IMG/VR virus record: IMGVR_UViG_3300032323_001460
Span: 1-27,669 of that record
Strand: one strand, 5' to 3'
DNA: 27,669 nucleotides
DNA from: a virus
The number at the start of each line of letters is the position of its first letter. Within the stretch, counting starts at the first letter, position 1. A program made the translations under genes and the position numbers. Under the pieces are notes generated by a model, which saw nothing but the letters and a program-made list of their open reading frames with translations, had not been told where the DNA came from and did no database searches. Positions 1 through 27,669 of the stretch are shown one piece after another.

Positions 1-153
1 GTGGCACCAATCAATAATCCAAGTACCGCAAAAAAGAATTTTATTGCTCAAAACCAAGATTCAACTGATAGTGAAATATATGTGGTTTGCGGGCAAGCAA
101 TTGGTGGAACAGTCAAACTTTGGGTTGACTTCCAGTGGCGAGAAATTTATTAA
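1..153 (+). CDS. C-terminal fragment of an unidentified phage protein
   Basis: An open frame runs from the first base to a TAA at 151-153 and gives about 50 residues ending in WREIY. The real start lies outside the window; the GTG at base 1 is probably internal. The fragment is beta-rich (alternating hydrophobic residues around VVCGQAIGGTVKLWVDF), which would suit a virion protein, and it lies directly upstream of likely virion-associated genes. I do not recognise the family. Confidence 0.6.
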   Translation: MAPINNPSTAKKNFIAQNQDSTDSEIYVVCGQAIGGTVKLWVDFQWREIY

Positions 154-174
154 AAACAAAATAGGAGAAACCTC

Positions 175-945
175 ATGGACTTAAAAAAACTATCAAGTGT
201 TGCCGATGCCGCATCTAAGATTATGGGTGAAGCATTAAAAGGTGACCAACATAAAATTGATGTAAACAAAAACAACAAGATTGATTCTGAAGATTTCAAA
301 CATCTTCGTGCTGGTAAAAAACCTGCCGATATGAAAAAAGAAGATGTTGAACAAATTCAAGAATATGATTCTAAAGGTGGTGTCTATAAACACAAAGGCA
401 CTTATGGTACAGAAAAATCTACTGAAGCAGGTTATACTGACTACGACAAAGAAAACGAACTTTCTAAGAAAAATATGAAAGAGAAACCAAATCGTAAGAA
501 ATATGGTGCTCGTCAAAACTTTGTTCGTTCTACCCGTGTTAACGAATCATTCTCTGGTCTGTTAGGTGTTTATAAAGATGGTGGTTTGAAAGCTCTTGCA
601 GAAGCATTAGTTAAAGAAGAACCAACTAACGACCAATACAAGGCTGAGTTAGATGACAACAAAGCAAAAGCAGAAGGTAAAAAAGCACAACCTAATTTAA
701 CAAAAGGTTATGTTCAAGCAGTTAAACAAGAAGAAACAGAAATCGCAGTCATTGATGCCGATAAAGCAAATGGTGTTCAAATCGAAACTATTGATGAAAA
801 AGAAATGACTGACGCTGAAATGAAGAAAAGAGAAGAAATTGTCAAGTCAATGAAAAAAGGCATGGCAGGTTTCAAAGAGCGTTATGGTGAAAGAGCAAAG
901 AATGTGATGTATGCAACTGCAACTAAACAAGCAATGAAAGACTGA
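175..945 (+). CDS. Hypothetical virion-associated protein with EF-hand-like loop
   Basis: A 256-aa, Lys/Glu-rich soluble protein with no signal peptide or membrane segment. Residues 29-40 form a textbook 12-residue EF-hand/dockerin calcium loop: D29, N31, N33, I36, D37 and D40. The C-terminus carries a motif (RYGERAKNVMYATATKQA) that I recognise as recurring in structural-region proteins of marine T4-like phages. The start is supported by AGGAG nine bases upstream. It is followed after one base by another protein of the same style, so the two are probably co-expressed late. Function unknown; capsid or scaffold association is inferred from context only. Confidence 0.7.
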   Translation: MDLKKLSSVADAASKIMGEALKGDQHKIDVNKNNKIDSEDFKHLRAGKKPADMKKEDVEQIQEYDSKGGVYKHKGTYGTEKSTEAGYTDYDKENELSKKNMKEKPNRKKYGARQNFVRSTRVNESFSGLLGVYKDGGLKALAEALVKEEPTNDQYKAELDDNKAKAEGKKAQPNLTKGYVQAVKQEETEIAVIDADKANGVQIETIDEKEMTDAEMKKREEIVKSMKKGMAGFKERYGERAKNVMYATATKQAMKD

Positions 946-946
946 A

Positions 947-2026
947 ATGAAAAAAGCTTCTGAAGTTTTCAAGAGCATTCGTTTCGCCAAAACAGAACCA
1001 AGAGGTAAAGCACATTCATCTACCGATGATGAAGGTCACTATACTGTTGGCGAAAAAGAATACAATCAACAATTAAAACATGTGAAAAAAATGGCTATGC
1101 AAGAAGAAAAGAAGGACAAGTATGATGAGGGTGAATATGACCAAGAAGGTGATATGGCCAAATCTGACTTGCGTTCAATCATTGCCAATGCACAAAAATT
1201 GCACGACATGATAGATGATGCCGATAATCTTCCAGAATGGTGTCAAAATAAAATTACTTTGGCAGAAGATTACATTTCAACTGTTGCAAATTACATGACT
1301 GCTGAAATGAATGAATCTGTAAACAAAGTAGATGTGCCTGCATATTTGCGTAAACAAAAGGGTGAGAAACCTTTAACCATGGCTGATGTTAAAGCACCTC
1401 GCAAAGATTCAATTTCACACCCAGCAAATCTTGCCAAGGCTCGTCTTGGTGAATCTGGTGGTGATGTTGTTTACAAAAAAGGTGATGACCACATCGAAAA
1501 GTATGGTGAAGATTCTTTCGCATTATATAAAGATGGTAAAAAACAAAAGTATTACACTTCAGTTGAAGCCGCAAAAGATGCGATGAAAGAAGAAGTTGAA
1601 CACTTAGAAGAAAAGAATGAACCAACAAATCCAGAACTTTGGTCAAGAGCAAAATCATTAGCTCGTTCTAAGTTTGATGTTTATCCATCTGCATATGCAA
1701 ATGGTTGGGCAGCAAAATGGTATAAATCAAAAGGTGGTGGTTGGAAATCTGTATCAGAAGCAAAAGAACAACTTCCATTTGACCCAGACCCACCAAAAAA
1801 GAAACCATCTGTGGTTGCTGGTAAATATGGTGCAGGTTATTCCACTGCTCGTCATCTTGCAAGAATGGCAATGCAAAAACAATCTGAAAAAATGAAAAAG
1901 CCTATCAAAGAAGAAGAAATGTCTAAGAAAGCGCAGATTGTTAAGTCAGTTGCAAAAAAGAAAAAAGAGTCTGCTGAAACCTTTCAAAAGGATCCAATTA
2001 TCAGTAAGACCGAAGTTAAAATGTAA
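947..2026 (+). CDS. Hypothetical multi-motif phage protein (DUF5872-like segment)
   Basis: A 359-aa charged protein built from recurring phage motifs. Residues about 74-120 (SDLRSIIANAQKLHDMIDD, then LPEWCQNKITLAEDYISTV) match a helical motif common in marine T4-like structural regions. Residues about 225-270 (SLARSKFDVYPSAYANGW, then KWYKSKGGGW) match what I know as the DUF5872 signature. A stretch with STARHLARMAMQKQ lies near the C-terminus. Its ATG follows the previous stop almost directly (TGAA ATG), implying translational coupling. The mosaic suggests a modular virion or core-associated protein. No enzymatic residues are evident. Confidence 0.7.
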   Translation: MKKASEVFKSIRFAKTEPRGKAHSSTDDEGHYTVGEKEYNQQLKHVKKMAMQEEKKDKYDEGEYDQEGDMAKSDLRSIIANAQKLHDMIDDADNLPEWCQNKITLAEDYISTVANYMTAEMNESVNKVDVPAYLRKQKGEKPLTMADVKAPRKDSISHPANLAKARLGESGGDVVYKKGDDHIEKYGEDSFALYKDGKKQKYYTSVEAAKDAMKEEVEHLEEKNEPTNPELWSRAKSLARSKFDVYPSAYANGWAAKWYKSKGGGWKSVSEAKEQLPFDPDPPKKKPSVVAGKYGAGYSTARHLARMAMQKQSEKMKKPIKEEEMSKKAQIVKSVAKKKKESAETFQKDPIISKTEVKM

Positions 2027-2038
2027 TTTGGTTGACAG

Positions 2039-2046
2039 TATAAATA
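2039..2046 (+). promoter_or_regulatory. T4-type late promoter TATAAATA
   Basis: An exact TATAAATA, the T4 late-promoter -10 element read by the gp55-type sigma and sliding clamp, lies 34 bases before the ATG of the 2081 gene in the only real gap of this block. A TTGACA at 2032-2037 is only one base away and cannot act as its -35 box. Confidence 0.7.
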
Positions 2047-2080
2047 TCATACAAATTAAAACTTTTTAGGAGAAAAGAAA

Positions 2081-2629
2081 ATGGGTTCATGGTCAAATAC
2101 AGATGCTGCAGAAAGCGCACCAAAAAATGCGGTTGCTAGTGGTCTCGGTGTTTCTGCAAACGGTTCAACTCTGTTTGGAAACAATCAAATTGGTGCGTTT
2201 GTAACAGATGCATCAATCGGCGTTTTTGGTGTCGATGCAACAGAACAAGGTGTAGTTGCAAACAAAGCACAAGTTGGTGCTCATGCAGGTTGGGTTTTGC
2301 GTAAAGGCGGAACAGGTCCTGTTGTATCAATTACTGCAAATACAGGTGCGGTAGGTGCAAATTCATTTATTATTTTTGGTGGCGGTGGCACAGGTAATAC
2401 TGCTGCTAATGCTCGTGTATCAGTTAACGCTGCAGGTTTTATCATTGGCGTAACAGTTAATAGTGGTGGTGAATATTTAACCACACCTACTGCAACACCA
2501 AATACAGGTAACGCAGTATTTACAGTTACAATGGGCGGTCGTGCAAATCGTGTTCAGTCTGAAACTCTAGTTGCAATGGGTTCAATGACTGGTGACGGTT
2601 CTGACGATGCATTATACGCAGATAGTTAA
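2081..2629 (+). CDS. Glycine-rich structural protein of marine T4-like phages
   Basis: A 182-aa Gly/Ala/Thr/Asn-rich, low-charge, beta-type protein. The N-terminus has an FGNNQIGAFVTDAS segment, the middle has HAGWVLRKGGTGP, and the C-terminus ends with GGRANRVQSETLVAMGS and a GDGSDD tail. I recognise this overall pattern from uncharacterised structural proteins of cyanophage and pelagiphage myoviruses. It has its own late promoter (2039) and a strong AGGAG ribosome site, as expected for an abundant virion component such as a decoration or fibre-associated protein. The exact role is unknown. Confidence 0.75.
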   Translation: MGSWSNTDAAESAPKNAVASGLGVSANGSTLFGNNQIGAFVTDASIGVFGVDATEQGVVANKAQVGAHAGWVLRKGGTGPVVSITANTGAVGANSFIIFGGGGTGNTAANARVSVNAAGFIIGVTVNSGGEYLTTPTATPNTGNAVFTVTMGGRANRVQSETLVAMGSMTGDGSDDALYADS

Positions 2630-2631
2630 TC

Positions 2632-3060
2632 ATGCGTTTTAAACAATTTCTAAACGAAATGGATTTGGCCAGTATTGAGCCAGACCAAGGAAAAGAAGCA
2701 CATGAACCTACAGGTGAAGGTTCTAGTGCTATCTCCAATCCTATTGTTTTGACAGATGCGAATATTCGTTTAGCAAATGAATTAAATCAACCTTTTCTTT
2801 CTCCAGAAAATGGCATTCAGTTAATCCGTAAAGTGTTGCATCGATTTGGTTTCGATATGCCTGCACTTTACGGTGCTGAACCAGAAGGAGATGAAATAGT
2901 GATTGAGATTAATCAATTCAATAACGAAGATTTATCATCAAACATCTACATTTTATATTATCTCACCGATGAAGGTTATTATGAGTTTTACGCTGAACTT
3001 GGCGATGATGCTCGGATGGAAGAACTAATGTCGGATGAGGAGTTAGACGAAGAAGAATAA
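2632..3060 (+). CDS. Hypothetical acidic phage protein
   Basis: A 142-aa soluble protein with the N-terminal MRFKQFLNEM leader common to small structural-region proteins of marine T4-like phages and a very acidic C-terminal tail (DDARMEELMSDEELDEEE). It starts two bases after the preceding stop and is followed two bases later by the next gene, so it belongs to the late run behind the 2039 promoter. No known catalytic motif is visible. Confidence 0.65.
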   Translation: MRFKQFLNEMDLASIEPDQGKEAHEPTGEGSSAISNPIVLTDANIRLANELNQPFLSPENGIQLIRKVLHRFGFDMPALYGAEPEGDEIVIEINQFNNEDLSSNIYILYYLTDEGYYEFYAELGDDARMEELMSDEELDEEE

Positions 3061-3062
3061 TA

Positions 3063-3455
3063 ATGCTTTTTGATAATTTGACGAATGATAATGTCTTAAT
3101 GTATGCAATTAAGGCATATGATAAACCTAATTGTATTATGAGTGAGTTTCAGGATGATATGAAAAGATTCAACTATCTTAAAAGGTTGTTTCAACGATAT
3201 CGTAAGTATAATGAACTCAGAGAACAATTGGTTTTAAATCATTTGATTGTGTTGTATAATGTTTTTGGTCCTGAAGTTGCAACAAGATTATTATTCTATA
3301 AAATGTCAAAAGAAGATTATTCTGCACTTAAAACATATTTGTTATTTTTGAGTTGTATGCCTGAAAAAGTGCGTGGTATAAAAGGACAAGAGATTGTATC
3401 TTCCGAAATTTCAGTAGATATGCAAATAGCAGAAACACTAAGACAAATAAAATGA
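3063..3455 (+). CDS. Conserved hypothetical protein of T4-like phages
   Basis: A 130-aa, largely helical protein. Its core (DDMKRFNYLKRLFQRYRKY, then LNHLIVLYNVFGPEVATRLL and a short FLSCMPEKV) matches a conserved uncharacterised family of T4-like marine myophages. The basic central region and helical pattern would allow nucleic-acid or protein binding, but nothing proves it. It overlaps the next gene by 4 bases (ATGA). Confidence 0.7.
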   Translation: MLFDNLTNDNVLMYAIKAYDKPNCIMSEFQDDMKRFNYLKRLFQRYRKYNELREQLVLNHLIVLYNVFGPEVATRLLFYKMSKEDYSALKTYLLFLSCMPEKVRGIKGQEIVSSEISVDMQIAETLRQIK

Positions 3456-3751
3456 AAACAACAAAACCAACTGCACTAGACAAATTCAGAGCTGCGGCTG
3501 CTCAAAGAGAAAAGGCAGCAGAACAAAGACGAAAAGAAATGGAAGCTCGTCATGCTCAAGGAAAAGAAGATATGAAAGGTGCAATTGACCGTTTAGAAGC
3601 ATCTTTAAAGAAAGAAGATGTTCCTGTGAACAATGTATCTCAAGGAAACATTGCAGGTGTTGGTGTTGGTTCACAAGGTGAACCTGGTGTCAAAAAGAAA
3701 AAGAAAACTGCTTCTTTCATTTCATTTATGACTAGACAAGGTAAAAAATGA
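3452..3751 (+). CDS. Hypothetical charged protein with GNIAGxGVGxQGEPGV motif
   Basis: A 99-aa protein. The first two thirds are an Ala/Lys/Glu/Arg-rich helix likely to be coiled coil. It is followed by NNVSQGNIAGVGVGSQGEPG (about residues 60-79), a motif I associate with T4-like phage core or scaffold-region proteins, and a Lys-rich C-terminal stretch with FISFMTRQ. Both ends overlap neighbours by 4 bases. A virion-assembly role is inferred, not shown. Confidence 0.65.
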   Translation: MKTTKPTALDKFRAAAAQREKAAEQRRKEMEARHAQGKEDMKGAIDRLEASLKKEDVPVNNVSQGNIAGVGVGSQGEPGVKKKKKTASFISFMTRQGKK

Positions 3752-4197
3752 TTACTTGGTTTTTAGGTTCTTGGGTTGTGTATATTGTTCACGCCGCTTT
3801 TATTGCAGGTGTGATAGGCACATTCTTTGGTGGCATTATATCTAAGATTCCAATCATAGGTAACTATGGTGCAATTGTTAAAGCAGTTGCAGTACCTCTA
3901 TTGTTAGTTTCCATATTTGCAGAAGGTTACATGTATGCTTCAAAATCTTGGATAGAAGAAACCAGAAAGTTTGAAGAAAAAGTAAAGATTGCTGAACAAC
4001 AATCAAAAGAAGTAAACGAAAAAATTAAAACTGTTTATGTTGACCGAGTAAAAGTTGTGAAAGAACAACAAGAAGTGGTCAGAGAAAAAATTAAAGAAGT
4101 AGAAAAAATTATTGATGCAAAATGTGAGGTTGTTCCAGAAACAATTCAGATTTTGAATCAAGCGGCAAAAACTCCTGTGAAGGAGGAAAAGAAATGA
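3748..4197 (+). CDS. i-spanin-like inner-membrane coiled-coil protein
   Basis: A 149-aa protein with two hydrophobic segments (about residues 4-28 and 42-62), followed by a long heptad-patterned Glu/Lys helix from about residue 68 to 125. This topology, membrane anchor plus periplasmic coiled coil, matches inner-membrane spanins (Rz type), though two membrane segments are one more than classical Rz. The next gene, overlapping by 4 bases, is a small lipoprotein of o-spanin type, and the endolysin lies 880 bases downstream. The pair would fuse inner and outer membranes at lysis. Family assignment rests on topology and order. Confidence 0.55.
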   Translation: MITWFLGSWVVYIVHAAFIAGVIGTFFGGIISKIPIIGNYGAIVKAVAVPLLLVSIFAEGYMYASKSWIEETRKFEEKVKIAEQQSKEVNEKIKTVYVDRVKVVKEQQEVVREKIKEVEKIIDAKCEVVPETIQILNQAAKTPVKEEKK

Positions 4198-4463
4198 AAA
4201 GATTAGTTTTTTTATTGCCAGTATTTCTACTTGCAGGTTGTTTAAAGTCGATTCCAGTAAAGATGGATTTTCCTGATGTGCCTGCTGAATTGAAGCAAGC
4301 ATGTCCAGACTTAAAACAGACCGATGAAAAAGAAACAAAGTTGAGTAAAGTTATTGAAGTTGTTGCCGATAACTATTCACAATACCATGAATGTAAATTA
4401 AAAGTTGATGCTTGGATTGAATGGCACAAACAACAAAAACAAATAAGTGATAGTATAAAATGA
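4194..4463 (+). CDS. o-spanin-like outer-membrane lipoprotein
   Basis: An 89-aa protein with a signal peptide ending in the lipobox LAGC (Cys16). The mature part has an early CPDLKQTDEKETKL segment and a later YHECKLKVDAWIEWHKQQ helix. This arrangement is typical of Rz1-like spanin lipoproteins. It overlaps the coiled-coil membrane protein upstream by ATGA, the usual i-spanin/o-spanin arrangement, and the lipoprotein downstream by another ATGA. The AAGGAGG ribosome site at its start is strong. Confidence 0.6.
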   Translation: MKRLVFLLPVFLLAGCLKSIPVKMDFPDVPAELKQACPDLKQTDEKETKLSKVIEVVADNYSQYHECKLKVDAWIEWHKQQKQISDSIK

Positions 4464-4864
4464 AAAAATTAATTTTAATTGGTTTACTTTCTAGCACACT
4501 ATCAGGTTGTGCGTTGATTGATGCTTATTTGATGGCAAAATATGATACCACAGAATATGCATTGGTAAATAAAATCAAAACTAAAGCAGAACTTTCTGTT
4601 GATGATTGTAAAGACCAAATTAAGTCAAAAGACAATGCGGATAACCTGTATTCTACCGCGGTTGAAATGAGAAACTTTTCTCAGAATATTCCTCGCAATG
4701 AAGATACTGCCAAGTTAGCAGGTAATTTGGTAGAACTTGCAAAACAGAATAGGGAACTTTATGCAAAAGGTCCTGTTTCTGAAACATTTTGTAAATTAAA
4801 ACTACAACAAATCTCACGCTCTGCTGATGTGGCGCAAAAAGTGATAGGAAGAAAACCAAAATGA
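4460..4864 (+). CDS. Small phage lipoprotein
   Basis: A 134-aa protein with a clear type II signal peptide (lipobox LSGC, Cys17) and a helical mature region containing two further Cys (in DDCKDQIK and FCKLKLQQ) that could form a disulfide in the periplasm. It is coupled by 4-base overlaps to the spanin-like gene upstream and a 69-aa gene downstream. The lysis-block position suggests an envelope role at lysis or superinfection exclusion. I do not recognise a named family. Confidence 0.65.
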   Translation: MKKLILIGLLSSTLSGCALIDAYLMAKYDTTEYALVNKIKTKAELSVDDCKDQIKSKDNADNLYSTAVEMRNFSQNIPRNEDTAKLAGNLVELAKQNRELYAKGPVSETFCKLKLQQISRSADVAQKVIGRKPK

Positions 4865-5070
4865 ACCATCTACAACAAATTGCACAGTCTTATGAGGAAT
4901 ACACATCATTATATAATGCAGGACAAATTAGCGCAACTGAATATAAGTCTTTGTTGGAAGGACTAGAAGTTGAAAAAGCGGTTTCAATGAACGCCGAAGA
5001 ACTTCAATACAAAGAGAATCTTAACTTAGCAATTAACGCCGCCATTCGTGCGGTATCTGCACTTGCCTAA
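4861..5070 (+). CDS. Hypothetical small helical protein in the lysis block
   Basis: A 69-aa soluble protein predicted as two helices around the QISATEYKSLLEGLEVEKA segment, ending in an Ala-rich helix. There is no signal or membrane segment. It overlaps the lipoprotein gene by ATGA and is followed 10 bases later by the endolysin, so it is co-translated with lysis functions. Function unknown. Confidence 0.6.
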   Translation: MNHLQQIAQSYEEYTSLYNAGQISATEYKSLLEGLEVEKAVSMNAEELQYKENLNLAINAAIRAVSALA

Positions 5071-5080
5071 AGGAAAATAA

Positions 5081-5707
5081 ATGACTGAATTAACACTTGA
5101 CCAATTACGCCAATTACTGCCAAAAAATCCATATCTCGACCATTGGCACCGTGCATTGTCGCAATTGTTGCCAGATTACGAGATTAACACGCCACAAAGA
5201 ATCGCTGCGTTTGTTGCACAATGCGCTCACGAATCTGGCAACTTCATGGTTCTTAAGGAAAATTTAAATTACAGAGCCGAAACATTAAGAAGGATTTTCC
5301 CTAAATATTTCCCAACTGATGAGTTAGCAAGACAATATGCTTCTATGCCAAATAAGCAAGAAGCGATTGCAAACAGAGTTTATGCAAGTCGCATGGGTAA
5401 TGGCGATGAAGCATCTGGTGATGGTTTTAGATACTGTGGTCGTGGATTGATTCAATTGACCGGTAAACAAAACTATTCATGGTTTGCGGCTTCTCTAGGT
5501 ATTTCAGTAGAAGAAGCGTCAGAGTATCTTCAAACATTTGAAGGTGCGGCACAATCTGCATGTTGGTTCTGGGAAACAAACAATCTAAATCAATGGGCAG
5601 ACAAAGGTGATATTCTCACCTTAACAAAACGAATTAACGGTGGCACCATTGGTTTGGAAGACCGTATCAAACATTATGAACATGCATTACATGTTTTAGG
5701 AGTTTAA
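5081..5707 (+). CDS. Endolysin, glycoside hydrolase family 19 (chitinase-like lysozyme)
   Basis: A 208-aa GH19-type muralytic enzyme. AAFVAQCAHESGNF holds the catalytic Glu (E51 in AHESGN), and the FRYCGRGLIQLTG block at about 116-128 is the family signature. The full length equals a single catalytic domain with no cell-wall-binding domain and no signal peptide, so it should need a holin to reach peptidoglycan. It is flanked by spanin-like genes upstream and small membrane proteins downstream. The AAGGA ribosome site is good. It should cleave the glycan strand of host peptidoglycan at the end of infection. Confidence 0.9.
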   Translation: MTELTLDQLRQLLPKNPYLDHWHRALSQLLPDYEINTPQRIAAFVAQCAHESGNFMVLKENLNYRAETLRRIFPKYFPTDELARQYASMPNKQEAIANRVYASRMGNGDEASGDGFRYCGRGLIQLTGKQNYSWFAASLGISVEEASEYLQTFEGAAQSACWFWETNNLNQWADKGDILTLTKRINGGTIGLEDRIKHYEHALHVLGV

Positions 5708-5709
5708 TA

Positions 5710-6003
5710 ATGGATGATAAAAAATTAGTCAAGTGGTTACTATTGTTGTTACTGTTACCTCTTGGCTTGGCATATTTTAGCGGTGATAGATATCGTTATC
5801 CATGCCAAGACCCAAAGAATTGGGACAAAGAAATTTGTAAATTACCAACATGTGATGTGAATAGAACCTGTCCAGAACATATTTTCAAAGGACAGCGTGA
5901 CCCTAGATTAGGACCCCCAAAAGATGAACCTACTAAACAAACTACACCAGGTACAGGACTGGTTCAAGCACCTGTTACACAAGGAGCAAACTGTGGAAAA
6001 TAA
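5710..6003 (+). CDS. Small membrane-anchored Cys-rich protein
   Basis: A 97-aa protein with one N-terminal transmembrane helix (KWLLLLLLLPLGLAYF) followed by a Cys-rich segment (YPCQDPKNWDKEICKLPTC, then a fourth Cys in RTCPE) and a Pro/Thr-rich tail. I recognise the RYPCQDP-NWDK pattern from small proteins next to lysis genes in marine T4-like phages. Four closely spaced Cys suggest disulfides outside the cytoplasm. It starts two bases after the endolysin stop. Function unknown. Confidence 0.65.
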   Translation: MDDKKLVKWLLLLLLLPLGLAYFSGDRYRYPCQDPKNWDKEICKLPTCDVNRTCPEHIFKGQRDPRLGPPKDEPTKQTTPGTGLVQAPVTQGANCGK

Positions 6004-6469
6004 TGTAAAATATACAGAAGAAGAATTAATGGCACGCCTGAAGTTCTTTATTGGCATTTGCCTTTCATTAACTTTATTTGGTATTGTATTCGTGGTTCTT
6101 TATTCATTGATTTTTGTGACACAACCACTCAATGCAATTTCTCCAATCGACCAAAAATTCTTTGAGTTGATTGTACCTATCGCAACATTCTTAACTGGTA
6201 CTCTATCAGGTATTATGTTGGCAGGCGGCGATAAAGATGCACAGAAACAAGCATTGCAAGCCGCAAACAAGGGTTGGGATAGACCTCCAACACCTATTGC
6301 ACCAACACCTTCAACACCACCATCAGTATCAATGGGTGGGTTTGGTAGTTCACCAATGGCAACACCAAATGCGTTTACTGCACCTTCAACACCTTCTTTC
6401 GCACCGCAAGTTGTGACAGGATTTGGTGGTAAACCTATGCCTGTTCAACCACCACAACCTGAACTATGA
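5993..6469 (+). CDS. Two-helix membrane protein with Pro-rich tail
   Basis: I take the GTG at 5993 as the start because AAGGAG lies six bases before it (5981-5986), giving 158 aa and an 11-base overlap with the gene upstream; an in-frame ATG at 5924 lies inside that gene without a ribosome site. There are two hydrophobic helices (about residues 17-40 and 55-75), then an Ala/Gln helix (GGDKDAQKQALQAA) and a long Pro/Thr/Ser-rich low-complexity tail with repeats such as PTPSTPPS. It may contribute to the lysis pore or anchor a partner; this is unproven. Confidence 0.65.
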   Translation: MENNVKYTEEELMARLKFFIGICLSLTLFGIVFVVLYSLIFVTQPLNAISPIDQKFFELIVPIATFLTGTLSGIMLAGGDKDAQKQALQAANKGWDRPPTPIAPTPSTPPSVSMGGFGSSPMATPNAFTAPSTPSFAPQVVTGFGGKPMPVQPPQPEL

Positions 6470-6687
6470 TTTGGTTAAGAAGTATGTTAGCTGACGGTGT
6501 TAATTCTACCGTCAGCAGCAAAAGAGTTATCACCGCACTGGCATTTGTCATGTGTAGTGTAGCATTTATGGTAGACTTATTTACCCAATACAAGGTTACT
6601 GCCGCATTGTTTGATTCAATGATGTATATTGTTGTTGCAGGTCTAGGGTTTACCGCATCAGAAAAATTTGCCTCTAAAAAGGAATAA
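6466..6687 (+). CDS. Holin candidate (small two-helix membrane protein)
   Basis: A 73-aa protein with two hydrophobic helices (about residues 21-40 and 47-66), a short polar N-terminus and a basic end (EKFASKKE). Size, topology and position directly after the endolysin/spanin group fit a holin. Other membrane proteins in the block are competing candidates. It overlaps the gene before by ATGA and is followed by a secreted peptide gene 2 bases later. Confidence 0.5.
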   Translation: MIWLRSMLADGVNSTVSSKRVITALAFVMCSVAFMVDLFTQYKVTAALFDSMMYIVVAGLGFTASEKFASKKE

Positions 6688-6689
6688 AA

Positions 6690-6890
6690 ATGAATAAAAT
6701 TCTAGTCGCACTCTTATTATCAGTTTCTTCTTTAGCTTTCGCAGCAGAAGAAAAAGTTGTCTGTATCGATAGAATCGGTAAAGACGGAAAAGTTGTTGTT
6801 GGTAAAGATGGAAAGCCACTACAAGATTGTAAGAAAATGAAAGTCCATAAAAAATTAGAAGGCACTCCAGTTCCTGAGAAAAAGAAGTAA
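6690..6890 (+). CDS. Small exported Lys-rich protein
   Basis: A 66-aa protein with a Sec signal peptide (cleavage predicted after AFA at about residue 19) and a mature part of about 47 residues containing two Cys, a GKDGKVVVGKDGKPL near-repeat and a Lys-rich end. The mature protein would be small, basic and periplasmic, possibly with one disulfide. No known family. It shares a TAATG junction with the next gene. Confidence 0.6.
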   Translation: MNKILVALLLSVSSLAFAAEEKVVCIDRIGKDGKVVVGKDGKPLQDCKKMKVHKKLEGTPVPEKKK

Positions 6891-7327
6891 TGTATCCAGA
6901 CGAGCATAAAATTCACGAACTCGAAATGAAAGTTGGTCTGCTTGGCAAAGATGTTGAGCAGACTGACCGACTTTGTGAAAAACTTTCAGAATCTATTGCT
7001 AAGATTCAGGAATTGAATGTCAACATTATGCAAATGATTACTTTGCATGAACAAAGACATGAACAACATGAAAAAGTGGAGAGTGACTTGAAAGAAGATA
7101 TCAAAGACTTGCACGATAGAATCGACCAAGTAGAACGACACATTTCTGCTCGTATTGATGCACTTCGCAATGATTTAATTAACCACAAACAACAAGATAG
7201 AGGCCGTATTCCTGAAATGTTGGCTGAAATCGAAAAGTATAAGTGGATGATTTTAGGCGGCGCACTTGCCCTAGGTTGGTTAATTGGGCATGTTGACTTA
7301 ACAATGTTAGGTAAACTTTTAAAATAG
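6890..7327 (+). CDS. Tail-anchored coiled-coil membrane protein
   Basis: A 145-aa protein. Residues about 5-105 are an almost continuous heptad-patterned coiled coil rich in Glu, Lys and His (LHEQRHEQHEKVESDL). The C-terminus is one transmembrane helix (WMILGGALALGWLIGHV) and a short tail. Such proteins are common and uncharacterised in T4-like marine phages. It is the last gene before the early-type promoter at 7331, so it ends the late block. Confidence 0.65.
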   Translation: MYPDEHKIHELEMKVGLLGKDVEQTDRLCEKLSESIAKIQELNVNIMQMITLHEQRHEQHEKVESDLKEDIKDLHDRIDQVERHISARIDALRNDLINHKQQDRGRIPEMLAEIEKYKWMILGGALALGWLIGHVDLTMLGKLLK

Positions 7328-7330
7328 TAG

Positions 7331-7359
7331 TTGTTTTTTTCTGTGAAATCTGTTATATT
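7331..7359 (+). promoter_or_regulatory. Early/middle-type sigma70-like promoter upstream of primase
   Basis: TTGTTT at 7331-7336, a 17-base spacer, and TATATT at 7354-7359 preceded by TGT (extended -10). The predicted start of transcription (about 7366-7368) falls at the ATG of the primase gene, so the transcript would be leaderless. It marks the boundary between the late lysis block and the replication/nucleotide operon. Confidence 0.6.
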
Positions 7360-7367
7360 ATGAATCT

Positions 7368-8399
7368 ATGTCACTTCCTATTGAATCTAAGTATGTAAGG
7401 TTACTTTCTTCCCGTTTGCGTAATTTCAAACAGAAGAAAGATTACCTATGGAATTTCTCTTGCCCTATTTGTGGTGATTCACAAAAGAACAAAACAAAGG
7501 CAAGAGGATATGTTTTTGCAAAAGGCAACAATCTCTACTATCGTTGCCATAACTGTGGAGTAAGTATCGGTGTTGGAAATTTCATCAAGGCCGTTGACGA
7601 ATCTTTATATAAAGAATTTGTCCTCGAAAGATACAAATCGGGTGAAACCAATAACACCCGTAGTGCGAACACAGTCCTCAACATACCATCGCCACGATTT
7701 GATAAAGTGGCAAAGCAAAAAATATTCGAACACGCAGAATGGTGTGATAAACTCCCAAGTGGACATTTTTGTTTAGAATACCTAACTAAACGAAAGATAC
7801 CACAACAATATCACAGTAAATTACTATTCACGCAACATTACAAACAATTCGTTGATGCCTTGGTGCCAAATCATGGTAAACAACTTATTGATGATGCGAG
7901 GCTTGTAATTCCTTTTTATGACGAGTATAATGAACTTATCGCAGTTTCTGGTCGTGCATTAGAAACAGGCGATAAAACATTGAGATATATCACATTACGA
8001 ACAAACGATTCACAAGATAAACTTGTCTATGGATTAGATAGAGTAAATCTGTCTGACACATTAAAGATTGTCGAAGGTCCAATCGATAGTTTATTTTTGA
8101 AGAATTGTTTGGCAAGTGGTGATGCCAACCTGGTTTTGTGTGCAGATAAAATTTCATCTGATAAAATAGTTTTGATTTTTGACAATGAACCTCGTAACAA
8201 GGAAATTGTGAAGATGATGCAAAATGCAATCGGGTTGAAGTATGATGTTGTAATCTGGCCTAGTCACATAGACGGAAAAGACATTAACGAAATAATTTTG
8301 TCCGGAAAAACTCAGGATGAGATTGAAGAAATTATAAGTAGTAACACATTCAAAGGCATCGAAGCTCAATTGAAATTTAACATGTGGAAGAAAGTATAA
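7368..8399 (+). CDS. DNA primase (T4 gp61-like)
   Basis: A 343-aa primase that would make RNA primers for lagging-strand synthesis with the replicative helicase. The N-terminal zinc-binding domain has C32PIC35 and C60HNC63. The central region ends in a Toprim-type domain with E236 (IVEGPIDSLF) and the acidic FDNEP (D272, E274), where metal ions bind. Length matches T4 gp61. The ATG has no Shine-Dalgarno sequence and sits at the predicted transcription start. It is the first gene of an operon continuing one base later into thyX. Confidence 0.88.
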   Translation: MSLPIESKYVRLLSSRLRNFKQKKDYLWNFSCPICGDSQKNKTKARGYVFAKGNNLYYRCHNCGVSIGVGNFIKAVDESLYKEFVLERYKSGETNNTRSANTVLNIPSPRFDKVAKQKIFEHAEWCDKLPSGHFCLEYLTKRKIPQQYHSKLLFTQHYKQFVDALVPNHGKQLIDDARLVIPFYDEYNELIAVSGRALETGDKTLRYITLRTNDSQDKLVYGLDRVNLSDTLKIVEGPIDSLFLKNCLASGDANLVLCADKISSDKIVLIFDNEPRNKEIVKMMQNAIGLKYDVVIWPSHIDGKDINEIILSGKTQDEIEEIISSNTFKGIEAQLKFNMWKKV

Positions 8400-8400
8400 A

Positions 8401-9072
8401 ATGAAAGTTGAACTTATATCATATACACAACCGGCAATGCATTTCGCCGAGAATACAACAGAGTTGGTTGCCTTTTGTGCCAGAGTATCAAACCCTGGTA
8501 ATCAAGCAAATAAAGAAACAAGTGAGAAGTTAATTCGTTATCTAATCAAACATCAACATTGGTCGCCACTTGAAATGGTGAACATGTGTTTAGAAATCGA
8601 AACCACAAGGGATATTGCAAGACAAATGTTGCGCCATCGTAGTTTTTCTTTCCAAGAATTTTCACAACGATACGCAGACCCAACTAAAGATTTGTCCTTT
8701 GTGCTGAGAGAAGCAAGATTACAAGACCCTAAGAATAGACAGAATAGTGTTGAATTAGATGGCACTTTGGGTCAAGCATTGATTGGTGATGAATGGATTA
8801 TAAAACAAAAAGAACTTGTTGCACACGCCTTAGATGTTTATAATTGGGCAGTTGCAAAAGGTATCGCAAAGGAACAGGCTAGGGCAGTTCTGCCCGAAGG
8901 CAATACTGTTTCTCGTTTGTATATGAATGGAACATTGCGTAGTTGGATTCACTACATACAACTCCGTTCGTCAAACGGCACACAGAAAGAACACATACAA
9001 ATCGCACAAAAATGTGCAGAAGTAATCGCCAAAGTATTTCCGATGGCGAAAGAGTTTGTAGAAAAACAATAA
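8401..9072 (+). CDS. thyX: Flavin-dependent thymidylate synthase
   Basis: A 223-aa ThyX that makes dTMP from dUMP using methylene-tetrahydrofolate, FAD and NADPH. The diagnostic RHRx7S motif is intact: R78-H79-R80 then S88 (RHRSFSFQEFSQRY). The C-terminal RSWIHYIQLR followed by Gln is the substrate-binding helix. Length matches the family. It lies between primase and RNR, so it is part of a dNTP-supply operon. A phage-borne ThyX makes thymidylate synthesis independent of host ThyA. Confidence 0.93.
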   Translation: MKVELISYTQPAMHFAENTTELVAFCARVSNPGNQANKETSEKLIRYLIKHQHWSPLEMVNMCLEIETTRDIARQMLRHRSFSFQEFSQRYADPTKDLSFVLREARLQDPKNRQNSVELDGTLGQALIGDEWIIKQKELVAHALDVYNWAVAKGIAKEQARAVLPEGNTVSRLYMNGTLRSWIHYIQLRSSNGTQKEHIQIAQKCAEVIAKVFPMAKEFVEKQ

Positions 9073-9093
9073 TAACAATTTGGAGCATTATAC

Positions 9094-10890
9094 ATGTCTG
9101 ATATCGTTCATGGCATTAAGGTTGACTTTTCTCGGGACAATCTGTTTGATGAATTAGGAATTAAAAGATTAAAAGAAAGTTACATGAGAGAGGATGAGAA
9201 CTCTCCGCAAGAAAGGTTTGCTTATGTTTCTAAAGCTTTTGGGTCGTCTAGTGAACACTCGCAACGGCTTTATGAGTATAGTTCTCGACATTGGCTTTCT
9301 TATTCTACTCCCATTCTATCTTTTGGTAGGTCTAAGCGTGGTCTTCCTATATCATGTTTTTTGCCATATCTTGACGATAGTGCGGAAGGTCTTGTTGACT
9401 GCTTGGCGGAAGTTAACTGGTTATCAATGTTAGGTGGCGGAGTTGGAATTGGAATTGGAATTCGTTCTGCTGATGATAAGTCTGTTGGTGTTATGCCTCA
9501 TCTCCGCACATATGATGCTTCAAGTCTCGCATATCGCCAGGGTCGCACTCGCCGTGGTTCTTATGCCGCTTATCTTGATATTAGTCATCCAGATATTCTT
9601 ATCTTTTTAGAAATGCGTAAACCAACTGGCGACCAGAACATGCGTTGCCAGAATTTACATCATGGTATTAATATCACAGATGACTTCATGCACCTCATTG
9701 AAAAGTGCATGTTAGAACCAGATGCAGATGATACATGGGAACTCAAAGACCCACATAGTGGTGAAGTAAGAGACACGGTATCAGCAAGAGAATTGTGGCA
9801 ACGAATCTTAGAAATTCGTATGCAAACGGGTGAACCATATCTACATTTCATTGATACAAGCAATCGATTGATGCCAGAGTTTCAAAAGAAATTGGGTCTA
9901 TCAATCAAACAATCAAACTTGTGTAGTGAAATTATTTTACCAACTGATAAAGAACGAACCGCAGTATGTTGTTTATCATCACTAAACTTGGAATATTTCG
10001 ATGAGTGGAAAAACGATACTCTTTTCCTTGCTGATGTTGCAGAAATGCTTGACAATGTTCTTCAGTATTTTATTTCTAATGCACCTTCCGCCGTTAAGCG
10101 TGCCATTCACTCAGCCAGTCGTGAACGCTCTATTGGGGTGGGTGCGTTAGGTTTTCATGCATATCTACAAAAGAACAACCTTGCATGGGAATCACCAATG
10201 GCAACTGGTGCGAATATCAAGATGTTCAAACATATCAGAGAGGGTTTAGATGCAGCGAATCTTAAATTGGGTGCAGAGCGAGGCGAGGCACCTGATTGTG
10301 TGGGCACTGGTCGTAGGTTTGCACATGTTATGGCTGTTGCACCTAATGCCAGCTCTAGTATTCTCATGGGCAATACTTCTCCTTCTGTTGAACCTTTTAG
10401 AGCAAACGCATACAGACAGGATACATTGAGTGGTTCATTCTTAAACAAGAACAAACATCTGGATAAAATCATTAAGGAAAAATGTGATGCAGATTCTAAA
10501 CTCGACTACAATGAGATTTGGTCATCAATCATCGCAAATGACGGATCCGTGCAACACCTCGACTTTTTGGATGAATGGACAAAAGATGTTTATAAGACCT
10601 CTATGGAAATTGACCAAAGATGGATTGTTGACCATGCAGCTAACAGACAGAGTTTCATTGACCAGGCACAAAGCATCAACTTGTTTTTCAGACCTGACAC
10701 CAATGTGAAGTATCTACATGCAGTTCATTTCCAAGCATGGAAACAAGGACTCAAAACATTGTATTATTGTCGTAGTGAAAAACTTGCCAAAGCAGATAAA
10801 GTGGCGAAGAAGATTGAAAGGCAAGTAATAGAAGAAATCGATTTAAAACAATTAGCGTCAGAAGAAGTTTGTCTGGCCTGCGAAGGATAA
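9094..10890 (+). CDS. nrdA: Ribonucleoside-diphosphate reductase alpha subunit, class I
   Basis: A 598-aa RNR large subunit that reduces ribonucleotides to deoxyribonucleotides with NrdB. C88 (LPISCFLP) and C292 (AVCCLSSLNL) are the active-site redox pair. N275-L-C277-S-E279 is the catalytic thiyl-radical motif. The C-terminal CLAC (C593, C596) is the shuttle pair that accepts electrons from thioredoxin or glutaredoxin. It is about 150 residues shorter than E. coli or T4 NrdA because the N-terminal ATP-cone is absent, so dATP overall-activity control should be missing. GGAG precedes the ATG. nrdB follows 3 bases after the stop. Confidence 0.93.
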   Translation: MSDIVHGIKVDFSRDNLFDELGIKRLKESYMREDENSPQERFAYVSKAFGSSSEHSQRLYEYSSRHWLSYSTPILSFGRSKRGLPISCFLPYLDDSAEGLVDCLAEVNWLSMLGGGVGIGIGIRSADDKSVGVMPHLRTYDASSLAYRQGRTRRGSYAAYLDISHPDILIFLEMRKPTGDQNMRCQNLHHGINITDDFMHLIEKCMLEPDADDTWELKDPHSGEVRDTVSARELWQRILEIRMQTGEPYLHFIDTSNRLMPEFQKKLGLSIKQSNLCSEIILPTDKERTAVCCLSSLNLEYFDEWKNDTLFLADVAEMLDNVLQYFISNAPSAVKRAIHSASRERSIGVGALGFHAYLQKNNLAWESPMATGANIKMFKHIREGLDAANLKLGAERGEAPDCVGTGRRFAHVMAVAPNASSSILMGNTSPSVEPFRANAYRQDTLSGSFLNKNKHLDKIIKEKCDADSKLDYNEIWSSIIANDGSVQHLDFLDEWTKDVYKTSMEIDQRWIVDHAANRQSFIDQAQSINLFFRPDTNVKYLHAVHFQAWKQGLKTLYYCRSEKLAKADKVAKKIERQVIEEIDLKQLASEEVCLACEG

Positions 10891-10893
10891 TAA

Positions 10894-11883
10894 ATGGTAA
10901 AAAAGAAAACAGATTTAACAGACGATAGACAAAGTTTTAAACCTTTCAACTATCCATGGGCATATGAGGCATGGTTGAAGCACGAACAGATTCATTGGCT
11001 TCACACCGAAGTGCCAATGCTCGAAGATGTAAAAGACTGGAAGAATAGATTAACACCAAGCGAGAAACAGTTTCTAACACACATTTTCCGTTTCTTCACA
11101 CAAGGTGATGTGGATGTGGCAGGTGGTTATGTAAAGAACTATCTACCATATTTTCCACAACCTGAAGTAAGAATGATGTTGTTAGGTTTTGCAGCTCGTG
11201 AAGCACTACACATTGCCGCATATTCACATTTGATTGAAACATTGGGTCTACCAGATACCATGTATAATCAATTCTTAGAATATGATGCGATGAGACAGAA
11301 ACACGATTATGTTTTAGACATTGCAGGCCAAAATTCTACAAAACAAAACACCGCAAAGCACATTGCAGTATTCTCAGCATTTACTGAAGGTATGCAATTG
11401 TTCTCGTCTTTCATTATGTTGCTAAATTTCCCACGAAATGGCACAATGAAAGGTATGGGTCAGATTGTTACTTGGTCAATCGTTGATGAAACAATGCACA
11501 CCGAGTCCATGATTAAATTGTTTAGAACTTACATTGAAGAAAACAAAGAAATCTGGAATGATGAACTCAAAGGTGAACTCTATACAATCGCAGAGAGAAT
11601 GGTTCAATTGGAAGATAAGTTTATTGACTTGGCATTCCAAATGGGCGAAATGCAAAGACTAAGTAGTGAAGATGTGAAGAAATACATTCGTTATATCGCA
11701 GACCGCAGATTGATTAGTCTTGGTCTGAAAGGTATTTTCAAAGTTAAAAAGAATCCATTACCATGGGTCGAAGAAATGGTTAATTCACCTGTGCATGGAA
11801 ACTTCTTTGAGAACCGAGTTACCGATTATGCCAAGGGTGCCTTGTCAGGAAATTGGGATGATGTATGGGGTAAAGCCGCTTGA
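10894..11883 (+). CDS. nrdB: Ribonucleoside-diphosphate reductase beta subunit, class I
   Basis: A 329-aa ferritin-like radical-generating subunit. Expected metal ligands are D72, E103 and H106, E165, and E199 and H202; spacings (31 from D72 to E103, 34 from E165 to E199) equal those of E. coli NrdB. The radical tyrosine is kept as Y110, four residues after H106 (EALHIAAY), so it should form a stable tyrosyl radical as in class Ia/Ib enzymes. Start supported by AAGGA seven bases upstream. The desaturase start overlaps its stop. Confidence 0.93.
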   Translation: MVKKKTDLTDDRQSFKPFNYPWAYEAWLKHEQIHWLHTEVPMLEDVKDWKNRLTPSEKQFLTHIFRFFTQGDVDVAGGYVKNYLPYFPQPEVRMMLLGFAAREALHIAAYSHLIETLGLPDTMYNQFLEYDAMRQKHDYVLDIAGQNSTKQNTAKHIAVFSAFTEGMQLFSSFIMLLNFPRNGTMKGMGQIVTWSIVDETMHTESMIKLFRTYIEENKEIWNDELKGELYTIAERMVQLEDKFIDLAFQMGEMQRLSSEDVKKYIRYIADRRLISLGLKGIFKVKKNPLPWVEEMVNSPVHGNFFENRVTDYAKGALSGNWDDVWGKAA

Positions 11884-12575
11884 TAGAGTTAATCTATTTG
11901 CTTGTATGCACACACATAACGATTGTGTGTGTTACTTTATTTTTACATAGAGGACAAGCACACCGAGGCATAGAGTTTTCAAAACCATTAGAACACTTTA
12001 TGCGTTTTTGGTTATGGTTAACAACGGGAATGGTGACCAAAGAATGGGTCGCCGTTCACCGTAAACATCATGCAAATACTGATAGAAAAGATGACCCACA
12101 TTCACCACAAAATGAGGGTCTATTGAAAATGTTGTATGGTGGTGCAGCGTTATATACTAAAGCCGCACAAGATAAGGTAATGGTTGAAATGTATGGCAAA
12201 GGAACGCCAGACGATTGGATGGAAAAAAATGTTTACAGTAAATACAGTAAACTAGGTTTCATATCGTTACTCATTTTCAATACACTATTGTTCAATGGTT
12301 GGGGTATTGTCATTTGGTTGATTCAGATGGCATGGATTCCATTTTGGGCAGCAGGCGTAGTGAATGGTGTTGGTCACAGTATGGGTTATCGTAATTGGAA
12401 AACAAAAGACAATTCGACCAACATCGTACCTATTGGAATTGTAATTGGTGGCGAAGAACTACATAATAATCACCACAATTCACCTGCAAGTATCAAATTA
12501 AGTAATAAATGGTACGAATTTGATATAGGATACATGTGGTACAATATATTTAAATTTTTAAGGTTAGTAAAATGA
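11880..12575 (+). CDS. Membrane fatty-acid desaturase
   Basis: A 231-aa member of the membrane fatty-acid desaturase superfamily (acyl-CoA delta-9 type). The diiron histidine boxes are complete: H23RGQAH28, H60RKHH64, H195NNHH199, with a further H166 in GVGH. Hydrophobic segments lie at about 3-21, 41-53, 125-148 and 150-165. It would introduce a cis double bond into host acyl chains. The only start that keeps the first helix is a TTG at 11880 overlapping the nrdB TGA. It is shorter than typical 300-aa bacterial enzymes but has all boxes. Its place in an RNR operon points to an auxiliary metabolic gene. Confidence 0.85.
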   Translation: MIELIYLLVCTHITIVCVTLFLHRGQAHRGIEFSKPLEHFMRFWLWLTTGMVTKEWVAVHRKHHANTDRKDDPHSPQNEGLLKMLYGGAALYTKAAQDKVMVEMYGKGTPDDWMEKNVYSKYSKLGFISLLIFNTLLFNGWGIVIWLIQMAWIPFWAAGVVNGVGHSMGYRNWKTKDNSTNIVPIGIVIGGEELHNNHHNSPASIKLSNKWYEFDIGYMWYNIFKFLRLVK

Positions 12576-13021
12576 AAAAATACATTCTTTTAGTGTTAAC
12601 GGTTGCACTTGCGGCCATCATACCGCCTGCAATGGCACAGAAAACTCCACAAGGTGTAACCTATGATGCACAGATTATCAGAGTATCCGATGGAGATACA
12701 ATCGTTATTTCTGCACCATTTTTACCTGCACCACTCAAACCAGAATTAGCAGTTCGTATCTTTGGTGTTGACACTCCAGAAAAAGGTCACAGAGCTCAAT
12801 GTCCACAAGAAAATGAGAGAGCATTAATCGCAAGTCAATTCACAAAGACCGCAATTGCAAATTCAAAGAAACACCAAGTAACACTCTATGCATGGGATAA
12901 ATTTGGTGGTCGTGTTTTAGGTGATATCATTGTTGATGGAAAGAGTATTCGTCAAGGTCTTATTGCTAACGGTTTAGCCAGAGAGTATTATGGCGATGCC
13001 AAACAATCATGGTGTAACTAA
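12572..13021 (+). CDS. Exported thermonuclease (staphylococcal nuclease family)
   Basis: A 149-aa SNase-fold protein with a Sec signal peptide (cleavage after AMA, about residue 22). Key residues are present: D40 and D42 (VSDGDTI), R62 and D67 (VRIFGVDTPE), E70 and R114 (FGGRVLGD), matching the Ca2+ and catalytic Arg/Glu set. Two Cys (77 and 148) may form a disulfide in the periplasm. It would cleave DNA or RNA outside the cytoplasm, either scavenging nucleotides or attacking incoming DNA. It overlaps the desaturase by ATGA and the next small gene by TAATG. Confidence 0.85.
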   Translation: MKKYILLVLTVALAAIIPPAMAQKTPQGVTYDAQIIRVSDGDTIVISAPFLPAPLKPELAVRIFGVDTPEKGHRAQCPQENERALIASQFTKTAIANSKKHQVTLYAWDKFGGRVLGDIIVDGKSIRQGLIANGLAREYYGDAKQSWCN

Positions 13022-13170
13022 TGGCGACATTGCATCATACTTGCGAGAATTGTGATTCCACATTTACAATCAAATACGATGACAACGAAACTGCTGACGC
13101 ACCTCATTATTGCCCATTTTGTTGTGAAATGATTGTAGATTGTGATGAATACGAGGAAGAAGATGAATAA
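13021..13170 (+). CDS. 49-aa zinc-ribbon microprotein
   Basis: The ATG overlaps the nuclease stop (TAATG). The 49-residue product has C8-x2-C11 and C31-P-F-C34, with an extra C35 and C41, and a very acidic tail (DEYEEEDE). The CxxC...CPFC pair is a classic small zinc ribbon, and such short ribbons are common in phage early regions. A role in binding a protein partner or nucleic acid is possible but unproven. Confidence 0.6.
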   Translation: MATLHHTCENCDSTFTIKYDDNETADAPHYCPFCCEMIVDCDEYEEEDE

Positions 13171-13178
13171 GTAACCAT

Positions 13179-13586
13179 ATGACATGGTACTTTCATAATA
13201 CATCAGAAGAATTTAAAGAAGAAGATATACAAGACAATTTTGGTTTTGTTTATATTATCACTCACAACCCAACAGGCCGCAAATACATCGGTAAAAAATT
13301 CTTTACCAAAGCGGCCACTCGCCAAGTCAAGGGCAAACGAAAGAAGATTCGTAAGTCCTCTGATTGGGAAAAGTATTGGGGTTCCAATAAGAAACTACAA
13401 GAAGAAGTTAAACTCAACGGGGAAGAACAATATACCCGTGAGATTCTTCACCTATGCAAAACCAGAAGTGAATGTAGTTATTGGGAAAGTTTTGAGATTT
13501 TTAGTCGTCATGCATTGTTACATGAACACTATTACAATGAATGGGTTTCCTGTAAAATCAGGAAGGACCATGTGATGAAATCTTAA
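13179..13586 (+). CDS. SegE-like GIY-YIG endonuclease
   Basis: A 135-aa protein of the SegE-like GIY-YIG family. VYI (24-26) and YIG (36-38) form the GIY-YIG core strands, KSSDWEKYWGSNKKLQEEV is the conserved helix region, and ECSYWESFEIF supplies the likely metal-binding Glu. T4 SegE is a homing endonuclease, and free-standing relatives sit between genes in T4-like phages. It is located between the nuclease/zinc-ribbon pair and phoH. No separate DNA-binding domain is visible. Confidence 0.75.
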   Translation: MTWYFHNTSEEFKEEDIQDNFGFVYIITHNPTGRKYIGKKFFTKAATRQVKGKRKKIRKSSDWEKYWGSNKKLQEEVKLNGEEQYTREILHLCKTRSECSYWESFEIFSRHALLHEHYYNEWVSCKIRKDHVMKS

Positions 13587-13610
13587 TTTAAAGGAGACAC
13601 CGATACTTAT

Positions 13611-13646
13611 ATGTTTTCTGAACCTAGTAAGTTCGAAAGAAGGTAA
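13611..13646 (+). CDS. Possible 11-aa leader peptide upstream of phoH
   Basis: A short frame MFSEPSKFERR lies in the gap before phoH. AAGGAG at 13591-13596 is 14 bases upstream of its ATG, further than ideal. It could be a leader peptide coupling translation to phoH or a chance ORF. The sequence around GAACctagtaaGTTC within it can fold into a small hairpin. Confidence 0.25.
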   Translation: MFSEPSKFERR

Positions 13647-13678
13647 AAATCAACAATAATCGCCTAAAAGGATTACGC

Positions 13679-14422
13679 ATGGCTCGTAACAAAGCAAACA
13701 CCGAAATTATTAACACCGCGGCCAAAACAACTAATCATCTGAAATTACGGATTGATGACCTAAAAACATTTCAACCTCTCACACAAAATCAAAAACTATT
13801 TTTTGATGCCTACAAAAGACAAGACTATTTCGTTGCACTTCACGGTGTTGCAGGTACAGGAAAAACATTCTGTGCATTATATAAAGCAATCGAAGAAGTC
13901 CTTGACAAATCAAATCCATTCGATAAAATCATTGTAGTAAGGTCTGCGGTACAAAGCCGTGAGATTGGTCACCTACCTGGTGATATTGATGAAAAAATGG
14001 ATATCTATCAACAACCATACAGACAAATTTGCGAGACACTATTTGGTCGCAAGGATGCATGGGATAGACTAGAAGAACAACACCATATTGAATTCATCAG
14101 CACCAGTTTTATCAGGGGAATGAGTTGGGACGATGCGATTATCATTGTGGATGAGTGCCAGAACTTGACTTGGGAGGAAATAAACACCTGTATGACCCGT
14201 GTTGGTTATAGGTCAAAAATCATGTTTTGTGGTGACTATCGACAGACCGATTTGAACAAGAAAAAGAATGATATGTCTGGTTTGAATAAGTTTTTGGAGA
14301 TTGCCAGTTTAATGAAATCTCACACCAGAATCGAATTCACCGTAGATGACATTGTTCGTAGTTCGTTAGTGAAGGATTGGGTAATCGCCTCTCTGAAATA
14401 CCAAGATATGCACGATGAATAG
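13679..14422 (+). CDS. phoH: PhoH-like ATPase
   Basis: A 247-aa P-loop NTPase of the PhoH family. Walker A is G56VAGTGKT63, and Walker B is AIIIVDE with D158 and E159 followed by CQNLT. The sensor-like GDYRQTD is also present. Length matches phage PhoH proteins, which are nearly universal in marine T4-like phages. The family is linked to RNA helicase/nuclease-type functions; the phage role is unsettled. A ribosome site AAAGGA lies 6 bases upstream. The stop is followed directly by a late promoter. Confidence 0.9.
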   Translation: MARNKANTEIINTAAKTTNHLKLRIDDLKTFQPLTQNQKLFFDAYKRQDYFVALHGVAGTGKTFCALYKAIEEVLDKSNPFDKIIVVRSAVQSREIGHLPGDIDEKMDIYQQPYRQICETLFGRKDAWDRLEEQHHIEFISTSFIRGMSWDDAIIIVDECQNLTWEEINTCMTRVGYRSKIMFCGDYRQTDLNKKKNDMSGLNKFLEIASLMKSHTRIEFTVDDIVRSSLVKDWVIASLKYQDMHDE

Positions 14423-14423
14423 G

Positions 14424-14431
14424 TATAAATA
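14424..14431 (+). promoter_or_regulatory. T4-type late promoter TATAAATA
   Basis: An exact TATAAATA starts one base after the phoH stop, 59 bases before the ATG of the NUMOD3-type gene. The sequence between holds a GTAGGT/ACCTAC inverted repeat, giving a possible hairpin in the late 5'-UTR. It implies that the NUMOD3 gene is expressed late although it sits among early genes. Confidence 0.7.
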
Positions 14432-14434
14432 GGT

Positions 14435-14465
14435 GTAGGTCGCCGAATTCGCAGTTCGCACCTAC
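14435..14465 (+). repeat. Inverted repeat in the late 5'-UTR
   Basis: GTAGGT (14435-14440) and ACCTAC (14460-14465) are complementary. The loop holds the palindrome CGAATTCG and two direct copies of TTCGCA (14448-14453, 14455-14460). The element lies just downstream of the late promoter and could stabilise the transcript. Confidence 0.4.
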
Positions 14466-14490
14466 TCTAACAAGAAAGGACCTTGCCAGC

Positions 14491-14949
14491 ATGAATATTT
14501 ATTCGTCACCAGAAAACGATGAGTTTATCATTGGACTTCGTGAATGGTGTTTAAATAATCCATTAACTGAAGAAGATATGGCAGGAGGTAAATGCATACC
14601 TCCTGTTTACACACCAATACTTTATGGTAAAGACAATGGATTTTACGGAAGAAAACACACTCCTGAACAAATAAAATCATGGAGTGAAATGCGCCTTGGA
14701 GAAAAAAATCCAAATTATGGCGGTAAAGCTTGGACTGAAGAATCTTTACGAAAACTTAGACAACCTAAGAAAAATAAAGAAAACTACAAAGGCACTCCAG
14801 GTAAAATAACTTGCATCAATAAAAATGGTGATGCTATTCAAATCAATAAAGAATTATACAATCAACAAAGAGACTCTGGATTACCTGTTTGTGATTGGGA
14901 ATATGTCAATACGAATAGTAGAGAGGCAAAGTTTCGTGAGGTGAAATAG
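14491..14949 (+). CDS. NUMOD3-motif protein (homing-endonuclease-type DNA-binding part)
   Basis: A 152-aa protein with NUMOD3-like repeats: GFYGRKHTPEQIKSWSEM at about residues 49-66 and NPNYGGKAWTEESLRKLRQ right after. These helices bind DNA in GIY-YIG and HNH homing endonucleases. A C-terminal beta-type segment (GKITCINKNGDAIQINKE) resembles NUMOD1-like or structural add-ons. No GIY-YIG or HNH catalytic core is visible, so it may be a remnant or a repurposed DNA-binding protein. A TATAAATA promoter lies upstream and AAAGGA is 10 bases before the ATG. Confidence 0.6.
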   Translation: MNIYSSPENDEFIIGLREWCLNNPLTEEDMAGGKCIPPVYTPILYGKDNGFYGRKHTPEQIKSWSEMRLGEKNPNYGGKAWTEESLRKLRQPKKNKENYKGTPGKITCINKNGDAIQINKELYNQQRDSGLPVCDWEYVNTNSREAKFREVK

Positions 14950-14973
14950 TGTGGGCAATCTAGTTAATTTATG

Positions 14974-15002
14974 TTGCAAGCGCACAATTTTTACTATATA
15001 AT
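14974..15002 (+). promoter_or_regulatory. Sigma70-type promoter
   Basis: TTGCAA at 14974-14979, a 17-base spacer, and a consensus TATAAT at 14997-15002. Transcription is expected from about 15009, giving a 54-base leader to the ATG at 15063. The -10 box lies in the left arm of an inverted repeat (14998-15039). Confidence 0.7.
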
Positions 15003-15039
15003 AGTAGTGTGATGCCTTTTAGGGTCACATTACTATTAA
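14998..15039 (+). repeat. 15-bp imperfect inverted repeat spanning -10 and start site (candidate operator)
   Basis: The arms at 14998-15012 and 15025-15039 are complementary at 13 of 15 positions, separated by 12 bases. The left arm overlaps TATAAT and the predicted transcription start, so only part of it could be in RNA made from this promoter. This favours a DNA operator over an RNA hairpin, although GTGA/TCAC could still pair in the transcript. Confidence 0.5.
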
Positions 15040-15062
15040 CTCGCTTAACTAAGGAGAACACT

Positions 15063-15272
15063 ATGTTAGCATACGCAAATTCATTTATCGACACCGTTCA
15101 AGGTGCAAAGACACAATTTCTGAACACCGTTGTTACAGAAAAAACAGTTCGTGAGCCACTACAAGCATTTGTTGACGCTCAGACTAAATTCGCTAAAGAA
15201 GTCGCAAAGATTTCTGATACTGTTTACAATCAAACAGTTGCTCAAGTAGAGAAATTTACAGCGAAGAAATAA
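15063..15272 (+). CDS. Small amphipathic helical protein, weakly phasin-like
   Basis: I use the ATG at 15063 because AAGGAG precedes it; upstream in-frame starts lie at the predicted transcription start. The 69-aa product is almost wholly amphipathic helix. The second half (LQAFVDAQTKFAKEVAKIS then a TVAQVEKFTAKK end) has the pattern of phasins, which coat polyhydroxyalkanoate granules, but the protein is far shorter. A general helical protein is equally possible. The consensus promoter suggests high expression. Confidence 0.6.
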   Translation: MLAYANSFIDTVQGAKTQFLNTVVTEKTVREPLQAFVDAQTKFAKEVAKISDTVYNQTVAQVEKFTAKK

Positions 15273-15409
15273 TGAAAAAATTATTTTGCAAATTTCTATG
15301 CATTATGGATTCTTTCGCTAGAGCTCGTGCTGCCACAGAAATGACCAGAAATGGTCGTCAGGCCGATGCGAAAAAATTAATGGAAGAAGCAGGAAAATGC
15401 AAGTGTTAA
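15272..15409 (+). CDS. 45-aa conserved phage microprotein
   Basis: The ATG overlaps the previous stop (TAATG). The 45-aa product has a Cys-containing N-terminus (MKKLFCKFLCIMDSFARARA), a helix with TEMTRNGRQADAKKLMEEA, and a terminal CKC. The FARARAA...GRQADAKKLM pattern is one I associate with tiny proteins of marine myophages and may be a TPR-like short helix pair. Function unknown. Confidence 0.55.
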   Translation: MKKLFCKFLCIMDSFARARAATEMTRNGRQADAKKLMEEAGKCKC

Positions 15410-15483
15410 ACTGGATCCCAATGACCGAAGATGATTGGGATTGGGTCAACGGAAAAGTTCCAACTCCAACACCTGCAAAGTGA
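15397..15483 (+). CDS. Possible 28-aa microprotein
   Basis: A 28-residue frame, rich in Trp and acidic residues (WIPMTEDDWDWVNGK) with a VPTPTPAK tail. It overlaps the previous gene by 13 bases, with AGGAAA directly before the ATG. Trp/Asp composition is unusual for chance sequence. The small size keeps confidence low. Confidence 0.4.
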   Translation: MQVLNWIPMTEDDWDWVNGKVPTPTPAK

Positions 15484-15488
15484 GGTTT

Positions 15489-15520
15489 CTCGGCCGCATA
15501 CATAACAATATGCAGCCGAG
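15489..15520 (+). promoter_or_regulatory. RNA hairpin containing a start codon
   Basis: CTCGGC-C-GCATA pairs with TATGC-A-GCCGAG: 11 base pairs with one C/A mismatch and an 8-base loop (CATAACAA). The ATG at 15510-15512 is inside the 3' strand, so initiation at the 15510 gene would require the helix to open. No T-run follows, which argues against an intrinsic terminator. Confidence 0.55.
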
Positions 15521-15764
15521 AACTAAACCAATTCCTTCAAAGCGTTTCCTTGAAGTGGCTTCCAAGACCAAGTCCTGGCATCCAGTCGAGCGGAATGGCT
15601 GGATTATCAAATTCTCTCAATACAGAGATTCCAATATTCTATTGTTTGTAATCTCCAAATACACCGGTCAGACTATTGTTCGGTATTTTCCACATGAGGA
15701 TGAAGCCGTGTTGTTCATCAATATGATAGTGGAATTAGATGCCGATGAAATCTACGACCTCTGA
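15510..15764 (+). CDS. Hypothetical phage protein with hairpin-buried start
   Basis: An 84-aa basic/mixed protein with SKTKSWHPVERNGWIIKFSQ and a beta-rich centre (NILLFVISKYTGQTIVRYF), then an acidic EDEAVLFINMIVELDADEIY end. The ATG at 15510 is the only ATG giving the compact domain; upstream in-frame starts such as TTG overlap the 28-aa gene. It has no obvious ribosome site and its start sits in the stem of the 15489-15520 hairpin. Function unknown. Confidence 0.6.
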   Translation: MQPRTKPIPSKRFLEVASKTKSWHPVERNGWIIKFSQYRDSNILLFVISKYTGQTIVRYFPHEDEAVLFINMIVELDADEIYDL

Positions 15765-15767
15765 TTG

Positions 15768-15775
15768 CATAAATA
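15768..15775 (+). promoter_or_regulatory. Probable late promoter CATAAATA
   Basis: CATAAATA differs from the T4 late box by one base and lies 39 bases before the ATG of the fibre-like gene, directly after the preceding stop. A virion gene downstream fits late timing. Confidence 0.55.
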
Positions 15776-15814
15776 GACTATAAATTTATAATAACCATTC
15801 ATGGGTAATCTATT

Positions 15815-16732
15815 ATGCCATTAAGCAGAATTACAAGTCCGTTTCAGTCATCAACGGCAAATGTCTATTCACCATCAGCCAATACAGTAACAATTAGAAC
15901 ATCTGCGGGAGACCGTTTAAATGTTGATAGTGTAGGTAGAGTTTTAATTGGTGCAAATACAATTGCTGGCGGAACATCTAACGCACATTTACAGATAACA
16001 CAAAATACAATTGCGGGATTGTCAATGACTTCATTGGTACCCGTTACTGCAACAGGAAGTATTGCGGGTATTGATGGTTATTGTTTTGATGGTGCAAATA
16101 CAGTAGTTGCTGGAACAATTAACATACGATCCACAGAAACATGGAATGTGACCAATCACGGTAGCGCCATTCAATTTCGTGTTACACCAACCGGTGCGGG
16201 TCAGAGTTTGGTTGAATCTGGTAGAATTTCCTCAACTGGTAATTATGTTCTAAAAGGTGGAACACTAGAACCAGGTGGTGTTGGTATCACATTCCCTGCC
16301 GCCGGAGTCGGTTCATCCGACCCAAACACCATGGATGATTATGAAGAAGGTACTTGGACACCAGTTCTTTCTAGTATGGGTGGTGCAATGTCATACAATC
16401 TAGGAAATACGGTTGCAAGATATACAAAAATAGGAAATAGAGTTTTCTTTAGTGTCAGTATGCAATTTGCCAGTAGAAGTGGTGGTAGCAACACAGTATT
16501 GTTATCACTACCATTCCAAGTGTTATCCTTAGGGAATTATTGGCAAGGTGCATTTACAACTGGTTACACTGGCAACGCATTTACCGTCAACTATGATGGT
16601 GTTTCTTACACCGATCCGGGACAAACCAATATGTTCTTTAGAAAAGCTTCGGATCAAACCAGTCTAATGACCGCAGCAGACATGAACTCTTCCGGTCACA
16701 TTATTTTAGGTGGTCATTATGAGGTTGCGTGA
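15815..16732 (+). CDS. Fibre-like virion protein
   Basis: A 305-aa Gly/Ser/Thr/Asn-rich, beta-structured protein. The N-terminal third has fibre-type repeats (TVTIRTSAGDRLNVDSVGRV), and residues about 175-186 (TMDDYEEGTWTPVLS) are the DYEEGTWTP motif seen near the C-terminal domains of many phage tail fibres and appendages. The C-terminal ~110 residues form a separate domain, perhaps receptor-binding. It has its own late-type promoter and terminator, so it is a self-contained unit inside an otherwise non-structural region. Confidence 0.7.
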   Translation: MPLSRITSPFQSSTANVYSPSANTVTIRTSAGDRLNVDSVGRVLIGANTIAGGTSNAHLQITQNTIAGLSMTSLVPVTATGSIAGIDGYCFDGANTVVAGTINIRSTETWNVTNHGSAIQFRVTPTGAGQSLVESGRISSTGNYVLKGGTLEPGGVGITFPAAGVGSSDPNTMDDYEEGTWTPVLSSMGGAMSYNLGNTVARYTKIGNRVFFSVSMQFASRSGGSNTVLLSLPFQVLSLGNYWQGAFTTGYTGNAFTVNYDGVSYTDPGQTNMFFRKASDQTSLMTAADMNSSGHIILGGHYEVA

Positions 16733-16749
16733 TATAAATTATTGACAAC

Positions 16750-16773
16750 AAACCCTGCTTCGGCAGGGTTTTT
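16750..16773 (+). terminator. Intrinsic terminator after the fibre-like gene
   Basis: A 9-bp perfect stem, AAACCCTGC/GCAGGGTTT, closed by a TTCG tetraloop and ending in a run of five T. This is a textbook rho-independent terminator 18 bases after the stop. Confidence 0.92.
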
Positions 16774-16817
16774 CATTTGTGCCACACTACATAACCTATA
16801 TCGTATAGGATTCCACT

Positions 16818-17240
16818 ATGATAGTTCATGGCAAACTCTCCAAACCTCAATTGTCGGCATTAGACTTTTTTGCCGATGCACTATTGACAAGACAACTTAA
16901 AAAGTATATAATTGTCCGTGTAATCTTCCGTAAAGACATGGATTGCCTAGGTCTTACCGAAGTAGAAGATTATAATTCTTCAGGTAAACCTAGAGAGTTT
17001 ATATTGGAAATCAATCGTAAACAAAGTGGGCAAGAAATACTCCGCACCCTTGCCCATGAAATGGTACATGTTCGCCAATATGCCTATGGTGAATTGAATG
17101 AAGAAGCGACAAGATGGTGTGGTGAAAAGTGTGCAAGAGACTTAGCATATCACGAGCAACCTTGGGAAATACAGGCCAATGATGTGGGTGATATAATTTA
17201 CAATGACTACATGGAGAAACTGAATGTCGAGCGGTCGTGA
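16818..17240 (+). CDS. Putative zinc metalloprotease (HExxH, SprT-like)
   Basis: A 140-aa protein with a zincin motif H80EMVH84 in LRTLAHEMVHVRQYAYG and a likely third ligand E117 in QPWEIQAND, the usual gluzincin arrangement. Preceded by a beta-strand region (EFILEINRKQS) as in small SprT-like or phage metallopeptidases. It has no signal peptide, so it acts in the host cytoplasm. It starts the long compact operon after the terminator, and the next gene overlaps it by 17 bases. Confidence 0.7.
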   Translation: MIVHGKLSKPQLSALDFFADALLTRQLKKYIIVRVIFRKDMDCLGLTEVEDYNSSGKPREFILEINRKQSGQEILRTLAHEMVHVRQYAYGELNEEATRWCGEKCARDLAYHEQPWEIQANDVGDIIYNDYMEKLNVERS

Positions 17241-17490
17241 TGAAATGATGAGTAACTGGAGTGAAGAAGCCCGAATGAAACAAATCGAACAGGTCTCTGC
17301 CGAAATTGACGATTATTTTGTAGTCTTGGCAAACAAATTCGATTTGTCCGCATCGGCTCTGAATGGTATAGTAATGGCGAGATTGCTTCGTTTGAATGTT
17401 GAATTGAAGAACGAAGATAATCTCTATAAACTTTTAGAGGTGGTTCTACAAAAGGACCACGATACATGGGAAGATAGGAGTGTCCACTAA
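17224..17490 (+). CDS. Hypothetical helical protein
   Basis: An 88-aa acidic helical protein (EIDDYFVVLANKFDLSASAL, then NEDNLYKLLEVVLQ). The start at 17224 is favoured by GGAG seven bases upstream; ATG codons at 17245 and 17248 are alternatives. It overlaps the metalloprotease by 17 bases and the next gene by TAATG. I know similar sequences only as conserved hypothetical proteins in T4-like phages. Confidence 0.65.
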   Translation: MSSGRDEMMSNWSEEARMKQIEQVSAEIDDYFVVLANKFDLSASALNGIVMARLLRLNVELKNEDNLYKLLEVVLQKDHDTWEDRSVH

Positions 17491-17630
17491 TGTTAAATGC
17501 CGTTGAAGAATTTCCTGGCCAAATACGCCAATTAGAAGATTATATTGCAATGCTCGAAAAAGAAGTTGAGCGATTGCGAGAACGCTGTGCAGAATTGGAG
17601 TCCCAAGTATATGGGGGCTCCACGAAATGA
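17490..17630 (+). CDS. 46-aa leucine-zipper microprotein
   Basis: The 46-aa product has Leu at residues 15, 22, 29 and 36, a perfect four-heptad zipper within RQLEDYIAMLEKEVERLRER. It should form a parallel coiled-coil dimer. There is no basic region before it, so DNA binding is not implied; it could be a dimerisation module or a decoy partner. It overlaps both neighbours (TAATG and ATGA). Confidence 0.6.
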   Translation: MLNAVEEFPGQIRQLEDYIAMLEKEVERLRERCAELESQVYGGSTK

Positions 17631-17908
17631 AACAATTAGAGATTCAATATTTTTGGCCTCTAACAGAACAAATACCCTTAGGTTTAAATTATGAGGGTTG
17701 TGAGAAACCTAAACTGACTATTGATTCAGTTATCGATTCTGGTCAAACATTTACATTCAGTAACGCATGGAATACTGGCACGGTATCTATTACGGCTTCG
17801 CATATGCAATTAGATGTGGACACCACGGTCATTAAATTGAAAGAAAAACCAGGCCTCTGCCGTAGAACAATACTGAAATGTCTCGGCCTGAAGTGGGAAA
17901 TAAAATGA
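17627..17908 (+). CDS. Hypothetical beta-rich protein
   Basis: A 93-aa protein with alternating hydrophobics (LEIQYFWPLTEQIPLGL at the start, TVSITASHMQLDVDTTVIKL centrally) and Cys-containing CRRTILKCLGLKWEIK at the end. The 4-base overlaps at both ends indicate coupling with the zipper peptide and the Cys-rich peptide. The family is unknown to me beyond being phage-like. Confidence 0.6.
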   Translation: MKQLEIQYFWPLTEQIPLGLNYEGCEKPKLTIDSVIDSGQTFTFSNAWNTGTVSITASHMQLDVDTTVIKLKEKPGLCRRTILKCLGLKWEIK

Positions 17909-18018
17909 GCTTAAATAGGTGGTGGCATAAATTTATCATATGGCTGACTGATGGTTGTAGTGGAGACTGTCGGCAAGGCAGACTGCCATGCAACTGTAAA
18001 AAAGGAAGGTATGAATAA
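17905..18018 (+). CDS. 37-aa Cys-rich peptide (CxGDCxQGRxPCNC)
   Basis: Overlaps the previous gene by ATGA. The 37-aa product ends in GCSGDCRQGRLPCNCKKG, with four Cys. The GDC-x-QGR-x-PC-x-C pattern recurs in very short ORFs of many unrelated phages, usually unannotated. Four Cys could bind one zinc. It overlaps the following gene by 8 bases. Confidence 0.6.
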   Translation: MSLNRWWHKFIIWLTDGCSGDCRQGRLPCNCKKGRYE

Positions 18019-18175
18019 AATTAAACAATGGATATTAGGTGTGGCACTATTGGTCGCCTCGCCATTCCTGTTATTGTTTGCAATGCTCGCAGGAATATTC
18101 ATTAAACTACCAATTTGGGTCTATTTGTTATACAATGAAACTTGGCAAGAAATGAGAAAAAAACATGACAAATAA
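18011..18175 (+). CDS. Small membrane protein
   Basis: A 54-aa protein from the ATG at 18011, which has AAGGAAGGT immediately before it. A long hydrophobic stretch (ILGVALLVASPFLLLFAMLAG, about 8-28, continuing to a second segment to about residue 40) and a charged C-terminus (MRKKHDK) indicate one or two membrane helices. Overlaps both neighbours. Function unknown. Confidence 0.6.
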   Translation: MNKIKQWILGVALLVASPFLLLFAMLAGIFIKLPIWVYLLYNETWQEMRKKHDK

Positions 18176-18359
18176 TTATTGGGGACCACCTGACGATGAT
18201 TTTGATATGCCAGATTGGATGAAGGCAAGCACCTATCAAAATGGCGGACAACCTAAAAAGAAAGCCAAATCATTAGAACAAATTGCCGAGGAGACATTGA
18301 AAAAACCTGCGGTGCCTGTTATAATTGTGCCACCTGTGATTGGAGATAATAATGAATGA
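18165..18359 (+). CDS. Hypothetical small protein
   Basis: A 64-aa protein with an acidic, Trp-containing N-terminus (YWGPPDDDFDMPDWMKAS), a Lys-rich middle and a Pro/Val/Ile C-terminus (AVPVIIVPPVIGDNNE). Probably largely disordered. It overlaps its neighbours by 11 and 8 bases. Confidence 0.55.
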   Translation: MTNNYWGPPDDDFDMPDWMKASTYQNGGQPKKKAKSLEQIAEETLKKPAVPVIIVPPVIGDNNE

Positions 18360-18516
18360 TGCACACTATGAAGAAATAAGATTGTCCCGTGAATTGGCCA
18401 AAGAGATAGGACAAGTAGTTGAACAGTTTGGCCAGGTCGTACCACATTCCGTTATGGCTGCATATACAAGACTATTGCAACATTATGCCAAGGAAATTGA
18501 AGAAGGTATTCAATGA
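18352..18516 (+). CDS. 54-aa helical protein
   Basis: An all-helical 54-aa product (EEIRLSRELAKEIGQVVEQF, then SVMAAYTRLLQHYAKEIEE). The ATG overlaps the previous gene by 8 bases, and the stop overlaps the next ATG. No family recognised; the amphipathic pattern suggests self-association or binding to another protein. Confidence 0.6.
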   Translation: MNDAHYEEIRLSRELAKEIGQVVEQFGQVVPHSVMAAYTRLLQHYAKEIEEGIQ

Positions 18517-18758
18517 AAAAGTGGATGGAGAAAGAATTCTCCCAGCATGTATATTATGATGATGCCGATGGTAAAATAATCGGTGCAGTCTATAAAATCG
18601 GCAATCAGAATTCAATTTATGGTGCTAAAGTATATTGTGAGGTCGAAGGTGTTTTAGGCCAATATATCGATAGTGATTATGCTCGAAGGGCAGTAGAAGT
18701 CTTTTGGGAGATTCAAAGCAGAACGGTGATAGAGCATGACCCTAGAGCAGGAAATTGA
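18513..18758 (+). CDS. Hypothetical protein
   Basis: An 81-aa alpha/beta protein with HVYYDDADGKIIGAVYKIGN, then SIYGAKVYCEVEGVLGQYID and a C-terminal helix. ATGA start overlap; a 23-base overlap with the following gene. No known motif. Its beta-hairpin plus helix layout is typical of small phage inhibitors, but this is not evidence of function. Confidence 0.6.
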   Translation: MKKWMEKEFSQHVYYDDADGKIIGAVYKIGNQNSIYGAKVYCEVEGVLGQYIDSDYARRAVEVFWEIQSRTVIEHDPRAGN

Positions 18759-18864
18759 AGAATTCATTGAACATTTTGGTATAGAAAATCTGCCAAATCC
18801 CGAACACGAACCGAGAAGGTTTGCGTATTATGTGAAGTTATTTCGTTATTATAAGTCCCGATGA
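18736..18864 (+). CDS. 42-aa conserved phage microprotein
   Basis: A 42-aa product: an acidic helix (LEQEIEEFIEHFG) and an aromatic/basic helix (RRFAYYVKLFRYYKSR) separated by a Pro loop (LPNPEHEP). I have seen the same layout in small ORFs of T4-like marine phages. It overlaps the upstream gene by 23 bases and the downstream gene by ATGA. Confidence 0.55.
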   Translation: MTLEQEIEEFIEHFGIENLPNPEHEPRRFAYYVKLFRYYKSR

Positions 18865-19556
18865 GCAAGTATTATAGGTCAACACTAGGTTTTACCAATG
18901 CAACCGATACCAAAGATTTTCTCACGGGCAAGGACATTGTATCAATTAACTTTGAATTAATTGAATCTTACAATGAACGGCTCATTGATATCTTTAGCCG
19001 TATTCAAACCACACTCCCATACCCAGCACAAAACTTTGAAGAAATAGTCCTACAGGCCTATCATACCATATTGAGCCATGATATACTGTATTCATTATCT
19101 AATCACGGCAGAGCACCAGAGTTTGTCTATTATGTGTGGATGCAAGGATATCTATCGGCCACGCTATTCAAGCCATTATTAGAGCAAGAATTGAATTGTG
19201 TATTATCTCAGAATGGTGCTGACGACCTATCAAATCCTGATACATTCTCCCGCAAGTCCGACCCTGACCTAGTAGACCATGAAAAGAAAATCTATGTGGA
19301 AGTGCAGTCAGGTTTTAAAGGCGGTAAGATTGACATTAAAAAGTCTAAGGTCAAGACCGATGCCGAATACACCTATTATATCGCCTGCTTTGATTGTTTT
19401 AATGGGCAATTTGTCTTATTGAACACCGAAGAACTATTGACATTACCAGCCGATGCATGGTATAATAATCCACAATGGGAAGGCGCATTATGCCATACTG
19501 TGCCAAGTGAAAGGTTAAAAGAATGGAACAAACCGAACCTATTCAATCGAAACTAA
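18861..19556 (+). CDS. Possible PD-(D/E)XK-fold nuclease
   Basis: A 231-aa protein that stands out among tiny genes. Its N-terminal half is helical. At residues 134-163, DPDLVDHEKKIYVEVQSGFK has a PD (135-136) and, 11 residues on, E147-V-Q149, followed by basic K153 and K156. This resembles a PD-(D/E)XK core with Gln in place of Lys (ExQ), as some restriction and repair nucleases have. The match is by eye only. The next gene overlaps its end by 34 bases and looks antitoxin-like. Confidence 0.45.
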   Translation: MSKYYRSTLGFTNATDTKDFLTGKDIVSINFELIESYNERLIDIFSRIQTTLPYPAQNFEEIVLQAYHTILSHDILYSLSNHGRAPEFVYYVWMQGYLSATLFKPLLEQELNCVLSQNGADDLSNPDTFSRKSDPDLVDHEKKIYVEVQSGFKGGKIDIKKSKVKTDAEYTYYIACFDCFNGQFVLLNTEELLTLPADAWYNNPQWEGALCHTVPSERLKEWNKPNLFNRN

Positions 19557-19720
19557 AGCTCGAAAATGATACTTTGCTCTTTGCCATGTTAGGCAGTAGA
19601 GAACTGGTCGAGAAATGGTGGCATAGTCCCAATAAAGGTTTTGATAATGCCCACCCTGCCGATATTGACCCCAAAAAAGTGCAAGCATATTTGATATCTA
19701 AAGCTTATGGAGAATGGTAA
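19523..19720 (+). CDS. Small protein resembling Xre/MbcA/ParS antitoxin C-terminal domain
   Basis: A 65-aa product: MLGSRELVEKWWHSPNKGFD then AHPADIDPKKVQAYL. This resembles the DUF2384-type C-terminal domain of MbcA/ParS/Xre antitoxins (helix, W-x-x-SPN loop, P-x-D turn, helix) without the N-terminal HTH. AAGG lies 8 bases upstream. It overlaps the nuclease-like gene by 34 bases, implying coupled synthesis. A lone domain of this kind may regulate by binding a partner. Confidence 0.5.
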   Translation: MEQTEPIQSKLKLENDTLLFAMLGSRELVEKWWHSPNKGFDNAHPADIDPKKVQAYLISKAYGEW

Positions 19721-20056
19721 GTGAATATACATTTAAAGAACAATCAGGTCGAAGGTGAGATTATTAAAGACAATGAGACCTACCTTTTACGAGACAATAA
19801 GACGCTAAAGAATCTAATTCTTAGCCAGACTGTATTGCACAAGGGACAATCGACCCGAGGTCATTCCCATGCAGGCCAAGAAGAAGTCTATTATTTTGTG
19901 CATGGTAAGGCCGATATGCAAGTAGGCGAAACAATCTATACTGTAAGAGCCGGAGATATCGTATTAATTCCTGATGGTGATTTCCATAGAGTAATCAATA
20001 CAGGCGAGACCGATTGTATTTTCAATTGCGTATTTGATGGTAAAAGAAATCATTGA
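19721..20056 (+). CDS. Cupin-domain protein
   Basis: A 111-aa single cupin. Motif 1 is GHSHAGQEEVYYFVHG with H48, H50 and E54/E55; motif 2 is GDIVLIPDGDFHRVIN with H89. All metal ligands are present. The start is a GTG right after the preceding TAA, with GGAG upstream. Cupins of this type include sugar isomerases and dioxygenases, or simple metal-binding proteins. The substrate cannot be told from the sequence, though sugar-nucleotide modification is possible. Confidence 0.75.
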   Translation: MNIHLKNNQVEGEIIKDNETYLLRDNKTLKNLILSQTVLHKGQSTRGHSHAGQEEVYYFVHGKADMQVGETIYTVRAGDIVLIPDGDFHRVINTGETDCIFNCVFDGKRNH

Positions 20057-20067
20057 TGGAGTTGATA

Positions 20068-20214
20068 ATGACCTTTGAAGAATGGATGTTCGAAGTTGAA
20101 AATTATGGTACTCGCATGGAAAGATTCCTCGAAGAATGGGATAATGGCATGTCCGAGACCGATATAATGAAATGGTTAAAAGCCGCCTATCAGATGGGAC
20201 TTGAACACCGATGA
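20068..20214 (+). CDS. 48-aa helical protein
   Basis: A 48-aa acidic helical product (FEEWMFEVENYGTRMERFLEE, broken by NGMSETDIMKWLKAAYQM). It begins in the 11-base gap after the cupin with a GGAG site, and its stop overlaps the next ATG. The second half has a helix-turn-helix-like rhythm (SETDIMKWLKAAYQMG) but is too short to call DNA-binding. Confidence 0.55.
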   Translation: MTFEEWMFEVENYGTRMERFLEEWDNGMSETDIMKWLKAAYQMGLEHR

Positions 20215-20432
20215 ATATATTACAAGCCGCCATTGAAAATCTATGGTTATGGACATATGGTATTATACTAGGCTGGGGTGCATCCTTTACGATTGTCGTA
20301 GGCTTCATTATTGTATTATTCATTAAGTATTTCCATCTCCGCAAGAGAATCCAAATGACCGAGAATCGATTAATTTCCGCAGAGAGGGAACTATCATTCC
20401 ACATAAGGGATACTAAAGATGACAACAAATAA
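20211..20432 (+). CDS. Single-span membrane protein with cytoplasmic helix
   Basis: A 73-aa product with a hydrophobic region at about residues 10-40 (WLWTYGIILGWGASFTIVVG, then FIIVLFIKY) followed by a basic, heptad-like helix (LRKRIQMTENRLISAERELS). One long or two short membrane spans plus a soluble coiled-coil tail. Overlaps both neighbours. Confidence 0.6.
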   Translation: MNILQAAIENLWLWTYGIILGWGASFTIVVGFIIVLFIKYFHLRKRIQMTENRLISAERELSFHIRDTKDDNK

Positions 20433-20778
20433 GAATTATGCCAATTTTGACTGGAATAAAGTAAAGACTGTGGATGATATTAAGTCTTTCCTCAAAGCAA
20501 TACATCCAAGAGTGCAGGTCGATAAGAATTCCAAAGAATACGATATCTTATCCCACCTATGCGATGATAAAGATTATGAAGTAGGAACACTAGAACAAGC
20601 CGAAGAATTTGCCAAGAAAAGATGCTATTGTTATAATTGTGCCACTCCAATGAAAAGAATGACCACCTTTATAGTCTGTCCCGAATGTGGAAATAAGAGA
20701 TGCCCTCATGCGACCGACCACAGTTTAGAGTGTACCAATTCCAACGAACCGGGCCAGAAAGGAAGTAGATACGAATGA
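20419..20778 (+). CDS. Zinc-ribbon protein with CPxCGNKRCPxATDH motif
   Basis: A 119-aa protein. The N-terminal half is soluble and charged. The C-terminal half has C629-type paired cysteines: CYCYNC, then VCPECGNKRCPHATDHSLEC and a SNEPGQKGS tail. I recognise this motif from a widespread phage family of unknown role, found in podo-, sipho- and myophages. It probably binds zinc and perhaps nucleic acid. Overlaps the membrane-protein gene by 14 bases. Confidence 0.65.
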   Translation: MTTNKNYANFDWNKVKTVDDIKSFLKAIHPRVQVDKNSKEYDILSHLCDDKDYEVGTLEQAEEFAKKRCYCYNCATPMKRMTTFIVCPECGNKRCPHATDHSLECTNSNEPGQKGSRYE

Positions 20779-20930
20779 CCGAAAAAGAACTCCAAGAATA
20801 TAAGTCCCGACATTTAGAAACCTCCAAAAAGATAGTAGAATTCATAAAGAATGAACAAAATAAAATACCTCCTGTACCTAATTCCAATACTATTCCTCAT
20901 AGGTCTCCTGTTCATAGTACCAATCCCTAG
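20775..20930 (+). CDS. Short frame largely overlapped by the next gene
   Basis: A 51-aa frame beginning with ATGA. The N-terminal half (MTEKELQEYKSRHLETSKK then a helix) looks coding; the C-terminal half (Pro/Asn/Ser-rich) is read from DNA that also encodes the membrane segment of the next gene in another frame. This resembles embedded spanin-style overlaps. It may instead be a relic whose only job is coupling to the downstream start. Confidence 0.45.
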   Translation: MTEKELQEYKSRHLETSKKIVEFIKNEQNKIPPVPNSNTIPHRSPVHSTNP

Positions 20931-21021
20931 AGAAATGACCTATGATTGTAGAATAGCAGAGATAAGTCCAGATATACCTATTGCCGTAAAGAATGAATGC
21001 CGAAAGATAATGAAACAATGA
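20851..21021 (+). CDS. Small membrane protein with Cys pair
   Basis: A 56-aa product: one membrane helix (YLLYLIPILFLIGLLFIV) followed by an outside segment, YDCRIAEISPDIPIAVKNEC, with two Cys. The CRxAEISPD...VKxECRK pattern is one I recognise from short phage proteins. The start lies 80 bases inside the preceding frame; no strong ribosome site is visible (GAATTCATAAAGA before the ATG). Confidence 0.55.
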   Translation: MNKIKYLLYLIPILFLIGLLFIVPIPREMTYDCRIAEISPDIPIAVKNECRKIMKQ

Positions 21022-21191
21022 AGAATGACTGGAAACAATATAGTATCCAACAAGGGATAGAAGTCGATTACCGATTTGTATGGAGAATCATTAAACTATG
21101 GCTACAGAGAAAATCCTATACTGTGACCATATCTTTCCATGCCAAACACGATAGTAATGCCAAGATTGCTGGTGCTCAGATAGAATACTAA
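21018..21191 (+). CDS. 57-aa hypothetical protein
   Basis: I use the ATG at 21018, which forms ATGA with the upstream stop; an in-frame ATG at 20997 would add seven residues. The product is basic and aromatic (DYRFVWRIIKLWLQRKSYTV), with a beta end (TISFHAKHDSNAKIAGAQIE). No family recognised. It ends in TAATG with the next gene. Confidence 0.55.
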   Translation: MKNDWKQYSIQQGIEVDYRFVWRIIKLWLQRKSYTVTISFHAKHDSNAKIAGAQIEY

Positions 21192-21352
21192 TGAAAAGAA
21201 AATATACAATTAAAGAATGGGCGCTATCATTCCTATACTATGGCCTACCAATCCTTCTTATAGTAGGTGCAATCATATGGGAAGTGGCATCATGGAGAGA
21301 ATGCCTAGAGACACAATCATGGTGGTATTGCTTAAGGGTATTAGGTAACTAG
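21191..21352 (+). CDS. Small membrane protein (WRECLETQSWWYCLRV)
   Basis: A 53-aa product: a short basic start, one membrane helix (LPILLIVGAIIW at about 19-30), then WRECLETQSWWYCLRVLGN with a Cys pair and several Trp. The ECL-x-T-x-S-xx-YCLR pattern is familiar from small phage membrane proteins. TAATG overlap with the upstream gene. Confidence 0.6.
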   Translation: MKRKYTIKEWALSFLYYGLPILLIVGAIIWEVASWRECLETQSWWYCLRVLGN

Positions 21353-21391
21353 ATAGGTAGTAAGTCTAGGTATTCCAACAGTAGGTTTCCG

Positions 21392-21706
21392 ATGCCAAAC
21401 CAGTATAAAGAAAAGAAATGTCCGGTATGTAATTCGTCACATAGAAAGAGAGGCGCTTATTGCTCTCAGTCTTGTGCTAATTCTAACCAGACCAAATCAC
21501 CTGAACATGTAAAGAAGATAAAGAAGTCCATTGCAGAGTATCAGTCCTCACCAGAAGGACTTGCTAATGCTCAGAGACAATCACTAAGGGCTTCTGCTAT
21601 GCGAAACGATGAACCGCTGCCTGTTACACTAGAAGATTTTGCAGTAGACCTTCCAGATTTTCCGCCAGAGTTACCCGAAGGTTACGATAGAGCCGATAAC
21701 TGGTAA
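21392..21706 (+). CDS. Small zinc-finger protein with phage Ser-rich linker
   Basis: A 104-aa protein. The N-terminus is a compact zinc knuckle, KKCPVCNSSHRKRGAYCSQSC, continuing into a helix with SPEHVKKIKKSIAEYQSS; the C-terminus is acidic and Pro-rich (DFAVDLPDFPPELPEGYD). Several T4-like phages carry such CPVC...YCSxSC proteins near homing endonucleases, where they may help DNA binding. It is the last gene of the long operon; a 39-base gap precedes it. Confidence 0.6.
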   Translation: MPNQYKEKKCPVCNSSHRKRGAYCSQSCANSNQTKSPEHVKKIKKSIAEYQSSPEGLANAQRQSLRASAMRNDEPLPVTLEDFAVDLPDFPPELPEGYDRADNW

Positions 21707-21776
21707 TTCCCTCCCCGTACCACCCCTCCAGTATACCACAGAACCACCGAAAAGTCAAGTAGTACCGCTGTGCGAC

Positions 21777-21794
21777 TGTTGCTTTCCTACAACA
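21777..21794 (+). repeat. Inverted-repeat element, copy 1 (TGTTG-N8-CAACA)
   Basis: TGTTGCTTTCCTACAACA, the first of three 18-base elements (also at 22629 and 26510), lies 29 bases before the -35 box of the promoter at 21824. The rest of the 152-base gap 21707-21858 holds no gene. Confidence 0.6.
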
Positions 21795-21823
21795 CCTCGA
21801 GGAATCAATAGGTTAGCAGAGGC

Positions 21824-21852
21824 TTGACAATTGCCTCATTTGGGCATATAAT
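21824..21852 (+). promoter_or_regulatory. Perfect-consensus sigma70-type promoter
   Basis: TTGACA at 21824-21829, 17 bases, TATAAT at 21847-21852. The start of transcription is expected at about 21859, the A of the GIY-YIG ATG, which implies a leaderless transcript. Confidence 0.85.
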
Positions 21853-21858
21853 GGCTAC

Positions 21859-22170
21859 ATGATGAGAAAAAAGCGTTCCGACCGAAATTATGTCCTCTAC
21901 GCTATAACAGCGGAGACTGGTGATTCCTATATCGGACTTACAGTTGCTCAGGGACAAGCATTTTTGCGGTCTGTGAAAGTGCGGGTTCAGAAGCATCTAA
22001 GCCGTGCCCGTAAGGAGAATAAGAGCTGGACTCTATATTCTTTTTTGCGTGAGAATCCCGAAGTTGCTTTACAGTATGAGGTTTTGGAAGTGGTAAGAGG
22101 TCGTAAGCCTGCGTACCAGAGAGAGCGAGAGTTAATCGCTGAGTTTGAACCGAATTTGAATACATTTTAA
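21859..22170 (+). CDS. Small GIY-YIG endonuclease-like protein
   Basis: A 103-aa protein with a complete GIY-YIG core: YVLYAIT (the GIY strand), SYIGLT (YIG), the R/H helix around VQKHLSRARK, and YQRERELIAEF with the catalytic-position Glu. It lacks any extra DNA-binding domain. The start at 21859 or 21862 (ATGATG) has no ribosome site but coincides with the predicted transcription start. It could be a homing or host-DNA-degrading nuclease; no target is evident. Confidence 0.8.
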   Translation: MMRKKRSDRNYVLYAITAETGDSYIGLTVAQGQAFLRSVKVRVQKHLSRARKENKSWTLYSFLRENPEVALQYEVLEVVRGRKPAYQRERELIAEFEPNLNTF

Positions 22171-22180
22171 GGAGTTGAAC

Positions 22181-22402
22181 ATGGGTTGGAATAAAGACGG
22201 AAGCACTATCAAGGCCGAATATATGGGCCAAGAGGTTGTTGGTGTTGTCCTTGATAGCCGTGTAAAGTATGGCGGTAAGGTCCAATACCGTGTGCAGTTG
22301 GATGAACCTGTGATGCTCCGTTGGAGGAATGAATTGACGGAGATTTTACTGATTGATGAGAATGAATTAATTGCTGACTTTGGAGTGATGGAAAATGCCT
22401 GA
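22181..22402 (+). CDS. Conserved hypothetical phage protein
   Basis: A 73-aa small beta-barrel-like protein from the ATG at 22181, with AAGGAG 6 bases upstream. WNKDGSTIKAEYMGQEVVGV followed by SRVKYGGKVQYRVQLDEP is a pattern I know from T4-like marine phages, where it is unannotated. It might be an SH3-like or Tudor-like fold. It overlaps the next gene by 8 bases. Confidence 0.65.
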   Translation: MGWNKDGSTIKAEYMGQEVVGVVLDSRVKYGGKVQYRVQLDEPVMLRWRNELTEILLIDENELIADFGVMENA

Positions 22403-22592
22403 TATTGATAGAATAAACGAGCTATGCCGTGAGATTGCCGAAGAAACCATGGAAGATGAAATGGCAGCCCTGGTCGAGGAACTAGAGGAACTGGAACTGG
22501 ATAATATGATGTTAGCACTAGGTCCTAGGGCTTATGGTCCTGATGCAGGTGCCGATGATTCTGGTGGTTTATTCTATTGGGATTTAAAGTGA
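22395..22592 (+). CDS. Acidic hypothetical protein
   Basis: A 65-aa very acidic product (REIAEETMEDEMAALVEELE) with a Gly/Asp C-terminal part ending in GGLFYWDLK. DNA-mimicry is conceivable for such an acidic helix but nothing supports it further. It overlaps the preceding gene by 8 bases and ends the transcription unit from 21824. Confidence 0.55.
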   Translation: MPDIDRINELCREIAEETMEDEMAALVEELEELELDNMMLALGPRAYGPDAGADDSGGLFYWDLK

Positions 22593-22628
22593 GTGTTCAC
22601 TAACATTAGGCCTACGGAAATGCATAAA

Positions 22629-22646
22629 TGTTGTTTTCCTGCAACA
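22629..22646 (+). repeat. Inverted-repeat element, copy 2 (TGTTG-N8-CAACA)
   Basis: TGTTGTTTTCCTGCAACA lies 25 bases before the -35 box at 22672. It differs from copy 1 at two positions. The gap 22593-22735 otherwise contains only the promoter. Confidence 0.6.
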
Positions 22647-22671
22647 ATCCAAAAAAGATGGTTCCTGCTGG

Positions 22672-22700
22672 TTGACAATTCGGCATTCCTATGAGATACT
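22672..22700 (+). promoter_or_regulatory. Sigma70-type promoter
   Basis: TTGACA at 22672-22677, 17 bases, GATACT at 22695-22700. The region around the -35 box (GCTGGTTGACAATTCGGCA) is identical to that of the promoter at 26545. The leader before the ATG at 22736 has an AAGGA site. Confidence 0.7.
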
Positions 22701-22735
22701 ATCCATACTGAATGATTAATTGAAAAGGAAAAAAT

Positions 22736-23044
22736 ATGTCGAACTTTGTTTTTGCTTGTGCTTCTGTGAATGGTCTTACTCTTGCTCAAAAGCGTGAAAC
22801 CGTGATTGCTCTCCGTGCCTCTATCAAAGCTGAAGTTGCTGCTCGTAAGGCAACCAAGATTGCTGGTAAGGAAGCTCGTGCTAAGTTGCGTGCTGAAAAG
22901 GTTGCTGCTCGTGCTGCCAAGAAAGCCGAGAAAATCGCTGCTCTTGAAGCTAAACTTGCCGCTTTAAAGAACCCTGTTGGTATCGCTGCTAAGAAAGCAA
23001 ATAAGAAACCATCTAAGGTTACTGTTTTGAAAATGGCTGCTTAA
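22736..23044 (+). CDS. Ala/Lys-rich basic protein (histone H1-like composition)
   Basis: A 102-aa protein. Residues about 24-102 are almost wholly Ala, Lys, Arg and Glu (KAEVAARKATKIAGKEARAK, ending in a KKANKKPSKV patch). The pattern is close to bacterial histone H1-like and AlgP-type proteins, so DNA or RNA coating is the simplest idea. The codons (GCT, CGT, AAG, GAA) suggest strong expression, matching the strong promoter and AAGGA site. Composition bias alone cannot prove a nucleoid role. Confidence 0.7.
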   Translation: MSNFVFACASVNGLTLAQKRETVIALRASIKAEVAARKATKIAGKEARAKLRAEKVAARAAKKAEKIAALEAKLAALKNPVGIAAKKANKKPSKVTVLKMAA

Positions 23045-23059
23045 TAAGGAAATTAATCT

Positions 23060-23389
23060 ATGATGCTCGTTATCCGCACACAATACATGGAGAACTATGG
23101 CGCCCACGATTGGGATGGCCAAGGTGAATGTCCTCAGTATTGGAAGATGAAAGGTGGTAGCGAGTATAAGATTACCAATGTTCCGTTGAATATTGATTAC
23201 CAAGAGGTAGTCTCCATGGCGAATGTGGAGAAGGATAATGAATATTGCCGTGAGTATATCCTTGACTGGTCTATGGAAGCTGATGATTACCTCTCTTGGT
23301 TCGAAAAGAGCCAATTAGAATATGATGGTAGCATTGCTTGTAAAGAGCCCATCATAGAATATTCCGAACTCAATGGAGAATATGCATGA
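23060..23389 (+). CDS. Conserved phage protein (YMENYGAHDWDGQGECPQYW)
   Basis: A 109-aa protein whose N-terminus, VIRTQYMENYGAHDWDGQG then CPQYWKMKGG, is a sequence pattern I recognise in many unrelated phages, always without a function. The acidic middle and C-terminus follow. AAGGA lies 9 bases before the ATG at 23060; the next codon is also ATG. It is co-transcribed with the basic protein upstream. Confidence 0.7.
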   Translation: MMLVIRTQYMENYGAHDWDGQGECPQYWKMKGGSEYKITNVPLNIDYQEVVSMANVEKDNEYCREYILDWSMEADDYLSWFEKSQLEYDGSIACKEPIIEYSELNGEYA

Positions 23390-23403
23390 TAGTTGGAGAA
23401 GTA

Positions 23404-23472
23404 ATGAGCATCTGGCCAATCCTGAACCAGATTAGCGTATTGATACAAGGAAATATAGAATGGGAAAAATGA
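23404..23472 (+). CDS. Possible 22-aa microprotein
   Basis: A 22-aa frame (MSIWPILNQISVLIQGNIEW then EK), hydrophobic and mildly amphipathic, with GGAG five bases before the ATG. Its stop overlaps an in-frame ATG of the following gene. The good ribosome site argues for translation; size argues for caution. Confidence 0.4.
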   Translation: MSIWPILNQISVLIQGNIEWEK

Positions 23473-23612
23473 AAGAATTAGTAATGAGTATTTGTGAAGC
23501 CTATGATTATGAGGGCTTGACTATAATGGAACTAGCCAATCGATTTGAAATGACCGAGGCGGCTATCATAGAGGTGCTGACTAATTATAGCGACACTTTC
23601 GGAGTGGTATAA
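23460..23612 (+). CDS. 50-aa HTH-like small protein
   Basis: A 50-aa product with ICEAYDYEGLTIMELANRFE followed by MTEAAIIEVLTNY, matching a helix-turn-helix (T-x-x-ELA-x-RF-x-M...AIIEVL). AAGGA lies 8 bases before the ATG at 23460; the ATG at 23469 is an alternative. It could be a small DNA-binding regulator. Its TAA overlaps the -10 box of the promoter for the structured leader that follows. Confidence 0.6.
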   Translation: MGKMKELVMSICEAYDYEGLTIMELANRFEMTEAAIIEVLTNYSDTFGVV

Positions 23613-23613
23613 T
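23605..23613 (+). promoter_or_regulatory. Extended -10 promoter (TGG-TATAAT)
   Basis: TGG directly before a consensus TATAAT (23608-23613), with no good -35 box. Transcription would start at about 23620 and run through the structured region to the genes from 23779 onward. Confidence 0.55.
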
Positions 23614-23617
23614 ATAG

Positions 23618-23756
23618 GCGAAAAGTAGCGGTGGAACAGTCGGAAAAGGATTGTTAAAGTAGGTCTACTTTTGCTTAACAATCCATTCGCTGTCTCTTTT
23701 CTTAGGCAAATTTCGATTGCCTGGCTTCGGTTAGCCAAAAAAATTTTCCGGCCAGG
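23618..23756 (+). ncRNA. Candidate structured leader RNA with pseudoknot potential
   Basis: The 166-base gap has no ORF but dense complementarity. (1) GGATTGTTAA (23648-23657) pairs perfectly with TTAACAATCC (23675-23684). (2) Its loop holds CTACTTTTGC (23665-23674), which pairs with GC-g-AAAAGTAG (23618-23628), forming an H-type pseudoknot. A local AGTAG/CTACT pairing inside the loop competes. (3) GGCAA/TTGCC (23705-23721). (4) CCTGGC-tt-CGG (23720-23730) pairs with CCGGCCAGG (23748-23756). A ribosome site and a 30-aa gene follow at once. It could be a regulatory leader or a stand-alone RNA. Confidence 0.5.
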
Positions 23757-23778
23757 AAATCACTTATAGGAGTTGGTT

Positions 23779-23871
23779 ATGAATATCGAAGGTTTTCTAT
23801 TATACTATATTGTGCGACCGCTGATAATCGTGTTTGCCCTTATAGTTTTCATTTCTGGATTCTTTCTATGA
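23779..23871 (+). CDS. 30-aa membrane microprotein
   Basis: The 30-residue product is nearly all hydrophobic (FLLYYIVRPLIIVFALIVFI) and should span the membrane once. AGGAG is placed 5 bases before the ATG. Its stop overlaps the next ATG (ATGA). The first four residues, MNIE, and 13 bases around them are repeated at the start of the next gene. Toxic-peptide or membrane-stress functions are possible. Confidence 0.55.
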   Translation: MNIEGFLLYYIVRPLIIVFALIVFISGFFL

Positions 23872-24086
23872 ATATCGAAATTCAAGGTCTGACACCTAAA
23901 CAGATAGCACTATGCGATATTATGTGGGCAATTGAAAGTAAAGAGGGAGTGCAAAGGTTTATATCTTCACTACCTATGAATGACCAGAGGGATTGTCATT
24001 CACTCATAGAATGTATGCAATGGGCGTTCCTTGATGAGGTACAGAGTATTGATGAAGCCAAAGATATTTTACAAAGGTTTATATGA
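23868..24086 (+). CDS. Conserved hypothetical phage protein
   Basis: A 72-aa acidic helical protein (LTPKQIALCDIMWAIESKEG, then QRFISSLPMNDQRD and a LDEVQSIDEAKDIL end). The LTPxQ...LxDIxWxxxSxExVxxFIxSLP pattern is known to me as a common unannotated family in phages. 4-base overlaps at both ends. Confidence 0.65.
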   Translation: MNIEIQGLTPKQIALCDIMWAIESKEGVQRFISSLPMNDQRDCHSLIECMQWAFLDEVQSIDEAKDILQRFI

Positions 24087-24241
24087 ATGAAATACTGTTT
24101 TTACTCAATCTGACATTTATGATTCTTTGCGGTAAATGGGCAATGGAATGTTTCGAAGATGAGGAGCGCCAGATAATTGGGTGGTTATATCTGTTTGTCT
24201 CGGCATGGAATGCAGCCTCTCTGGCGGCAATGATATTTTAA
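24083..24241 (+). CDS. Small two-span membrane protein
   Basis: A 52-aa product with two hydrophobic segments (LFLLNLTFMILCGKWA at about 5-20; GWLYLFVSAWNAASLAAMIF to the end) separated by an acidic loop (ECFEDEERQ). It overlaps the previous gene by ATGA and ends just before the promoter at 24246. Function unknown. Confidence 0.6.
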   Translation: MNEILFLLNLTFMILCGKWAMECFEDEERQIIGWLYLFVSAWNAASLAAMIF

Positions 24242-24245
24242 GAGC

Positions 24246-24274
24246 TTGACGGAGTGGCGGAGACAGAATATAAT
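24246..24274 (+). promoter_or_regulatory. Sigma70-type promoter
   Basis: TTGACG at 24246-24251, 17 bases, consensus TATAAT at 24269-24274. A small TGCG/CGCA hairpin overlaps the expected start of transcription. Confidence 0.75.
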
Positions 24275-24307
24275 TGCGGTGTCGCATTGAAAGGTTAGGA
24301 TTAAAGA

Positions 24308-24430
24308 ATGAAACCCACATTGTTATATTATTTGTTTGACGGTAAAAGATTCGAAAGCGGTAAGCGTTTTGGAATGTATAAATTTACTGCCACTAAATGG
24401 CGTATCATGTATGACTTACCTCGGAATTAA
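24308..24430 (+). CDS. 40-aa hypothetical protein
   Basis: A 40-aa basic, aromatic product (TLLYYLFDGKRFESGKRFGM, then TKWRIMYDLPRN). A purine-rich AGGATTAAAG site precedes the ATG, and a strong promoter lies 34 bases upstream. No family recognised. Confidence 0.5.
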   Translation: MKPTLLYYLFDGKRFESGKRFGMYKFTATKWRIMYDLPRN

Positions 24431-24433
24431 TGT

Positions 24434-24721
24434 ATGAAGAACTTTAGAAATAACTCGATTACCGGAATCTATGAATCCCAAGGATTGAGTAAAGTGAACC
24501 TCCATTTTAGTGAATGGTGGAATGGAGAAGGTATGGATTTTACCTTTGATGAAAAGAGTCCTATTTCCCTCCATGGCGAAGAACTCCATGCTCTGATTGT
24601 ATCGGCGATTGTGACTGGTATGGTCGATATTGGAACTGTAATGGAAGATGTTGCCGATATGAAAATGGAATCGAAACAAAGAGAAGCCGCCATTGAGGCG
24701 ATAAGGAGTAAATATGTCTGA
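24434..24721 (+). CDS. Conserved phage protein (SEWWNGEGMDFTFDE)
   Basis: A 95-aa protein. KVNLHFSEWWNGEGMDFTFD at about residues 20-39, followed by ISLHGEELHALIVSAIVTGM and a C-terminal charged helix with ESKQREAAIEAIR, is a well-preserved family pattern seen in many phages; no function is known to me. It starts three bases after the previous stop and overlaps the next gene by 8 bases. Confidence 0.7.
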   Translation: MKNFRNNSITGIYESQGLSKVNLHFSEWWNGEGMDFTFDEKSPISLHGEELHALIVSAIVTGMVDIGTVMEDVADMKMESKQREAAIEAIRSKYV

Positions 24722-24923
24722 GGTAAAAGTAAATAATTCGAATGGTATTGGATTTGGTGGTCTTTTGGCCATTGTCTTTATTACCTTAAAACTAACGGGA
24801 TATATCGATTGGTCTTGGTGGTGGGTATTGGCGCCACTCTGGATTCCAATTGCGATTGTAATAGTGATTATTCTAATTCTTGCTATAACTGGTGCGAATA
24901 TAAAACAGCGCCGGAACCGTTGA
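24714..24923 (+). CDS. Small two-span membrane protein (IDWSWWWVLAPLWIP family)
   Basis: A 69-aa product with two membrane helices (FGGLLAIVFITLKLTG; WWWVLAPLWIPIAIVIVIIL) and a basic tail (KQRRNR). GLL-x-IVFI-x-LKLTG...WSWWWVLAPLWIP is a widespread phage/bacterial motif, often labelled 'transmembrane fragile-X-F-associated protein' in annotation; that label says nothing about function. Overlaps the previous gene by 8 bases. Confidence 0.65.
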   Translation: MSEVKVNNSNGIGFGGLLAIVFITLKLTGYIDWSWWWVLAPLWIPIAIVIVIILILAITGANIKQRRNR

Positions 24924-24944
24924 GGTAAATATGTTGCGCCTGTC

Positions 24945-24973
24945 TTGACAAAGTGGTAAGAATGTAGTATTCT
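24945..24973 (+). promoter_or_regulatory. Sigma70-type promoter for the exported pair
   Basis: TTGACA at 24945-24950, 17 bases, TATTCT at 24968-24973. A GGAG site lies before the lipoprotein ATG at 25007. Confidence 0.7.
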
Positions 24974-25006
24974 GTAAACTGTGAAATTTATATTATGGAG
25001 TTTTAA

Positions 25007-25552
25007 ATGTTAAAGAAATTAGCCGTAGTCTCGGCAGTAGTTTTACTCTCGGCATGTTCTAGTTTGCCATTTGGTGATAAACGAATTGAGAAAAACGATT
25101 CGGTAACCTCTGAGTTTATGGGTGGTGAAATCAAAATCACTTATGACAAAGAAGGTAAGTTCCAATCTATGACGGCATCTGGTTCTGCCCGTATGACCAA
25201 TACTCTCCCATCTGGACAAGAAGAAGCGTTCATTATCGCTAAACTCCGTGCCCAGCAAAAGATGGTCGAGTTTATGAAGAATGAGTTGGACTCTGAGCGC
25301 TTCAAGAAAACAGTCTATGAATCTCTCCAAGAAGGTCTGACCCGTAATGGTCAATCTGAAAATGAGATTAATTCAAAGATTGCATCCAATGTGCAAGAAG
25401 ATATCAAGACCAAGTCTAAAGGTATTCTCAAAGGTGTTCATATCGAATCCAAATCATTTGACACACAAACCCAAACTGTTCTGGTCGTAGTAAAGACTGG
25501 CGTGAAAGAAGTTGCAGCTGCAAATCAAGTCCGTGCCCTAATGGGTAACTGA
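25007..25552 (+). CDS. LPP20-like lipoprotein
   Basis: A 181-aa protein with a type II signal peptide (lipobox LSAC, Cys17). The mature region starts with a beta segment (GGEIKITYDKEGKFQSMT), then AFIIAKLRAQQKMVEFMKNE and a helical part, then VHIESKSFDTQTQTVLVVVK. The 'alpha helix then beta ending in conserved V-x-V-x-x-G' layout matches LPP20-type envelope lipoproteins. It would be tethered to a host membrane, probably the outer one. It is followed one base later by the FlgT-like gene. Confidence 0.6.
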   Translation: MLKKLAVVSAVVLLSACSSLPFGDKRIEKNDSVTSEFMGGEIKITYDKEGKFQSMTASGSARMTNTLPSGQEEAFIIAKLRAQQKMVEFMKNELDSERFKKTVYESLQEGLTRNGQSENEINSKIASNVQEDIKTKSKGILKGVHIESKSFDTQTQTVLVVVKTGVKEVAAANQVRALMGN

Positions 25553-25553
25553 T

Positions 25554-26507
25554 ATGAGGAAACTCCTGATTGGATGCCTGTTCGTGGCATCCTCAGTATC
25601 AGCCCAAACTTTCACACCACTTGAATATGTCGCATTAATCTTCAAAGGCATCCAATTCTCCATGAGTGAATCGGTGCCCGAAGAAATCACAGTTACATCC
25701 AAAGGTGTTGGAAAAAATCAAAACGAAGCCGTTGAATCTGCATTAAATTCTGCGGTTCAGAAAGCGGTAGGTGTTTTGGTTCTATCTGACCAAACTGTAA
25801 GAAACGACCAAGTGATTCGAAACCTGGTGGCATCTTATTCTTCTGGCGTTGTCAATTCATATAAGATTGATAACTGCCAAAAAGATAAATCGGTGTCCTG
25901 TACCGTAACCGCAAAAGTTTCGCCATTGAAGTTTATGAGAAAACTACAAGGTGATTCACAAACGATACAGGTGAATGGTAGTGACTTGTTAATGAAACAC
26001 CAAACGGCAAAAACTGCCTTGATTCAAAGAGAAAAGGTAACTCAATATTACTTTTCTCAAATTCGGCAGTCCGGCCTGGATGTGATAATTCGAGAGGTCA
26101 AAGTTGTGCCATCGGATTCTCAATTGGTTCGCCTGATGGTTGATTACGAAGTCAAATGGAATCCTGAATACAAAAAGGAGATATTGCGATTTCTGCAACG
26201 GCTCGAAAAAGATTCTGCCAATGATGGCGGACACCAGGTATACATTCAATGGGCACCTACAGGTTTCTTTAACAACCGAGTGCATATTAACACCAACAAT
26301 GTTACCATGCAAAGGACAATGTTAAAGTATATGCACGAACCAACCTATGTTCGAATCAATGAGTTAGGACTATGCGAAGATATCGGCCACAATGAAGTCT
26401 TTACCATCGATTGGTATGGCGTTCGGAGACAGCGTATCCTTGAAGTGAGTCCTGACAAGTTGCGTGGAATTCAGTCTCTCTCGGCATCGATAGGATGCGC
26501 TTCCTAG
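25554..26507 (+). CDS. Exported FlgT-N/LPP20-like protein
   Basis: A 317-aa protein with a Sec signal peptide (cleavage after VSA at about residue 17). Residues about 45-130 (TVTSKGVGKNQNEAVESALN, then a VGVLVLSDQTV segment and YSSGVVNSYKI) match the N-terminal domain shared by FlgT-like and curli-associated (CsgG-neighbour) envelope proteins. The remaining ~185 residues are beta-rich with no known domain and include C295 and C315. No ribosome site is visible, so translation is probably coupled to the lipoprotein gene. It looks like a host-derived envelope module. Confidence 0.6.
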   Translation: MRKLLIGCLFVASSVSAQTFTPLEYVALIFKGIQFSMSESVPEEITVTSKGVGKNQNEAVESALNSAVQKAVGVLVLSDQTVRNDQVIRNLVASYSSGVVNSYKIDNCQKDKSVSCTVTAKVSPLKFMRKLQGDSQTIQVNGSDLLMKHQTAKTALIQREKVTQYYFSQIRQSGLDVIIREVKVVPSDSQLVRLMVDYEVKWNPEYKKEILRFLQRLEKDSANDGGHQVYIQWAPTGFFNNRVHINTNNVTMQRTMLKYMHEPTYVRINELGLCEDIGHNEVFTIDWYGVRRQRILEVSPDKLRGIQSLSASIGCAS

Positions 26508-26509
26508 AC

Positions 26510-26527
26510 TGTTGCTTTTTTGCAACA
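26510..26527 (+). repeat. Inverted-repeat element, copy 3 (TGTTG-N8-CAACA)
   Basis: TGTTGCTTTTTTGCAACA is the most symmetric copy, with 6-bp arms TGTTGC/GCAACA and a T6 loop. It lies 17 bases before the -35 box at 26545. A short TAGGA/TCCTA hairpin precedes it at the end of the previous gene. Confidence 0.6.
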
Positions 26528-26544
26528 CCAGCCAGGAACGCTGG

Positions 26545-26573
26545 TTGACAATTCGGCAGTCCGGGTATATAAT
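26545..26573 (+). promoter_or_regulatory. Perfect-consensus sigma70-type promoter
   Basis: TTGACA at 26545-26550, 17 bases, TATAAT at 26568-26573. Start of transcription expected at about 26580, giving a short 24-base leader to the ATG at 26604. Confidence 0.85.
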
Positions 26574-26603
26574 ACTCCTATGATGATTGAGAAGGAAACG
26601 CAA

Positions 26604-26876
26604 ATGTCTGCTTTAAAAGAATACACCCTCGAAATTTACAAAACTGACCGCCGTACCAAAGAAGGTGTCCGTCTGGTTGAAAAAATTGATTTTGACCCTG
26701 TAACCAAAGATTATATTGAATCGGTTGCCGAATCAAATCGTGAAAGAGGTTTGATTGTTAAAGTTTTTGAAACCTATGTTACCAAAAAAAATCTGATTGG
26801 TGGTAAAGAATTTCAAGAGCGTTATGATACTCCGTATTATTGCTCGCCTTCCTCTGAATCCTATTGGTCAATGTAA
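26604..26876 (+). CDS. Hypothetical early protein
   Basis: A 90-aa protein from the ATG at 26604, chosen for the AAGGA eight bases before it; ATGs at 26580 and 26583 lie at the transcription start without a ribosome site. YTLEIYKTDRRTKEGVRLVE, then a helical part and a Tyr/Ser-rich end (YYCSPSSESYWSM). Conserved-looking phage sequence but no recognised family. Co-transcribed with the next gene. Confidence 0.6.
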   Translation: MSALKEYTLEIYKTDRRTKEGVRLVEKIDFDPVTKDYIESVAESNRERGLIVKVFETYVTKKNLIGGKEFQERYDTPYYCSPSSESYWSM

Positions 26877-26892
26877 TTAAGGAGATTTTATA

Positions 26893-27249
26893 ATGGCATA
26901 TATGAATCAACAAAAGAAAGCAGTTATCGCTGCTAAAGTGAAACCAATTCTTAAAAAGTATGGTTTAAAAGGTTCACTGTCGGTGCAAAATCACACCGCA
27001 ATTAGCCTGAATATTAAATCTGGTCCTATTGATTTTGGTGGTGACCGAATTCAAGTAAATACCTACTGGTTGGATGACCACTATAAAGACCGTCCTAAGG
27101 CACTTGCTGCTTTGAAAGAATTGAAAGAAGCGTTAATGGCGGCAGATTATTATGATGAGTCCGATGCTATGACTGATTATTTTAATACCGCTTATTATTT
27201 CTATATTAATGTTGGAAAATGGAATAAACCATATGTTGTTTCGGTGTAA
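26893..27249 (+). CDS. LPD29-like phage protein
   Basis: A 118-aa protein: AVIAAKVKPILKKYGLKGSL followed by HTAISLNIKSGPIDF at the N-terminus, and a C-terminal DYFNTAYYFYINVGKWNKPY. These are the hallmarks I know for the large polyvalent protein-associated domain 29 (LPD29), a stand-alone phage family of unknown function. AAGGAG precedes the ATG. The next gene overlaps its end by 17 bases. Confidence 0.7.
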   Translation: MAYMNQQKKAVIAAKVKPILKKYGLKGSLSVQNHTAISLNIKSGPIDFGGDRIQVNTYWLDDHYKDRPKALAALKELKEALMAADYYDESDAMTDYFNTAYYFYINVGKWNKPYVVSV

Positions 27250-27451
27250 GGTAAAATGGGTTGCTACTGGCGTTACTTTGTGTGGCGCCTTGGCAACCGC
27301 CTTGATGTTCGACCCATTGAATATTTGGTTACTCAATTTGGGTGCGGCTTTGTTTTTATGGTGGGGTTTTCTTATTAAAGATAAAGCGATGATTACGGTT
27401 AATGCCGGTTTGTTGGTAATTTATATTGTTGGACTTTGGGTGAGAACATGA
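27233..27451 (+). CDS. Small three-span membrane protein
   Basis: A 72-aa product starting at 27233 inside the upstream gene. Hydrophobic segments: WVATGVTLCGALATALMF; LNIWLLNLGAALFLWWGFLI; MITVNAGLLVIYIVGLWV. There is little loop between them. An alternative ATG at 27209 would add 8 residues. It resembles common small phage/bacterial membrane proteins of unknown role. Confidence 0.6.
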   Translation: MLFRCKVKWVATGVTLCGALATALMFDPLNIWLLNLGAALFLWWGFLIKDKAMITVNAGLLVIYIVGLWVRT

Positions 27452-27669
27452 ATAGTTTAGTTTTTGCATTAATGATTGTAACCGCAAATGGTGTTCAAGA
27501 AGCACCGAATACATTTTCAAGTTTGAAGGATTGTCAATCTGTATCCTCAAAGTTGAAAGTGGATTCATATTGTGTCCAAAAACAAAATGTGGATATTGAT
27601 AAACAAATGTCCTTTATGATACAAATGTTAGGAAAAATGAAGAGGCAAATGGATGAAGAATTTGCAAAA
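27448..27669 (+). CDS. N-terminal part of a small Cys-containing protein (truncated by window)
   Basis: An open frame from ATGA at 27448 to the end of the window (74 codons, no stop). An N-terminal hydrophobic stretch (SLVFALMIVTANG) may be a weak signal peptide; it is followed by a SLKDCQSVSSKLKVDSYCVQ segment with two Cys and a Met/Gln/Lys-rich helix. Two-Cys periplasmic proteins of this type are frequent in phages. The end is not visible. Confidence 0.55.
   Translation, partial: MNSLVFALMIVTANGVQEAPNTFSSLKDCQSVSSKLKVDSYCVQKQNVDIDKQMSFMIQMLGKMKRQMDEEFAK

Follow-up and report, generated by a model that had tools for sequence, protein, structure and literature searches.

The question raised by this locus is whether the gap between two small genes of an uncultured virus holds a structured RNA, as first proposed, or an element of another kind. 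The DNA analysed here (the window), 27,669 bases long, is a record from an uncultured virus, and its ribonucleotide reductase, PhoH, thymidylate synthase and primase genes are consistent with an origin from a T4-like phage, as we infer; no close DNA relative of the window was found among 50,697 phage records. The gap lies between a 50-aa ORF and a small ORF whose likely start codon is preceded by AGGAG. The initial annotation regarded it as a gene-free stretch with an extended -10 promoter at its start and a ribosome site at its end, both of which are seen in the sequence, and proposed that a perfect 10-bp stem, with its loop paired to an upstream strand, forms a pseudoknot. The stem is indeed present, with a loop of 17 nt, and so is the complementarity of the loop CTACTTTTGC to the upstream GC-g-AAAAGTAG (Table 1).

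Table 1 Features of the conserved element and of the ORFs on either side of it in the window
Feature	Sequence	Position	Strand	Basis or conservation
Upstream 50-aa ORF, small HTH-like family		23460..23612	+	Element follows its stop codon in most members
Extended -10-like	TGGTATAAT	23605..23613	+	Sequence; overlaps end of upstream ORF
Proposed pseudoknot strand	GCGAAAAGTAG	23618..23628	+	Only in window, L059, L084, L093
Block 1, B form	AACAGTCGGAAAAGGATTGTTAAAGTAGGTCTACTTTTGC	23635..23674	+	Alignment A1 of 21 members; model R1
Perfect 10-bp hairpin (arms 23648-23657 and 23675-23684)	GGATTGTTAA/TTAACAATCC	23648..23684	+	Few changes; conserved only in the window's clade
Block 2	TTTTCCGGCCAGGAAA	23744..23759	+	Single exact copy in window
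Ribosome site and start codon	TATAGGAGTTGGTTATG	23765..23781	+	Conserved
30-aa membrane-like peptide, slot gene of the window's phage		23779..23871	+	ORF list

Taken from one sequence, these features could have arisen by chance. Counting loops of 3-40 nt, the window holds two perfect 10-bp repeats, against a mean of 1.5 (maximum 7) in dinucleotide shuffles, so the 10-bp stem alone is unremarkable, and the complementarity between loop and upstream strand was matched by 4.5% of shuffles of the upstream strand. Folding of the 191-nt region gave a z of -2.29; the 68-nt core reached -4.8, with a nearly equal value for the antisense strand (-4.3). The extended -10 promoter exists in the window and is not conserved in its relatives as a group, being kept as TGGTATAGT in L084 and L093 and absent from L059 (TTTTGCCTAGG). 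The part beyond chance is the conservation of the element across phages.

Judged by 23 distinct sequences from 29 contigs of uncultured phages, the gap holds a conserved, single-copy, non-coding element of about 165 nt that ends in a ribosome site. The alignment shows two shared blocks, about 105 nt apart and present once per record: block 1, ACAGTYGGAA..(GGAGTCCTCTA or GGATTGTTA)..AGCAGGTCTAC, and block 2, AAATTTTTTTYCGGCCAGGAA. Block 1 occurs in an A form (GGAGTCCTCTA) and a B form (GGATTGTTA, that of the window), and in most members it starts about 10-50 nt past the stop codon of the small HTH-like gene; block 2 was found once in each of 13 member loci. In about ten members the similarity takes in the ribosome site and extends as far as the start codon (GGAGTTGRTTATG), and this stretch is identical in L059, L093, L136, L138, L140, L350 and L354. 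Past this common ATG the genes differ, with at least 11 kinds of first gene. The first gene is an HNH endonuclease in L084, where it passes the Pfam cut-off, and in L141, where it falls just below.

The orientation of the element is that of the genes in the members examined. In L102 the HTH-like gene lies one gene further off, in L141 none was found upstream, and the contigs of L143 and L151 contain only about 100 nt of upstream sequence. About half of the members (L102, L141-L155) have block 2 and the shared ribosome site only in part or not at all; in several of these a separate sigma-70-like promoter stands between the element and the gene that follows, with TTGACA/TATACT-like pairs in L141 and L142. 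A sigma-70 promoter scan of positions 23615-23779 of the window, + strand, found none. Downstream of block 1 in L144, L146, L150, L152 and L155, repeated units of about 60 nt (CCAGCRAAWTT..GCTTTT..GAGGATACTTACC) stand in the place of block 2.

The members were collected by several searches. A scan for the stem brought in L001 and L002 through a different hairpin and not through the homologous site, which lies elsewhere in these contigs; there it follows a homologous 49-aa ORF and precedes a gene of another kind. Here the window and L002 align over 66 nt at 79% identity, and the element is one of only seven places of DNA-level alignment between the two. The second hairpin (L001 1652-1693, L002 2132-2173) has the 10-bp stem of the window, GGATTGTTAA/TTAACAATCC, lies about 1.1 kb from the homologous element and may be due to chance. 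Scans on the shared letters gave 21 distinct members, which make up alignment A1. Searched with R1, a model based on sequence alone, 25 records each held a single strong copy, among them a record of 171,728 bases, and the additional matches in two records were weak (E above 0.03); a multi-copy reading was rejected.

Exact matches to stretches of block 1 brought in most of the members, so the conservation of this block is overstated. As a check on this selection bias, a scan was run with block 2 and the ribosome site and with block 1 left out. Five known members came back and two new, distinct members were added (L354; and L350, L351 and L356, which are alike), all with block 1 upstream; four other matches lack the element and are ascribed to chance. 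The new members retain GGAGTCCTCTA and AGCAG..CTAC, and the letters between ACAGT and GGAG are variable. We consider this recovery the least biased evidence of selection on the element. A relaxed block 1 pattern brought no new members, DNA and protein searches of cultured phages gave no relative of the element, and none of the loci reached through a 72-aa downstream protein matched it. In bacterial genome contigs there were 31 pattern matches, with only one weak, partial model match. L277 has the loosely similar AAGGAGTACTCTA after its HTH homologue, too little for it to be called a member.

The genes around the element were compared as well. An HMM of 13 upstream proteins, built from the members' own proteins and matched back to their contigs, gave E values of 1e-15 to 1e-24 in most members' contigs, and Pfam gave only a sub-threshold HTH match, in one member. 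The 30-aa peptide behind the element in the window had no PHROGs match. Seven records contain a tRNA cluster, and in all of them the element precedes it by 2.6-7 kb, on the same strand, a position that fits a hypervariable early region. The neighbouring gene at 23060-23389 of the window encodes a 109-aa protein that is very common, with at least 516 confirmed matches in uncultured viruses; it belongs to no PHROGs family, and no Pfam model matched it above cut-off. Its sole cultured match is phage C48C1, filed under Kyanoviridae, in which no match to the element was found; 7 of 80 loci with this upstream protein carry the element.

As for RNA structure, Rfam agreed with the initial annotation that no known riboswitch is recognisable: at gathering score, the window and the member loci had no match except tRNAs, and at E up to 10 there was only a sub-threshold HIV_FE match. 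The core folds far better than shuffled sequences in the window, L059, L084 and L093 (z -4.3 to -5.6) and moderately so in L102, L137 and L153 (z -2.1 to -3.2), and in most others it does not. Outside the window's clade the long hairpin is weak, shifted or absent, even where the primary sequence is kept, and RNAalifold predicted zero pairs on the alignment. The outer ACAG/CTGT and inner AGCA/TGCT pairs are mostly retained, and the middle stem re-registers. Compared by eye, L001 (A form) and the window (B form) differ by two pairs changed on both sides; in L136, L138 and L140 a B arm goes together with 3' arms better suited to A. An arm-swap test was neutral overall, with cognate arms winning in only about half of the members. 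Two smaller hairpins that had been described downstream exist in the window and were not borne out by its relatives: the GGCAA hairpin is broken in L059, L084 and L093, and the 9-bp GC stem CCTGGC..GCCAGG is lost in L093 and absent from more distant members. RNA pairing is plausible in one clade and unproven for the whole family, and what stands of the proposed structured RNA is the conserved non-coding element, its pseudoknot being unsupported by the relatives.

The reading we favour, tentatively, is that the element acts in cis as an intergenic leader cassette, about 165 nt long, and would provide shared expression signals for a slot of exchangeable genes upstream of the tRNA cluster. The cassette would span from just after the stop codon of the small HTH-like gene to the start codon of the next gene, and would be transcribed as the leader of the slot gene. 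T4-like phages swap many small genes of unknown function. The loss of conservation beyond the start codon suggests that there is a docking site, where each incoming gene would receive the same leader, hairpin (in some clades), A/U-rich stretch and ribosome site; new genes could thereby enter the slot and be expressed as soon as they arrive. The long stable hairpin that block 1 forms in the window's clade could insulate or protect the mRNA. The leader reading is weakened by the partial or missing block 2 and ribosome site in about half of the members, by the different upstream neighbour in L102 and its apparent lack in L141, and by a structure that is not conserved family-wide. If it is true, such slots and the genes they carry could be traced in metagenomes by using the element as a DNA tag.

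Other readings that treat the stretch as RNA fare less well. For a riboswitch-like pseudoknot with an alternative hairpin, complementary strands do exist in the window, L059, L084 and L093, but they are invariant there, with no compensatory change, and the upstream strand is absent outside these four. One partner alone changes elsewhere: the loop becomes CTACTATTG in L147 and L153 and the upstream CAAAAG does not follow, and the upstream strand becomes CAATAG in L137 and the loop does not follow. The competing hairpin within the loop, which could have made a switch, was not upheld either, as AGTAG/CTACT occurs only in the window and the other members have AGCAG or more divergent letters. No ligand-binding or switch signature was found, and the downstream genes are mutually unrelated, unlike those of a metabolite switch. 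A free-standing riboswitch-like RNA is also doubtful because the element includes the ribosome site and reaches the start codon, and we consider this reading very improbable. The element might instead yield a small phage RNA of about 140-160 nt, transcribed from the extended -10 promoter, that acts in trans on RNAs of the host or the phage. The single copy, the partial independence from flanking genes and the stable hairpin of the window's clade would agree with this. Such a small RNA is nevertheless unlikely: the promoter is not conserved, a terminator was looked for and none was found, no complementary site of at least 11 nt occurs elsewhere in the window, the conserved stretch runs into the ribosome site, and there is no family-wide structure. 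Slightly less likely still is an undescribed RNA element of T4-like phages in which the conserved 5' arm would pair with either the upstream strand or the 3' arm and so gate the interchangeable gene slot.

A short coding sequence, started by the AAGGAG/ATG of L140, L144, L152 and L155, was rejected and has hardly any likelihood left. These four have ORFs of 31-69 codons beginning MKVY, but the ATG is missing from the other members, the frame is broken by TAG or TAA in the window (an in-frame TAG just before GTCTAC), L059, L084 and L093, it ends after six codons in L146, and there is no conserved peptide. The main rival to the leader reading is a role at the DNA level, as an operator, a replication-related site or a recombination joint read as double-stranded DNA; the shared blocks might then be sites where homologous recombination swaps the flanking genes. 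Primary sequence is better conserved than pairing, there is one copy per record, HNH endonuclease genes follow in L084 and L141, and the B-type 5' arms with A-fitting 3' arms in L136, L138 and L140 look as they would after recombination. There is also an excess of contig ends close to the element (9 of 25 within 1.2 kb, p 0.002), but this signal becomes marginal after removal of near-duplicates (6 of 20, p 0.03). A pure DNA site, moreover, leaves unexplained why the similarity extends over the ribosome site and ends at the ATG. We regard a DNA element as possible though rather unlikely.

Among the known systems closest to the element, the T4 gene 32 mRNA operator consists of a pseudoknot and an A/U-rich leader, and the element resembles it in the order of a structured stretch, A/U-rich sequence and ribosome site (PMC3014915). 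The differences are that a pseudoknot is unsupported here and that short unrelated ORFs, not gene 32 (ssDNA-binding protein), stand behind the element. The stable RNAs rnaC (species 1) and rnaD (species 2) of T4 are likewise non-coding phage sequences near a tRNA cluster, but they directly follow the tRNAs and the element precedes them; R1 had no match in the T4 genome, where BLAST gave only matches of 5-7 nt. The PeSL (promoter early stem-loop) elements, reportedly described by Arbiol et al. in 2010, are said to be mobile regulatory cassettes of T4-type phages. Like them, the element is an intergenic module with a stem-loop in some members, lies at a place of gene content exchange and would give different genes the same expression signals. 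It differs in being present once per record, where several copies per genome would be expected of PeSL elements, and in apparently having no early promoter built in within the window's clade. The cassette would work like these T4-type promoter/stem-loop cassettes and yet be a different, single-copy module. The window also has three separate PeSL-like modules elsewhere (21774-21855, 22626-22702 and 26507-26570), in each of which a stem-loop (TGTTG..CAACA) comes before a promoter with TTGACA and either TATAAT or GATACT, and the three precede different small genes.
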